Positions 1-64,000 of a stretch of 64,000 nucleotides of DNA are shown here, in pieces. A program made the position numbers and the translations under genes. Location: positions 1-64,000 of the forward strand of contig CACKFA010000006.1 of assembly GCA_902599335.1 (NCBI GenBank). Direction: 5' to 3'. Position 1 is the first letter of the stretch. Every line of letters starts with the position of its first letter. This DNA comes from an uncultured Pelagibacteraceae bacterium. Lineage in GTDB: Bacteria; Pseudomonadota; Alphaproteobacteria; Pelagibacterales; Pelagibacteraceae. The notes below the pieces were generated by a model. It was not told the origin of the DNA. It ran no database searches and worked only from the letters and a program-made list of their open reading frames with translations.

Positions 1-639
1 AAAAACGGAAATTCAAATAAACTTATTAATGGACCAATTTCAAAATCTACTTTTTTGAATAAAAAATATCTAGGTATAACAGAATACATCTGTTCTAAAT
101 TTTCTATAAAAGAAAATGCAATGTTAATATTCAATAAAAAATTAGCAGTTTGTCCTTTAACAACACATGTGCCTATTAAATTGGTTTCGAACAAAATTAA
201 TAAACGTTTAATCTTTGAAAAAGTAAGTTTAATAAATAATTTTTATAAAAAAAATATTGGAAAAATTCCTAAAATTGGAGTTCTAGGTCTTAATCCTCAT
301 TGCGAAAGTACTCTTAAAAGAAATGAGGATGATGCAATTTTAAGGCCTTCTATAAAAAATTTAAAAAATTTAAAATATAAAATTTCTGGACCATACGCAG
401 CTGATACATTATTTTTAAAACAAAATAGAAAAAAATTTGATGTAATAATTGGAATGTATCATGACCAAGTACTTACACCTTTAAAAACATTATTTGAATA
501 TGACGCTATAAATGTAACTTTAGGACTGCCATTTATAAGAATTTCTCCTGATCATGGACCTAATGAAAAAATGATGGGAAAAAATATCTCTAATCCATTA
601 AGCCTAATTAGAGCGATAGAATTTATGGATAAAAATTGA
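1..639 (+). CDS. pdxA: 4-hydroxythreonine-4-phosphate dehydrogenase PdxA, C-terminal part (5' truncated by window edge)
   Basis: Frame stays open to base 1 (KNGNSNKLINGPISKS...); motifs MYHDQVLTPLKTL and LGLPFIRISPDHG typical of PdxA. Confidence 0.93.
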   Translation, partial: KNGNSNKLINGPISKSTFLNKKYLGITEYICSKFSIKENAMLIFNKKLAVCPLTTHVPIKLVSNKINKRLIFEKVSLINNFYKKNIGKIPKIGVLGLNPHCESTLKRNEDDAILRPSIKNLKNLKYKISGPYAADTLFLKQNRKKFDVIIGMYHDQVLTPLKTLFEYDAINVTLGLPFIRISPDHGPNEKMMGKNISNPLSLIRAIEFMDKN

Positions 640-1421
640 TTAAAGCAAAAAAAAGTTTAGGTCAAAATTTTTTAATTGATAAAAATATTTTAGATAAAAT
701 TACTAATGTAACTAATATTGAAGACCAAATAATCCTTGAAATAGGGCCCGGAACTGGAAACCTTACTTCGTTTATTCTTAAAAAAAAACCAAAAAAATTT
801 TTTGTAATCGAAAAGGATGATAATTTAGCAAACGATCTTATTAAAAAATTTAATAAACAATTAACAATTATAAATGAGGATATTTTAAAAATTGATGAAA
901 CTTCTCTTTTTAAAGAGAAGGTAAAAGTCTTTGGAAATTTGCCCTACAATATTTCAACAGAAATATTGACTAAATGGATAATAAATTTAAAGAGTAAATT
1001 TTGGTTTGATTGTTTAGTTTTAATGTTTCAAAAAGAAGTTGCTGATAGAATAATTGCTAAATTTAACACATCAAATTATGGAAGATTATCAATTATTTGT
1101 AACTGGAAACTTAATATAAAAAAAATTTGTGATATAAAACCGGAAGCGTTTTCTCCAAAACCAAAAATAGATAGCTCATTACTCTTATTTTATCCTAAGA
1201 AAAATTTTATAAAAATTAAAAATCCAAATAAACTAGAAAAAATTACTAGAATTTTTTTTAATCAAAGAAGAAAAATGTTAAAAAAACCTTTTAATCAACT
1301 TTTTAATGGTGATCAAAAAATCCTAGATAAACTTAAAATTGATTTAACGATGAGGCCACAAAATCTAGATTTAGAAACTTATTACAAAATAGCTTGTGAA
1401 TATGAAAACTTAAGCTGTTAA
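636..1421 (+). CDS. rsmA: 16S rRNA dimethyladenosine transferase
   Basis: [29 protein letters not shown] motifs; overlaps pdxA end by 4 nt. Confidence 0.96.
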
Positions 1422-2042
1422 TTTATCAACGTGACTTCTTATATAATCTAGATCATAATCTTTAGAGCCATTATTAATTACTGCATCTATCAATTTTGAT
1501 ATTTTGTTATAACATTCATTTAAATCATTATTAATAACTACATAATCATAATTTATCCAATGCAATACATCTCTTTCAAATTGTTTCATTCTTTCTTCGG
1601 CAATTAACTTATCGCTTGCATGTCGTTTAGATAATCTCTCAAACAAAACTTCTTTGCTAGGTGGAAGTATAAAAAAAGTAATTAATTTATAATCTAACTT
1701 TTTATTTTTTATTTGATCAGCTCCCTGCCAGTCAATATCAAAAAGTACATTTTTACCTTTGCTTAATTTGTCTATTACCGGTGTTCTTGTAGTTCCATAA
1801 AAATTATTGAAAACTTTTGCATACTCTAGAAATTCTTCATTCTTAATTAATCTTTTAAATTCTAACTCATCAACGAAAAAATAATCCTCATCTTGATTTT
1901 CGTTAGGTCTGGGTTGTCTAGTTGTATGTGATATAGAAATTTCGAAATTATCTTTTCCAGATAATTTTTTAACTAGAGTAGTTTTACCTGCTCCTGATGG
2001 AGAGGATAAAATTATCATTACCCCATCTTTTTCTGATGGCAT
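1410..2042 (-). CDS. gmk: guanylate kinase
   Basis: [13 protein letters not shown]-loop, [11 protein letters not shown] motif. Confidence 0.96.
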
Positions 2043-2050
2043 TAAAACTT

Positions 2051-2290
2051 CTAGTTTGCTTTTCCTTCGATAAACTTAACTGCATCACCTACAGTTAAAA
2101 TTTTCTCAGCTTCACTGTCTGAAATTTCAGATCCGAATTCTTCTTCGAAAGCCATCACTAATTCTACTGTATCTAAACTATCAGCACCTAAATCGTCTAT
2201 AAAACTAGATTCTTCAGTTACTTTTGCTTCATCGATACCTAAGTGATCTGCTACAATTTTTTTAACTTTGCTTGAAACGTCTTCTGACAT
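2051..2290 (-). CDS. acpP: acyl carrier protein
   Basis: 79 aa, acidic, [16 protein letters not shown] phosphopantetheine site. Confidence 0.97.
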
Positions 2291-2338
2291 ATTGATCCTT
2301 TTTGTTATAAATTCTTAATAGTTTAAAAACCTATTTTG

Positions 2339-3076
2339 TCAAGCCATATACATGCCTCCATTAACATGCAAGGTTTCGCCATTTATATAACTTGATTGAC
2401 TCGAGCATAAAAAAAGTACTGCATTTGCAATATCATCAGGCTCTCCTAGACGTGCTGAAGGTATTTTTGATATTATAGCCTCTTTGAATTTATCATCTAA
2501 TTTATCTGTCATGGCTGTTTTAATAAAGCCTGGCGAAATACAATTTATATTTATATTTTTTTTTGCATATTCCATTGCCAAACTTTTTGACATCGCAATT
2601 ATAGCTGCTTTAGAAGCAGTGTAATTGGCTTGTCCTAGGTTCCCTGTATGACCAACAACTGATGTAATATTAACAATCTTTCCAGATTTATTTTTAAGCA
2701 TTTTTTTTATTGCTGATTTGCTCATTAAAAAAGTTGATGTCAAATTAATATTAATTACTTTTTGCCATTCCTCTAAACTCATTCTAATTGCTAAATTATC
2801 TTGAGTAATTCCTGCATTGTTAACTATGCAATCTAATCTGCTACCAAGTTCTTTAGTTGCGTTTTCAACAAAATCTTCAATTTTATCGCTTTGAGAAATA
2901 TCAAACTTTAATATTTTAATATTTCCATATTTAGCTTTTAGTTCTTCAAGTTTTTCCGTTCTTGTGCCTGTAGCTAAAATATTTGCCCCTGCTTGATGTA
3001 ATTTTTCAATTATTGAATTTCCAATTCCACCTGAAGCACCTGTAACGATAATATTTTTATCTTTCAAATCTGTCAT
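2339..3076 (-). CDS. fabG: 3-oxoacyl-ACP reductase
   Basis: SDR motifs TGASGGIG, NNAGIT, YTASKAA; located in fab cluster. Confidence 0.95.
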   Translation of the reverse strand: MTDLKDKNIIVTGASGGIGNSIIEKLHQAGANILATGTRTEKLEELKAKYGNIKILKFDISQSDKIEDFVENATKELGSRLDCIVNNAGITQDNLAIRMSLEEWQKVININLTSTFLMSKSAIKKMLKNKSGKIVNITSVVGHTGNLGQANYTASKAAIIAMSKSLAMEYAKKNININCISPGFIKTAMTDKLDDKFKEAIISKIPSARLGEPDDIANAVLFLCSSQSSYINGETLHVNGGMYMA

Positions 3077-3999
3077 ATTTTTAAACCTTCAATATCACCT
3101 TGGCTATTAATTGTATCAATTTTTACATTTCTATTAATTCTTTTTACCAAACCTGACAAAACTTTCCCAGGTCCAATTTCTATAAAATGATCTATATCAT
3201 TTTCTATCATATTTATAACGCTTTCTCTCCATCTAACCCTATTCTCTATTTGCTTTATCAATAGATTTTTAAGCTCATCAGGATCTTTAATTTCATTAGC
3301 AGTTACATTTGAAATTAATGTATTTTGTCCATTTTTAAAATTGAGTTTATTTAACTCTTCTGTCATTATTTTTGTAGCATTATTCATTAAATCGCAGTGA
3401 AAGGGAGCGCTTACAGGAAGCTTTATGTTTTTTATTGAACTATCCGTTAATACTTTAATTAACTTTTCTAAATCTTCCGTTTTTCCACTTAAAACAATTT
3501 GACCTTCAGAATTATCATTAGCAATTTGTGCTTTTAAATTTTCTTTATTTTGTTTCAAAATTTTTTCAATCATATCAACTGTTGTACCCAATACAGCAAC
3601 CATTCCTCCTTGTCCTTTAGGCACAGAGTTTTGCATAGCATCCCCTCTAATTCTTAATATTTTTAAAGTATCTGAATAATCTAGATATCCTGCACATGAT
3701 AAAGCTGAATATTCACCTAAAGAATGTCCTGCAAAGTATTTCGCTTTATTTAAATCTAAGTTAAATTCATTTTTTGCTAAATTAAATATTGAATAGCTAA
3801 TTAAAAATATTGCAGGTTGTGTATTTGCGGTTAAATCCAATTCTTCTTTTGGACCATCTAAAATAAGCTTAGAAATAGGAAAGTTTAATGTTTCATCTGC
3901 TTGTTTAAACAGGTTTTTAACTATACCAAATTTATCATACAGCTCTTTTCCCATACCCACTATTTGAGATCCCTGCCCTGGAAAAATTACTGAAAACAT
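3073..3999 (-). CDS. fabD: malonyl-CoA:ACP transacylase
   Basis: FPGQGSQ, GHSLGEYSAL active-site motif. Confidence 0.96.
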   Translation of the reverse strand: MFSVIFPGQGSQIVGMGKELYDKFGIVKNLFKQADETLNFPISKLILDGPKEELDLTANTQPAIFLISYSIFNLAKNEFNLDLNKAKYFAGHSLGEYSALSCAGYLDYSDTLKILRIRGDAMQNSVPKGQGGMVAVLGTTVDMIEKILKQNKENLKAQIANDNSEGQIVLSGKTEDLEKLIKVLTDSSIKNIKLPVSAPFHCDLMNNATKIMTEELNKLNFKNGQNTLISNVTANEIKDPDELKNLLIKQIENRVRWRESVINMIENDIDHFIEIGPGKVLSGLVKRINRNVKIDTINSQGDIEGLKI

Positions 4000-4086
4000 A
4001 TAAAAAAAACTAATTATTTTGCCTTTTTAACTATTGTAATTGAACTTTTATAATAGTATATCCTCACTTTTTATTAAAGAACTTAA

Positions 4087-4440
4087 ATGAATTTATACGA
4101 ACATACTATTATAGCTAGGCAGGATGCTTCACCAAGTGAATTAAAGCAATTAACAGAAAAATATTCTAAAATTGTTGAAAAAAATGATGGTGAAGTTGTT
4201 AAAACTGAAAACTGGGGATTACTTAACTTATCTTATTTAATTAAAAAAAATAAGAAAGGAAGTTACATACACTTTAAAATAAAAGGTAAAGGTAATGTTA
4301 TTGATGAATTGGAAAAAAATGAAGCTATAGATAAAAAATTACTGAGATATTTAACAGTTAGAGTAAAAAAATTTGACTTAAAAACAAGCTATTTTGGAAA
4401 AAAAGAAGATAGCGAAAAAAAAGAAAGTGTTAAAAACTAA
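4087..4440 (+). CDS. rpsF: 30S ribosomal protein S6
   Basis: [13 protein letters not shown]...; first gene of rpsF-rpsR-rplI order. Confidence 0.95.
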
Positions 4441-4712
4441 TGCCAAAAAGACAAAGTGGAAATAAAAAAGGTAAACAAAGTAACTTTGCAAAATTAAGTA
4501 TTTTTCAACCAAATAAATATAAATTTAAAAAAACTTGTCCATTGTCGGTAAAGGGTGCTCCTGAAGTGGATTATAAAAACATAAAACTTTTAAAAAAATA
4601 TGTTTCTGAGAATGGTAAAATTTTGCCTTCAAGGATTACAAATGTATCTCAAAAAAAACAAAGAGAACTGTCTCTTTCAATCAAAAGAGCTAGAAATTTA
4701 GCATTAATATAA
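4440..4712 (+). CDS. rpsR: 30S ribosomal protein S18
   Basis: [41 protein letters not shown]. Confidence 0.95.
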
Positions 4713-4713
4713 A

Positions 4714-5172
4714 ATGAAAGTAATCTTATTAGAAAATGTAAAAAGAATTGGGTCTATTGGCGAAGTAATAGATGTGAAAAGAGGTTTTGCTAGAAACTTT
4801 CTAATCGCTAATAAAAAAGCTCTCTATGCATCAAAAGAAAATATAAAAGAAGTTGAAAAAATGAAAACTGAGTTATCTAAAAAAGATAACGAAAAGAAAA
4901 AAGAAGCCTCTCAAATTGCTGAGCAAATAAATGGTAAAGAGTATTCTGTCAAAAAACTAAGTACAGAAAATAATGAATTATATGGTTCAGTTAAACCAAC
5001 TGAAATTTCAAAACTTATTAAAGAAGAAAATAAAATCGATATAAAGCCTTCAATGATACAACCAGTTGAAGAAATAAAAGCTTTAGGAAAGTTTAAAGTT
5101 AAAATTTCTTTACACTCAGAAGTTGATGCTGAAATTACAATCAATGTTTCTTCTGCTGATACAATTCAATAA
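4714..5172 (+). CDS. rplI: 50S ribosomal protein L9
   Basis: MKVILLENVKRIGSIGEVIDVKRGFARNFLI signature. Confidence 0.96.
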   Translation: MKVILLENVKRIGSIGEVIDVKRGFARNFLIANKKALYASKENIKEVEKMKTELSKKDNEKKKEASQIAEQINGKEYSVKKLSTENNELYGSVKPTEISKLIKEENKIDIKPSMIQPVEEIKALGKFKVKISLHSEVDAEITINVSSADTIQ

Positions 5173-5239
5173 TTATACATTCTTTTCCCCAGTAGAAATA
5201 TACAATTTGATTTAATTATTATTTATGTAGATTCATTCT

Positions 5240-6658
5240 ATGGAAAATAATTTAAGTATAGTCAAAGATCAATTTAAAGAGTTGCCAAATAATATTGAGG
5301 CGGAGCAAGCTGTAATAGGTTCTATCCTTGTAAGCAATGATATTTTTGATGAAATAAATACAATAATTTCCAATATTAACTTTTACGATCCAATGCATCA
5401 AAAAATATTTGAGGCAGTTGAAAGTCTTATATACAAAGGAATGTTAGCTAACCCAATTACTTTAAAAAATTATTTTGAAGATGAAAAAGATGATCTAAAT
5501 GTTCCAGAATATTTGGTAAAAATCACAAAGTTTTCTACTTCAGTTAGGCAAGCAATAGAATACTCAAAAATAATTTATGATATGTTTGTTAGAAGAGAAT
5601 TAATAAAAATTTCTGAACAAACTATTGATAGCGCAAAATTAAATGATCTTGATACTAACGGACAGTCTATAATTGAAAGTTCTGAAAGATTATTATTTGA
5701 TTTAGCTGAAAAAGGTTCTTTCAATTCTTCTTTAGTAAAATTTGATGAGGCAATGAAACAAACAATTGAAATGGCTTCAGCTGCTTATAAGAATGAAGAA
5801 GGAATCGTTGGTGTTCCAACTGGTTTAAGAGACCTAGATGATAAGCTCGGTGGTTTACATCAATCAGATTTAATTATTATTGCTGGTCGACCATCAATGG
5901 GTAAAACTTCACTAGCAACAAATATTGCATTTAATGCTGCTCAAAAACTACAAGAGAGTGGTAAGAAATCATCTATAGCTTTCTTTTCACTTGAAATGTC
6001 TTCAGAACAATTGTCTACAAGAATTATATCTGAACAAGCTAGAATTAGTTCTAATGATATTAGAAGAGGAAGAATATCAGATGATCAATTTGATAAATTT
6101 TTAGAAACATCAAAAAATATTTCTGAACTGCCCCTTTATATTGATGAAACTCCAGCAATAAGTATAGCTGCTCTCAGTAATAGAGCGAGGCGTATTAAAA
6201 GGCTTTTTGGCCTTGATATGATAGTAGTTGATTACATCCAATTAATGAGAGGAACTACATTCAATAAAGATGGAAGAGTTCAAGAGATTTCACAAATTAC
6301 TCAAGGGCTTAAAGCAATAGCCAAAGAACTCTCAGTTCCTGTGGTAGCTCTATCGCAGCTTTCTCGACAAGTAGAACAAAGAGATGATCACAAACCACAA
6401 TTGGCAGACTTAAGAGAATCTGGATCTATTGAACAAGATGCCGATGTTGTAATGTTTGTTTATAGAGAAGGATATTATTTGCAAAGAAAAGAACCAAGAG
6501 AAGCAACAGTTGAACATGCTGAATGGCAAGCAAAAATGAATGAAGTTGCACATTTAGCTCAAATTATAATTGGAAAACAAAGACATGGTCCTATTGGTAA
6601 TGTAACTCTTGAATTTGAGGAAAGATTTACAAAATTTAAGGATACTCAATCAAGTTAA
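5240..6658 (+). CDS. dnaB: replicative DNA helicase
   Basis: PNNIEAEQAVIGSIL N-terminus, GRPSMGKTSLA Walker A, VVDYIQLM. Confidence 0.96.
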   Translation: MENNLSIVKDQFKELPNNIEAEQAVIGSILVSNDIFDEINTIISNINFYDPMHQKIFEAVESLIYKGMLANPITLKNYFEDEKDDLNVPEYLVKITKFSTSVRQAIEYSKIIYDMFVRRELIKISEQTIDSAKLNDLDTNGQSIIESSERLLFDLAEKGSFNSSLVKFDEAMKQTIEMASAAYKNEEGIVGVPTGLRDLDDKLGGLHQSDLIIIAGRPSMGKTSLATNIAFNAAQKLQESGKKSSIAFFSLEMSSEQLSTRIISEQARISSNDIRRGRISDDQFDKFLETSKNISELPLYIDETPAISIAALSNRARRIKRLFGLDMIVVDYIQLMRGTTFNKDGRVQEISQITQGLKAIAKELSVPVVALSQLSRQVEQRDDHKPQLADLRESGSIEQDADVVMFVYREGYYLQRKEPREATVEHAEWQAKMNEVAHLAQIIIGKQRHGPIGNVTLEFEERFTKFKDTQSS

Positions 6659-6679
6659 ATTCCAATATAAAGAGCTTGA

Positions 6680-9076
6680 ATGATAGCTCATTTTTATCAA
6701 AACGTTATCCTTAAAAATCCCAAAGCAATATTTGTATTGTTAATTATTGCTATTTTAAGTTTTGGATACTATTCAAAAAATTTTAGGCTAGATGCTTCAT
6801 CAGAAACCTTATTAATAGAGGGTGACCCAGATTTAGCATATTTGAAAGAAGTCTCTGAAAGATATGGATCTAAAGAATTTTTAATTCTTACCTATACACC
6901 AAATGAGGGAATGGTAACTGACACTTCAATTAACAATTTATTAAGTTTAAAATATAAAATTCAGAGCCTAAATTGGGTCCATAGTGTAATTACATTATTA
7001 GATATTCCTCTTTTAAATAATTCTGATGCACCCCTTCAAAAAAGACTTGAAAGCTTTAAAACATTAAAAGATGAAGATGTTGATAGGGATCGAGGTTTTA
7101 AAGAAATTTTAAATAGTCCTGTTTTTCGTAATTTTGTCATTAGCGAAGATGGTAAAACTAGTGGGATTATTGTTAACATTAAACGGTCTCAAAAATTAAA
7201 AGATATAGAAAATAAATCAAAAGAAGAAGTTGAACTAATTAAAGATCAAATCAAAAAACAAAACCATCAGAATATTTTAGAAATAAGACAAGTTATTCAA
7301 AGTTATGGTGATGTTGGAAAAATTTATCTTGGTGGAATACCAATGATTGCTGATGATATGATGACTTTTATCAAAAGCGATATAATAGTTTTTGGTTTGG
7401 GAGTTCTATTATTTATCATTGCTACTTTATGGTTTGTTTTTAGAAACCTGCTTTGGATTGTGGTTCCTATAAGTAGTTGTCTTTTTTCCGTGATAATTAT
7501 GATGGGGTTACTTGGACTACTAGGATGGAAAGTTACAGTCATTTCATCAAATTTTATTGCACTTATGTTGATTTTAACAATGGCAATGAATATTCATATG
7601 AGCACTAGATTTCTTCAGCTTAAAAAAGATTTTCCATCAAAAAATAATTTTGAAATTATTTCCTTAACAACTTCAAAAATGTTTTGGCCAATTCTTTATA
7701 CTGTTCTAACTACAATTTTTGCATTCTTATCTTTAATTTTTAGTGAAATAAAACCTATTATTGATTTTGGTTGGATGATGACTTTTGGGTTAATTACATC
7801 ATTTATGATCACATTTACTTTATTACCTACCCTTTTAAACTTTGCACCCACAAATAATATTTCAGTTAAAAAAGAACAAAAATCTAAAATTACAAATTTA
7901 CTTGGTCTAATTTCTCTTAATAATAAAAACTCAATTTTCTTGGTAACTGTAATAGTTATAATATTCAGTATTACTGGAATAAGTAAGCTTGAGGTTGAAA
8001 ATAGTTTTATAAATTACTTTGATAAAAATACTGAAATTTACAAGGGCATGAAGCTTATAGATGAAGAGCTAGGCGGAACCACTCCTTTAGAGGTTATTAT
8101 AAAGTTTCCAAAGAAAGAAAAGGTAAAAAAATCTAAGGAAGATGATGAATTTGACGATTGGGGTGATGAAGAAGATACTAATGATGAAAAATACTGGTTT
8201 ACCAAAGATAAAATTGATCTAATTACATCTATTCATAATTACTTGGATAGCTTACCTGAAATTGGCAAAGTTCTATCTTTTTCATCTATTATTGAGGTTG
8301 CTACTCAATTAAACAACAATAAACCTCTAGGTACTTTAGAAATGGGAGTGCTTTACTCTAAAATTCCTGAGAGCATTAAAACTGAAATTATCGATCCTTA
8401 TCTTTCAATTAAAGATAATGAAGCTCGAATTAGTTTAAGAATTATAGACTCGCAGGAAGATTTAAGAAGAAATGATTTAATTAACAAAATTAATTTTGAT
8501 TTAAAAGATAAATTTGGTTTAGAAGAAAAAGATTACAAATTAGCAGGTGTATTAATATTATTTAATAACTTATTACAAAGCTTGTTTAAATCTCAAATTT
8601 TAACATTGGGATTGGTTATGATTGGAATATTTTCAATGTTCATAATCTTATTTAGAAATATCAAGCTTTCATTAATTGGTGTTGTTCCAAATTTTATTGC
8701 CGCCTTTTTTATACTAGGAATAATTGGATTGTTAGGAATACCTTTGGACATGATGACGATAACAATTGCAGCAATCACGATAGGTATCGCAGTAGATAAC
8801 AGCATTCACTATATCTACAGATTTAAAGAAGAGTTTAATAAAATAAAGGATTACAGCAAAACATTAAAAACGTGTCATTCAACTGTTGGAGTTGCTATAC
8901 TAAACACTTCAATTACGATTGTTTTTGGATTTTCTATTTTAGTGTTATCAAAGTTTATCCCAACGATTTATTTTGGTGTGTTTACTGGCCTGGCTATGTT
9001 ATTAGCTATGATATCGGTATTAACACTACTTCCTGCATTAATTTTAATTATTAAACCTTTTGGTAAATCATCTTAA
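6680..9076 (+). CDS. RND superfamily (MMPL-like) exporter, two sterol-sensing-like membrane repeats
   Basis: 798 aa with two hydrophobic blocks; AITIGIAVDNSIHYIYRFKEEF motif typical of predicted RND exporters. Confidence 0.8.
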   Translation: MIAHFYQNVILKNPKAIFVLLIIAILSFGYYSKNFRLDASSETLLIEGDPDLAYLKEVSERYGSKEFLILTYTPNEGMVTDTSINNLLSLKYKIQSLNWVHSVITLLDIPLLNNSDAPLQKRLESFKTLKDEDVDRDRGFKEILNSPVFRNFVISEDGKTSGIIVNIKRSQKLKDIENKSKEEVELIKDQIKKQNHQNILEIRQVIQSYGDVGKIYLGGIPMIADDMMTFIKSDIIVFGLGVLLFIIATLWFVFRNLLWIVVPISSCLFSVIIMMGLLGLLGWKVTVISSNFIALMLILTMAMNIHMSTRFLQLKKDFPSKNNFEIISLTTSKMFWPILYTVLTTIFAFLSLIFSEIKPIIDFGWMMTFGLITSFMITFTLLPTLLNFAPTNNISVKKEQKSKITNLLGLISLNNKNSIFLVTVIVIIFSITGISKLEVENSFINYFDKNTEIYKGMKLIDEELGGTTPLEVIIKFPKKEKVKKSKEDDEFDDWGDEEDTNDEKYWFTKDKIDLITSIHNYLDSLPEIGKVLSFSSIIEVATQLNNNKPLGTLEMGVLYSKIPESIKTEIIDPYLSIKDNEARISLRIIDSQEDLRRNDLINKINFDLKDKFGLEEKDYKLAGVLILFNNLLQSLFKSQILTLGLVMIGIFSMFIILFRNIKLSLIGVVPNFIAAFFILGIIGLLGIPLDMMTITIAAITIGIAVDNSIHYIYRFKEEFNKIKDYSKTLKTCHSTVGVAILNTSITIVFGFSILVLSKFIPTIYFGVFTGLAMLLAMISVLTLLPALILIIKPFGKSS

Positions 9077-9621
9077 TGTTAGAAATCATAAACGATTTTT
9101 ATAAAGCAATATCAATAATTGATTTAATTTATTTAATTTTGACAATCCTTTCTTTGATTAATTGTTACAAAAAAGGTTTTATTTTAAGTATTCTTTCAAT
9201 GGCTAAATGGTTGCTGGCATACATAATTACATTAATTCTATTTCCAAAAATGAAACCCTATGTAAAAGACATAATTGATAATGAGTATGTGCTCGATGTT
9301 GGTTTAGGAATAGTAATATTTATTGTTGTTATCTTTTTGGTTTTATTAGTTAATAAGGGAATTAGTAAAGCAGTCAGATATACGGGAATCGGTGGCTTAG
9401 ATAAGACGTTTGGATTCTTTTTTGGTTTTATAAGAGCTTACATTATTTCTGTATGTATCTTTTCAGGTGTTCATATCGTTTATAATTATGATAAATGGCC
9501 AATAAATTTTGACAAATCATACGTCTTTCCATATTTAGAAAAAGGTAGTAGTTATCTGATAAAAGAATTTCCTAATGAAAAAACATATCAAGATTCTAAA
9601 GAAAAAATTACAGATCTATAA
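9076..9621 (+). CDS. cvpA: CvpA family membrane protein
   Basis: Four TM segments, GGLDKTFGFFFGFIRAYI motif, directly upstream of purF. Confidence 0.85.
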   Translation: MLEIINDFYKAISIIDLIYLILTILSLINCYKKGFILSILSMAKWLLAYIITLILFPKMKPYVKDIIDNEYVLDVGLGIVIFIVVIFLVLLVNKGISKAVRYTGIGGLDKTFGFFFGFIRAYIISVCIFSGVHIVYNYDKWPINFDKSYVFPYLEKGSSYLIKEFPNEKTYQDSKEKITDL

Positions 9622-11056
9622 TCCAAGACTTAAGGAAGAATGCGGAGTTTTTGGTATTAGCAATGCAAAGGATGCTTCAGCTCTAACAGCACTTGGACTT
9701 CACGCTCTACAACACAGGGGTCAAGAAGGTTGTGGAATAGTTACTTTTGATGGAGAAAAATATTATTCTGAGAAAAGATTTGGTTTAGTTGGTGATAATT
9801 TCAACAAAGAAAAGGTGCTTAATAATCTTAAGGGAAATTATGCGATTGGCCATAACAGATATAGCACTACTGGAAATAATATATTAAGAAACATTCAGCC
9901 TTTTTTTGCTGACACCAATGCAGGTGGAATTGGAGTTGCACATAATGGAAATCTTACTAATTCAATTGCTTTGAGAAATAAACTAGTTGAAGATGGAGCT
10001 ATATTTTACACTACTTCAGATACTGAGACGATTGTTCAATTAATCGCTAAATCAAAAAGACCAAAAACAATTGACAAAGTAATTGATGCAATTTTTCAAA
10101 TTCAAGGTGGTTATGCATTAGTAATGTTAACGCAAAACTCATTAATTGGGGTTAGAGATCCTTATGGAATTAGACCTCTAGTAATCGGTAAGCTTGGTAA
10201 TAGTTATGTCTTAGCTTCTGAAACTTGTGCATTTGACATTATTGGTGCTAAATTTGTAAGAGAAGTTGAAAATGGAGAGATAGTTTTAATTGAAAATAAC
10301 GAACTAAAAAGTATTAAACCATTCCCTGCTAAAAAAGTAAGGCCTTGTGTTTTTGAATATATTTATTTTTCAAGACCAGATAGTTTAATAGGAGGCAAAA
10401 CAGCATATGAACATAGAAAAAATATTGGTAGAGAGCTAGCAAAAGAAAATGATACTGATGCTGATATAGTGGTTCCTGTTCCAGACTCTGGAAATGCTGC
10501 AGCTATGGGTTTTGCTCAAGAATTAAAAATGAATTTTGAGCATGGATTAATTCGAAACCATTATGTTGGAAGAACTTTCATTGAACCAAGCCAAAAAATT
10601 AGAAGTTTAGGTGTCAAATTAAAATTAAATGCTAATCAAACGACAATTAAAAATAAAAAAATAATTCTAATTGATGACTCACTTGTTCGAGGAACCACAT
10701 CATATAAAATAGTTAAAATGCTTTATGATGCTGGTGCAAAAGAAGTTCATGTCAAAATTGCATGCCCTGAAATAAGGTACCCAGATTTTTATGGTGTAGA
10801 TACACCTACAAAAAAAGAATTGTTGGCAGCAAATAAAACAAATGATGAAATTTGCGAATATATTGGAGCTAAAACTTTAGGATTTTTAACAATTGAGGGT
10901 TTGTATAAAGCAATTGGTTTTGAAAAAAGAAACGAAACATATCCACAATTAACAGATCATTATTTTACAGGCGAATATCCTGTTAAATTAGTAGATGAAT
11001 TAGGAGATAATAAAATAACTCAGTTATCTTTACTAAGTACCGGATCAAACAATTAA
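9575..11056 (+). CDS. purF: amidophosphoribosyltransferase
   Basis: EECGVFGI catalytic Cys, ALQHRGQEGCGI, IDDSLVRGTTS PRPP motif. Confidence 0.96.
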   Translation: MKKHIKILKKKLQIYNPRLKEECGVFGISNAKDASALTALGLHALQHRGQEGCGIVTFDGEKYYSEKRFGLVGDNFNKEKVLNNLKGNYAIGHNRYSTTGNNILRNIQPFFADTNAGGIGVAHNGNLTNSIALRNKLVEDGAIFYTTSDTETIVQLIAKSKRPKTIDKVIDAIFQIQGGYALVMLTQNSLIGVRDPYGIRPLVIGKLGNSYVLASETCAFDIIGAKFVREVENGEIVLIENNELKSIKPFPAKKVRPCVFEYIYFSRPDSLIGGKTAYEHRKNIGRELAKENDTDADIVVPVPDSGNAAAMGFAQELKMNFEHGLIRNHYVGRTFIEPSQKIRSLGVKLKLNANQTTIKNKKIILIDDSLVRGTTSYKIVKMLYDAGAKEVHVKIACPEIRYPDFYGVDTPTKKELLAANKTNDEICEYIGAKTLGFLTIEGLYKAIGFEKRNETYPQLTDHYFTGEYPVKLVDELGDNKITQLSLLSTGSNN

Positions 11057-11059
11057 ATT

Positions 11060-11617
11060 ATGAAAACAGTAAATTTTACTGAAATGAAAAACGGAACTAA
11101 GGAAGATTATGAGCTTCTTGAAAAATTTGAGAAAAACTTTGAAAGACAAACAGCTGAGAGAGTTTTAAATTATTTATCTAAACAAACTACTACTTTAGAA
11201 GGTTATAAAATCACTAGACTAGAACACTCATTACAAGCCGCAACAAGAGCTTTTAAAAATAAAGAAAGTGATGAAATGGTTGTTGCAACTTTACTACATG
11301 ATATTGGAGATGATCTAGCGCCAATGAATCATTCCCAATATGCTGCATCCATACTTAGACCTTATGTTTCGGAAAGAACTTATTGGATTGTTCTACATCA
11401 TGGTCTTTTTCAAACTTACTACAGTGCTCATCATTTAGGTGGCGATAGAAATGCAAGAGATAAATTTAAAGACCACAAGTATTATCAAGATACGATAGAT
11501 TTTTGTGAAAAATATGATCAATGCTCTTTTGACCCTGATTACAAAAGCATGACTTTGGATGATTTTAAGCCATTAGTTAAAAAAATATTCGCAAAAGAGC
11601 CTTATTATTATCTTTAA
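11060..11617 (+). CDS. HD-domain protein, possible diiron (PhnZ/TmpB-like) oxygenase or phosphohydrolase
   Basis: LEHSLQAA, DEMVVATLLHDIG, and downstream His/Asp (LHHGL, CEKYDQCSFDP). Confidence 0.65.
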   Translation: MKTVNFTEMKNGTKEDYELLEKFEKNFERQTAERVLNYLSKQTTTLEGYKITRLEHSLQAATRAFKNKESDEMVVATLLHDIGDDLAPMNHSQYAASILRPYVSERTYWIVLHHGLFQTYYSAHHLGGDRNARDKFKDHKYYQDTIDFCEKYDQCSFDPDYKSMTLDDFKPLVKKIFAKEPYYYL

Positions 11618-11646
11618 ATTTAGTTATAAACCACTACTTACAGCAC

Positions 11647-12942
11647 ATGATTGATTCAAAAGAAAAAATTATAAACTATTTCAAATCGGGTATTAAAGAA
11701 CCCAAAAATTTTAAAATTGGAATAGAGCATGAAAAGTTTTTATTTAATAATTCGGACAATAAAAGGATTGATTATTCAAAAATAAAAGAAATGTTTGCAG
11801 CTTTACTTGAATTTGGCTGGAATCCAGTTTTTGAAAAAGAAAATATCATTGCTCTTAATAAAGGTGGAAAAAATATAACTCTTGAACCAGGTAATCAGAT
11901 AGAATTATCAGGAGATAAATTAAACCATATTCACGAAGCTTGTGCAGAGTCTCAAGACTATTTGTTTGAATTAAAACAAGTTACAAAAAAATTAGATATA
12001 AAAATTGTTAGTGCAGGATTCGATCCAATATCCAAATTAAGTGAAATCCCAAACAATCCTAAACAACGATATGAATTGATGACTAAGGATATGCCTATAG
12101 ATGGAGAACTTAGTTTAGATATGATGTATAGAACATGCGGTACACAGTTAAATATAGATTATAGTTCAGAAGAGGATTTTATTAAAAAGTTTAAAGTAGC
12201 AAACTCAATTGTACCTATTGCAATTGCTTTATTTGCTAATTCCTCAATTGTTGAGAAAAAAAATAGCAACTATTTATCTTATAGATCTAAAGTATGGCAA
12301 AGTACTTCTAGAGGTGGATTGCCTAAATTATTTTTCGAAAATATGAATTTTGAAAAATATGCAGATTTTGTAATTAATTTTCCTATATTATTTATACAAA
12401 ATAAAGATCAGTATATTTCAGGAAGGAAATATATTTTTAAAGATTTTATGGAAGGAAAAATTCAAGAAATTGGAAATAGACTTCCAACTGAAGCAGACTT
12501 AACAACTCACTTAAGTACAATATTTACTGAAAACAGAGTTAAGAAATATATTGAATTGAGATCGATGGATACCTGTGGTTGGGATTGTTTATGTGCAGGG
12601 CCAGCTTTTAATATAGGCATGCTTTATGGAAATTTAAATGAAGTTTATGAACTAATTTCAACATGGGAGATCGATAAAATAATTAATGCTTATCTAGAGG
12701 CGCCGCGAAAGGGATTTAACACTCAATTAATGGGTAAAGATCTTCTTTATTGGTCATCTTCACTTTTAGACCTTTCAAGAAAAGGTTTAGAGAGTAGAGA
12801 TGTTTTAAGTAAAAAAGGTAATAATGAGACTGTATTCCTAAACCATCTACAAAAAGTAATTGATAATAAGACAACAAACGCAGATCATATGATTAGTAAA
12901 TTTTCAAAAAACGAAAATTTAGACGAATTGTATGATAAATAA
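11647..12942 (+). CDS. gshA: glutamate-cysteine ligase (plant/alphaproteobacterial type)
   Basis: IGIEHEKF, MYRTCGTQLNIDYSSEEDF, ELRSMDTCGWDCLCAGPAF. Confidence 0.92.
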   Translation: MIDSKEKIINYFKSGIKEPKNFKIGIEHEKFLFNNSDNKRIDYSKIKEMFAALLEFGWNPVFEKENIIALNKGGKNITLEPGNQIELSGDKLNHIHEACAESQDYLFELKQVTKKLDIKIVSAGFDPISKLSEIPNNPKQRYELMTKDMPIDGELSLDMMYRTCGTQLNIDYSSEEDFIKKFKVANSIVPIAIALFANSSIVEKKNSNYLSYRSKVWQSTSRGGLPKLFFENMNFEKYADFVINFPILFIQNKDQYISGRKYIFKDFMEGKIQEIGNRLPTEADLTTHLSTIFTENRVKKYIELRSMDTCGWDCLCAGPAFNIGMLYGNLNEVYELISTWEIDKIINAYLEAPRKGFNTQLMGKDLLYWSSSLLDLSRKGLESRDVLSKKGNNETVFLNHLQKVIDNKTTNADHMISKFSKNENLDELYDK

Positions 12943-13858
12943 AATTGTTGCTGTTCAAGGAAACCATCCTTCTAAACTAAATCCTTTAACGGATACAAGT
13001 GTTTTTTTAGCAAACGAAATTCAGAGCAAAAAATATAAAATTTTCTATTACGATCCAAAAGACTTATCAGTTGTTAATTCAAAAGTTACAGCTAAAGGTT
13101 TTTTCATTAAATTTAATTACAGTAATAAAAAATTCTATGAAATCATAAAAAAACAAAATCTAGACTTAAGTATATGTAAATTTATTCTTATTCGCCAAGA
13201 TCCACCTTTTAATCTTGAGTATATTTCAACAACATACATTTTAGATACAATTAAGACTAAAGTTAAAATAATTAACAACCCTACCTCTGTAAGGAATATT
13301 TCTGAAAAATTGTATTCATCTAAATATCAAAAATACATGCCAGCTACTATTTTTACTCAAAATATGGATGAAATAAAAAAATTTTTCAAAAAAAACAAAA
13401 AAGTCATTTTAAAGCCCATCCATAGTTTCAGTGGAAATGATATTCATTTACTAACCAAATTTAACTCAAAATTGGTTAATAAATTTATAAAAAAACATGA
13501 TCATATCATGTGCCAAAAATTTCTTCCTAAAATAAGTAAAGGAGACAAAAGGGTTTTTATTATTAATGGGAAAGTATGTGGTGCAATTTCGAGAGTTCCA
13601 AAAAAAGGTTCAATTTTAAGTAATATGAGCAAAGGAGCAAAACCAACTACTATCAAATTAACAAGTAAAGAAAATAAAGTTTCAAAACTTATTGCAAAAG
13701 ATTTAAAAAAAGAAAATATTTTTTTTGCAGGAATAGATTTTATAGATCAAAAACTCAATGGAGATATAAATGTTACCTCTCCAACCGGACTTAAAACACT
13801 TTATGATCTATCGGGAAAAAATCTAGCTAAAACTTTTTGGAAAGAGCTAAAAGCGTGA
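12932..13858 (+). CDS. gshB: glutathione synthase
   Basis: ILIRQDPPFN, VLKPIHSFSGNDI ATP-grasp motifs; downstream of gshA. Confidence 0.9.
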   Translation: MINKIVAVQGNHPSKLNPLTDTSVFLANEIQSKKYKIFYYDPKDLSVVNSKVTAKGFFIKFNYSNKKFYEIIKKQNLDLSICKFILIRQDPPFNLEYISTTYILDTIKTKVKIINNPTSVRNISEKLYSSKYQKYMPATIFTQNMDEIKKFFKKNKKVILKPIHSFSGNDIHLLTKFNSKLVNKFIKKHDHIMCQKFLPKISKGDKRVFIINGKVCGAISRVPKKGSILSNMSKGAKPTTIKLTSKENKVSKLIAKDLKKENIFFAGIDFIDQKLNGDINVTSPTGLKTLYDLSGKNLAKTFWKELKA

Positions 13859-14730
13859 ACAATTTAACTAATCAGCAAAAAGGTTCATTGATGGCTTTTA
13901 TAGGGGTTATGTTTATAACTCCTGACTCTTTGTTAATTAGATTATCAAATATTGATACTTGGGGAATGCTGTTTTACAGAGGGGCAATACCGTTTGTGGT
14001 AGTTCTAATCGGTCTTCTTTTATTTTATAAAAATAATTTCTTAAAAGCTTTGTTTAAAATTGGTTATCCAGGAATTTTTTATGTAATTAGTTTTTCTATA
14101 TGTAATATTACTTTTATTATCTCAATTCAAAACACTAATGTAGCTAATACTTTATTAATGGTAGCTCTTGCACCAATGCTCTCAGCTATCTTAGGAGCTA
14201 TTTTCTTAAAAGAAAAACCGGATAATAAGACTTGGTTCGCTATAATAATTACCTTCATTGCTTGTATTTATATTTTTTACGACTCATTAAGCCTTGGAAA
14301 TTTTTATGGAGATTTATTTGGTTTAATTACTTCTTTCGGATTAGCCTGCAACGCAAATATTGCAAGATACGCTAAATCTACTGATTTAGTGCCTGCTGCT
14401 GTAATTGGAAAATCATGCGTTGCTATATTTGCTTTTTTCTTTGTTAAAGATTTTGCTTTAGTGGAAAATGATCTTTTTTATGTGCCTTTAATGTGCGTGA
14501 TGTGTGTAGCTATACCATTTGTTTTGGTCACCATAGCACCAAGATTTATAACAGCAGCTGAAGTTAATTTATTTTTCCTATTAGAAACTATCCTTGGACC
14601 AATATGGGTTTGGATGGTTATTAAAGAACAGCCCTCTAATGAGACTATCTATGGAGGTATAGTTATCATTATCACGATAGCAATTCATTCTTTGTTGGCC
14701 ATAAAAAAAACACAAACCAAAACTACGTAG
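13855..14730 (+). CDS. EamA/DMT family transporter
   Basis: 10 hydrophobic segments; ORF track begins at a TTG (13837) but GTG at 13855 gives MNNLTNQQKG and overlaps gshB by only 4 nt. Confidence 0.8.
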   Translation: MNNLTNQQKGSLMAFIGVMFITPDSLLIRLSNIDTWGMLFYRGAIPFVVVLIGLLLFYKNNFLKALFKIGYPGIFYVISFSICNITFIISIQNTNVANTLLMVALAPMLSAILGAIFLKEKPDNKTWFAIIITFIACIYIFYDSLSLGNFYGDLFGLITSFGLACNANIARYAKSTDLVPAAVIGKSCVAIFAFFFVKDFALVENDLFYVPLMCVMCVAIPFVLVTIAPRFITAAEVNLFFLLETILGPIWVWMVIKEQPSNETIYGGIVIIITIAIHSLLAIKKTQTKTT

Positions 14731-14759
14731 CCAGAATTATTAAAATTTAAAAACTAAAT

Positions 14760-16046
14760 ATGCAAAAAGAGGTAAAAAAATCCTGGGCCCTTTTTATAGG
14801 AATTGGAACTATGATGATAGCTCATGGATTGCAAATGCAAATTATGGGTATTCGTTCAGTAATTGAGGATTTTAGTGTTTTTACAACTGGTATCTTTATG
14901 TCTGGATATTATATCGGTTACTTTGTAGGCTCTAGAACTACTCCAAACTTTGTATCAAATGTGGGTCACATTAGAGTTTTTGCGGCTTTTGCTTCACTTG
15001 CATCGCTTAGCGCATTACTTGCAGTGGTTTATGTAAATCCAGTTATGTGGACTATCAGCAGATTTATAACTGGTATTAGTTTAGTTAGTTGCTATGTGGT
15101 TACTGAAAGCTGGTTAAATGATAGAGCAACTAATAAAAATAGAGGACAACTATTGTCTGCTTATATGATGGTAATCTATTTTGGATTAGCTATAGGTATG
15201 TTGCTACTTAATGTTAGCAAACCAGAAAACTATGAACCATTTATTTTAGTTTCTATTTTACTATCTGTTGCTCTTGTTCCTATTTTATTAACTAAAAGAA
15301 CCGCCCCTAAATTTAAAAAGATTGAAACGATAAGTATTAAAGAACTGTATAAAATTTCTCCACTTGGAGCTCTTAGCTCATTTTTCACTGGAATAATTCA
15401 TGCTGCATTCTTTTCTTTAATTGCTGTTTATGCAACAAAAGCAAATTATACTCTGCTTGAAACTTCTGTTTTACTTTTCATTGCAACAATAGCTGGTGTG
15501 ATTGGGCAAGGTCCTATAGGGTATCTTTCAGATACTTTTGATAGAAGAAAAGTTATTGTGATCACTACTTTTGGAAGTTCTTTATTAGCGTTTCTTTCAA
15601 TCTTAACTTCAAATGATCCATTTCAAAATATTTATCACTTAGACGAGTTTGCATTTAAGAAAATTTTATTTTTTATTTTCGTTGGACTATATACATGTTT
15701 ATGTCTTCCTTTGTTTTCATTAAACCTTGCACATACAAATGACTTTGTTCCGAAATCAAAATTCGTAGCAGCTGGAGGTGGTTTGCAGTTTATCTTTGGT
15801 GTAGGCGCAATTAGTGGTCCTATTTTATGTTCTATATTTATGGAATGGTTTGGTTTAAATGGTTTATTTGTTTTCTTAATTATTGCGCATGCAATAATTG
15901 GTGGATTTGGTTTGTATAGGATGAAAGTCAGAGAAACTGTTGAAAACCCAGACTCAACTTTTACACCTGTACCAGCAACAATTACACCTGCTGGATTAGA
16001 ATTAGATCCGGATACTCAACCTATTGAGGAAACAAATAATGATTAA
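14760..16046 (+). CDS. MFS transporter
   Basis: 12 TM pattern, GPIGYLSDTFDRRKVI loop motif. Confidence 0.85.
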   Translation: MQKEVKKSWALFIGIGTMMIAHGLQMQIMGIRSVIEDFSVFTTGIFMSGYYIGYFVGSRTTPNFVSNVGHIRVFAAFASLASLSALLAVVYVNPVMWTISRFITGISLVSCYVVTESWLNDRATNKNRGQLLSAYMMVIYFGLAIGMLLLNVSKPENYEPFILVSILLSVALVPILLTKRTAPKFKKIETISIKELYKISPLGALSSFFTGIIHAAFFSLIAVYATKANYTLLETSVLLFIATIAGVIGQGPIGYLSDTFDRRKVIVITTFGSSLLAFLSILTSNDPFQNIYHLDEFAFKKILFFIFVGLYTCLCLPLFSLNLAHTNDFVPKSKFVAAGGGLQFIFGVGAISGPILCSIFMEWFGLNGLFVFLIIAHAIIGGFGLYRMKVRETVENPDSTFTPVPATITPAGLELDPDTQPIEETNND

Positions 16047-16059
16047 TAAAAATAAATAT

Positions 16060-16833
16060 TCAGGAATAATTTAAATTAATATTTATACTTCTTCTCACAT
16101 AACCATCAAAAACATCGATTTTTTCTACTGAATGCCAGCTTTTATCATTCTTAATAAAACCGTAAGCGTTATTTTCATTGAATGCTGTTCTAGTACTCAT
16201 TGAGGATTGATTTAAAAATTTTTTGCTTAAATTTTCAAAATTATCATTATCATAATTTCTTAAGGAAGAATTCCAAAATTGTGTACCTATTTTCTTTTCA
16301 AGTAATTTATGATTTTCATCAAGTTTTCGATCGGGAAAGTATAGCAGCAAAGCACATAATTTTGACCTACTATCTGTATGAGGTTTAATATATGCACCAT
16401 TTGTCATAAAAGATAATTCAAAATTTACAGAAACTCTTTTAAAAAATAATCTCTCCAAAAGATTAAGTTTTTTAAAAGTAAACTTTGATTTTTTAAAAAT
16501 TTTCAAAAAATCAAAAACATTACTTTTTTTTGCAGCAATAATTTCATATTTAAAAATATTAAAAATTTTATCAAAAAATCTTTTGTTAGAAATTTCTGAA
16601 AAAAAATTTTTAAACACTTCAGATGAATTTATTAATTCATTATAATATTCTGTAGAAATATTAATACAGTATTTTCCATCTCCACGATTAATTAATTTGC
16701 TTTTATCTAGGGAATTAAAATCTGGAAAATCTTTTTCTAAATTTTCGTAAATATCTTTATCAAGAAAATTCTCAATACTAAATGAATAGAAATTTTCTGT
16801 ATTTAAAGAATTTATTTTATTTAAATTTATCAT
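16060..16833 (-). CDS. putative 2OG-Fe(II) oxygenase
   Basis: PHTDSRSKLCALLLYFPDR (HxD), distal WHSVEK His, RRSININL Arg. Confidence 0.65.
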   Translation of the reverse strand: MINLNKINSLNTENFYSFSIENFLDKDIYENLEKDFPDFNSLDKSKLINRGDGKYCINISTEYYNELINSSEVFKNFFSEISNKRFFDKIFNIFKYEIIAAKKSNVFDFLKIFKKSKFTFKKLNLLERLFFKRVSVNFELSFMTNGAYIKPHTDSRSKLCALLLYFPDRKLDENHKLLEKKIGTQFWNSSLRNYDNDNFENLSKKFLNQSSMSTRTAFNENNAYGFIKNDKSWHSVEKIDVFDGYVRRSININLNYS

Positions 16834-16863
16834 TTTAATTTAAATTTATATTTAAAATCATAA

Positions 16864-17310
16864 TTAATATAAAATATTTATTTTATCACCAATTTTTATA
16901 CTTGAAGAGGATTTTATTTCACATCTAAGACCTCCTTTTCTCATAAATTCTTTAAGGATATTTTTTTGATCAAGCATTTCAGTCAAATGTCTACACGGAC
17001 GGCATAATTCAACTCCCTCCAATTCAACTTTTCCTATCTTAAATTTTTTTCCAATTAAATCGTTCAATTGAATACCTTTTGTAACTATATTTCGTCTAAA
17101 ATCGACATAAGGTATATCTAGCCCAAATTTAACATTATATTCGTCAATATTCTCAGACTCTATTAAAGATAATTGACTGTAAGGATCATTAAAATCATGA
17201 AAATGTCTATCGCCTACTACTCCTTTATTTGCTAAAACCTCAATTGAATTTACTTCCTTGATTGGTTGATTGTTGTTAGCAGCAATTCCTAATTTAAATA
17301 CTTCGGCCAT
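16864..17310 (-). CDS. MOSC domain protein
   Basis: GVVGDRHFHDF, FRRNIVTKGIQLNDLIGKKFKIG, GVELCRPCRHL. Confidence 0.85.
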   Translation of the reverse strand: MAEVFKLGIAANNNQPIKEVNSIEVLANKGVVGDRHFHDFNDPYSQLSLIESENIDEYNVKFGLDIPYVDFRRNIVTKGIQLNDLIGKKFKIGKVELEGVELCRPCRHLTEMLDQKNILKEFMRKGGLRCEIKSSSSIKIGDKINILY

Positions 17311-17357
17311 AAATTATTGAAGAAATAGTTGAGCTCATATAATCTTTTTAAAATAAT

Positions 17358-18182
17358 ATGACTTATCTATCTTCAAATCAACTTAAACAGTATGAAGATC
17401 AAGGTTACATATCCCCTATCGAAGTTTTGTCTAGTCGTGAAGCATTAGAGGCAAAAGAAGAAATAGAATTAATTGAAAAAAAAATGCCAAATGAAATAGA
17501 TAAGTCTGGAAGATATAATGTTCATTTAATATCTCCAAAACTTGATTCGATTGTTCATAATTCGAAAATTTTAGATGCTGTAGAAAGTATTATCGGAAAA
17601 AATATCTTAGTTTGTAGCACCACTTTATTTATTAAAAACCCTAACGAGCAAGGTTTTGTAAGCTATCACCAAGATGCAAAGTACATAGGATTAGAGCCTC
17701 ACAATTGGGTCACAGCATGGGTCGCATTAACAGACTCGAATGAAAACAACGGATGTATGAAAATGTGGCCTAAATCACATTTAAATATTAAAGATCACAA
17801 TGAGAAATTTAATGAAGGCAACTTACTTACTAGGGGTCAAACAGTAGATAATGTACCTGAAGACGAAGTTAAGTCTATAGAACTAAAAGCTGGTCAAATG
17901 TCTTTGCATCATCCAAGAGTAGTGCATGGGTCAGGAATAAATAAGAGTAATGATAGAAGAATAGGATTTGTTATTCAAAGTTATATAGGGACAAACGTAA
18001 AACAAACCTTAGGTAAAAATGGTGTTCAAGTTGCAAGAGGAAAGGATAAATACCATCATCATGAAATTATAAATAGAACTAATGCTTTAATGAGCGAAGA
18101 AAGTATTTTACTTCGAAAAAAAGAAAATGATTATTTGCAGGAAATTTTTTATAAAGGTGCAAAACAAAAAGGTTCTTATTAG
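17358..18182 (+). CDS. phytanoyl-CoA dioxygenase (PhyH) family protein
   Basis: SYHQDAKYIGL (HxD), NGCMKMWPKSH, HHPRVVHGSGINKSNDRRIGF. Confidence 0.85.
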   Translation: MTYLSSNQLKQYEDQGYISPIEVLSSREALEAKEEIELIEKKMPNEIDKSGRYNVHLISPKLDSIVHNSKILDAVESIIGKNILVCSTTLFIKNPNEQGFVSYHQDAKYIGLEPHNWVTAWVALTDSNENNGCMKMWPKSHLNIKDHNEKFNEGNLLTRGQTVDNVPEDEVKSIELKAGQMSLHHPRVVHGSGINKSNDRRIGFVIQSYIGTNVKQTLGKNGVQVARGKDKYHHHEIINRTNALMSEESILLRKKENDYLQEIFYKGAKQKGSY

Positions 18183-18185
18183 TGT

Positions 18186-19196
18186 ATGAAAAAAACACTT
18201 AACCTCGGAGTAGTCGGAATAGATCATGGTCATATTTTCGATATGCTAGATGAAATGATCAAAGAAGGCTGTAGCTGTGATTATTTTTGGACAGATGGGG
18301 ACCCTTTAACTCTTCAAGAATTTAATAAAAAATATCCAAATATTAAAAGAAAAGAAAATAAAGAGGAAATATTAAATGACTCATCTATTGATATGATTTT
18401 AATATCTTCAATCCCTGTAGATAGAGCTGGTCATTCAATAGATGCATTAAAAGCAGGGAAAGATGTTATGGTAGATAAACCAGGCTGTACTACCTTGAAT
18501 CAATTAAATAATTTGAAAAATACTGTTAAAGAAACTGGAAAGATCTGGTCTGTAAATTTTTCTGAAAGATTTCATGTTGCTGCAGTTGCTAAAGCTGAAG
18601 AATTAGTCAATGAGGGAAAAATAGGAAAAGTAAAACAAACGATTGGTACAGGTCCCCATAGACAAGGTAACTATGAAAGACCTGATTGGTTTTATAATCG
18701 TCAAAGTTATGGAGGAATTATTACCGATATTGGTTCTCACCAAATTCATCAATTTTTAGTATTCACAAATTCAAATGAAGCAAAAATCAATCATGCCCTT
18801 GTAGAAAATACTACAAAAAAAGATAAGCCTGGCTTTCAAGATTTTGGTGAAGTGAACCTTAGTGGAAATGGTGGGCATGGTTATATTCGTCTGGATTGGT
18901 TTACTCCAGATGCCCTTCCAACCTGGGGAGATGGAAGATTGTTAATCCTGGGAGATAAAGGTTTTATTGAAATAAGAAAGTATACAGACTTAGCAAAATC
19001 AGAAAAAGGTAATCATTTATTTTTAGCAAATAATGATGAAGTGAAACATATTGACTGCTCTAATGTTAAGTTACCCTACTTTAGTAATTTAACAAACGAT
19101 GTTTTGAACAGAACTGAAACTGCATGCCCTCAAGAACTAACCTATCTTTCAATGGAACTTGCTATTAAAGCTCAGGAGCAAGCTGAAAAAAAATGA
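18186..19196 (+). CDS. Gfo/Idh/MocA family oxidoreductase
   Basis: N-terminal Rossmann fold, KAGKDVMVDKPGCTTL (EKP-like motif). Confidence 0.85.
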   Translation: MKKTLNLGVVGIDHGHIFDMLDEMIKEGCSCDYFWTDGDPLTLQEFNKKYPNIKRKENKEEILNDSSIDMILISSIPVDRAGHSIDALKAGKDVMVDKPGCTTLNQLNNLKNTVKETGKIWSVNFSERFHVAAVAKAEELVNEGKIGKVKQTIGTGPHRQGNYERPDWFYNRQSYGGIITDIGSHQIHQFLVFTNSNEAKINHALVENTTKKDKPGFQDFGEVNLSGNGGHGYIRLDWFTPDALPTWGDGRLLILGDKGFIEIRKYTDLAKSEKGNHLFLANNDEVKHIDCSNVKLPYFSNLTNDVLNRTETACPQELTYLSMELAIKAQEQAEKK

Positions 19197-20266
19197 AAAA
19201 ATATCAAGTAGCTATAATTGGAACTAATATAGGAGCAAAACATTTCGAGGATTTTCAAAAAATATCTCAGAGGTTTAATGTTCACACCATATGTGGTTTA
19301 ACCAGAGAGTCTATTGATAAAATATTAAAGTCAAATACAGAAACAAAAGTTTCTCTTAATTTTGAAGATGTATTAAAAGTTAAAGAAATTGATATAATTG
19401 ATATTTGTCTTCCACCTCACTTACATTTTTCTGCTTGTAAAAAAGCTATGGAGGCTGGAAAGCATGTAATTTGTGAAAAACCTTTAGTCTCTAGTCTTAA
19501 AGAAGTAGATGAATTAGAAAAAATTAGCAAAGAAACTAGTAAAATTATTTTTCCAGTATTTCAATATCGATATGGTCTAGGATTTTCAAAGTTAAAAGCA
19601 TTAATCAAATCAGGTTTGGCAGGAAAACCATTAGTTGCATCTTTAGAAACCCACTGGAATAGAGGAAAAGATTACTATTCAAAACCATGGAGAGGAACCT
19701 GGAAAGGTGAACAAGGTGGAGCAATTTTAAGTCACTCTATTCATATTCATGATTTAGTTAGTATGATCCTGGGTCCTGTATCAAATGTTTTTGCAAAACT
19801 AACGACTAGAGTAAATGATATTGAGGTTGAGGATTGTGCTGCTCTTTCAATTGAAATGGAAACTGGAGCTCTTGTTACAAGTTCTATTACATTGGGTGCT
19901 GCAAACGACACTAGTAGACTTAGATTTTGTTTTGAGGGATTAACTGCTGAGTCTGCTGCTTCTCCTGAAAAACCCTATAGCCCAGCTGATGATGAGTGGA
20001 CTTTTTTACCAAGAGCACCAATAACACAAAGTCAAATTGAAGATGTATTATCTAAAGTAAAACAAACTAAATCCTGGTATGCTGGTATGTTTGAGGAAAT
20101 AGCAAATAAACTTAATGGTTTGCCTAGTGATGAGGTAACCTTAACGGACGCTAGAAATTCTTTAGAATTTGTCACCGCAGTCTATGCTTCATCAAGACAA
20201 AATAAAACAATTGAAATTCCAATAGATAAAAAAAATAAACTCTATAATTCCTGGCTCCCTAATTAA
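19193..20266 (+). CDS. Gfo/Idh/MocA family oxidoreductase
   Basis: EAGKHVICEKPLV motif, GGAILSHSIHIHDLV. Confidence 0.9.
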   Translation: MKKYQVAIIGTNIGAKHFEDFQKISQRFNVHTICGLTRESIDKILKSNTETKVSLNFEDVLKVKEIDIIDICLPPHLHFSACKKAMEAGKHVICEKPLVSSLKEVDELEKISKETSKIIFPVFQYRYGLGFSKLKALIKSGLAGKPLVASLETHWNRGKDYYSKPWRGTWKGEQGGAILSHSIHIHDLVSMILGPVSNVFAKLTTRVNDIEVEDCAALSIEMETGALVTSSITLGAANDTSRLRFCFEGLTAESAASPEKPYSPADDEWTFLPRAPITQSQIEDVLSKVKQTKSWYAGMFEEIANKLNGLPSDEVTLTDARNSLEFVTAVYASSRQNKTIEIPIDKKNKLYNSWLPN

Positions 20267-20271
20267 AATAA

Positions 20272-21009
20272 TTAATTTTTGAAAGTTTTAAATATGCTTA
20301 CAGATATAAAATAAATATTTGAAACAACCCATAAAAACATTAAGAAAACCTCATATACTGGGTTTATGTTTAAATCCTTTATTAAAATTAACAAAATTGA
20401 AGTAATAAACCAAAATATTGCAAAAATAATTGATAAACTTTTAAATTTTTTAACTCTTAAAGGATGAATACATTTTAAAGGAGAAAATTTTAATAATATT
20501 AATAAAATTAAAAATATTAAGTTAAAATTTTGGCTAGTGCCAAAAATATAAAAGTAAAGTACGATTACATTCCAAATAGCTGGAAAACCATTATAGTAAT
20601 TATCATTTGTTAAAATATTCAAATTCACATAAGAATAAATAGAAATAAAAATCAAAATTACAGGAATTAATAAAATAAACTGGTCTGGTACATACCTAAA
20701 CCAATAAATCATTACTGATGGTATTATAACATAGTTAAAAAAATCAATTATACTATCCAGCATTTTACCATCAATATGTGGTAAATTTTTTTTCACATTA
20801 AATTTTCTAGCTAAAGTTCCATCAACACTGTCTATTAAAAATGCAAACCCAAGCCAAAGAAAAGCCGCTTTTTGGTTATTATTCATAACAGCAATTAAAG
20901 CAAAAAAACCAGAAACAATTCCTAATCCAGTCAATAAGTGAACAAGAATACCAAGAAATCTATCTTGTTTAAAAAGTTCATAGGTTTTAATATTTTTTTC
21001 TTTACTCAT
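20272..21009 (-). CDS. pcs: phosphatidylcholine synthase-like CDP-alcohol phosphatidyltransferase
   Basis: DSVDGTLAR...DGKMLDSIIDF CDP-OH-P motif, GFPAIWNVIVLYFYIF, CIHPLRVK. Confidence 0.78.
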   Translation of the reverse strand: MSKEKNIKTYELFKQDRFLGILVHLLTGLGIVSGFFALIAVMNNNQKAAFLWLGFAFLIDSVDGTLARKFNVKKNLPHIDGKMLDSIIDFFNYVIIPSVMIYWFRYVPDQFILLIPVILIFISIYSYVNLNILTNDNYYNGFPAIWNVIVLYFYIFGTSQNFNLIFLILLILLKFSPLKCIHPLRVKKFKSLSIIFAIFWFITSILLILIKDLNINPVYEVFLMFLWVVSNIYFISVSIFKTFKN

Positions 21010-21022
21010 TTTTTTTCTAAAT

Positions 21023-21715
21023 TTATCTTGCCAATTTTATGAAAATATCTCCCATCCCACTTTGTAATTGTTCATCAGGCGTATTGTTTCTAAATTCACA
21101 AAATAAACCAGTCACTTGATGATCATCTATTTTGACAATTTCGGATTTATCACAAGATTTAGCTTGATGGAATAATCCAATAACTAGCCTATTATTTAGT
21201 TCTACAACTTGATCTTTTGATAAACTTTCACCATCACAAAAATAATCTCTATTTACTTGATTAGGAAAATTTTTTTTACCACACGGGTTTTTAATGGTTA
21301 AAACATAAAACTCTTTTTCTACATCTTTAAATTTATGTTTCATTTTATCAACTTTTGAATATTTCATTACATCACAAGAACATGGAATACAGCATCTGTA
21401 ATAATCCCCACAAATTTTTTTATTTGTACCAACTTCTTGTAAATATACTTTTTCAGGATCAGCATTAGGATCTATTAAAGAACCAGATACAGCACAATAA
21501 AGTTTATTAAACTCTACAAACTCTTGATAAGTAATGTCTTTATTTAATATATGTTTAAAAAATTTTGGACCAGCAGCGTTTCTATTTCTATCTGGAAATA
21601 TCTTACTCCACTCATTTACTAATTCTTGATAATAATTTCTTTCTTGTGCTTCTAAACTTGAGTTATAAGAAAAAACTAAAAATATGGTAATTATTATAAA
21701 AAAAAATTTTTTCAT
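21023..21715 (-). CDS. exported Cys-rich protein of unknown function
   Basis: N-terminal signal-like hydrophobic segment; CGDYYRCCIPCSCDVMKY cluster. Confidence 0.6.
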   Translation of the reverse strand: MKKFFFIIITIFLVFSYNSSLEAQERNYYQELVNEWSKIFPDRNRNAAGPKFFKHILNKDITYQEFVEFNKLYCAVSGSLIDPNADPEKVYLQEVGTNKKICGDYYRCCIPCSCDVMKYSKVDKMKHKFKDVEKEFYVLTIKNPCGKKNFPNQVNRDYFCDGESLSKDQVVELNNRLVIGLFHQAKSCDKSEIVKIDDHQVTGLFCEFRNNTPDEQLQSGMGDIFIKLAR

Positions 21716-21722
21716 AAAAACA

Positions 21723-23150
21723 TTAATTATTTTGTTTAATTTCCAATGTTTTATTTAATTCATTAATTTCAAAAGTGTTTTCTTCTCCATTAGTCCAAGT
21801 AACAATAATCTTAATATTTCTCTCATTTTTTCGAATTCCGTAATGTGCCACTGGCTCCATTTGACACAAGTATCCTGAGCCTGAATCTATTGTTTTAGAA
21901 TGAGTTCTTAAATTTGAAACAAGAGTTACAGTAGCTCCTCTTGCTGGAGCACCGTGCATATTAATTGGCTTTATCCTTAAGAAATTATTTTTTTTTGAAT
22001 TTGCCTTATATAAAGTTAAAGGCTGATAACCAGATTCTCCATGAGATATTAAAAGCTCAAGTATTCCATCACCGTCTATATCGGCTACTGCAGCTCCTGT
22101 TCCTAATCCATTAGTTTCTAAAGCATTTCCAATATTTATTTCTTTGAATTCACCATTATCAAAAATTTTAAATAATTTATTTGGCTCGCCAATATTATTC
22201 ATGAATACTTCGTCATAACCATCATTATCAAAATCAGCAGAGATTACTGTTCTAATTCTCGATGGGGCGCTAAATTGTTTGTCAGCTATATCTACAAACT
22301 TATTATTTTTTAAAACAAATGCTCGATGAGGCCCTTCCCAATTTGAAGTTAATATATCTAATCTACCTCTATAATAAATATCACTTAGCGCAGTTCCACG
22401 GCCGTTTTGAAAGGTATCATCAACAGCATAATCTTTCGCAAGTTCAACAAAATTTCCATTATTATTATAATATAAAAAATTCTCCCCTCTTTCATTTGCA
22501 GCAAAAATATCAGATCTTCCAGATAAAATATTACCTGAAATAACCGCTCTACCTCCAGTAATTTTATCAATACCTAGCTCTGAAGCTTTGTCTATTATTT
22601 CATTTCCATCTTTTTCATAAAATCTTGTAGGCCCTCCATAATTTGCAACATATATTCCGTAAGCTCCATTTCCATTTCTATCTACACATACAACTGATCT
22701 ACCTGCTGTAAGATTTAAATTTTCCTGGTTTATTTCTAATTCAAATAAATCAAAAAATTTATTTCCATCAAAATCTAATAATCTGTCTGAATATCTTTTG
22801 TTTCCACTATAAGTGTCTGTATTTAAAAAATATATTTCCTCATAACCATCCTGATCAATATCACACGATGCTACTCCTATAGTTTTACGATTTTTGTCTA
22901 TAAATATACTTTGGTTAATTGAATTGAACAAAATACCCTTTTTATGAGCTAGGGCTAAATTATTAAATCCAAATCCAGTTACAATAAATTCAAAATTTCC
23001 ATCGTTGTTTACATCTGAAACGGACACACCATAACTTAATCTAGGTTGATTTTCTAATATTTGGTAAGTTATATCTTCAAAGAAATCATCTGATTTTGAA
23101 TAATTAACAATATTCAAAAATATTAATAAAAATATAAATAATTTTTTCAT
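21723..23150 (-). CDS. exported FG-GAP/VCBS-repeat protein with ASPIC/UnbV-like C-terminal domain
   Basis: Repeated DVNNDGNFEF, DIDQDGYEEIY, DFDNDGYDEVF, DIDGDGILELL; GAPARGATVTL...SGSGYLCQMEPVAHYGI. Confidence 0.85.
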   Translation of the reverse strand: MKKLFIFLLIFLNIVNYSKSDDFFEDITYQILENQPRLSYGVSVSDVNNDGNFEFIVTGFGFNNLALAHKKGILFNSINQSIFIDKNRKTIGVASCDIDQDGYEEIYFLNTDTYSGNKRYSDRLLDFDGNKFFDLFELEINQENLNLTAGRSVVCVDRNGNGAYGIYVANYGGPTRFYEKDGNEIIDKASELGIDKITGGRAVISGNILSGRSDIFAANERGENFLYYNNNGNFVELAKDYAVDDTFQNGRGTALSDIYYRGRLDILTSNWEGPHRAFVLKNNKFVDIADKQFSAPSRIRTVISADFDNDGYDEVFMNNIGEPNKLFKIFDNGEFKEINIGNALETNGLGTGAAVADIDGDGILELLISHGESGYQPLTLYKANSKKNNFLRIKPINMHGAPARGATVTLVSNLRTHSKTIDSGSGYLCQMEPVAHYGIRKNERNIKIIVTWTNGEENTFEINELNKTLEIKQNN

Positions 23151-23251
23151 TTAATTTCCAACTAGACTAAAAATTAAAAATTAAAACTGTTAATATTGGC
23201 ATAGTTAATTTATTGTAATTTCAATAGTAAATATAAAAAATTTAGTTAAAT

Positions 23252-23719
23252 ATGAGTGATCTCAACAAAGCGCCAAACGATTTTTTCAATAATTGGAATA
23301 AAATTAATTCCATGTCATATAAAAATGTTATTGAACTACATGTTAAGAGAAGTAGTGAAAAAAAGATATTAGCTTTAATTCAATTTGAATTAGATCAGTT
23401 TTCAGAAAATGTTCAAAAGGATTTGGTTATTTCTGAAACAAGTTTTTTCTATCAAGAAATATCAAATCTTTTCAGAGACTCAAACTGGTGGTCAACTGCT
23501 ACAGTAACAGATGCTTGTAAATATTATTTAAACTGTGCAAGAAATAATATTTCTTATTTTGAAAACTATATAGAGGCAGATAGTAATTTGTCTCAAAATC
23601 AAAAAAATGAGATATTTGCTTTATATCAATTATGCACTCTATTTGTTTCTTGGAATGCTATTAAAGACAAACAAATAAGAGAAATTATAGATATTAGAAA
23701 AAGTTTATTTTTTAGATAA
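23252..23719 (+). CDS. hypothetical protein, helical
   Basis: 155 aa ORF with plausible start; no family recognised. Confidence 0.55.
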   Translation: MSDLNKAPNDFFNNWNKINSMSYKNVIELHVKRSSEKKILALIQFELDQFSENVQKDLVISETSFFYQEISNLFRDSNWWSTATVTDACKYYLNCARNNISYFENYIEADSNLSQNQKNEIFALYQLCTLFVSWNAIKDKQIREIIDIRKSLFFR

Positions 23720-23728
23720 ATATTTAGA

Positions 23729-23932
23729 TTAATAATATTCATACTTTTTTTCTTGTCTTTTATATCTTTCAGAGCGAATACTGACATAATTACCTTGTTC
23801 ATAGGCATTGCACCAAAAAATACGTCTTTGTTCTCAAGCTAGTGCAGCACGATTACGCTCTATTCTCTCCTTTTCTTTCATTTCTTTAGTAAATTCTCGA
23901 TGTCAAAATAATCCCAAAGTCTTAAATGAAAC
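23729..23932 (-). pseudogene. small reading frame interrupted by two TGA codons (decayed gene or recoded ORF)
   Basis: Frame reads VSFKTLGLF*HREFTKEMKEKERIERNRAALA*EQRRIFWCNAYEQGNYVSIRSERYKRQEKKYEYY*; internal stops are both TGA (23903-23905, 23834-23836). Confidence 0.35.
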
Positions 23933-23978
23933 TTATGTCACAGAGACAGATAATAAATATATTTGTAATTAAAATCTC

Positions 23979-24170
23979 ATGAAAACAATATTTGTTATAG
24001 GTTCAAAAAAACATACACTGAAGTACACAAGAAAAATGCCCGAAGGTGAAGTTAAGAAAATGAAATCATTTGTTACAAACAAAGGTCAAAAGCTTGAGAA
24101 AACTTCAAAATTTAAAATTTTAAAAGTATCAGACGACAATACTTCAAGAACTTTCAAAATCAGTCTTTAA
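23979..24170 (+). CDS. small basic hypothetical protein
   Basis: 63 aa ORF, ATG start, 9 nt upstream of the photolyase gene. Confidence 0.55.
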   Translation: MKTIFVIGSKKHTLKYTRKMPEGEVKKMKSFVTNKGQKLEKTSKFKILKVSDDNTSRTFKISL

Positions 24171-24179
24171 TTATTTAAA

Positions 24180-25637
24180 ATGAACAAAATCGTATGGTTC
24201 AGGAACGATCTACGTGTATCTAATAATGATGCTTTTAACGAAGCTATAAAATCAGGAAAGATTTTACCAATTTACATATTTGATAAAGAATATCACAAAT
24301 TACCTACATCAAGCTCATTCCATTTAGATTTTTTAAAATCATCATTAGACGATTTATCAAAAACACTAAGTGAAAAATATAATGCTAAACTCAATATATA
24401 TTATGGAGATACATTAGAAATTTTAAGTCATTTAACTGATATATATAAAATAAATGATGTTTATTCAAATATAATATTCAAGAACATGTATATAACTAAC
24501 TTAGATAAAGAAGTTAGTTTTTTATTTAAAGAAAAAAATATTAACTGGAGAATATCAAATCAATTTGGCGTTCAACTAAATCATAGAATTAGAAATAAAT
24601 GGTCATATAATTGGAATAAATTTATAGATAGTAAAAGCGCTAATTCAAATTTAAATTGTGAGTTTATTTCAGATGATTATGTAGAAGATTTATCGAAAAT
24701 AAAAACAAATAATTTAGAATATGGAAAAATTCAAATTGGCGGAAGACAAAATGCACTTCAACTTTTAGACTCATTCCTTAATGACAGATCAGAAAATTAC
24801 CAAAAAGAAATGTCTTCACCAATAACTGGAGAAACTTCTTGTTCTAGATTAAGTCCTCATATTGCATTCGGAAATATTTCTATTAAAGAAATTTTTACAA
24901 AAACTAACCATAAATTAAAATCCAAATTGTCTTTTTCAAAAAAGAAATCTTTAATTGCATTTAAAAGTCGATTAGCTTGGCACTGTCATTTTATTCAAAA
25001 GTTATATGATGAACCAGAAATTGAATTTAGAAATATGAATAGCGCTTATAATGGAATAAGAGAAAATGATTTTAATGAAGATTATCATTTAGCATGGAAA
25101 AATGGAACTACTGGTTATCCCTTTGTTGATGCTTGTATGAGGTACCTTAGAACTAATGGATGGATTAATTTTAGAATGAGAGCAATGTTAGTTTCATTTG
25201 CGTCTTATCAATTATGGCTTGATTGGAAAAAAACATCAAAACATTTAGCAAAATTATTTACAGATTATGAGCCAGGCATTCATTATTCACAATTTCAAAT
25301 GCAATCAGGAACAACAGGAATAAATTCAATAAGAATTTACAATCCAATTAAACAATCAATTGATCAAGATCCTAACGGAGATTTTATCAAAAAATGGGTG
25401 CCAGAATTAAAAGAAATACCCAATAAATTAGTCCATGAGCCATGGAAACTAACCTATATTGATCAAAAGGGCCTAGGTATTGAGATAGGAAAACATTATC
25501 CAAATCCAATTGTTGATCACCATTCTTCATCAAAGATTGCAAGAGATAAGATTTGGATGGTTAAAAAAACAGAAGAGGCAAAGTTTAATGCCAAAAAAAT
25601 CTTAGAAAAGCACGCAAGTGTTAAGGGAAGACGATAA
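24180..25637 (+). CDS. phrB: deoxyribodipyrimidine photolyase / cryptochrome family
   Basis: IVWFRNDLRVSNNDAF, TGYPFVDACMRYLRTNGWINFRMRAMLVSF, DYEPGIHYSQFQMQSGTTG. Confidence 0.93.
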   Translation: MNKIVWFRNDLRVSNNDAFNEAIKSGKILPIYIFDKEYHKLPTSSSFHLDFLKSSLDDLSKTLSEKYNAKLNIYYGDTLEILSHLTDIYKINDVYSNIIFKNMYITNLDKEVSFLFKEKNINWRISNQFGVQLNHRIRNKWSYNWNKFIDSKSANSNLNCEFISDDYVEDLSKIKTNNLEYGKIQIGGRQNALQLLDSFLNDRSENYQKEMSSPITGETSCSRLSPHIAFGNISIKEIFTKTNHKLKSKLSFSKKKSLIAFKSRLAWHCHFIQKLYDEPEIEFRNMNSAYNGIRENDFNEDYHLAWKNGTTGYPFVDACMRYLRTNGWINFRMRAMLVSFASYQLWLDWKKTSKHLAKLFTDYEPGIHYSQFQMQSGTTGINSIRIYNPIKQSIDQDPNGDFIKKWVPELKEIPNKLVHEPWKLTYIDQKGLGIEIGKHYPNPIVDHHSSSKIARDKIWMVKKTEEAKFNAKKILEKHASVKGRR

Positions 25638-25695
25638 TATTTTAAAAGTGCAATTAAATTAACAACATTTAAGATTAAACAAGAAAAGTAAAGAT

Positions 25696-25764
25696 GTGAA
25701 TAAAGAAAACTCGCAGAAACTCTGGAAAATTATTCAGGAAGCTGGCGATTATTTGGGGTGCTAG
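25696..25764 (+). pseudogene. truncated 5' copy of the small gene at 27538-27765
   Basis: GTG AAT AAA GAA AAC ... TAT TTG GGG TGC TAG encodes (M)NKENSQKLWKIIQEAGDYLGC*, vs intact MNKENASKLWKMIQEAGDYLVGQL; about 50 of 60 nt identical by eye. Confidence 0.75.
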
Positions 25765-25776
25765 TGGTACACCCGA

Positions 25777-25806
25777 CTTCACACTACCTCACACTACTTC
25801 ACACTA
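25777..25806. repeat. 3 x 10-bp tandem repeat CTTCACACTA / CCTCACACTA / CTTCACACTA
   Basis: Read directly. Confidence 0.9.
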
Positions 25807-25807
25807 G

Positions 25808-25849
25808 TTATGCGGATAATTAAAATTTGATTGAAAATAATTCGCATAA
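25808..25849. repeat. inverted repeat TTATGCG ... CGCATAA (7-bp perfect arms, AT-rich loop)
   Basis: Arms at 25808-25814 and 25843-25849. Confidence 0.7.
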
Positions 25850-25872
25850 AGACTCATCAATTTAAGCAAAAA

Positions 25873-25909
25873 ACTATACCCCAAACTATACCAAGTTGAG
25901 ATAAATCAA
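25873..25909. repeat. left copy of 37-bp imperfect direct repeat ACTATACCCCAAACTATACCAAGTTGAGATAAATCAA
   Basis: 33/37 identical to 27488-27524; contains two ACTATACC words at 12-bp spacing. Confidence 0.9.
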
Positions 25910-25924
25910 CTTAATGTAATATCT

Positions 25925-26377
25925 TTATTCTACTCGTGAATATTCTGATTTAACTCTACGTAAAGGTATGGACGTTTCAACTGAAGAAACACCATCTATT
26001 ACAGTAAGTTTTTTTGTTAAAAAATCTTCAAATTCCTCAACGTCTTTAACCGCAATTCTAATTAAGTAATCCTTAGCACCTGTCATTAACCAACATTCAA
26101 CAACTTCAGGAAAATTTAAAATTTTTTTCTCAAATTTATCAAAATTTTTTGATTGTTGTTTTTCTAAGCTTATAAATATAAATGCAGGAAATTTGTAACC
26201 AAGTGAAGTTTCATCAATATTTATTGAATAATTTTTAATTATATTATTTTCTTCTAATTGGTTTATTCTTCTTGCGGTAGGAGCAATACTTAAATTTATT
26301 TTCTCACTAATATTTTGAAGTGTAGTTTTGCTGTTATTTTTAAGTATTTTTACAATCTTTTTATCAACTTCATCCAT
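25925..26377 (-). CDS. Lrp/AsnC family transcriptional regulator
   Basis: MDEVDKKIVKILKNNSKTTLQNISEKINLSIAPTARRINQLEENNII HTH and C-terminal RAM-like domain. Confidence 0.92.
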   Translation of the reverse strand: MDEVDKKIVKILKNNSKTTLQNISEKINLSIAPTARRINQLEENNIIKNYSINIDETSLGYKFPAFIFISLEKQQSKNFDKFEKKILNFPEVVECWLMTGAKDYLIRIAVKDVEEFEDFLTKKLTVIDGVSSVETSIPLRRVKSEYSRVE

Positions 26378-26494
26378 ATTTTTAATAAATTTTATTAATA
26401 TTTATAAAATATCTTATAAAATTTACTAATATTCAACTATAAATTAGTAATAATAGAGAAAATTTATTTTTAATTTCATGTAATTAATAATTAT

Positions 26495-27463
26495 ATGAAT
26501 AAATCTAAATCATTTGATCCAATCTGGGTTCCAATTATTTCTCAATATCAAAACACAAAAAATTTAGAGCTAGATGAAAAGCTTATTCAAAAACATATCA
26601 ATTGGTTAGACCCACATGTAAAACAATTCTTGGTATGCGGAACTACAGGAGATGGATGGAATTTAACTGATAAATTAATTTTTAATTGGTTAGATATATT
26701 AAATGATAACTCTTTAATCAAAAAAGATAACAAAATATTATTTGGAGCATTTGGAAAAACAACAGAAGATGTTCTAAGACGTGCAGATATCATAGAAAGA
26801 TATATAGATAAAAATGGATCATCTGCTGGTTTTTTTGGATTAACTTTGTGTGCTCCCGTTGACGAAAACATCAAACAAGAAGGAATTATTTCACATTTTA
26901 AGCTTATCATTGAAAATACACATTTACCAATTTCTATCTATCAATTACCTCAAGTAGTAAAATGTAAAATTGAACCTGAAACATTAAAAATATTAAAAGA
27001 TAATTTTCAAGATAGAATTCAATTATTTAAGGATACTAGTGGTGAAGATGATGTTGTGAATTCTAGAATTAATTTTAATGATTTAATATTTTTAAGAGGA
27101 GCAGAAGAAAATTATTTTGATCATTTAAAACCTAATGGGAAATATGATGGATTTTTATTAAGCTCAGCAAATTGTTTTGGTAAAATTTTAAGAGAAATTT
27201 ATAATAATGTTGCAAAGGGTAATTTTAAAGATGCAGAAAAAATGTCTGAGGAACTAAGCGATATAATTAGAATTTCATTCTCAGAAGGTCAAAAACTAGA
27301 TTTTGGAAACCCTTTTTCTAATGTAAATAAAGCATTTGCTCATGTCTTGATTAATAAAGATAATCTTAGTTGCAAAACATGTTTTGACAGAAATATACCT
27401 AATGAATTTTTAAATGATATGTTTCTATTGCTATCTAAATATAACTTAAGAAAATCCTTATAG
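26495..27463 (+). CDS. DapA/dihydrodipicolinate synthase-family aldolase/lyase
   Basis: VCGTTGDGWNLT, ISIYQLPQV, QLFKDTSGED Schiff-base Lys motif, FLRGAEENYFDHLKPNGKYDGFLLSSAN. Confidence 0.85.
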   Translation: MNKSKSFDPIWVPIISQYQNTKNLELDEKLIQKHINWLDPHVKQFLVCGTTGDGWNLTDKLIFNWLDILNDNSLIKKDNKILFGAFGKTTEDVLRRADIIERYIDKNGSSAGFFGLTLCAPVDENIKQEGIISHFKLIIENTHLPISIYQLPQVVKCKIEPETLKILKDNFQDRIQLFKDTSGEDDVVNSRINFNDLIFLRGAEENYFDHLKPNGKYDGFLLSSANCFGKILREIYNNVAKGNFKDAEKMSEELSDIIRISFSEGQKLDFGNPFSNVNKAFAHVLINKDNLSCKTCFDRNIPNEFLNDMFLLLSKYNLRKSL

Positions 27464-27487
27464 GAATTTGTAAAATTTTGTGGGATA

Positions 27488-27524
27488 ACTATACCCAGAA
27501 CTATACCAGATTGAGATAAATCAA
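27488..27524. repeat. right copy of 37-bp imperfect direct repeat ACTATACCCAGAACTATACCAGATTGAGATAAATCAA
   Basis: 33/37 identical to 25873-25909, same orientation. Confidence 0.9.
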
Positions 27525-27537
27525 GGTTTGAAGTAGT

Positions 27538-27765
27538 ATGAATAAAGAAAACGCAAGTAAACTGTGGAAAATGATACAGGAAGCTGGTGATTATTTGGTG
27601 GGGCAATTACCTGACCACCCAAATCACCCAAAAGGAAGAAACCCCTATGCTCATGTTGCTATATGTGTAAAAAGTAAATTCAGTGCAAGCTACAAAGATA
27701 TTCCTGATGAAAAATATAATGATGTTATTAAGTACATTGAATTTTTAAAACAAAATCCAAGTTAA
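27538..27765 (+). CDS. small hypothetical protein (intact copy)
   Basis: 75 aa MNKENASKLWKMIQEAGDYLVGQLPDHPNHPKGRNPYAHVAICVKSKF...; truncated paralog at 25696. Confidence 0.7.
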   Translation: MNKENASKLWKMIQEAGDYLVGQLPDHPNHPKGRNPYAHVAICVKSKFSASYKDIPDEKYNDVIKYIEFLKQNPS

Positions 27766-28881
27766 TTATTGTTTTGGAAAATAATCTTTGAGCTCACCTT
27801 CTCGGTAAACATCAGCTGTACAACAATGAAGGCCTCCTCCAAAAGCATATGCATCTCTAAGTTCAACTGGTATAACTTCCATTCCTAATTTGTCCAACTG
27901 TTCAGCTTGATAAGTTTCGCTTTTTTCCACACATACAGTCTTAGGATCTAATACTAAAACATTCATTGATAGCCATGTTGATGAATAACATAATGGTGGT
28001 GGTTCGTTATGCGCTGGTTGTGCGCTGTCCACTATTTCCCAACCATTATCCTCAAATAATTTTCTTTGTTCTTTAGGAAGTCTTCTTTGTGGGTTATTAA
28101 TAATTAAACCCTCCTTTATTGGTGTAAAAGTTGCATCAATATGAATTGGATAAGGATCACCTGGGAAGTTGACTGCATGAACTCTGTGATCTTTATAATG
28201 TCTTTTAAGCCAATCTATTCCTTTTAAATTTGTTGTAAATCCATGCTGAACAACTAAATCTTTACCAAATCTCAATACATCTGCAGCATCAAACAATGGC
28301 TCTTCTTCAGTAGTTACGAAATATTTTTTTTCTGTCCACTCTAATCTTTTTTGAACACCAATTTTATCTGATAAATAGTCTTTTCTGTAATCTGCATCAG
28401 TTAGTCTTGGTTTTGGAGCAGACTCGTGTCTCATATTAGGATCTTGATTATAATAATCTTTTAAAAGTGGTCGGTAACATAAGTATTCAAACCAACGACA
28501 ACGATAACTCATTGTTGCTTCTAAAATTTCGTTTCCTACTGTCAACAAAACATCTCTTGGAGGCATGCAGCCAAACATTGTTTCAGCCTCCCAATCAGGA
28601 GTGGATGTTTTTTGATTAAAATCTATTGGTATTGGTCGATCAACTTTTATACCTCTTTTTTCAAGTATGTTTGAAAAGTTATCTAATAATTCATTTGCTT
28701 TATCGACAGTATCTTTGGTTCTTGGTCCAAACTGACCTCGCATATCACTGTCTTCTGGAACTTTTGCATCTAATGCTGGCTCTGGTGCTGGTATACAAGT
28801 GCCATCCGCTCTTCCAACAATCACATGTTTTAACGGATCCCATTCATTCCAACTATTAACAATAGTTTTGTTCTTGCTCAT
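27766..28881 (-). CDS. glycine amidinotransferase (AGAT)-family protein
   Basis: NSWNEWDPLKHVIVGRADGTCIP, HIDATFTPI, GGGLHCCTADVYREG catalytic Cys region. Confidence 0.88.
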   Translation of the reverse strand: MSKNKTIVNSWNEWDPLKHVIVGRADGTCIPAPEPALDAKVPEDSDMRGQFGPRTKDTVDKANELLDNFSNILEKRGIKVDRPIPIDFNQKTSTPDWEAETMFGCMPPRDVLLTVGNEILEATMSYRCRWFEYLCYRPLLKDYYNQDPNMRHESAPKPRLTDADYRKDYLSDKIGVQKRLEWTEKKYFVTTEEEPLFDAADVLRFGKDLVVQHGFTTNLKGIDWLKRHYKDHRVHAVNFPGDPYPIHIDATFTPIKEGLIINNPQRRLPKEQRKLFEDNGWEIVDSAQPAHNEPPPLCYSSTWLSMNVLVLDPKTVCVEKSETYQAEQLDKLGMEVIPVELRDAYAFGGGLHCCTADVYREGELKDYFPKQ

Positions 28882-28886
28882 AAAGA

Positions 28887-30104
28887 TTAGTTTTTTATAA
28901 TATTATGCTCAGGACCAAAAGGAAATTTTGTAATATTTTCTACTCCATCTTTACCAATCACCAAAATATCGTGTTCTCTATATCCACCTGCACCAGGATT
29001 ACTCTCTGGTATCATTATCATTGGTTCCATAGAAACCACCATATTTTCCTCAAGAATAGTATCAATGTCTTCTCTTAATTCTAAACCTGCTTCTCTACCA
29101 TAAAAATGAGAAAGCATACCAAATGAATGTCCGTAACCAAAAGTTCTATACTGAAGGTAACCAAGTTCAGCAAACAATTCATTTAACTCATGACAAATAT
29201 CTGAACATTTAACACCTGGTTTAATCAATTCTAATCCTCGCTTATGCACTTTTACGTTTGCTTCCCATGCTTTAAGTGAGGCATCATTAGCATGATCTAA
29301 AAATAAAGTTCGCTCTAGCGCAGTGTAGTATCCTGAGATCATTGGAAAAGTGTTTAAAGATAAAATATCTCCTTTAACTAATTTTCTATTAGTCTTTGGA
29401 TTGTGAGCTCCATCTGTATTGATACCAGATTGAAACCATACCCAAGTGTCCATGTACTCAGCCCCTGGATAACTTTTAACAATCTCTCTTTCCATTCTAT
29501 CTCTTGCTGCAATTGCTACTTCGATCTCTGTATTATCTTCTCTAATATTTTTAACTACTTCTTCACCACCAATGTCTGCAATTCTTGCTCCATTTTTGAT
29601 AATCTCAATTTCTTCATTCGATTTAATCATTCTAAGTTTCATTAGATCTTTTGAAACATCACTAAAAACAGAGAAAGTAAAAATAGACCCTATTTTTTCT
29701 CGCATATCTAACGTGACATGATCATTTTCTATTCCAATATTTTTTGGAGGATCATCCCTTCCAATAATTGAGACAATAGCTCTTAAGAAATTATCTCTTT
29801 TCCAATCAGTATAAATAACGTTATCACAATGAGATCTACGCCATGGTTGACTTGCATCAATGTTGGCTGAAATTGTTGAGATTTTATTTTGAGTGATCAC
29901 ACATCCGTAAGGTCTACCAAAAGAGCAATAAATAAATCCGGTGTAATATGCAACGTTATGCATAGATGTTAAGATAACCATATCAAGACCATTTTGGTCC
30001 ATCACTGATCTAAGTTTACTTACTCGATTGTTATATTCTTTATCTGTAAAAGGTAATTTTACTTTTTCACCGTTTTTAAGCTCAAAAAAATCTGGTCGTT
30101 CCAT
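28887..30104 (-). CDS. creatinase (creatine amidinohydrolase), M24 fold
   Basis: YCSFGRPYG, SANIDASQPWRRSHCDNVIYTDWKRDN, WFQSGINTDGAHNP, GYYTALERTLFLDH, YRTFGYGHSFGMLSHFYGREAGLELREDIDT, GAGGYREHDILV; resembles the Pseudomonas creatinase as remembered. Confidence 0.88.
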   Translation of the reverse strand: MERPDFFELKNGEKVKLPFTDKEYNNRVSKLRSVMDQNGLDMVILTSMHNVAYYTGFIYCSFGRPYGCVITQNKISTISANIDASQPWRRSHCDNVIYTDWKRDNFLRAIVSIIGRDDPPKNIGIENDHVTLDMREKIGSIFTFSVFSDVSKDLMKLRMIKSNEEIEIIKNGARIADIGGEEVVKNIREDNTEIEVAIAARDRMEREIVKSYPGAEYMDTWVWFQSGINTDGAHNPKTNRKLVKGDILSLNTFPMISGYYTALERTLFLDHANDASLKAWEANVKVHKRGLELIKPGVKCSDICHELNELFAELGYLQYRTFGYGHSFGMLSHFYGREAGLELREDIDTILEENMVVSMEPMIMIPESNPGAGGYREHDILVIGKDGVENITKFPFGPEHNIIKN

Positions 30105-30105
30105 A

Positions 30106-31050
30106 TTAATTTAATGCTATATATCTTTTGTTCCATCTCATTATCAAACTGTAATAAAATATAGATACAAAAAGAAAAAAACCGCCGATTATTGTATTTG
30201 TGGATGGTACTTCATTAATACCAAATAATGGCAACCAAACCCAAAAAATTCCACCTACAACTTCAGTTAAAGATAATAAAGTCAATTCTGCTGCTGGTAT
30301 CGCTTTAGATCCAATTGAATATAAAATTAAACCAAAACAAACTAGTGTCCCGTGCAAAGAAAATAAAGCTCCATTATAGCTTGATGAAAAGAAAACTAAG
30401 TTGTTTGATAAAATCATAATTGTTGCAAACACAAAACAAAAGAAACCTGCAAAAGCTACTGTTGTGAATTTTGGTGTTTCTTTTCTCCATCTTAAAGTTA
30501 CAGAAAAAACTGAGAAACCAATTGAGGCAGTTAAACCAAACACGAAACCAATTAATGATTTTTCACCAGTGTTTCCAAGTGCCATAATAATGATACCAGC
30601 TGTTGCAATTATTATTGATATCCACACATTAAGAGAAATTTTTTCTCTTAAAAATAAAAATGCCAATAATGCTGTAAAAAAAGGCATGGCTGCTAAACAA
30701 AGCAAAGTAACTGCAGCACTAGTATTTGTAATTGAATAAATAAATGAAATCATAGCGATCCCCAATCCAGATCCACCGATGACTCCAGATAAACCTATTT
30801 TATAATAGTTTTTGTAAAAATTTTTTCCTTCCTCAAAAAATAAATAAAGATTTAATAGAATAAAAATCGTTAAACCTCTGCCAAAAATGTACTGCCAAGG
30901 TACCAATTGAGGATTATCCATGTATCGAACTACTAATGGGCCAAACGACCATAATAGACCAGCAAAAAGTACAACGGGAATGGCTATTCTTGGATTTCTC
31001 AACTCTAACATATTCAGAAATCTAATTGTAAATAGAATTTTCCACAACAA
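30106..31050 (-). CDS. EamA/DMT family transporter
   Basis: 10 TM pattern; real start may be internal Met (MLELRNPRIAIPV). Confidence 0.82.
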   Translation of the reverse strand: MLWKILFTIRFLNMLELRNPRIAIPVVLFAGLLWSFGPLVVRYMDNPQLVPWQYIFGRGLTIFILLNLYLFFEEGKNFYKNYYKIGLSGVIGGSGLGIAMISFIYSITNTSAAVTLLCLAAMPFFTALLAFLFLREKISLNVWISIIIATAGIIIMALGNTGEKSLIGFVFGLTASIGFSVFSVTLRWRKETPKFTTVAFAGFFCFVFATIMILSNNLVFFSSSYNGALFSLHGTLVCFGLILYSIGSKAIPAAELTLLSLTEVVGGIFWVWLPLFGINEVPSTNTIIGGFFLFVSIFYYSLIMRWNKRYIALN

Positions 31051-31060
31051 AAATACGTTT

Positions 31061-32305
31061 CTAAACTAAGTTTTGATTTGAAAGATTGGGGAAAAAACAA
31101 TCAACGATATCTCCTTTTTTAAATTTTGATTTACCTGCTGGTAACAAAACCCAAATATTTGATTTTACAAACGATTTAATTCTAAAAGACTCTTGACCTT
31201 TTAAAATTTCAACATTTATTTTTCCATTTTTAGTTGTGCTTAGTTGGCTCTTTACAAATCTTGTGAAATTTTTTTTTTTATCAAAACCGTTCATCAAAAT
31301 AGCTTTAATAGATTTTTCTTCAGATAAACCTAAAGCATTTAAAATATATGGAATTACAAAAAATCTAAAACATGCGGCTGAAGAGATTGGATTTCCAGGG
31401 AGCCCAAATATTGCCTTTTCTTTTCCTTTAATTTTCGCAAACATTATTGGTTTACCAGGCCTTATTGCAGCACTTTTAAAGTAGCTTGATAACTTAAATT
31501 TTTTAACAACATCAGGTATAAAATCAAACTTACCAGCAGATACTGCGCCTGAAGTAATAATAATATCATCTTTAGATTTAATTAATTTATTTATTTTTTG
31601 TTTAAAAATATTTTGATGATTATCTCTCAGTATGCTTCCATTTTTAAAATTAAACAAAAAATTTTGATTTAGGTTTTTAATATAGTGTGTGTTTGAATTT
31701 CTTACCATCCAATTTGGAATATTGTCTTTATTTGATATTTCGTTTCCAGTTGAAAAAAATAATATATTAATTCTTTTTTTTACTTTAATTTGTTTAATAC
31801 CTAAACTTTTAAAGGCTAAAATATGGTTTGGTTGAACAATTGTATTTTTTTTTATTACAACCTCCCCTTTTTTATAATCTGAACCTGCAAACCTAACGTG
31901 ATCAAATTTTTTTATTTTTTGGTCAATTAAAATATATTTTTTATTTGGCGCAAAAATTATTTGTTCTATAGGAATAATTGTATCAAAACCCTTTGGTATA
32001 ATTCCTCCGGTCATTATTTCGGCAGTATCAAATTTTGTTATCTTTTTTTTAAATGGTTTCATTCCTGCTGAAATTGAGCCAATAATTTTAAATTTTTTTG
32101 GGAATTTTTTTTTTATTCCATTAGTATCTTTTGAATTAATTGCATAACCATCAAATGCAGCATTATTCCCTGCTGGATAATTTATATTAGAATAAATATT
32201 AGTAGAAACTACTCTATTAAGAGAATTTATACTCTTTATAATTTCCTCTTTAATTTTAATTTTTGCTTTTTTTAAAATTGTCTTGGATTTTTCGTAACTA
32301 ATCAT
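31061..32305 (-). CDS. moeA: molybdopterin molybdotransferase
   Basis: NNAAFDGYAI, TSGAVSAGKFDFIPDV, FGLPGNPISSAACF. Confidence 0.93.
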   Translation of the reverse strand: MISYEKSKTILKKAKIKIKEEIIKSINSLNRVVSTNIYSNINYPAGNNAAFDGYAINSKDTNGIKKKFPKKFKIIGSISAGMKPFKKKITKFDTAEIMTGGIIPKGFDTIIPIEQIIFAPNKKYILIDQKIKKFDHVRFAGSDYKKGEVVIKKNTIVQPNHILAFKSLGIKQIKVKKRINILFFSTGNEISNKDNIPNWMVRNSNTHYIKNLNQNFLFNFKNGSILRDNHQNIFKQKINKLIKSKDDIIITSGAVSAGKFDFIPDVVKKFKLSSYFKSAAIRPGKPIMFAKIKGKEKAIFGLPGNPISSAACFRFFVIPYILNALGLSEEKSIKAILMNGFDKKKNFTRFVKSQLSTTKNGKINVEILKGQESFRIKSFVKSNIWVLLPAGKSKFKKGDIVDCFFPNLSNQNLV

Positions 32306-32906
32306 TTTTGAGTATTTCTTCGGCTTTTTTTAAATCTTCTTTTGTATTTATATTAAAGAAAGGATCGTTGTTTGAAAACTCCATATTAATTATTTTTACC
32401 CCAGTATTATTAGCCCACAACTCTACTTTTCTTTCTCCATTCTTTAAATCCTTCTCTAACTTATCTAGTATATTAATCGACCATAAGCCAAATATATTAT
32501 GTCGTGTGTTGTTTGACTTAATAAAAAATAAATCGCTTTCATTAAAATTAATATATTGAATAAAATCTTTAAGTATTTGTCTCTTAAAAAAAGGTGTATC
32601 AACAGGGAAAGTTGCTATCCATTTGTAGTCTTTTTGATTTTCTTTTATCCATTTCATAGCTGATAAAACTCCACCTAACGGACCATGACCTTTTTCAAAA
32701 TCTTCAATTATTGAAATTTTTTCTGAATTATGAAAATTAATTTTATTATTTGATACTATTAAGAGTTCCTTGAATTCATCAATAATTTCGGTCAACATAT
32801 GATCAATTAATAATTTACCGGCTAACTTTACCTGGGATTTATCTTCCCCAAACCTTTGTGACTTACCGCCTGCTAGCACAGTGCCTAAAATATTGTTATG
32901 ATCCAT
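32298..32906 (-). CDS. mobA: molybdenum cofactor guanylyltransferase
   Basis: GTVLAGGKSQRFGEDKS, GPLGGVLSAM, FPVDTPFF. Confidence 0.92.
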   Translation of the reverse strand: MDHNNILGTVLAGGKSQRFGEDKSQVKLAGKLLIDHMLTEIIDEFKELLIVSNNKINFHNSEKISIIEDFEKGHGPLGGVLSAMKWIKENQKDYKWIATFPVDTPFFKRQILKDFIQYINFNESDLFFIKSNNTRHNIFGLWSINILDKLEKDLKNGERKVELWANNTGVKIINMEFSNNDPFFNINTKEDLKKAEEILKND

Positions 32907-32948
32907 CTATAAAATATAAAACATTCAAACTTGAATTAAAGAAATTAA

Positions 32949-33347
32949 ATGGATTTAAGAATTTTAGAAATAGCAGCCCATACTGAAAACAATAAAGTTG
33001 TTGAAAACTATACTCATAAATCAAAACACAAAAATCCATTATGTGGTGATGAAATGGAAATAAGCTTAATTGTCAAAGAAGATGTTGTTAAGGATATGGG
33101 TTATCAGTGTAAATCGTGTGTTTATTGTCAGGCATCAGTCAGTCTATTATCCAGAAAAATTAAGGAAAAAAAAGTTGACGATATAAAAAGATTTATAAAA
33201 GTTGGTGAGCAACTTTTTGAGGATGCAAAAGTAAGTATGGAAAAACATTGGAAAGATTTTAAAGAAATTTTAGATAAAAAAAATCTTTCAAGAAAAGAAT
33301 GTTTGCTTTTACCATTAAGAACTATTGCCAAAGCATTAAAAATATAA
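32949..33347 (+). CDS. NifU/IscU-like iron-sulfur scaffold protein
   Basis: HKNPLCGDEMEISL, KSCVYCQASVSLL, Cys near C-terminus. Confidence 0.75.
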   Translation: MDLRILEIAAHTENNKVVENYTHKSKHKNPLCGDEMEISLIVKEDVVKDMGYQCKSCVYCQASVSLLSRKIKEKKVDDIKRFIKVGEQLFEDAKVSMEKHWKDFKEILDKKNLSRKECLLLPLRTIAKALKI

Positions 33348-33824
33348 ATGATCAAAATTACAAAACCATTATTACAAAAAGCATTAATTGCAGGTTTTTT
33401 TTCAGCATTTACAATTGGTGTACTAACAGTCCTTACTTATAAAAGTACACTGGGATATTTTATTGCAGCCTCATTCGGTTCCTCAATGGTTTTACTATTT
33501 GGTTTCCCTGAAAGTCCATTTGCACAACCAAAGAATGTTTTCTTTGGACATTTAGTAACAGCTTTAGTAGGAGTAATTTTTGTAAACTATATTCCGCTTC
33601 CTATCTATATCAGTATTGCAATCGCTACTGGAGCTGGAGTTTTTTTAATGATTTTATTTAATATTGTTCACCCACCTGCTGGTGGAAACCCAATTATAGT
33701 TATTATTGGAAGTGCCTCTTATGATTATTTAATTAATCCAATAATTTTTGGTTGTACAATTATATTGTTATTAGCAATTATAATTAACAAATATTTATTA
33801 AAAAAAAACTATCCATTAAAATAA
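33348..33824 (+). CDS. HPP family membrane protein
   Basis: FGSSMVLLFGFPESPFAQPKNVFFGH, FNIVHPPAGGNPI. Confidence 0.85.
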   Translation: MIKITKPLLQKALIAGFFSAFTIGVLTVLTYKSTLGYFIAASFGSSMVLLFGFPESPFAQPKNVFFGHLVTALVGVIFVNYIPLPIYISIAIATGAGVFLMILFNIVHPPAGGNPIIVIIGSASYDYLINPIIFGCTIILLLAIIINKYLLKKNYPLK

Positions 33825-33828
33825 TTTA

Positions 33829-34668
33829 ATGAATTCTAAATACAAAGTTTTTAAATATTCATCTAATAAGTTTGAGAATATAGATGATTTAATTTCAATT
33901 GAAGAACCATTGGAGATTTCATTAAAATATAATGAGTCTAGTAAATGGATAAATCAAAGTTTATCTATAACAATGAGAACTCCAGGTGATGATGAGGATC
34001 TTGTAAGAGGATTTTTATATAATGAACAAATTATAAAAAATATTGATGATATTGATTCAATAGAAAGTTATGGAGATAAAGTTGGTCAATATAATATTCA
34101 AAATAAAATATTAGCAACTTTAAATAATTCTGAAAATGTGAATATTTCAAAAATAAAAAGAGATTTTTTAATTAATTCATCGTGTGGTGTATGTGGAAAA
34201 TCTTCACTTGATGCTCTAGAAATAATAAAAAAAAATAAAACAAATCCATTAGAACCCAAAATCAAAAAAGAGGTAATTGTTAAATCGCCAGACACATTGA
34301 GGGAAGGCCAATCAGAATTTAGTAAAACAGGTGGAATTCATGCTAGTGGTCTTTTTAATAGTAATGGAGAATTGGTTGCTGTCAGAGAGGATGTAGGAAG
34401 ACATAATGCTCTAGATAAACTTATTGGCTGTGCATTAAAGAGCAACCAAATTGATCCTAAAAACCAATTTATAACATGCTCAGGCAGACTAAATTTTGAA
34501 TTGGTTCAAAAGGTTTTGATGACAGATATAGGTATTATGATAGGCGTTGGTGCGCCAACTAGTCTTGCTATCGATTTAGCGAATAAATTTGACATTACCC
34601 TTGTTGGTTTCGTAAAGAGGGACAGTTTTAATATTTACACAAATAACAAAAAAGTTATTGTGGACTAA
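33829..34668 (+). CDS. fdhD: formate dehydrogenase accessory sulfurtransferase
   Basis: TMRTPGDDEDLVRGFLYNE, SSCGVCGKSS, TGGIHASGLF, REDVGRHNALDKLIG. Confidence 0.94.
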   Translation: MNSKYKVFKYSSNKFENIDDLISIEEPLEISLKYNESSKWINQSLSITMRTPGDDEDLVRGFLYNEQIIKNIDDIDSIESYGDKVGQYNIQNKILATLNNSENVNISKIKRDFLINSSCGVCGKSSLDALEIIKKNKTNPLEPKIKKEVIVKSPDTLREGQSEFSKTGGIHASGLFNSNGELVAVREDVGRHNALDKLIGCALKSNQIDPKNQFITCSGRLNFELVQKVLMTDIGIMIGVGAPTSLAIDLANKFDITLVGFVKRDSFNIYTNNKKVIVD

Positions 34669-34686
34669 ATTAATAAAAGGGTATTT

Positions 34687-36342
34687 GTGTCAAAAAATAT
34701 AAGTAATTTATCAGGCAGAATAGGCTTAAAAGATAACCTATTTAAGCAAATCTCAGAAAATACCTTAAGCGATAGTCCAAAAAATATTAAAGAAATTGCC
34801 AAAAAACACAACCTAGGTGTTTCAACTCTCCATGGTGCAGAATCCTTTTATGAATTTTTAAGACCTTCTCATAGAGAAAAAAAAGCGTTCGTTTGTAACG
34901 GTAGTGCATGCATGTGTGCAGGTACTCAAGACAAATTAAAAGATAAACTTAAGGAAAAACTAGGTGATGACAAAGTTGGAGAAATGTTCTGCTTAGGTCA
35001 TTGTTATGAAAACCATGCATTTCACTATGATGGAGAAAATTATGCTGGTAAAGATATAGAAAAAATTGATCAGATTTTAAAAGGTGAGGAAATTAAGCAA
35101 GAAAAATTTTTTTCTAAGAGTTATGCGACAACAAGTTTTTTAATGGATGATAAACTTTCTTCTATAGATCAATTCAAAGATCAATTAAGTAATTTTTTAA
35201 AATCAGATAAAAAAGAAATAATAAAATCGTTATTGGACTCAAATTTAACAGGAAGAGGTGGTGCAGGTTTTCCAACAGGAATGAAATGGGATTTCTGCAG
35301 TAAAGCAAAAGGAGATAAAAAATATGTTATATGTAATGCAGATGAGGGTGACTCTGGTGCTTTCTCAGATAGATATTTATTAGAAGACCAACCTTTAAAA
35401 GTTATTTTTGGAATGGTAATATGTGGTTATGTAATTGGGAGTGATGAGGGTGTTTTATATATAAGGGGAGAATATCCAAAATCAATTGAAGCATTAAATG
35501 GTAGTATAAACGAACTTAAAAACTTAGGATTATTAGGTGAAAATATTTTAGGAACAGATTTTTCATTCGATTTAGGAATTTGTATTGGTCAAGGTGCGTA
35601 TATCTGCGGAGAGGAAACAGCTTTGATTGCATCTATTGAAGGAAGAAGAGCAGAAGTTGATGTTAGACCTCCTTTTCCTGTTACAGAAGGATTATATAAA
35701 AAACCAACTGTTGTTAACAATGTTGAAACTTTAGCAGCTGCAACTGGAATTTTAATAAATGGTTCTGAAAAGTTTTCATCTATAGGAAATAAAAAATCAG
35801 CAGGTACTAAATTAGTTTGTTTGGATAGTTTCTTTAATAACCCAGGTGTTTATGAAATTGATATGGGTACTCCAATGAAAAAAATATTTAATGAAATTGG
35901 TGGAGGGTATAAAGAACCATTAAAAGCTTTTCAAATTGGTGGGCCACTTGGTGGTGTGGTTCCATTAAGTGAAATAGAAAATCTTAATTTAGATTTTCAG
36001 GAGTTTACTGCAAAAGGTTTCATGTTAGGTCATGCTAGTGTGGTGAGTATTCCTAAAGATTTTTCTATGGCTGAATACATTCATCATCTTTTTGAATTTT
36101 CCGCTGAAGAATCATGTGGAAAATGTTTTCCAGGAAGACTTGGATCTTACAGAGGTAAAGAAATGTTTGACCAAGCTAAAAAGAAAACTGCCAAAATACC
36201 TTTGAAATTGCTTGAAGAATTGCTTGTTACAATGAAAAAAGGTTGTTTATGTGCTTTATGTGGAGCTATACCCACGCCTATTCAGAACATTCTAAAGTAC
36301 TTTGGGGATGAAATGAAAAATGATATGGTTAAAGATAATTAA
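34687..36342 (+). CDS. fdsB: NAD-dependent formate dehydrogenase beta subunit (NuoE-like + NuoF-like fusion), GTG start
   Basis: N-terminal NuoE-like CNGSACMCAG...CLGHC; GRGGAGFPTGMKW, ESCGKCFPGRLG. Confidence 0.88.
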   Translation: MSKNISNLSGRIGLKDNLFKQISENTLSDSPKNIKEIAKKHNLGVSTLHGAESFYEFLRPSHREKKAFVCNGSACMCAGTQDKLKDKLKEKLGDDKVGEMFCLGHCYENHAFHYDGENYAGKDIEKIDQILKGEEIKQEKFFSKSYATTSFLMDDKLSSIDQFKDQLSNFLKSDKKEIIKSLLDSNLTGRGGAGFPTGMKWDFCSKAKGDKKYVICNADEGDSGAFSDRYLLEDQPLKVIFGMVICGYVIGSDEGVLYIRGEYPKSIEALNGSINELKNLGLLGENILGTDFSFDLGICIGQGAYICGEETALIASIEGRRAEVDVRPPFPVTEGLYKKPTVVNNVETLAAATGILINGSEKFSSIGNKKSAGTKLVCLDSFFNNPGVYEIDMGTPMKKIFNEIGGGYKEPLKAFQIGGPLGGVVPLSEIENLNLDFQEFTAKGFMLGHASVVSIPKDFSMAEYIHHLFEFSAEESCGKCFPGRLGSYRGKEMFDQAKKKTAKIPLKLLEELLVTMKKGCLCALCGAIPTPIQNILKYFGDEMKNDMVKDN

Positions 36343-39110
36343 TGAGTTCAGAGAAAAGAAAAATTGCTTATATTGATGGAAAACCGTATGAAATCGGACC
36401 AAATCATTCGTCTATTTTAAAATTTGTAAAAAGCTATGTAGGTGAAAAAAAAGTTCCTACTTTATGTGATGATCCAAATTTAGCACCTTATGGAGCTTGT
36501 AGAGTATGTTCGGTCGAAGTTGCTTTAGAAAAAGATGGTCCTACAAGAGTAGTTGCTTCTTGCCATACTCCAGTTGCTGAAAATCAACATATTTTCACGT
36601 CTAATGAAAGTTTAAAAAGTCTAAGAAAAAATATTGTTGAATTAGTATTAACAGACCATCCAATGGAATGTGATAGCTGTGAGGTAAATAATAATTGTGA
36701 ACTTCAAACTGTTGCTAATGATCTAGGAATTAATGACCATAGATATAATAGTCCAAAACAACATAAAGGTATTCCTAGAGATACATCTCATGATTACATG
36801 AGAATGAATTTAGACAATTGTATCAATTGTGGAAGATGTGTCAGAGCTTGTGATGAAATCCAAGGTTCATTTGTACTTACAATGAGTGGAAGAGGATTTG
36901 AGTCAAGAATAACAACTGATAACGACATGATGTTTGGAGATAGTTCATGCGTTTCTTGTGGTGCATGCGCTCACACTTGTCCAACAGATGCAATTTCAGA
37001 TGTTTTTCAATCAAAATCTGCTGCAGTAGATAAAAAAGTTAGAACAACTTGTTCATACTGCGGTGTTGGTTGTAATTTAGAGGCTTCGATTAAAGATGAT
37101 AAGGTTGTGGCTATTGATACACCTAAACAAACAGAAGTTAATGCTGGACATACGTGTATTAAAGGAAGATATGCATTTAGTTTTTATGATCATCCAGACA
37201 GATTAAAAACACCTTTAATTAAAAGAAATGGAAAATTTGAAGAAGCTTCTTGGGATGAAGCTTATGATTTTATAAAAAAGGAAATGAACAGAATTACAAA
37301 AGATAATGGTCCAGATGCTTTTGCTGGAATTTCTTCTGCAAGATGTACGAATGAAGAAAATTATGTTTTCCAAAAGATGATTAGAGCTGCAGTTGGAACA
37401 AATAGTGTAGACTGTTGTGCAAGAATTTGTCATTCACCAACAGCTTGGGGAATGCAACAAACTTTTGGGACTGGAGCAGCAACTAACTCTACGGAAGATA
37501 TTTATCATGCAGATTTATTTTTGGTAATTGGAGCTAATCCAACAAATGCTCATCCTGTTACAGGCGCAAAAATAAAACAGCAAGTCATGAAAGGTAAAAA
37601 ATTAATTGTACTTGATCCAGTTACAACTGAACTAGCGAAACTTGCTGATTATCATATTAAACTAAGACCTGGAACTAACGTTGCAGTTCTAAATATGATG
37701 TTGCACTTTATTATTAAATCAAAACTTTATAATGCAGATTTTGTTAGAGATAGAACTGAAGGTTTTGATAATTTCTTAAAAGAAATTGAAAGACAAGATG
37801 TTGATCATTTAGCAAAAGTAGCTGGAGTAGATAAACAACTAGTTAAAGAAGCAGCAATTGCATATGCAACTGCTAAAAATTCAATGGAGTTTCATGGTCT
37901 TGGAGTTACTGAACACGAACAAGGATCTAAAACTGTAATGTTAATTGCAGATCTAGCAATGATTACAGGAAACATTGGACGAAAAGGTGTTGGAGTTAAT
38001 CCTTTGAGAGGCCAAAATAATGTTCAAGGTGCAGCAGACATGGGATGTCAACCACACCAGGGTGCTGGATATTTTCCTGTAGCTGATGAAAAACATCAAG
38101 AATTTTATACTGAAAAATATGGAGTAACACATCCGACTAAACCAGGATTAAAAATTCCTCAAATGTTTGAAGCTGCAATAAACAAGGAATTAAAAGGTTT
38201 ATGGATCATAGGAGAAGATATTGTTCAAACAGATCCTAATAGCGCACATGTTATTGAAGCTATGAACTCTTTAGAACTTTTAGTTGTACAGGAAATATTT
38301 ATGAGTGAAACAGCAAAATTAGCAACTGTTGTATTGCCTGGTACAACTTTCTTAGAAAAAGATGGAACTTTTACAAACACTGAGAGAAGAATTCAAAGAG
38401 TGAACAGAGCTGTACCTCCTCTTCCAGGAACTAAACCTGATGGATTAATTGTAACTGAGATGATGCAGAAATTAGGTTTTGACCAGCCAACTTATGATGC
38501 AGATCAAGTTCTAGCAGAAATTGCTGATATTGTTCCCTTCTTTAAGGGAGTTACTAGAGAGAGACTTGGAAAATTTGGATTACAATGGCCAGTTCAAGAA
38601 GATGGAACTGATACGAAAATTTTACATACAGAAACATTTAAATTAGGTAAAGGCAGACTTAAAAACTTTGATTGGAAAGAATCATCAGAAATTGAAGCTA
38701 ATCAAAAAGACTATCCTTTGATTTTGACAACTAGTAGAGTTTTACAACATTACAACGCCGCAACAATGACTAGAAGAACAAAAAATATAAATATTGTAGA
38801 TGAAGATGTTTTATTAATTCATCCTAAAGATGCTGAGTATAGAGATCTAAACACTGGTGATATTGGAAGACTTTATTCAGGTAGAGGAGAGGTTGCTCTT
38901 AAAGTTGAAGTTACAGATAAGGTTAAAGAAGGAATTGTTTTTACTACATTCCATTTCCCAGAACATATGGTTAATATGGTTACAGGTCATGGTAAAGATG
39001 AAGAAACAATGTGTGCAGAATACAAAGTATCTTCTGTTGAAGTACAAAAAATTTCTAATCAATTTAAAACAGAAGTTAAACCAAAAGAAAATCAAGCCGA
39101 AGTTAGTTAA
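36342..39110 (+). CDS. fdsA: formate dehydrogenase alpha subunit (molybdopterin, Cys-type)
   Basis: NuoG-like N-terminal Cys motifs, CINCGRCVRACDE, CSYCGVGC, DCCARICHSPTAWGM, GANPTNAHPVTGAKIKQ. Confidence 0.93.
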   Translation: MSSEKRKIAYIDGKPYEIGPNHSSILKFVKSYVGEKKVPTLCDDPNLAPYGACRVCSVEVALEKDGPTRVVASCHTPVAENQHIFTSNESLKSLRKNIVELVLTDHPMECDSCEVNNNCELQTVANDLGINDHRYNSPKQHKGIPRDTSHDYMRMNLDNCINCGRCVRACDEIQGSFVLTMSGRGFESRITTDNDMMFGDSSCVSCGACAHTCPTDAISDVFQSKSAAVDKKVRTTCSYCGVGCNLEASIKDDKVVAIDTPKQTEVNAGHTCIKGRYAFSFYDHPDRLKTPLIKRNGKFEEASWDEAYDFIKKEMNRITKDNGPDAFAGISSARCTNEENYVFQKMIRAAVGTNSVDCCARICHSPTAWGMQQTFGTGAATNSTEDIYHADLFLVIGANPTNAHPVTGAKIKQQVMKGKKLIVLDPVTTELAKLADYHIKLRPGTNVAVLNMMLHFIIKSKLYNADFVRDRTEGFDNFLKEIERQDVDHLAKVAGVDKQLVKEAAIAYATAKNSMEFHGLGVTEHEQGSKTVMLIADLAMITGNIGRKGVGVNPLRGQNNVQGAADMGCQPHQGAGYFPVADEKHQEFYTEKYGVTHPTKPGLKIPQMFEAAINKELKGLWIIGEDIVQTDPNSAHVIEAMNSLELLVVQEIFMSETAKLATVVLPGTTFLEKDGTFTNTERRIQRVNRAVPPLPGTKPDGLIVTEMMQKLGFDQPTYDADQVLAEIADIVPFFKGVTRERLGKFGLQWPVQEDGTDTKILHTETFKLGKGRLKNFDWKESSEIEANQKDYPLILTTSRVLQHYNAATMTRRTKNINIVDEDVLLIHPKDAEYRDLNTGDIGRLYSGRGEVALKVEVTDKVKEGIVFTTFHFPEHMVNMVTGHGKDEETMCAEYKVSSVEVQKISNQFKTEVKPKENQAEVS

Positions 39111-39115
39111 TTAAA

Positions 39116-40561
39116 ATGACCATTGGTTGGCATTTTGATAATACGTATTCAAAGTTATCAAATACTTTTAAAGAAAATATTAAACCAACTCCTGTTCATG
39201 ATCCTGAATTAGTAATTTTAAATGAGGAACTAGCGTCTACTTTAAATTTAGATTTTTCAAAAACTGACAAAAAAAAATTAGCAGAAATATTTTCTGGAAA
39301 CTCTATACCGGAAGAAACTAATACCATTGCACAAGCATATGCGGGTCATCAATTCGGACACTTTACAATGTTAGGAGATGGTAGAGCAGTTTTATTGGGT
39401 GAGCATTTAGTTAATAATGACAATCGTTTTGATATTCAGTTTAAAGGTTCAGGAAGAACTTCTTTTTCTAGAGGGGGTGATGGAAGAGCAGCACTTGGAC
39501 CTATGCTAAGAGAATATATTATCAGTGAAGCGATACATTCATTAAATATTCCGACTACGAGAAGCCTTGCTGTAGTAAAAACAGGAGAAAAAGTTGTAAG
39601 AGAAAATCTTTTACAGGGTGCTATATTAACAAGAGTTGCATCAAGTCATCTTCGAGTCGGAACATTTCAATATATTGCTGCAACTCAAAACATTGAAAAT
39701 TTAAATACTTTAGTCGACTACACTATAAACAGACATTATCCAGAAATTAAAACATCAAATTCAAAAGCATTAGACTTGTTAAATCTTGTTATGGAAAAAC
39801 AATGTCAGCTTGTAATCAATTGGATGCGAGTTGGATTTATTCATGGGGTTATGAATACTGATAATATGGCAATTTCAGGTGAAACTATTGATTACGGTCC
39901 TTGTGCATTTATGGACCATTATGATCCAAAAACTGTCTTTAGCTCAATCGATAAGTTTGGAAGATATGCCTTTTCTAATCAACCGCCAATTACAAAGTGG
40001 AATTTAGCGAGATTTGCTGAATGTTTGATCCCTCTAATTGATAAAGATGAAGATACTGCAATAAAATTAGCTACAGATTTAATAGATAATTTCCAAAATA
40101 TTTATGAAGATAAGTGGTTAAATATGATCAGAGATAAGCTTGGTCTATTTGGTGAGGAAAAAAATGATAAAAAATTAATTAATGATTTGTTTAATTGGAT
40201 GGAAAAAAATAAAGCAGATTACACAAATACTTTTTGTCATTTAATGGGTATTAATTCTGATGAAATTTACAAAAATGTTGGATTTATCAATTGGAAAAAT
40301 GAATGGAAAAAAAGATCTGAGTTAAATAATTCAACTAAGGAAAAACAAATCAAACTTATGAAAAAAAATAATCCAACTGTTATTCCTAGAAATCATAAAG
40401 TAGAGGAAGCCTTAGCTGAAGCAGACAAAGGAAGTTTAGATAAAATGAAAAAGTTTTTAGCTATTTTAAAAAATCCTTACGACAATCAAAATAATATTCA
40501 GGAATATCAAACGCCTGCTCCATCAAACAATGAAAAATATCAAACTTTTTGTGGAACTTAA
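39116..40561 (+). CDS. selO: SelO/YdiU family protein adenylyltransferase
   Basis: AQAYAGHQFGHFTMLGDGRAVLLGE, QFKGSGRTSFSRGGDGRAALGPMLREYI, HGVMNTDNM. Confidence 0.94.
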   Translation: MTIGWHFDNTYSKLSNTFKENIKPTPVHDPELVILNEELASTLNLDFSKTDKKKLAEIFSGNSIPEETNTIAQAYAGHQFGHFTMLGDGRAVLLGEHLVNNDNRFDIQFKGSGRTSFSRGGDGRAALGPMLREYIISEAIHSLNIPTTRSLAVVKTGEKVVRENLLQGAILTRVASSHLRVGTFQYIAATQNIENLNTLVDYTINRHYPEIKTSNSKALDLLNLVMEKQCQLVINWMRVGFIHGVMNTDNMAISGETIDYGPCAFMDHYDPKTVFSSIDKFGRYAFSNQPPITKWNLARFAECLIPLIDKDEDTAIKLATDLIDNFQNIYEDKWLNMIRDKLGLFGEEKNDKKLINDLFNWMEKNKADYTNTFCHLMGINSDEIYKNVGFINWKNEWKKRSELNNSTKEKQIKLMKKNNPTVIPRNHKVEEALAEADKGSLDKMKKFLAILKNPYDNQNNIQEYQTPAPSNNEKYQTFCGT

Positions 40562-40562
40562 T

Positions 40563-41666
40563 TTATAGAACGTAGGGCTCTGGCCTAGCTGATTTACCCA
40601 AAACTCTTTCAACTGCAAAATCACTTATATCAATTGTTTGGTATGATCCTGTTGTGATTAATTCAGTTAAGGCCCTACCGATACCTGGTGCCTGCATTAA
40701 GCCTCGTCCGGTAAACCCAGATGCCATGTATACATTCTCATATTTTGGATGTTTACCAACTACTGCATTATTATCCAATCTATTACAATCATAGTAACCT
40801 GCCCATCCACCAGTTAACTTTAATTCCTCAAAAGCAGGTATTCGTTTAGCTAGAGCTGGCCAAACTAATTCCTCAAAATCATTCCAAGCTGGTTCTAAAT
40901 CATCAGCGTCAAATACAGATATAGGTGAGCCTGCTAAATATTCTCCCCCTTCTGGTCTCCAGTAAACACCTGTTGTTAAGTCTCCACTTAGAGGCATCTC
41001 TTTTATATATGTTGGGCATTTAACTCTGAAAACTGTATGCTTTTGTGGAACAACTGGAATATCCTCTAATAATTCTTTTGTCCAACAACCAGCAGCTGAA
41101 ACAATTGTTTTAGCATTAATTTCGGAAATGTTTTTTACCTCACCTTTAATAAATTCAGCTCCAAGCTCTATAGCTTTGCTCTTTAAAGCGCTATGAAACA
41201 TAAATGGATCAATCCATCCTTCACTTTGGTTATCTGTATAAGTTGCTGTTTCAATTCCCTCACTATTAACATAAGGAAAAACTTTTGATAATTCTGAGCC
41301 TTTAATATTTTTTGTTCCTGCATCACAATCTTTATGATTTTCTAATGCTCTATATTGCTCTTCAGCATGCTCAGGGCCAAACATTAAAAGATATCCATTG
41401 GTTACCATACTAGCTGTAGGATTAGGATTTTTTTCTGTTTTTAATAATTCTGGTATTTGAAAAATAAATTCTCTAGCAAATTTTCCTAATAAAATATTTT
41501 CTTTTTGGAAAAATTGTCTTCGAAATCCACCTAGGGATAATGGAAATGAAGCTGTTTTATAAGTAGGATCTCTTTCAATGACTTTTACTTTTCTACCTTC
41601 TTTGGATAAAAAATAAGCAGTTGCCGCCCCTATTATTCCACCACCAATTACTACAACATCATCCAT
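40563..41666 (-). CDS. FAD-dependent oxidoreductase (DAO/sarcosine-oxidase-like)
   Basis: VVVIGGGIIGAATAYFLSKEG, VYMASGFTGRGLMQAPGIG. Confidence 0.85.
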   Translation of the reverse strand: MDDVVVIGGGIIGAATAYFLSKEGRKVKVIERDPTYKTASFPLSLGGFRRQFFQKENILLGKFAREFIFQIPELLKTEKNPNPTASMVTNGYLLMFGPEHAEEQYRALENHKDCDAGTKNIKGSELSKVFPYVNSEGIETATYTDNQSEGWIDPFMFHSALKSKAIELGAEFIKGEVKNISEINAKTIVSAAGCWTKELLEDIPVVPQKHTVFRVKCPTYIKEMPLSGDLTTGVYWRPEGGEYLAGSPISVFDADDLEPAWNDFEELVWPALAKRIPAFEELKLTGGWAGYYDCNRLDNNAVVGKHPKYENVYMASGFTGRGLMQAPGIGRALTELITTGSYQTIDISDFAVERVLGKSARPEPYVL

Positions 41667-41668
41667 AT

Positions 41669-42151
41669 CTAATTTAACATAATTAAGCTTGTATTCAGAA
41701 TTAGTGCAAAGCTACACCAAAGTAAATATGGAATCATTAAGTAGGCGCTCAACATCTTGACGCGTTTAAATCTTAAAATTAGGTTAATTATCAATGCTAT
41801 TAGAATGATTAATACTATTACAGCCAAGACCATATTATGAAAAACAAAAAAAACTACACTCCAAGTTGTATTGAAAATTAAATGAATAAAGTAAATATAA
41901 ACAGTATTCATTTCTCTACTTTTAGTATGCCAATAAAGCCATATAGAGAAAGTCATCATTAAATAAAGAGATGTCCAGACAGGACCAAATATCCAATCTG
42001 GAGGATTAAAAGTTGGTTTATTTAATAGTGAGTACCAAGGTTCTTTAAATGTAATTGTAGACAAACCTCCAATGAATGAGGCAGAGAATGTAATAGCAAG
42101 AAACAACAAAAATGTTAAAAATTTGTTTTTAAGCATATTAAATATATACAT
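41669..42151 (-). CDS. tspO: TspO/MBR family protein
   Basis: WYSLLNKPTFNPPDWIFGPVWTSLYLMM. Confidence 0.92.
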   Translation of the reverse strand: MYIFNMLKNKFLTFLLFLAITFSASFIGGLSTITFKEPWYSLLNKPTFNPPDWIFGPVWTSLYLMMTFSIWLYWHTKSREMNTVYIYFIHLIFNTTWSVVFFVFHNMVLAVIVLIILIALIINLILRFKRVKMLSAYLMIPYLLWCSFALILNTSLIMLN

Positions 42152-42159
42152 AACAAAAA

Positions 42160-42918
42160 ATGAGTAAAAAAACTATTTGGATTACTGGAGGAAGTACTGG
42201 CATTGGTAAAGCTTTAGCGATTAAGTTTGCAAGTAAGGGATGGAACGTTGCTATATCTGCAAGACGATCTGAATTATTGAATGAGCTTTCAAATTCTTAT
42301 GAAAATATTTCAGGTTTTCCTTTAGATGTGACTAACAAAGAAAAGTGTAAAGAAGTATTTAATGAAATTAAAAACAAATTTGAAAATATAGATATTTGTT
42401 TTTTTTCAACAGGAACATGGGATCCAAAAAAAGAGAAAGAAATAGATGTCGAGCAAATGGAAGATGTATTCAAGGTAAATTTTTTTGGAACAGTTAATTG
42501 TATTAAAGCTGTTGAACAGTACTTTAGAGATAAAAAAAAAGGAATAATAACTATTGTGTCATCAATTGCGGGATATAGAGGATTACCTAATTCAACTGGA
42601 TATGGACCATCAAAGTCGGCATTAAATAACTTGGCTGAAAGTTTGTACTTTGATTTTAAAAGACACAATGTACGTGTTTGTTTAGTGTCTCCTGGTTTTA
42701 TTAAAACTCCAATGACAGATAAAAATGATTTTAAAATGCCTTTTTTAAAAACACCTGAGTATGCAGCAGATCAAATTTTTGAAGGTTTAGTAAACAAAAA
42801 TACATTTGAAATACATTTTCCAAAATCACTTACAATAACATTAAAGCTGCTTAGTTTTTTACCAAGTAAAATTTATTTTGGATTAGTTGGAAAACTCACA
42901 AAATATCAAAAAAAATAG
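42160..42918 (+). CDS. short-chain dehydrogenase/reductase
   Basis: TGGSTGIGKALA, YGPSKSALNNLAESL. Confidence 0.92.
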   Translation: MSKKTIWITGGSTGIGKALAIKFASKGWNVAISARRSELLNELSNSYENISGFPLDVTNKEKCKEVFNEIKNKFENIDICFFSTGTWDPKKEKEIDVEQMEDVFKVNFFGTVNCIKAVEQYFRDKKKGIITIVSSIAGYRGLPNSTGYGPSKSALNNLAESLYFDFKRHNVRVCLVSPGFIKTPMTDKNDFKMPFLKTPEYAADQIFEGLVNKNTFEIHFPKSLTITLKLLSFLPSKIYFGLVGKLTKYQKK

Positions 42919-43479
42919 TTAATCTTTTACAAATACAACTGTTAATTCTGCTACTTTAAAACCAAATTTTGTCATAGTTGCTCTATTTATTGCAACTCTA
43001 TCATCTTGTTTAAAAATCCAATCATCAAAAGTGATTTTTATCTCTTTACCTTTGACTGGAACTAATAAAACATATTCAAATTTAAATGCAGGTCCATAAG
43101 AATAACCTTTCGCTTTACCTACAACATCACCTGCTGTTCCCTCATAATTGTGCTCATCAATTTTATTTATTTTCCATTCTCGGTCTTGAACCTCACCATC
43201 ATCCCAATTAAATTTTTCTTTAAGAATTAGCTGCTTTCCATCCCATGTTCCATTTAAGTCTGCAGAAAATTGTCTTGTAACTTTTCCTGATCTATTTTGT
43301 AGAACACCCCAAGCCTTAACATTTCCAGATAAATATTCCTCAATGATTAATCTTGGTTCTTTATTTTTAAAATCTTCTGGTTTCATAGCGCTATTATTCG
43401 AGCAACTTGTAGTTAAGAATAATAAAATTATCAACGAAATTGGCTTAATAATTTTTATATGTCGCATAAATATCTCCAT
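42919..43479 (-). CDS. DUF3833-like lipoprotein
   Basis: Lipobox LLFLTTSC; FNWDDGEVQDREWKI, DDWIFKQDDRVAINRATMTKFGF. Confidence 0.75.
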   Translation of the reverse strand: MEIFMRHIKIIKPISLIILLFLTTSCSNNSAMKPEDFKNKEPRLIIEEYLSGNVKAWGVLQNRSGKVTRQFSADLNGTWDGKQLILKEKFNWDDGEVQDREWKINKIDEHNYEGTAGDVVGKAKGYSYGPAFKFEYVLLVPVKGKEIKITFDDWIFKQDDRVAINRATMTKFGFKVAELTVVFVKD

Positions 43480-43483
43480 TATT

Positions 43484-44662
43484 TTATTTATTTTGCATTG
43501 AAAACTGAATTAGATCTATATTTTTTGACTTAAATCCAGCCTCACAATAAGAAAGGTAAAACTCCCACATTCTTTTAAATGTTGAGTCAAAACCTTGATT
43601 TTTTATTAAATCCCATTTTTTTAAAAACTCATTTCTCCATATAGCCAATGTATTTGCATAATGATCAGCGTAAGAAATATATGAATTAACAGTTAAACCG
43701 TTGTCAGAAACGTATCGATTAATGCTATTTTTATTTGGCAAAAAACCACCTGGAAAAATATATTTTTGAATAAAATCTTGTTTGTTTTTATATCTATCAA
43801 ATAACCTATCATCGATAGTAATTGCTTGAATAGCTGCTTTGCCACCATCAGATAAGTTATTTTTAATAGTTTTAAAATAACCCTCTAAATAATTTTGACC
43901 AACTGCCTCAATCATCTCTATAGAAGCAATTGAATTGTATTTGCCTTTAAGATCTCTGTAATCTTTTATTTCAATATTTACTTTTTCGTTTAAACCACAA
44001 TTAAAAATTCTTTCTTTTGCGTATTCAAATTGTTTTTTTGATATTGTAATACAGTCTAGTTTAACATCGTATTTTTTACCTAGATACTCGGCAAAACCTC
44101 CCCAACCACATCCTATTTCTAAAATTTTGTCACCATTATTTGGTCTTATTAGATCAATTAATTTTTGATATTTGTTATTTTGAGCATCAGATAGATTTTT
44201 TGATTTATCATCAAAAATAGCGCTAGAGTATGTAAGTGTGTCATCTAACCAAAGAGAAAAAAAATCATTACCTAGATCATAATGTCTAGCAATATTTTCT
44301 TTGCTTCTACTTTTTGTATTTTTAATAATTTTATTTTTTACAAAATTAATTATTGGAAAATCAAGAAGGCCTGAGAATTTATGTATTACTTCTATATTTC
44401 TTGCAGTTAATTCGATTAAATTTGATAAGTTATTAGTTTCAAATTCACCTCTCATGTAGCTCTCAGCAAATCCAATACTACCACCTCTAATTAAATTATA
44501 ATTAAAATCTGGTTTTTTGATTGAAATATTTGCATGCAATTTTTCATTTGGATTTCCAAACTTTAAAACTTTTCCGTCATGTGTAGTAAGCTCTAGATAA
44601 CCATAATTTATTTTATTAAGAAATTTAAAAACTAATTTATCTGCAGTGTTATTTAAAAACAT
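43484..44662 (-). CDS. cfa: cyclopropane-fatty-acid-synthase-family SAM methyltransferase
   Basis: NIARHYDLGNDFFSLWLDDTLTYSSAIF, LEIGCGWGGFAEYL, IEMIEAVGQNY. Confidence 0.92.
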   Translation of the reverse strand: MFLNNTADKLVFKFLNKINYGYLELTTHDGKVLKFGNPNEKLHANISIKKPDFNYNLIRGGSIGFAESYMRGEFETNNLSNLIELTARNIEVIHKFSGLLDFPIINFVKNKIIKNTKSRSKENIARHYDLGNDFFSLWLDDTLTYSSAIFDDKSKNLSDAQNNKYQKLIDLIRPNNGDKILEIGCGWGGFAEYLGKKYDVKLDCITISKKQFEYAKERIFNCGLNEKVNIEIKDYRDLKGKYNSIASIEMIEAVGQNYLEGYFKTIKNNLSDGGKAAIQAITIDDRLFDRYKNKQDFIQKYIFPGGFLPNKNSINRYVSDNGLTVNSYISYADHYANTLAIWRNEFLKKWDLIKNQGFDSTFKRMWEFYLSYCEAGFKSKNIDLIQFSMQNK

Positions 44663-45426
44663 TAATTTTCTACTGTTATATTATTTTTAATTTTAAATTT
44701 TTTCTTAATTAATTTAATTCCTTTAAACCACAATTTAAACGCTTCAAAATGTATCGCAGAGATAATTTTAAATGTCATTAAAGGGTGTTGAAGATAAGAA
44801 TTCATTAAGTTTTTACTTGTCAAAGCAGATCTTTCACCATCTTGAGATGCAAAAAGAATTTTTCCTTCTTGATCATATTGATTAATTACAACTGACAACT
44901 TCTGGTCTGGATTTAATATTCTAAAAAAATAATTACAATCCATTTCAATGAATGGTGAAACATGAAATTTTTTTGAGCAATTATTTTGAATTAATTTATT
45001 TTGTCCCTCAACTTTAAAAACATATGTGTGTTGCTCACCAAATGTATTTTTAACCTCATATAATATAGAAATTAAATTATCATTATTATCGTATACAAAA
45101 AAAATACTTAGTGGATTAAAAACATAACCAAATATTCTTGGATAGCATAAAAGTTTAATTTTTATATTATCTGTTGTGATTTCGTTACTAATTAGATTTT
45201 TTTTTACCCACTCAAAAAGAGATGAACCATCACGGTCACCATGATCTTTTTCGTAAAAACTAATAAGATTAAATTTATTTAATGAAAAAAATTTTAATTT
45301 ATTATTAAGCTCATTTAACTCTGATAGATCAATGAAAAGTGAAAATACTTTATATTTAAAAAAATGTTCTTTTGGTTTAAATCTCTTATGGATTACGTTT
45401 CCATTATATATACAAGAACTAATCAT
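44662..45426 (-). CDS. DUF1365 family protein
   Basis: IYNGNVIHKRFKPKEHFFKYKVFSLFIDL, FGYVFNPLSIFFVY. Confidence 0.9.
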   Translation of the reverse strand: MISSCIYNGNVIHKRFKPKEHFFKYKVFSLFIDLSELNELNNKLKFFSLNKFNLISFYEKDHGDRDGSSLFEWVKKNLISNEITTDNIKIKLLCYPRIFGYVFNPLSIFFVYDNNDNLISILYEVKNTFGEQHTYVFKVEGQNKLIQNNCSKKFHVSPFIEMDCNYFFRILNPDQKLSVVINQYDQEGKILFASQDGERSALTSKNLMNSYLQHPLMTFKIISAIHFEAFKLWFKGIKLIKKKFKIKNNITVEN

Positions 45427-46657
45427 TAAGGTTTTTCAGCATTTCAAGAGATGATTTTATTCCATCTTCATGAAATCCGTAACCAAAATAACTGCCACAA
45501 AAAAGTAAATCTTTTTGATTTTGTATTTTAATCAGCTCTGATTGAGCATCTAATGCTTTTTGATCGTAATATGGATGTGTAAATTTTACTTTTTTCAATA
45601 TTTTTTTCTCATCAATATTGAAGTAAGGATTTAGTGTTAAGAAAATATTTTCATCACACTTTAAATTTTGCAATAAATTTAACCAGTAGGTTATTGAATT
45701 TTTCTCTAAATTCTTGTCATCTATAGATGAATTCCAAGAAGACCAAGCCTTTTTATTTTTTGGCATGGCCCGCTGATCTGTATGTATGTAAGCTATATTT
45801 TCTTTGTAGCTAAAATTCGAAAGAATATTTCTCTCATCCTCAGTTGGATTTTCAATTAACTTTAAGGCTTCATCAGCATGTGTTGCCAAAATAACCTTGT
45901 CGTAATCAAAAAATTCACTTTCTCCACCGTAATATAAATCTAGTCCTGACATTTTTCTTTTTATTTTTGTAACTTTATAATTTTTATAATGTTCCCCACT
46001 TAATTGTGAAATTATTTTACTAACATAGGTTCTGCTTCTATTGGTTACTGTGTACCACTGTGGTCTATTTTTCAATTTAAACAAACCATGATTTTGGAAA
46101 AATCTAAGAAAAAAACTAATTGGCATTTTGCTTGCTTCATAAGGAGGCATAGACCAAATTGCAGATACCATTGGTATTATATGATAATCAACAAATGTTT
46201 TGGATAATTTATTAATTTTTAAATATTCACCTAAGGTAATTTTGTCATTGGATATGATTGCTTGATCACTTTTTTTATAAAATTTAATTATATCAAAAAA
46301 CATTTTTAAGAAATCAATGTTAAATAGATTTGATTTATTGCAGAAAATCCCACTCAATCCTTTTCCACAATATTCAAATTTCGTATTATCTACTGAAACT
46401 GAAAAAGACATGTTGCTTTTTTCAATTTGAATATCATTTTCCTTAAAAAAATTAATTAAATTTGGATAAGTTTGAAAATTAAAAACAATAAAGCCAATAT
46501 CAACTGATACTTTTTTTTCATCAAAAAACAAATCTATAGTATGAGAATGTCCACCAAAATGGTCTTCTCTTTCGAAAAGATCTACATGATGTTTTTTAGA
46601 TAAATAATAAGCAGCACTTAGTCCAGAAATACCTGACCCAACGACAGCAATTTTCAT
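45419..46657 (-). CDS. FAD-dependent amine-oxidase-family protein
   Basis: IAVVGSGISGLSAAYYLSKKHHVDLFE, GGHSHTID, GFHEDGIKS. Confidence 0.9.
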   Translation of the reverse strand: MKIAVVGSGISGLSAAYYLSKKHHVDLFEREDHFGGHSHTIDLFFDEKKVSVDIGFIVFNFQTYPNLINFFKENDIQIEKSNMSFSVSVDNTKFEYCGKGLSGIFCNKSNLFNIDFLKMFFDIIKFYKKSDQAIISNDKITLGEYLKINKLSKTFVDYHIIPMVSAIWSMPPYEASKMPISFFLRFFQNHGLFKLKNRPQWYTVTNRSRTYVSKIISQLSGEHYKNYKVTKIKRKMSGLDLYYGGESEFFDYDKVILATHADEALKLIENPTEDERNILSNFSYKENIAYIHTDQRAMPKNKKAWSSWNSSIDDKNLEKNSITYWLNLLQNLKCDENIFLTLNPYFNIDEKKILKKVKFTHPYYDQKALDAQSELIKIQNQKDLLFCGSYFGYGFHEDGIKSSLEMLKNLND

Positions 46658-46663
46658 TAATTA

Positions 46664-49534
46664 TTATGCTGCATCTTCTTTAAACTCATCCATACTTGGA
46701 CAAGTACAAAAAATATTTTTATCTCCATACACGTTATCAACTCTTGCAACTGGAGGCCAAAATTTATTTGCTTTTAAGAATTTTGCAGGATATGCAGCTT
46801 GCTCTCTTGAATATTTATGTTTCCATTCATCTGAAGCTAATTCAATATCGGTGTGAGGTGCATTTTTAATAGGGTTATCTACTTTGTCAAACTTACCGGA
46901 CTTAACCATATCTATTTCCTCTTTAATGCTAATCAAAGTATCACAAAATCTATTCAGTTCAGATAAACTCTCGCTCTCTGTTGGCTCTATCATCATTGTT
47001 CCAGCAACTGGCCATGACATTGTTGGTGCATGAAATCCATAATCTATTAATCTTTTAGCTATATCTTCTTCTGTAATTCCTGTTTCAGTTTTAATAGATC
47101 GAATATCAATTATACATTCATGAGCTACATTGCCATTTGAACCTTTATAAAGAATTGGATAATGGTCTTTTAATCTATTTGCAATGTAATTTGCATTGAG
47201 TATTGCAATTTGTGTTGCAAGTTTTACACCCTCTGATCCCATCATCTTAATATACATCCAAGAAATTGATAATATACTTGAGCTTCCCCACGGAGCTGCT
47301 GAAACGGCACCTATTCCACTTGCAGGTCCACAATCTTTTACAACTGGATGATTAGGTAGATAAACTTGTAAATGTCTTTTACATGCTATAGGTCCCATTC
47401 CAGGTCCTCCTCCACCATGTGGGATACAGAATGTTTTATGTAAGTTTATATGACAAACATCAGGACCAAAATTTCCTGGTTTCGCAACTCCAACAAGTGC
47501 GTTTAGGTTTGCTCCATCCATATAAACTTGACCACCATGTTTATGAATTACTTCACATATATCTTTAATTTTTTCCTCAAATACACCATGTGTTGATGGA
47601 TAAGTTACCATCAATGCACCAAGATTGTCTGAATGCAATTCAGCTTTTTTCTTTAAATCCTCAAAATCAACATTTCCTTCTTTATCACAATCAACAACTA
47701 CAACTTTCATTCCAACCATCTGTGCACTTGCTGGATTAGTTCCATGTGCTGAGCTTGGAATTAAACATATATTTCTATTTTCATCCCCTCTATCTAAATG
47801 ATACTTTCTTATTACCATTAAGCCAGCATACTCACCTTGGGCTCCCGCATTTGGCTGAAGTGAAACACCAGAAAAACCAGTAATAGATCTTAACCAATTT
47901 TTAAGATCTGTGAACATTTCTCTATATCCCTCCATCTGTTCGACAGGTACGAATGGGTGGGGCTCAGCCAATTCTCTCCACGAAATAGGTATCATTTCTG
48001 CAGTAGCATTTAATTTCATAGTACATGAACCTAGAGCAATCATTGTTCTATTAAGAGCTATATCCTTATCCTCTAACTTTTTAAGATATCTAAGCATTTC
48101 TGTCTCTGAATGATATGAATTAAAAACAGGGTGTTCTAAATATTTTGAAGTTCTTAATAAATTGTTTGGTAGATTTGGTAAACTAACAGTTGGATCCTCT
48201 TTTTTAATTGACTCTGCAGCATTAAATATTTTTAGTAGTTGGTTTACTCTATAAACATTTTTTCTTTCGTCGAAAGAAACAGCCAGCATCTCTGAATTTA
48301 CTTTTCTAATATTAACTTTTTGGTCTAAAGCATTTTTGAAAATCTGATCTGTCTTTTCTTTGGTTATAATAGTTACAGTATCAAAAAAATAATCTGAGTA
48401 TAATTCATATCCAGATTGTTTTATTTTATCTGCAAAATTTTTTGCTAGTTGAGATACTCTTTCGGAAATACTTTTAATTCCATCAGGGCCGTGATAAATG
48501 GCATATGCTGCTGAAACAATTGCTAGTAAGGCTTGAGCAGTACAAATATTACTTGTAGCTTTGTCTCTTCTAATATGTTGCTCTCTAGTTTGTAATGACA
48601 ATCTATAGGCCTGGTTTCCATGCCTGTCCACTGAAACCCCAACAATTCTACCTGGCATAGATCGTTTGTATTCATCTTTTGTTGCAAAAAAGGCTGCATG
48701 AGGTCCTCCATAACCCATTGGAATACCAAATCTTTGGGAACTACCGACTGCAATATCTGCTCCAAGCTCTCTTGGTGTTTTTAGCATAGAAAGTGCAAGG
48801 AGATCACAAACTAAAATTGCTTTTCCATTTTTTTTATGAATTTTACTTATGGCCTCACTAGGATCTTTAATATCACCTAAAGTTCCTGGATATTGTAAAA
48901 CTCCGCAAACAATATCTTCTTTTAACTGCTCTAGAACTTTATCCTCGTTTCCAACAAGTACTTTAAGACCCATTGGCTCTGCTCTAGTTTGAATAACGTC
49001 AATTGTTTGTGGGTGGCAGTTCTCTGAAACAAAAACTAAATTACTATCACTTTTATCAAGTCTATGACTTAAACCCATAGCTTCGGCAGCTGCTGTTCCT
49101 TCATCAAGTAAAGACGCGTTTGCTATATCCATTCCTGTAAAATCAACAATCATTTGTTGAAAGTTTAATAGCATCTCTAATCTACCTTGTGCTACTTCAG
49201 GCTGATAAGGTGTGTATGATGTGTACCATCCAGGATTTTCTAATATATTTCTTAAAATTACATAAGGTGTGTAGGTTCCATAATAACCCATGCCTATAAA
49301 ATTTGAGTAAATTTGGTTTTTTTTTGAAATTGCTTTTAATTTTCTTAAAGCTTCATATTCTGAATTTGGTTCACCGATATTTAATTCACCTTTAAACTGA
49401 ATCTTTTCTGGTATGGTACTATTAATAAACTCATCTAATGACTTAAAGTTAAGATCTTTAAGCATTTTTTCTTGGTCCTTCTCAGATGGACCTATGTGTC
49501 TTCTAATAAAATCTTTTTGTGAATTATGTAACAT
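46664..49534 (-). CDS. gcvP: glycine dehydrogenase (decarboxylating), P protein
   Basis: FIRRHIGPSEKDQEKM, ALGSCTMKLNA, NLHKTFCIPHGGGGPGMGPI. Confidence 0.97.
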   Translation of the reverse strand: MLHNSQKDFIRRHIGPSEKDQEKMLKDLNFKSLDEFINSTIPEKIQFKGELNIGEPNSEYEALRKLKAISKKNQIYSNFIGMGYYGTYTPYVILRNILENPGWYTSYTPYQPEVAQGRLEMLLNFQQMIVDFTGMDIANASLLDEGTAAAEAMGLSHRLDKSDSNLVFVSENCHPQTIDVIQTRAEPMGLKVLVGNEDKVLEQLKEDIVCGVLQYPGTLGDIKDPSEAISKIHKKNGKAILVCDLLALSMLKTPRELGADIAVGSSQRFGIPMGYGGPHAAFFATKDEYKRSMPGRIVGVSVDRHGNQAYRLSLQTREQHIRRDKATSNICTAQALLAIVSAAYAIYHGPDGIKSISERVSQLAKNFADKIKQSGYELYSDYFFDTVTIITKEKTDQIFKNALDQKVNIRKVNSEMLAVSFDERKNVYRVNQLLKIFNAAESIKKEDPTVSLPNLPNNLLRTSKYLEHPVFNSYHSETEMLRYLKKLEDKDIALNRTMIALGSCTMKLNATAEMIPISWRELAEPHPFVPVEQMEGYREMFTDLKNWLRSITGFSGVSLQPNAGAQGEYAGLMVIRKYHLDRGDENRNICLIPSSAHGTNPASAQMVGMKVVVVDCDKEGNVDFEDLKKKAELHSDNLGALMVTYPSTHGVFEEKIKDICEVIHKHGGQVYMDGANLNALVGVAKPGNFGPDVCHINLHKTFCIPHGGGGPGMGPIACKRHLQVYLPNHPVVKDCGPASGIGAVSAAPWGSSSILSISWMYIKMMGSEGVKLATQIAILNANYIANRLKDHYPILYKGSNGNVAHECIIDIRSIKTETGITEEDIAKRLIDYGFHAPTMSWPVAGTMMIEPTESESLSELNRFCDTLISIKEEIDMVKSGKFDKVDNPIKNAPHTDIELASDEWKHKYSREQAAYPAKFLKANKFWPPVARVDNVYGDKNIFCTCPSMDEFKEDAA

Positions 49535-49914
49535 TAGCTTGATGTCTCCTTTGCAAATTTATCGTATTCTTCTTTGTTCATTAAAGTATCTAGCTCAGAT
49601 GTGTCTTTAATTTTCAATTTAAAAAACCATGCACCACCTTCAGGGTCCTCATTTATTTTGGCAGGATCATCCACTATAGACTGATTGGTATCTACCACTT
49701 CACCACTTACTGGAGTATAAACATCACTAGCAGCTTTCGTAGATTCTACTACTCCTGCTGTACCATCTTTTTCAACATTAGATCCTTTTTCAGGCAGTTC
49801 TGCAAAAACTATGTCTCCAAGCATTTCAGTTGCATGTTTTGTAATTCCTATTGTGGCTACATCTCCCTCCAAAGTAATCCACTCATGTTCTTTAGAAAAT
49901 TTTACTTCACTCAT
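49534..49914 (-). CDS. gcvH: glycine cleavage system H protein
   Basis: [26 protein letters not shown] lipoyl site. Confidence 0.97.
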
Positions 49915-51017
49915 TAATTTACTCCTTTCACATAATTTTTTTTATAAAATGGTAATGCGCAAACATTTGCTGGATGTTTTTTTCCTCTTACCTCAAGCAA
50001 AATTTTAGTATCAACCTTTGAAAACTCTTTATCAACATAACCCATCGCTATAGGACCGTTTACACTTGGTCCAAACGTTCCACTAGTTATCTCACCAATT
50101 TGTTTATCTGTATCATCAAATATTTTTGTTTTTTCTCTTGCAATCAGTCTACCTTCAGGCTTAATCCCTACTCTTATTTTGCTTGCTCCATCTTGCATTT
50201 GGTTCATAATTTTTTTTGATCCAATAAAACCTCCATTAGATAATCTAGATTTTGAGATTGCCCATCTAAGGTTTGCCTCAACTGGTGTTTTATTAATATC
50301 TAATTCGTGACCATATAAACATAATCCAGCTTCTAATCTCAAGGTATCTCTTGCCCCAAGTCCTATAAGTTGTGCTCCCTTTTCTATTAAATTTTCAACG
50401 AATTTTTCCGCTTTATCGTTAGAAATTGAAATTTCAAACCCGTCTTCCCCTGTATAACCTGATCTTGTTACAAATAATTTTTGATTATCAGAATCAAACC
50501 AATTTCCTGTCATAAAACTTAGTTGATCAACCCCATTTATAATTGAGTTTAAAATTTCAACAGACTTAGGTCCTTGAATTGCTATTAAAGATCTATTGTT
50601 ATCTAAGTTCATTTTAAATTTTGAACCTAGTAAATTAGATAAAATCTCAAAATCTTTATCTTTGCATGCAGCATTTAAGATAATTAAATACCCCTCCTCT
50701 ATTTTAGTGATAATTAAGTCATCATAAATTCCAGCATCTTCATTCATTAAAAAACTATACTTAGAGCAGTTTTGTTTTAAATTTTTTAAATCTAATGGAA
50801 AAATTTTTTCTAATTCTTCTGTTAAACTTTCATCGCCATATATAAATAATTGACCCATATGAGATACATCAAATATTCCAGAATTAGATCTTGTGAATTT
50901 ATGTTCTTCAATAATGCCTTTGCTATACTGAATTGGCATTTCATAACCAGCGAATTCAACAAACTTAGCTTTGTTACTTTGATGAAGTTTATTTAGTGAT
51001 GTTTTTTTTATTTCCAT
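49914..51017 (-). CDS. gcvT: aminomethyltransferase
   Basis: [31 protein letters not shown]-like region, [16 protein letters not shown]. Confidence 0.96.
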
Positions 51018-51026
51018 ATTAACTCT

Positions 51027-51175
51027 TCTTTGCCCCCTCTGTCTTGGTGCCTGAGAGATTTGCTCCTTCGGCGAGAATAATTCTCTTTCCAGAGTTAATA
51101 TGTACGGTCCTTTTGCCTGAGAGTTTCCGGGGTGGTTGCTCCTTCGGCGCTACAAAAGTAGTCTCTCCCGTAAAT
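51027..51175 (-). promoter_or_regulatory. tandem glycine riboswitch upstream of gcvT
   Basis: On minus strand two copies of GCCGAAGGAGCAA...CTCTCAGGCA(A/C)(A/C)A(A)GGACCG-like cores: CGCCGAAGGAGCAACCACCCCGGAAACTCTCAGGCAAAAGGACCG and CGCCGAAGGAGCAAATCTCTCAGGCACCAAGACAGAGG; ends just before the gcvT start. Confidence 0.93.
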
Positions 51176-51210
51176 AAATTTATAGCACATTTAAAATGTT
51201 TGTGTAAAAT

Positions 51211-52083
51211 TTATTTAGCTACCTTTTTGACAAGTAATGGAGACAAAAACTGTATAACTACTGCCGTTATAACTACGGCTCCCCCAAAAAGTACAGTAAG
51301 TGGTGGGTTTTCGTTTGCAAACATCCATGCCCACAAAGGTCCTAAGACAGCTTCAGTTAACATAATTATTCCAACAAATGCTGAAGGAGTTGATCTTGCT
51401 CCAATTGTTATAAGTATAAAACCAATTCCAACTTGAAAAAATCCCGCAACAAAACCTAAAAAAATATCATTCGTTGAAACAATAATACTTGGTGACATAA
51501 ATAAACCTATTAACGTTGCAAAAATTCCAGCAACCAATTGTAAAGGTATCATGTCGACTTTTGGATATTTTCTGACAATTAAAATTAAGATCGCAAACGA
51601 TATTGGCATAATAAATGCAACTAAGTTTCCAGTCATTTGACCTGGTGTTAGTGAGCTTCCTAACATTAAAATGATACCAACTACTGCTGTAATAATACAA
51701 GTTAATGTAATTTTTGAAATTTTTTCTTTTAAAAACACATAACCAAAAATTGCTAAAAACAAAGCTTGAGTTTGAATTATAAAGTTTGCATTAGCTACTG
51801 TTGTTTCATACATAGCAAATACATAGCTAGCAAATCCAATGGATAAAATTATACCTCCAAATAAACCTGGAATTCCAGATTTATAAACAGCACTGAAAAT
51901 TTTTCCTTTGTAAGTAAATATTAAAAAAATTGTAATTACTCCAATAAAGAAAAGTGATCTCCAAAATAATATTTGCCATAGTGTAGATCCATCAAAAGAC
52001 TTAACAATTAAACCTCCAAAACTTAATGCACAAGCTCCTAAAAAAACTAAAAAAGGACCTGGTATTTTTGATAAAAAATTCAT
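51211..52083 (-). CDS. EamA/DMT family transporter
   Basis: 10 TM pattern; stop/start contact with the pxpC gene. Confidence 0.85.
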   Translation of the reverse strand: MNFLSKIPGPFLVFLGACALSFGGLIVKSFDGSTLWQILFWRSLFFIGVITIFLIFTYKGKIFSAVYKSGIPGLFGGIILSIGFASYVFAMYETTVANANFIIQTQALFLAIFGYVFLKEKISKITLTCIITAVVGIILMLGSSLTPGQMTGNLVAFIMPISFAILILIVRKYPKVDMIPLQLVAGIFATLIGLFMSPSIIVSTNDIFLGFVAGFFQVGIGFILITIGARSTPSAFVGIIMLTEAVLGPLWAWMFANENPPLTVLFGGAVVITAVVIQFLSPLLVKKVAK

Positions 52084-53027
52084 TAAATTTGAGAAAGTAA
52101 ATTTTGAGTTTCCATTTCATATAGCTTAAAGAGAGTCTCTGCATCTGATAAATTAATCTCTTTAAATTTTATTTTTGATCCTGGTGCCATTTGTACTAAT
52201 CGGTCGTAATCAACACTAGCCACAACTCCAATTTTTGGATAACCACCAATAGTACCATGATCTGAAAGCATTATAATTGGATTTCCATCAGCTGGTACTT
52301 GAATTACACCTTTAATCAAACCCTCTGATTTTATGTTGGTATTAACGATATTCTCTATTTTAGGACCCTCAAGCCTCATACCCATTCTGTCTGAAAGTTT
52401 AGATACTGTGAATTCCTTTTCATAAAATATTTTTTTACCTTCTTCAGAAAAGTAATCAAAATTAGTACCTTTAATTACCCTTATGTTTTCTATTTTGGTA
52501 TTAATGTAATTAGTTTTTTTAATATCCTTATTTGAATTTATATTTTTAAGATTAATTCTTTGCCCTACATCTAATTTTTTTCCATTATTAGATCCAATAT
52601 TTGCTTTAGTGTTTATAGAACAACTATTCCATTGGAATTTTACATCGAACTCTCCACCTAATGCTAAATATCCATAAACTGATTTATTTGTAGATATGAT
52701 ATTTATCTCATCTCCATTTTCAATTTGATAACTTTCGTAACATTTACCCTCAATTTCAGTATCTTTTTTTTTAATTGAAAAAATTACATCTCCAGTGATG
52801 GCACAATTAATTTTTTCTCCGGAATATTTTATATGAGGACCTTGATATGCAAACTCTATGACTGCAGAGTCTAAATTATTGTTAACGAGTTTGTTAGCTA
52901 TAAGATGATTTCTATTATCCATAGCACCACTAAAAGGAATACCAATATGATAAAGATGATCCCTACCTTTATCTTGAAAGGTAGTATTAATTCCAGGTCT
53001 GATTATATCTAGATAATTACTACTCAT
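52083..53027 (-). CDS. pxpC: 5-oxoprolinase subunit C (biotin-dependent-carboxylase-like/KipA family)
   Basis: RPGINTTFQDKGRDHLYHIGIPFSGAMD, SDRMGMRLEGP, PADGNPIIMLSDHGTIGGYPKI. Confidence 0.92.
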   Translation of the reverse strand: MSSNYLDIIRPGINTTFQDKGRDHLYHIGIPFSGAMDNRNHLIANKLVNNNLDSAVIEFAYQGPHIKYSGEKINCAITGDVIFSIKKKDTEIEGKCYESYQIENGDEINIISTNKSVYGYLALGGEFDVKFQWNSCSINTKANIGSNNGKKLDVGQRINLKNINSNKDIKKTNYINTKIENIRVIKGTNFDYFSEEGKKIFYEKEFTVSKLSDRMGMRLEGPKIENIVNTNIKSEGLIKGVIQVPADGNPIIMLSDHGTIGGYPKIGVVASVDYDRLVQMAPGSKIKFKEINLSDAETLFKLYEMETQNLLSQI

Positions 53028-53694
53028 TATAATTTTTATACTGATCTAAAGTAATTTCCTTGAAAACTACTGTATCTCCTGGGTTAATTAGATTTGGTTT
53101 GTCTTCTTTTGAACTATCAAAAACATCTAAAGGAGTATTTCCCAAAATATTCCATCCACCTGGACTTTCAAATGTATAAATGTTTGCAAATTGCTCAGTT
53201 AATGCAACTGATCCTTTCGGCACTTTTACTCTTGGGGTTTCTAAACGTTGAGCTCGCATATTCTCATCTAAGTCACCAAGAAAAGGCATGCCAGCAATAA
53301 ACCCTGTCATATAACAAAAATATTCCTTATTTAAAAAATTCTCTAAAATTTTTTCTCTACTTAATTTTAATATTTCTTCCAATCTTTTAATATCCATTGA
53401 AAAATTTTCATGACAACAAACTGGTATTTCTAATTTTTTAGAATTTATATCTATTGAGTCTTCAACATTTATATTTTCAACAAAACTTTTTACTTCTTTA
53501 AAATTTGTTTTTTTTAGATCATAAGAAATAATTAATTTATTATAAGAAGGTGTTAAATTATTTATCCCTTCAAATTTTTTTTCTTTAATAGTTTTAAAAT
53601 ATTTTATAACTTGTGAATTAATTGATTTATTTACTTCATTACCAAAATCACAGTACAAAGCTGCGTCACCAAGATTTGATATATTTTTTATCAT
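53020..53694 (-). CDS. pxpB: 5-oxoprolinase subunit B (KipI family)
   Basis: IPVCCHENFSMD, GFIAGMPFLGDLDENMRAQRLETPRVKVPKGSVA, ESPGGWNILGNTPLDVFD. Confidence 0.92.
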   Translation of the reverse strand: MIKNISNLGDAALYCDFGNEVNKSINSQVIKYFKTIKEKKFEGINNLTPSYNKLIISYDLKKTNFKEVKSFVENINVEDSIDINSKKLEIPVCCHENFSMDIKRLEEILKLSREKILENFLNKEYFCYMTGFIAGMPFLGDLDENMRAQRLETPRVKVPKGSVALTEQFANIYTFESPGGWNILGNTPLDVFDSSKEDKPNLINPGDTVVFKEITLDQYKNYNE

Positions 53695-53721
53695 GTCATG
53701 TTATACTTAACATTAGAGACT

Positions 53722-54495
53722 ATGGAAATTAATATAAATTGTGATTTAGGTGAAAAATCAAAACATCATTCAAATAAGTATGATCCTGATTTACTAGAAA
53801 TAGTTAATTCTGCAAATGTCGCATGTGGTTATCATGCTGGTGATGATGAATCGATGAACCAAGTAGTTCAAATTTCAAAAAAAAATGGTGTCAGTATTGG
53901 AGCGCATCCTTCATTTAATGACCCTGAAAATTTTGGAAGGCAAAGAATGAATCTTCCACCTAATGATGTAAGAGTATTGATTATTGATCAATATGAAATT
54001 CTTCAAAAAATTGCTCAAGATCATGGAGAGAATGTTACACACATAAAACCACATGGTGCTTTAAATAATATGGCTTGTGAGGATATAGATTTAGCTACTA
54101 CTTTAGCAAAAGCTATAAACGAAATTAGTAAAGATTTAATTTATTTGGTTCCTACAGGATCTAAAATGGAAAAAGCAGCCAAAAAACTAAACATGCGTAT
54201 AGCTTGTGAAATTTTTGCAGATAGAAATTATGAGGATGATGGCAATTTAGTTTCTAGAAAAAAACCACACGCTCTTATTACTGATCCAGAAGAAGCTAAA
54301 AAACACGTATTAAATATGGTAAAAAATCAGTCACTTAATTGTCACAGTGGAAAGCAGATACCTTGTGAAATAGACTCTGTGTGCATACATGGGGATAATG
54401 CTAGTTCGCTTGCTACTGCAAAATCTATAAAAAAAAATTTAATAGATAACGGACTAACTTTAAAACCTTTAACTGAAATGGAGAAATTTAGATAA
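53722..54495 (+). CDS. pxpA: 5-oxoprolinase subunit A (LamB/YcsF family)
   Basis: MEININCDLGE...NVACGYHAGDDE; ATG at 53722 preferred over track start 53698. Confidence 0.92.
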   Translation: MEININCDLGEKSKHHSNKYDPDLLEIVNSANVACGYHAGDDESMNQVVQISKKNGVSIGAHPSFNDPENFGRQRMNLPPNDVRVLIIDQYEILQKIAQDHGENVTHIKPHGALNNMACEDIDLATTLAKAINEISKDLIYLVPTGSKMEKAAKKLNMRIACEIFADRNYEDDGNLVSRKKPHALITDPEEAKKHVLNMVKNQSLNCHSGKQIPCEIDSVCIHGDNASSLATAKSIKKNLIDNGLTLKPLTEMEKFR

Positions 54496-54986
54496 TGATA
54501 AAAAATACATTAATCACTTTTTTTTTATTAATTCTTTTATCTACTAATTCATATTCTGCAGGTACTAGCTCTGGTTCAGACTCCAGTAGTACTAACAACT
54601 ACAGTAAAGCTGTAAAATTAGTAAAAGCAGCAAAAAAATATGAAAATGACGGTAAAGTAGAGAAAGCAAATAAGAGATATATGAAAGCTTTAAAACTTTT
54701 AATTAAATCAAACAAAAGCAAACCAAATAAAGCAGATACATTAAACTACTTAGGTTTTACAACAAGGAAGCTTGGAGATTTCGAAACTGGAGAAAAATAT
54801 TATCTTCAAGGTCTTGCAATTGAACCAAATCATATAGGTATTAATGAGTATTTAGGAGAGCTTTATGTTGCAACAAATAGAATTGATTTAGCTAATGAAA
54901 GATTAAAAATTCTGGAAAGTTGTAACTGTAAAGAATACGAAAGTTTAAAACAAATAATTGCTGGCACAAAAAAATCAAAATATTAG
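54495..54986 (+). CDS. exported TPR-repeat protein
   Basis: Signal-like N-terminus; TLNYLGFTTRKLGDFETGEKYYLQGLAIEPNHIGINEYLGELYV. Confidence 0.75.
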   Translation: MIKNTLITFFLLILLSTNSYSAGTSSGSDSSSTNNYSKAVKLVKAAKKYENDGKVEKANKRYMKALKLLIKSNKSKPNKADTLNYLGFTTRKLGDFETGEKYYLQGLAIEPNHIGINEYLGELYVATNRIDLANERLKILESCNCKEYESLKQIIAGTKKSKY

Positions 54987-56293
54987 TTAATGTTTTGAAC
55001 CATTTGTTCTGGCATCCATAAAGCTATCTCTGGAAAGATAACAACAAGAATTACTGCAAGGATCATTAACATAAATAATGGGAATGCGCTCCTTGCAATA
55101 AATCCCATATCTTTATTAGCCATTCCTTGCAAAACAAATAAATTAAATCCTACGGGTGGTGTGATTTGAGCCATCTCAACTACAATAACTAAAAATATTC
55201 CAAACCAAATCATGTCAAAACCAGCCTGTCTAATCATTGGTTCGATGATTGCCATTGTTAATACTACTGCTGAAATTCCATCAAGAAACATTCCAAGAAT
55301 AATATAAAAAATCATTAATACAAAAATTAATACATAAGGTGATAGCTCCATATTTTGTATCCAGATAGCTAGATTTCTTGGAAGACCAGTAAATCCCATA
55401 GCTAGTGATAAGAATGTAGAGCCAGCTAAAATAAAAGCAATCATACAAGATGTTTTAGTTGCTCCTAATAATGATTGTTTAAATGTTTCAATGGTTAAGC
55501 TTTTTTGAAAGTAAGATAAAATTAAAGCCCCTACTACACCTAAAGAAGCAGCCTCAGTTGCTGTTGCAACTCCAGTGTATATTGATCCAATCACAGCTGA
55601 TATTAAAATAATTACTGGTAATAATTGTTTTGATTTTCTTATTTTTTCTATAAAGGAAAAACTTTCTACATATTTTGGCATACTTTTTTTATTTATTAAA
55701 GACCAAATCATCACGTAGGACATAAATATAAGTGCAATCATTATTCCTGGAATAATTCCAGCAATAAATAGCTTTGCTATAGACTCTTGAACAGTTACTC
55801 CATAAATTATTAATATTATTGAAGGGGGAATAAGAAGTCCTAAAGTTCCTGAGCCTGCTAGACTACCTAACAAAATTTTTTCTGGATATTTTCTTTTTCT
55901 TAGTTCTGGGATAGACATCTTACCTACTGTTGCAACGGTTGCAGCAGAAGAGCCAGAAATTGCTGCAAAAAGTGCACAACCAACAACATTTACATGAATT
56001 AATCCACCAGGTAATTTTTGCATCCATGGTGATAGTCCAGCAAATAAATTTTCAGATAACTTTGTCCTAAATAATATTTCACCCATCCAAACAAACAAGG
56101 GTAAAGCTGTTAATGTCCATGATGATGAGGTTCCCCATATTGTAGTTGCCATGGCATCGCCTACTGGTCTTGTAGTAAATAACATCATTCCAATTGTCGA
56201 AACTCCTATCATACTTATTGCTACCCAGACGCCAGATCCAAGAAAAAATAAAAGTACACTTATAAAAAATATTATGAGAAATATTTCAGTCAT
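54983..56293 (-). CDS. dctM: TRAP transporter large permease (DctM)
   Basis: SGSSAATVATVGKMSIPELRKRKYP, GSLAGSGTLGLLIPPS, ITPPVGFNLFVLQG. Confidence 0.93.
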   Translation of the reverse strand: MTEIFLIIFFISVLLFFLGSGVWVAISMIGVSTIGMMLFTTRPVGDAMATTIWGTSSSWTLTALPLFVWMGEILFRTKLSENLFAGLSPWMQKLPGGLIHVNVVGCALFAAISGSSAATVATVGKMSIPELRKRKYPEKILLGSLAGSGTLGLLIPPSIILIIYGVTVQESIAKLFIAGIIPGIMIALIFMSYVMIWSLINKKSMPKYVESFSFIEKIRKSKQLLPVIILISAVIGSIYTGVATATEAASLGVVGALILSYFQKSLTIETFKQSLLGATKTSCMIAFILAGSTFLSLAMGFTGLPRNLAIWIQNMELSPYVLIFVLMIFYIILGMFLDGISAVVLTMAIIEPMIRQAGFDMIWFGIFLVIVVEMAQITPPVGFNLFVLQGMANKDMGFIARSAFPLFMLMILAVILVVIFPEIALWMPEQMVQNIN

Positions 56294-56774
56294 TCTTACT
56301 TAAAATTGTTAAAATAAATTTATGTAAAACAGCTATAAAAAAAATTAATGATCCGATAGCAACACTAGTTTGAGGTATCCAAATTAAGATCTCATCTGCA
56401 CCTTCGCTTCTCTCTTGAAAGTCATAAGAGATTAATAACATTTTCCATAAGTAAAAAGACAAATAACCTGAAAAAATTGTTGCTACCATCAGACACCATA
56501 TTTCTAAAAATCTCTTATAAGATGAAGAGGCTTTTTCTAAAAAAAGAGTAATTCGAATATGTCCACCCTCAACAAAAGTAAAAGCTAAAGCATAAAAAGA
56601 GGCTGCAGCCATGCAGTAGCCTGAGTACTCAGCTAAACCCCTTATGTAAAAACCAAAAATCCTTGAGGAAATTCCAATTAAAATAAAAACCGCAACAAGT
56701 ATTAAGAAAAAAGCAGCTAAATATCCTGAAAATTTATAAAGTTTATTTAGATTATTGTTTATTGATTGAAACAT
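56286..56774 (-). CDS. dctQ: TRAP transporter small permease (DctQ)
   Basis: 4 TM, EGGHIRITLFLEKASSSYKRFLEI. Confidence 0.88.
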   Translation of the reverse strand: MFQSINNNLNKLYKFSGYLAAFFLILVAVFILIGISSRIFGFYIRGLAEYSGYCMAAASFYALAFTFVEGGHIRITLFLEKASSSYKRFLEIWCLMVATIFSGYLSFYLWKMLLISYDFQERSEGADEILIWIPQTSVAIGSLIFFIAVLHKFILTILSKND

Positions 56775-56779
56775 TTAGT

Positions 56780-56815
56780 AAAAAGGCCAACTTACTACAA
56801 GTTGGCCTTTTTTTT
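56780..56815. terminator. bidirectional intrinsic-terminator-like hairpin in the TRAP operon
   Basis: AAAAAGGCCAACTT-ACTAC-AAGTTGGCCTTTTTTTT, A and T tracts on both sides. Confidence 0.85.
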
Positions 56816-56823
56816 AAGACTAT

Positions 56824-57795
56824 TTATTTGTAAGCAGATAAAACTGCAGCACCTCTGTCTCCAGCTTTTGCTTTCCATTCTTCAGACATTGTTGCTCCAA
56901 CTTTTTCAAAATGTTTTTTCAAAGCTGAATTAACTTCGCCTACTTCCATTCCAGCATCTGCTAAAGCTTTCTTGTCTCCAGTATTACCTTGTTTAGATAA
57001 TTCCCAACCCTTTTCTTCAGCAATTGCTGCTTGGTTCATTACTAGATCTTGAGTTGCTTTATCAAGTTTATTCCAAGCTGCTTTATTAGCTATGATCATA
57101 TTTTTTGGAAACCATGCTGCTATATCATAAAAATATTTAACACCATTTTCCCAAATCTTGCTATTTTTTCCAGTTGTAGGAGAAGTAATCATACTTTCAA
57201 CGGCACCTGTAGAAAATGCTTGGCTAATTTCAGCTGCTTCAATTTTAGTTGGCGCCATTCCTGTTAACTCCGCAATTCTAATTGTTGCAGAGTTGTATGC
57301 TCTAAATTTTAATCCATTTAGATCACCAACTTTTTTAATTTGCTTTTTACTGTAAAGTCCTTGAGCAGGCCATGGTACTGCATAAAGAAATACCAATCCT
57401 TTTTCATCGAGACTCTTAACAATATATGGCTTTGAAGCTTCATATAATTTCATAGCATCATCATAAGTAGTTGCTAGGAAAGGTAATGAGTCAATTTCAT
57501 ATAAAGGATCTTCTTTTCCAAGAGCAGACATAAATCTTTCACCAATAGGTGCTTGACCTGTTCTTACAGCTCTGAAAATTTCACCACCTTTAAATAATGA
57601 ACCACCTGGGTGAGTAACAATTGTAAGTTTTCCACCACTTTTTTCAGTTACATTCTTTGCAAATTCTGTTGCATTAGCAGAATGAAAGTTTCCAGCACCA
57701 TAAGCTAGTGCCATATCCCATTTTTCAGCTAAAGAAACGTTTGCAAATAATAATACTGAAGTAATTATAGATATAAATAATTTGAATAATTTCAT
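56824..57795 (-). CDS. dctP: TRAP transporter substrate-binding protein (DctP family)
   Basis: Signal peptide; LNGLKFRAYNSATIRIAELTGMAPTKIEAAEISQAFSTGAVESMITSP. Confidence 0.9.
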   Translation of the reverse strand: MKLFKLFISIITSVLLFANVSLAEKWDMALAYGAGNFHSANATEFAKNVTEKSGGKLTIVTHPGGSLFKGGEIFRAVRTGQAPIGERFMSALGKEDPLYEIDSLPFLATTYDDAMKLYEASKPYIVKSLDEKGLVFLYAVPWPAQGLYSKKQIKKVGDLNGLKFRAYNSATIRIAELTGMAPTKIEAAEISQAFSTGAVESMITSPTTGKNSKIWENGVKYFYDIAAWFPKNMIIANKAAWNKLDKATQDLVMNQAAIAEEKGWELSKQGNTGDKKALADAGMEVGEVNSALKKHFEKVGATMSEEWKAKAGDRGAAVLSAYK

Positions 57796-57906
57796 CTATC
57801 CTCCTTTTTAAAATTAACATTTAATTATCTCTTAGAGGTTAAATCAATAAAATTATCATTATGGTCTCATTGAAAAATTGTCAGATTATACTATTATAAT
57901 GTTATC

Positions 57907-58518
57907 TTGATTGAAGAGCTCATAATTTTAACCAATATAATTTTTATCACAATTATATTAACAGCAGATAATGCAGTAATAGTTGGGTCTATTGCTTCAA
58001 ATTTTGTTCCAAAAAATAGAAAACAAATAATTCTTTGGGGTGTAATTGGAGCCTTTGTTTTTAAAATTTTTTTTGCAATTTTTGCGACTTTTTTATTTGA
58101 ATTTTATTTCATTAAGATTTTAGGTGGTTTGTTATTAATTTGGATTGTAAATGATTTAAGGAAAGATTTACTAGACATCAAAAAAGTAAAACCCACTACT
58201 AAAAAAGGTAAAGAGCCTTCATTCATTAGTAGCATTGGAAAAGTTTTATTTGCAGATATCATGATTAGTTTTGATAATGTCATTGGTGTAGTTGCAGCAG
58301 CAAAAGGATATTTTGGATTTATGATATTTGGTCTTATGCTATCAGTTGTTTTGACTGGTGCTTTAGCTACATATATGGCTAATTATATTCAAAGACATAT
58401 TTGGATAGCTTATATCGGCTTAGTATTTATCTTAATCGTTGGTCTACAATTGGTAATTGGTGGATTGGTTGATCTTGAAATATTAAATATTAATGAAGAA
58501 TTTAAAAAATACTTTTAA
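57907..58518 (+). CDS. TerC/YjbE-family integral membrane protein, TTG start in track
   Basis: TADNAVIVGSIASNFVP, ADIMISFDNVIGVVAAAKG. Confidence 0.85.
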   Translation: MIEELIILTNIIFITIILTADNAVIVGSIASNFVPKNRKQIILWGVIGAFVFKIFFAIFATFLFEFYFIKILGGLLLIWIVNDLRKDLLDIKKVKPTTKKGKEPSFISSIGKVLFADIMISFDNVIGVVAAAKGYFGFMIFGLMLSVVLTGALATYMANYIQRHIWIAYIGLVFILIVGLQLVIGGLVDLEILNINEEFKKYF

Positions 58519-59289
58519 TTAAAAAGAATTTTTTTTATTAGGAAATTTAATTTTTCTAACTTCTTTTGAATAATTTGAAACAGCTTTAGAAATCTCATTT
58601 CTAATATTGGCATATTTTTTTACAAATTTGTAATTCATTGGATTTAAGCCAATTAAATCATCAAAAACTAATATTTGACCATCACAATGTTTAGAAGCTC
58701 CAATACCAATAGTTGGTACTTTTAAATTTTGTGTGACAAGTTTTGCTAAAGAAGTTTCAACACATTCCAAAACAATTGAAAATACTCCAGCTTTTTCCAG
58801 TAATTGTGAGTCTCTTATAATTTTATCTCTCTCAAACTTTTTTTTGCCTTTAAATTTGAAAGTTTTATCTGACTGAGGAAGTAACCCCAAATGACCCATA
58901 ACTGGAATTTTATTTTTAACTAAAGTTTTGACTGTTCCATAAATTTTTTTTCCACCTTCTAATTTTACTCCATCACATTTAGTTTTTTTCATTATCTGTT
59001 TTGCATTTTTCAAAGCTTCTTTAGGATTTCGATAGGTGTTATGTGGCATATCAACAATCATTAAACTTTTTTTTATACCCATTCTGACACTTTTAGAATG
59101 TTCAATCATTGTATTCAAAGTTACTTCTTTAGTAGATTTATAATTATACAAAACAGATCCAAGAGAATCTCCAACAAGTATAATATCGCAATAATTATCT
59201 AAAATAGATGCAACATTTTTTGAATAGGCAGTTAGACTAACTATTTTTGACTTATTTTTTTTTGAAATAAATTTTTTAATTTTACTCAT
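58519..59289 (-). CDS. panB: 3-methyl-2-oxobutanoate hydroxymethyltransferase
   Basis: ILVGDSLGSVLYNYKSTKEVTLNTMIEH, DGVKLEGG, VMGHLGLLPQ. Confidence 0.93.
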   Translation of the reverse strand: MSKIKKFISKKNKSKIVSLTAYSKNVASILDNYCDIILVGDSLGSVLYNYKSTKEVTLNTMIEHSKSVRMGIKKSLMIVDMPHNTYRNPKEALKNAKQIMKKTKCDGVKLEGGKKIYGTVKTLVKNKIPVMGHLGLLPQSDKTFKFKGKKKFERDKIIRDSQLLEKAGVFSIVLECVETSLAKLVTQNLKVPTIGIGASKHCDGQILVFDDLIGLNPMNYKFVKKYANIRNEISKAVSNYSKEVRKIKFPNKKNSF

Positions 59290-59683
59290 TTATAAATTCT
59301 TGGCTCTTATAAGCTTTCAAAAGCTTTTTAGATATAGATAGTTTCTTTGCAATAGGAGATTTTTCGTCAATAATTCTCCAGAAAGGAAGTTTTGGTTTTT
59401 TAGTTTTTTTTTTAATTTGTTCCTCTAATGATGCCTCTATAGCAATTCTTAAAAAAATCCCTGTAGATACTGGGCACGTTTTGTTAGCTTTGGCTTTTTT
59501 AGCTAAAGCTTCTCTCATTTCAATAACTGTTTTTTTTTTACCTTTAGGAATTTTATGAATATATTTTGCTATTGAACTTGGAGATGAAACTAACATCGTT
59601 TCACCTTTCTTAATATCTGCAAAATTGAAATTTAATTGTTTAATTTTTTCCTTGTATGGTTTGTTAAACTTAGCAATCCACAT
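59282..59683 (-). CDS. MGMT-like winged-helix domain protein
   Basis: MLVSSPSSIAKYIHKIPKGKKKTVIEMREALAKK, CPVSTGIFLRIAIEAS, PFWRIID. Confidence 0.55.
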   Translation of the reverse strand: MWIAKFNKPYKEKIKQLNFNFADIKKGETMLVSSPSSIAKYIHKIPKGKKKTVIEMREALAKKAKANKTCPVSTGIFLRIAIEASLEEQIKKKTKKPKLPFWRIIDEKSPIAKKLSISKKLLKAYKSQEFINE

Positions 59684-59693
59684 TAGAAAAATA

Positions 59694-60113
59694 TTACCAG
59701 ATACCAGTATTCTCCATTGAGGACCAAGGTTCTTGAGGATCTAAATATCCATCTTGAAGTAATTCTATTGAAATTTTATCCGGTGATCTAACAAAAGCCA
59801 TATGACCGTCTCGTGGCGGTCTATTGATAGTATAACCCATGTCCATAAGTTTTTGGCATGTTTCATAAACATTATCTACTCTATAAGCTAGATGACCAAA
59901 GTTTCTTGATCCCTCACCTAGATCATCACCATCCCAATTATATGTTAATTCAATCTCTGCATTTTTGTCATTTGGTGGGGCAAGAAAAATTAAAGTGTAT
60001 CTTCCTTTTTCACTATCTTTTCTTCTTGTTTCTTTAAGTCCAAGACCTTCACAAAAAAACCTTAGAGATGCATCAACATCACTAATTCTAATCATCGTAT
60101 GTAAATATTTCAT
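59694..60113 (-). CDS. gloA: lactoylglutathione lyase (VOC family)
   Basis: MKYLHTMIRISDVDASLRFFCEGLGLKETRR, GSRNFGHLAYRVD. Confidence 0.88.
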   Translation of the reverse strand: MKYLHTMIRISDVDASLRFFCEGLGLKETRRKDSEKGRYTLIFLAPPNDKNAEIELTYNWDGDDLGEGSRNFGHLAYRVDNVYETCQKLMDMGYTINRPPRDGHMAFVRSPDKISIELLQDGYLDPQEPWSSMENTGIW

Positions 60114-60134
60114 ATCAATATTTATAGTTAAAAA

Positions 60135-61697
60135 TTACTCTAATTCAATAGTACTTGGTGGCTTTGATGTAACATCATATACAACTCTATTAATACCTCT
60201 AATAGTATTCACTATTTTATTTGATATAGTTTGCATAAAAGACTTTTTAAATTCATAATAGTCAGCTGTCATCCCATCTTCAGATGTAATTGCTCTTAAT
60301 AAACATAAGTATTCATAAGTACGATTATCTCCCATAACACCCACTGTTTTTACTGGAAGTAATGCTGCATAAGCTTGCCAAATCTTATGATAAAGACCGT
60401 GATCTTTTAAAGCTTGAATAAAGTAATAATCAGCCTCTTTTAGAATTTTAATTTTTTCATTTGTTATTATGCCTGGCATTCGAATTGCTAAACCTGGTCC
60501 AGGAAAAGGATGTCTTGAAATAATTTCTTTACTTAAATTTAACTCTAATCCTAATTTTCTTACTTCGTCCTTAAATAAGAATTTTAGTGGTTCTACTAAT
60601 TTTAAATTCATTTTTTTGGGTAAGCCACCTACATTATGATGTGATTTAATTTTAGAAGTTTGACTTCCAGTAACAGATTTGCTCTCAATTAAATCTGGAT
60701 AAAGAGTACCTTGGGCTAAAAACTTAACATTTTTAATTTTCTTAGCATAACGCTCAAATATTTTGATAAATAAATTACCGATTATTTTTCTTTTTTTTTC
60801 TGGATCAGAAACATTTCTTAATTTTTTTAAGAATTCTTTTTCAGCATTTACATAAATTAAATTCATTTTTAAACGCTTCTTAAAGGTTTGGACTACCTGT
60901 ACTTCCTCATTTTTTCTTAAAAGGCCTGTGTTTACAAAAATACAATAAAGTTTTTTACCAATAGCCTTATTAAGTAATTGAGCAACTACGCTACTATCCA
61001 CGCCTCCTGATAATGCACAAATAACTTTGTTATTTCCAACTTGTTTTCTAACATCTTTGATAAGCTGATTTTTTTGATCCTTAGAAGACCAATTCCTTTT
61101 AATTTTACAAATTAAAAAAATAAAATTACTTATTAACTTTTTTCCGTTCTCTGTATGAGTTACTTCTGGATGGAATTGTACCCCATAATATTTTTTAATT
61201 TTATTTTCAACGATTGCAAATTTTGAATTAGTACTCGATGCAACAACTTTAAAATTCTTAGGAAGTTTTGAAACTTGATCAGCATGGCTCATCCAAACTT
61301 GTTTGGATTTTTTATTTCCAAAAAAATTAGTTGTTAAAAGACTATTATTTTTTTTATAAACATTAGCTAGACCAAATTCTCTATGTTTTGACTGTTTTAC
61401 CTTTCCACCATTAAGTTTTGATAAAATTTGATGCCCAAAACATATTCCAAGAACTGGTACCTCAAGTTGTAAAATTTTTTTATCAAATGAATATTTATTT
61501 ATTTGATAAACATTTAATGGACCACCAGATAATACTATTCCTTTAATACTTTGATTTATATCTTTTAGTTTTATTTTCTTGTGACTAACTATTTCTGAAA
61601 AAACACCTAATTCTCTTACTCTTCTTGCAATTAATTGGGTAAATTGAGAACCAAAATCTATTATTAAGATTTTATTCAAATTTTGATCAAGACTCAT
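60135..61697 (-). CDS. guaA: GMP synthase (glutamine-hydrolysing)
   Basis: [57 protein letters not shown]. Confidence 0.97.
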
Positions 61698-62128
61698 TAT
61701 TTTTCTGGTTCTATATTTTTTAATGACTCTTGAATATCTTTATTTTCATCGCACAAATTTTTACAAACTTTCATAAAACTCTCTGAAAGATCTTTGACTT
61801 TTTCGTAATTAGATTTTTCTAAAGCTATTTTCATTAACATTAATAAAGCTTCTTCGTTGTCAGGCTCAATTAAAAGTGTTGTTTCTAAATTGTATTCTTC
61901 TTTTCTTTGATTTTCTTCTTGGTTATAAATTTTTGCTAAATATAAATATGAGTTTGCATCTTTTGGATTAAAAACAATATTTCTCTCAAATAAAAAACGT
62001 GCATCTTCATATTTTTCTTTTTTAAACAATTCTAAAGCTTCATTAAAAAAATTTTCTTTACTAAAAGACACGCTGTTAAAGAAAGTTATTAAAAGTATTA
62101 ATCCAATTAATTTGAAAAATTTGCTCAT
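61697..62128 (-). CDS. exported TPR-like protein
   Basis: Signal-like N-terminus; [53 protein letters not shown]. Confidence 0.7.
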
Positions 62129-63204
62129 TAATATTTACTATCTTTTTTTACCACATCTACATTATGAACCATACTTTCGTAAAATCCAGCTTTTGTAATT
62201 TTCACAAATTGTGGTTTATTTCTTAATTTAATGATTGTTTTTGACCCAAGATAACCCATGGAAGATTTCAATCCACCAATTAATTTATAAATAATACTCC
62301 CAACATCTCCTTTATATTTTACAAAACCTTCAACACCTTCAGGCACATATTTTGAGGAGTCTTTTTGTTTTTTTTGAAAGTATCTATCTGCTGATCCTTT
62401 GTTCATGGCTCCAACAGACCCCATGCCTCTAAAACTTTTAAAAAGCTGTCCATTTTTTTTAATTAATTTACCTGGGGTTTCGTTTGTACCCGCAAATAAT
62501 GAACCAATCATTACAGCATCTGCTCCTGCAGCAAAGGCTTTTGCTAAATCACCAGAATATTTTATTCCCCCATCTGAAATTATTTTAACATTTTTATTCT
62601 TTAAACCACTTCTTACAGCTAAAATTGCGCTTAATTGTGGAACTCCTATTCCAGCAACTAATCTTGTTGTGCAAATAGAACCTGGCCCAATACCGATTTT
62701 AATTATATCTACTCCTAATTTTATTAAGAATTTTGCAGCTTCAGGTGTAGCAATATTTCCTGCACACAAAGCAATTCTGTTAGTTTTTATTTTTTTAATA
62801 TATTTGATTATTTCGGCAACTTTCTTTGTATGACCATGTGCTGTGTCTACTACGATTAAATCTACGCCTTCTTTAATTATTTCTTTAGCTCTAATAAATT
62901 CATTAGGTGCTGCACCTACTGCTGCTCCAACAATTAATTTTTGTTTTTTTACTTTTTTTATCTCTGATAATTGTTTTTTTATATCAAGGTTTCTGTGAAT
63001 TACTCCAATACCTCCTGCTTTTGCTATAGCTATTGCCATTCTGCTCTCTGTGACTGTATCCATTGCAGATGATAAAAGTGGAATTTTAAGTTTCAAATGC
63101 TTTGTTAAAAATACACTAGTGTCTGCATCAGAAGGTAATATTTCAGAATACTTTGGAGCTAATGTAACATCATCAAAGGTAAGTGCTTCTTTTATGGGAA
63201 CCAT
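62128..63204 (-). CDS. guaB: IMP dehydrogenase lacking the CBS (Bateman) module
   Basis: EALTFDDVTLAPKYSEILPSDADTS, GIGPGSICTTRLVAGIGVPQ, FRGMGSVGAMNKGSADRYFQ; only 358 aa, with RNLDIKKQLSEIKKVKK running straight into QKLIVGAAVGA. Confidence 0.94.
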   Translation of the reverse strand: MVPIKEALTFDDVTLAPKYSEILPSDADTSVFLTKHLKLKIPLLSSAMDTVTESRMAIAIAKAGGIGVIHRNLDIKKQLSEIKKVKKQKLIVGAAVGAAPNEFIRAKEIIKEGVDLIVVDTAHGHTKKVAEIIKYIKKIKTNRIALCAGNIATPEAAKFLIKLGVDIIKIGIGPGSICTTRLVAGIGVPQLSAILAVRSGLKNKNVKIISDGGIKYSGDLAKAFAAGADAVMIGSLFAGTNETPGKLIKKNGQLFKSFRGMGSVGAMNKGSADRYFQKKQKDSSKYVPEGVEGFVKYKGDVGSIIYKLIGGLKSSMGYLGSKTIIKLRNKPQFVKITKAGFYESMVHNVDVVKKDSKY

Positions 63205-63241
63205 AATCTTTTATATACGATTCCTTTTAAATTAAAAGTCT

Positions 63242-63853
63242 CTATCGGATTTTTCTACAAATTATAAAACTTTCTTTTGAATCTTTTCTGCTAGATTTTG
63301 GTTTAAAAACCTTAACTTCTTTAAAATATTTTTTTCCCTCTGCGACGATTTCGTTAAATGTTCCTCCCATAAAAATTTTTGAAATAAAATATCCATTTTC
63401 TTTCATTAAATCTTTTGCAAAAAACATTGCCTCTTTGCATAGTTCTCCAGTTTGAATTGAGTCAATATTTTTTATACCAGTTGTATCCACGGCCATATCA
63501 GACATTACGACGTCAACTTTACCGTTTATATGTATTTTAATTTCTTCTTGAGTTTTTTCTTCAGTAAAATCTCCTTGGATTTGAACACTATTACCTATGG
63601 GTTCCATTTTTTTTAAATCCACAGATATCAATTTGCCACTTTTCGCTGCTTTGAGAGCATATTGAGACCAACTTCCTGGTGCAGCCCCAATATCAATTAC
63701 TGATAATCCACCTTTAAAAATTTTAAATTTTTCATCAATTTCAATTAATTTGTAAGCTGATCTAGCTCTGTAACCATCTACCTTTGATTGTCGAACATAA
63801 ATGTCTCTTCTCTGTTTATTTACCCAGTTTTTTGAAATTTTATTTTTTTTCAA
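63242..63853 (-). CDS. rlmE: 23S rRNA (uridine-2'-O-)-methyltransferase, TTG start in track
   Basis: YRARSAYKLIEIDEKFKIF, VIDIGAAPGSWSQYAL, VMSDMAVDTTG. Confidence 0.94.
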   Translation of the reverse strand: MKKNKISKNWVNKQRRDIYVRQSKVDGYRARSAYKLIEIDEKFKIFKGGLSVIDIGAAPGSWSQYALKAAKSGKLISVDLKKMEPIGNSVQIQGDFTEEKTQEEIKIHINGKVDVVMSDMAVDTTGIKNIDSIQTGELCKEAMFFAKDLMKENGYFISKIFMGGTFNEIVAEGKKYFKEVKVFKPKSSRKDSKESFIICRKIR

Positions 63854-64000
63854 TTAATTATTAAACCTAAGTTTCATTTCAACTAAACTACCATCGGTAG
63901 CTTTTACTTTTGAAATAAAATTTTTATCATTTCTTATAAGGTCGTTATTTTTTCCTGCAAAATGTAAGATGCCTATTTGATGATTTGGAAGATAAGGTTC
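63854..64000 (-). CDS. C-terminal end of an unidentified protein (5' part beyond window)
   Basis: Open frame ...EPYLPNHQIGILHFAGKNNDLIRNDKNFISKVKATDGSLVEMKLRFNN*; stop abuts rlmE start. Confidence 0.45.
   Translation of the reverse strand, partial: EPYLPNHQIGILHFAGKNNDLIRNDKNFISKVKATDGSLVEMKLRFNN

Follow-up and report, generated by a model that had tools for sequence, protein, structure and literature searches.

The two-gene module at positions 25,696 to 27,765 of the window, i.e., the whole 64,000-nucleotide stretch of Pelagibacteraceae DNA that we analysed, is probably a non-autonomous, site-specific integrative cassette, which cognate satellite integrases would mobilise in trans and whose type-specific iterons would serve as addresses. 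The element spans ~1.84 kb (~1,842 bp), from a core at 25747 to a core at 27589. SAR11, to which the Pelagibacteraceae belong, are the most abundant bacteria of the ocean, and their genomes are small, with few recognisable mobile elements, yet their variable gene content is large. For the movement of these genes, a cassette that recurs with a defined att site, identifiable cargo and a putative helper integrase offers a concrete and testable candidate route. Movement of a cassette was not directly observed.

Anatomy of the cassette and of its host gene

Both copies of the ATTATTT core fall within codons 18 to 20 of a conserved 75-aa gene. The features of the locus are as follows.

25696-25764, + strand: left att half, a truncated 5' fragment of the host 75-aa gene, GTG...TAG, the TAG lying inside the element
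25738-25869, + strand: conserved cassette left end, model R1 (E 1.6e-34 in its own genome)
25747-25754, + strand: left core GATTATTT, crossover region, where the insert starts approximately; common to the small-gene attB, the satellites and the purK secondary site
25780-25806, + strand: three direct repeats CACACTANNT at 10-bp spacing, conserved in both cassettes and satellites
25808-25849, no strand assigned: inverted repeat TTATGCG...CGCATAA, then AAAGACTCATCAATTTAAGCAA, conserved in cassettes
25873-25909, + strand: left iteron pair ACTATACCC/ACTATACCA with TTGAGATAAATCAA, 126 bp from the core
25925-26377, - strand: cargo, Lrp/AsnC-family regulator (PF01037, E 4e-22)
26495-27463, + strand: cargo, enzyme of the DHDPS/N-acetylneuraminate-lyase superfamily (PF00701, E 3e-20)
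27488-27524, + strand: right iteron pair, of the same type as the left, 101 bp from the core
27538-27765, + strand: host 75-aa gene, intact, with the first ~18-20 codons coming from the cassette
27589-27596, + strand: right core GATTATTT, where the insert ends approximately

The first-pass annotation had described a regulator and an enzyme flanked by 37-bp direct repeats in the same orientation, and these repeats (33 of 37 positions; 89% over 38 nt for 25872-25909 and 27487-27524) are indeed present, as are the two genes, confirmed by their Pfam matches, the truncated small gene ending in TAG and its intact copy. The repeats had also been taken as the boundary of the module, but the edges are the cores within the small gene, and each 37-bp repeat is a pair of 12-bp-spaced iterons internal to an element end. 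The 37-bp repeat occurs at only two places in the window's own 1.27-Mb, 23-contig assembly and is thus not a general intergenic element. A second repeat (25697-25756 and 27539-27598, 85% over 60 nt) corresponds to the small-gene 5' end, present in duplicate.

In the aligned cassettes, the left part runs from the small-gene 5' end through the core GATTATTTGG, the TAG stop and three or four 10-bp-spaced CACACTA repeats to the inverted repeat TTATGCGG...CGCATAA, AAAGACTCATCAATTTAAGCAA and an iteron pair, whose 12-bp-spaced units read ACTnnnnnn with TTGAGATAAATCAA. The right part comprises the cargo, a second iteron pair, a short spacer and a new small-gene 5' end that restores the reading frame. 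We interpret the two cassette ends as the halves of a tyrosine-recombinase attachment site around the ATTATTT core, with the CACACTA repeats on one side and a type-specific iteron pair on either side, each at its fixed distance. Each cassette brings its own version of the small-gene upstream region and first ~20 codons, and the host gene thereby remains intact after insertion. An Rfam search of the locus returned no match and so gives no support for a known structured RNA at the ends, and no relic left end was found leftward of the window cassette where it was sought, around the photolyase gene.

The 75-aa gene itself is conserved across the order: it was found in 44 of 61 relatives (16 of the 19 near-complete ones), and a truncated 5' end of the window type is also found in ~60 relatives. 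Truncated 5' copies ending in TAG likewise occur in some relatives, with three in a row before the intact copy in G024. The protein is predicted to form three helices (pLDDT 90); it has no Pfam or NCBIfam family, no match among phage records and no fold match in the PDB, and carries only a weak antirepressor-like hint. In one locus (L072:7801-7911), a C-terminal fragment of the gene (codons 39-75) lies downstream of the intact copy, which suggests another rearrangement, on the right side.

Recurrence, empty sites and alternative cargo

Strong left ends, defined as matches to the sequence-only model R1 at E<1e-15, were observed in 64 of 399 genomes of the genus, and R1 also matches 27 of 227 genomes of the order; these lie in two genera of the same family, and two of them, G086 and G095, are single-contig genomes. 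Dozens of related genomes show this arrangement again, which puts it far beyond chance. At the locus after a 155-aa gene, ten genomes hold the intact small gene and six hold a small gene split by a cassette. Equivalent ends enclose differing cargoes in ~60 genomes, and cassettes also stand in arrays of up to four with differing cargo, which could arise by repeated insertion at the regenerated core. The first-pass annotation had named empty sites and alternative cargo as what an insertion should leave among relatives, and both are observed; an arrangement carried by all relatives, with a widespread repeat, would have refuted it, and this is not what the 64 of 399 genomes and the two repeat copies in the assembly indicate.

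That annotation had left the choice between a past insertion and a segmental duplication. A replication error that duplicated the small gene, the Lrp and DapA-like genes being captured independently, would account for the direct repeat of the window module and for its second copy of the gene 5' end; it does not account for the same ends around dozens of unrelated cargoes, for empty sites or for a cassette at another locus. On the sequence comparison available, segmental duplication is already contradicted and we give it next to no credence, and insertion, refined here to site-specific insertion, is the part of the earlier proposal that stands.

The other locus is provided by G454 (L142). Here the Lrp/DapA cassette is complete, including its two iteron blocks and an enzyme 99% identical to that of the window, and sits between a purK-like and an SRAP-like gene, both named from their own sequences and not from a family search. 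In G417, the purK site is empty and reads ATTATTTG, the secondary-site form of the core. A third genome, G560 (L134), has a cassette left end at the same purK position and a right end replaced by a left-flank repeat, through either rearrangement or misassembly. At the L142 site (reverse-complement coordinates), attL near 4165 reads ACTATATTTGG and attR near 5965 reads GATTTATTAG; relative to the expected ATTATT overlap, attL is short of one T and attR has one T too many, a complementary slip.

The cargo enzyme of the window is rare, copies at least 92% identical being present in 4 of 399 genomes. Its identification as the housekeeping DapA was rejected (TIGR00674, 64 bits against a cutoff of 206). 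G561:C36 (L218) also has a DHDPS-like enzyme, 92% identical, together with its Lrp regulator; this pair was rejected as the same cassette on account of its different context and the lack of recognisable cassette ends.

Among 86 left ends read, both iteron pairs were readable for 64 cassettes; cassette size ranges from 0.8 to 8.6 kb, with a median of ~2.2 kb. A 227-bp cassette copy without cargo adjoins a tRNA-Ser gene (L167:3902-4143). In the cargo, 133 proteins 90 aa or longer have matches to 116 Pfam families, with restriction-modification components, helicases and hydrolases frequent, and exported proteins and metabolic genes also identifiable. Many cargo proteins start with an exported-protein leader. 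In at least 17 of 149 cargo proteins, for example at L034:13351-14187, L126:564-1484 and L159:4270-6056, this leader is near-identical (MKKLLGIVVLGLLL...), and a fragment of its DNA often lies directly before the right iterons, as if the leader itself were shuffled between cassettes. A profile search of the cargo proteins found no integrase of the satellite family described below, in keeping with the first-pass description of a two-gene cargo without recombinase; the likely recombinase lies on separate satellite-like elements. Other recombinase classes were judged from the 25 commonest Pfam families only, and rare ones are not strictly excluded.

Matched iterons and the candidate helper satellites

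Left and right iterons of one cassette, scored on the 12 variable letters of two iterons, agree at a mean of 0.83 (n=64), compared with a mean of 0.465 for shuffled pairs and a maximum of 0.547 in 10,000 shuffles. The ends match at 0.75 or more in 54 of the 64 cassettes; the other 10 fall short of this value, in some cases because a boundary was lost or an end replaced. Among array neighbours, ten facing ends agree at only 0.33-0.67. Clustering yielded 16 iteron groups; the largest chains several types together. The shuffle is uncorrected for related cassettes counted more than once, and part of the end matching could come from shared descent of both ends and not from function. The left iterons lie 126 or 127 bp from the core in 67 of the 76 ends that could be read, most exceptions being ~10 bp (one helical turn) longer or shorter, and the right iterons stand 100 or 101 bp from the core in 57 of 60. 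Such constant spacing through variable sequence would be a requirement of an intasome with arm sites.

Four ~9-kb satellite-like elements (L057, L068, L178 and L183) carry the same att site beside a tyrosine integrase. Three come from IMG/VR, where membership is itself a prediction, and are closed circles as judged by their terminal overlaps: L057 (9,041 bp, overlap 29 nt), L178 (8,885 bp, 98 nt) and L183 (8,922 bp, 81 nt). The fourth, L068/L184 (8,864 bp), lacks a terminal overlap, has the same gene map as the circles and belongs to the Pelagibacteraceae single-cell assembly AG-447-P19 (CACJSY010000013.1, genome G249). The first viral contig was retrieved with a pattern of the core plus the upstream gene fragment and the second with a wider attP pattern, and an integrase profile search added the third together with the single-cell contig. 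Most viral contigs matching the attP pattern were rejected as unrelated chance matches, only L057 and L178 being real, and the cassette tail AGACTCATCAATTTAAGCAA is absent from the viral contigs.

In all four satellites, the attP consists of right iterons, the 60-bp gene fragment, the core and the CACACTA repeats without interruption, directly followed by an integrase gene of 570-581 aa whose start encodes the left iterons, with spacings of 100/101 and 127 bp as in cassettes. All four satellite iteron types recur in cassettes: the right iterons match those of cassettes at 23 of 24 letters for L057 (L161/L115), at 24 of 24 for L068 (L121/L114) and at 24 of 24 for L178 (L151), and the L183 iterons ACTATATCACAGACTATAGC equal, by inspection, the pair at both ends of the first L120 cassette.

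L178 has PHROG matches to an integrase (phrog_1, E 6e-26), primases, a RusA-like resolvase (E 1.4e-11) and, weakly, a small terminase (E 1.7e-5), and Pfam matches to DUF5906 (PF19263, E 9e-14) and an AEP primase domain. PHROG and Pfam searches recognised no capsid gene in the satellites; no conjugation gene was recognised, and there was no Pfam AlpA match, only weak HTH and excisionase hints. This gene set is phage-satellite-like, and the weak TerS-like match is no more than suggestive of packaging by a helper phage. More distant integrase/primase elements, their integrase 28-32% identical, were seen at L069:4657-11175 and L070:8301-17973, each near a tRNA-Leu(taa) gene; near the L070 element, six small genes in a row (L070:1419-5075) share a near-identical pseudopilin-like leader (FTLIELLVVVAIIGILAAVGVVAYNGYT).

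Aligned with one another, the four integrases are 38-69% identical over columns 40-145 and 66-95% in later blocks, so the N-terminal region is the most divergent part. Lambda-type integrases bind arm sites through their N-terminal region, and divergence there fits a type-specific reading of the iterons. The iterons are probably arm-binding sites of the N-terminal domain of the satellite integrase, an inference made without binding data. The integrase itself had no match among 50,697 phage records, and its profile none among solved structures.

The iterons could instead bind another factor, such as a satellite replication initiator or primase, an excisionase or a regulator, and cassettes could move by homologous recombination between shared ends during natural transformation. 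We hold this to be unlikely. The iterons do resemble replication iterons, the ends offer 60-130 bp of shared sequence, and homologous exchange could account for replaced ends such as that of L034; yet two iteron sets stand at a fixed distance and helical phase round the core in attP and in every cassette, the purK insertion shares the short core alone with its target, and integrase divergence peaks in the N-terminal region. The L034 right end is an observation in itself: L034 and L122 hold the same cargo cassette, but the right iterons of L034 are of a different type, as though that end had been swapped.

Cassettes might also be decayed remnants, i.e., once autonomous satellites that have lost integrase and replication genes and are now immobile like CIMEs, their cargo having arrived by other routes. 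Although the att architecture is that of satellites, satellites are rare in genomes and some ends are decayed or mismatched, almost all cassettes keep both ends, exact spacing and matched iterons, no satellite integrase-family gene is left in them, and the same small cassette stands at two loci. Moreover, cassettes share a conserved left-end segment (TTATGCGG...AATTTAAGCAA) in whose place satellites carry another, equally long sequence instead of the inverted repeat and AAAGACTCATCAATTTAAGCAA, and cassettes are therefore not simple deletion products. We consider decay an improbable origin.

We thus retain mobilisation in trans as the preferred reading, in which the recombinase would most likely come from the ~9-kb integrase/primase satellites with their TerS-like protein, elements that use the same core, gene 5' end and spacing as the cassettes, and each iteron type would be the address for its cognate integrase. 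Integrase relatives were found in only 4 of 297 family genomes and not in the window's own genome, from which we infer that a helper from outside is needed. No genome was found with a cognate satellite and a cassette integrated side by side, and no excised cassette circle was seen. Passage from cell to cell may proceed by satellite co-packaging, transduction or transformation, among which the data do not choose. A broader proposal, which we regard as evenly poised between right and wrong, is an address-coded cassette economy of SAR11, in which both ends of each of dozens of cassettes are the arm-site code of one among many satellite integrases. If so, each kind of satellite would mobilise its own set of host genes in trans, cassettes would hitchhike on satellites and satellites on phages, and a streamlined genome without its own recombinase would have access to integron-like gene exchange. 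From the end code, the satellite that would mobilise a given cassette can be predicted, and this prediction is testable in a heterologous host without SAR11 culture.

Relation to known mobile systems

No description of the SAR11 cassette system was found in the open-access literature, subscription papers and preprints being outside the scope of the search; this is not proof of novelty. CIMEs are cis-mobilizable elements, decayed from ICEs or IMEs (PMC5704250), and SAR11 cassettes resemble them in being att-flanked, integrase-less and arranged in tandem arrays by accretion. The cassettes fit the CIME definition in having attL and attR without integration or transfer genes (as far as the satellite-family integrase is concerned) and depart from it in ancestry, the relatives that share their att site being circular elements with primase and TerS-like genes. 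Unlike CIMEs, their relatives are satellites and not conjugative elements, their size is ~0.8-8.6 kb, their ends are strictly uniform and a type-specific iteron pair is borne at both ends.

The putative helpers L057, L068, L178 and L183 are comparable to the PICMI/PICI phage satellites (PMC10803314) in their ~9-kb size, integrase, DUF5906 primase and TerS-like protein. They possess the integrase and DUF5906-type primase expected of PICMI (phrog_1 and PF19263 in L178) and do not meet the other two expectations, an alpA gene and integration next to fis, their attP holding the 5' end of the 75-aa gene. The cassettes themselves, unlike such satellites, lack integrase, primase and TerS-like genes.

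Tycheposons of Prochlorococcus and others, as far as they are characterised where cited in PMC10872708, are elements of 4-200 kb with a tyrosine recombinase, located at tRNA genes. SAR11 cassettes are likewise integrative cargo elements of streamlined aquatic bacteria, but carry no integrase of the satellite family on the element and have a protein gene as their main target and not a tRNA gene. The likeness to integron cassettes is a functional analogy, arrays of small recombinase-less cargo being served, in the SAR11 case by inference, by a tyrosine recombinase in trans; each SAR11 cassette differs in having a lambda-like split att site plus part of its target gene, and no attC-like RYYYAAC/GTTRRRY pair was found, by eye only, in the cassette left-end consensus.

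The nearest general description is that of the additive flexible genomic islands of marine bacteria, with variable numbers of cassettes at one site (PMC4033161, PMC10872708), including fGI-2 of Methylophilaceae with its repeated fragment of the target gene (PMC10872708). Unlike in these islands, the target of SAR11 cassettes is the 5' end of a protein gene, and for the SAR11 cassettes the att anatomy, the matched iterons and a candidate helper have been identified.
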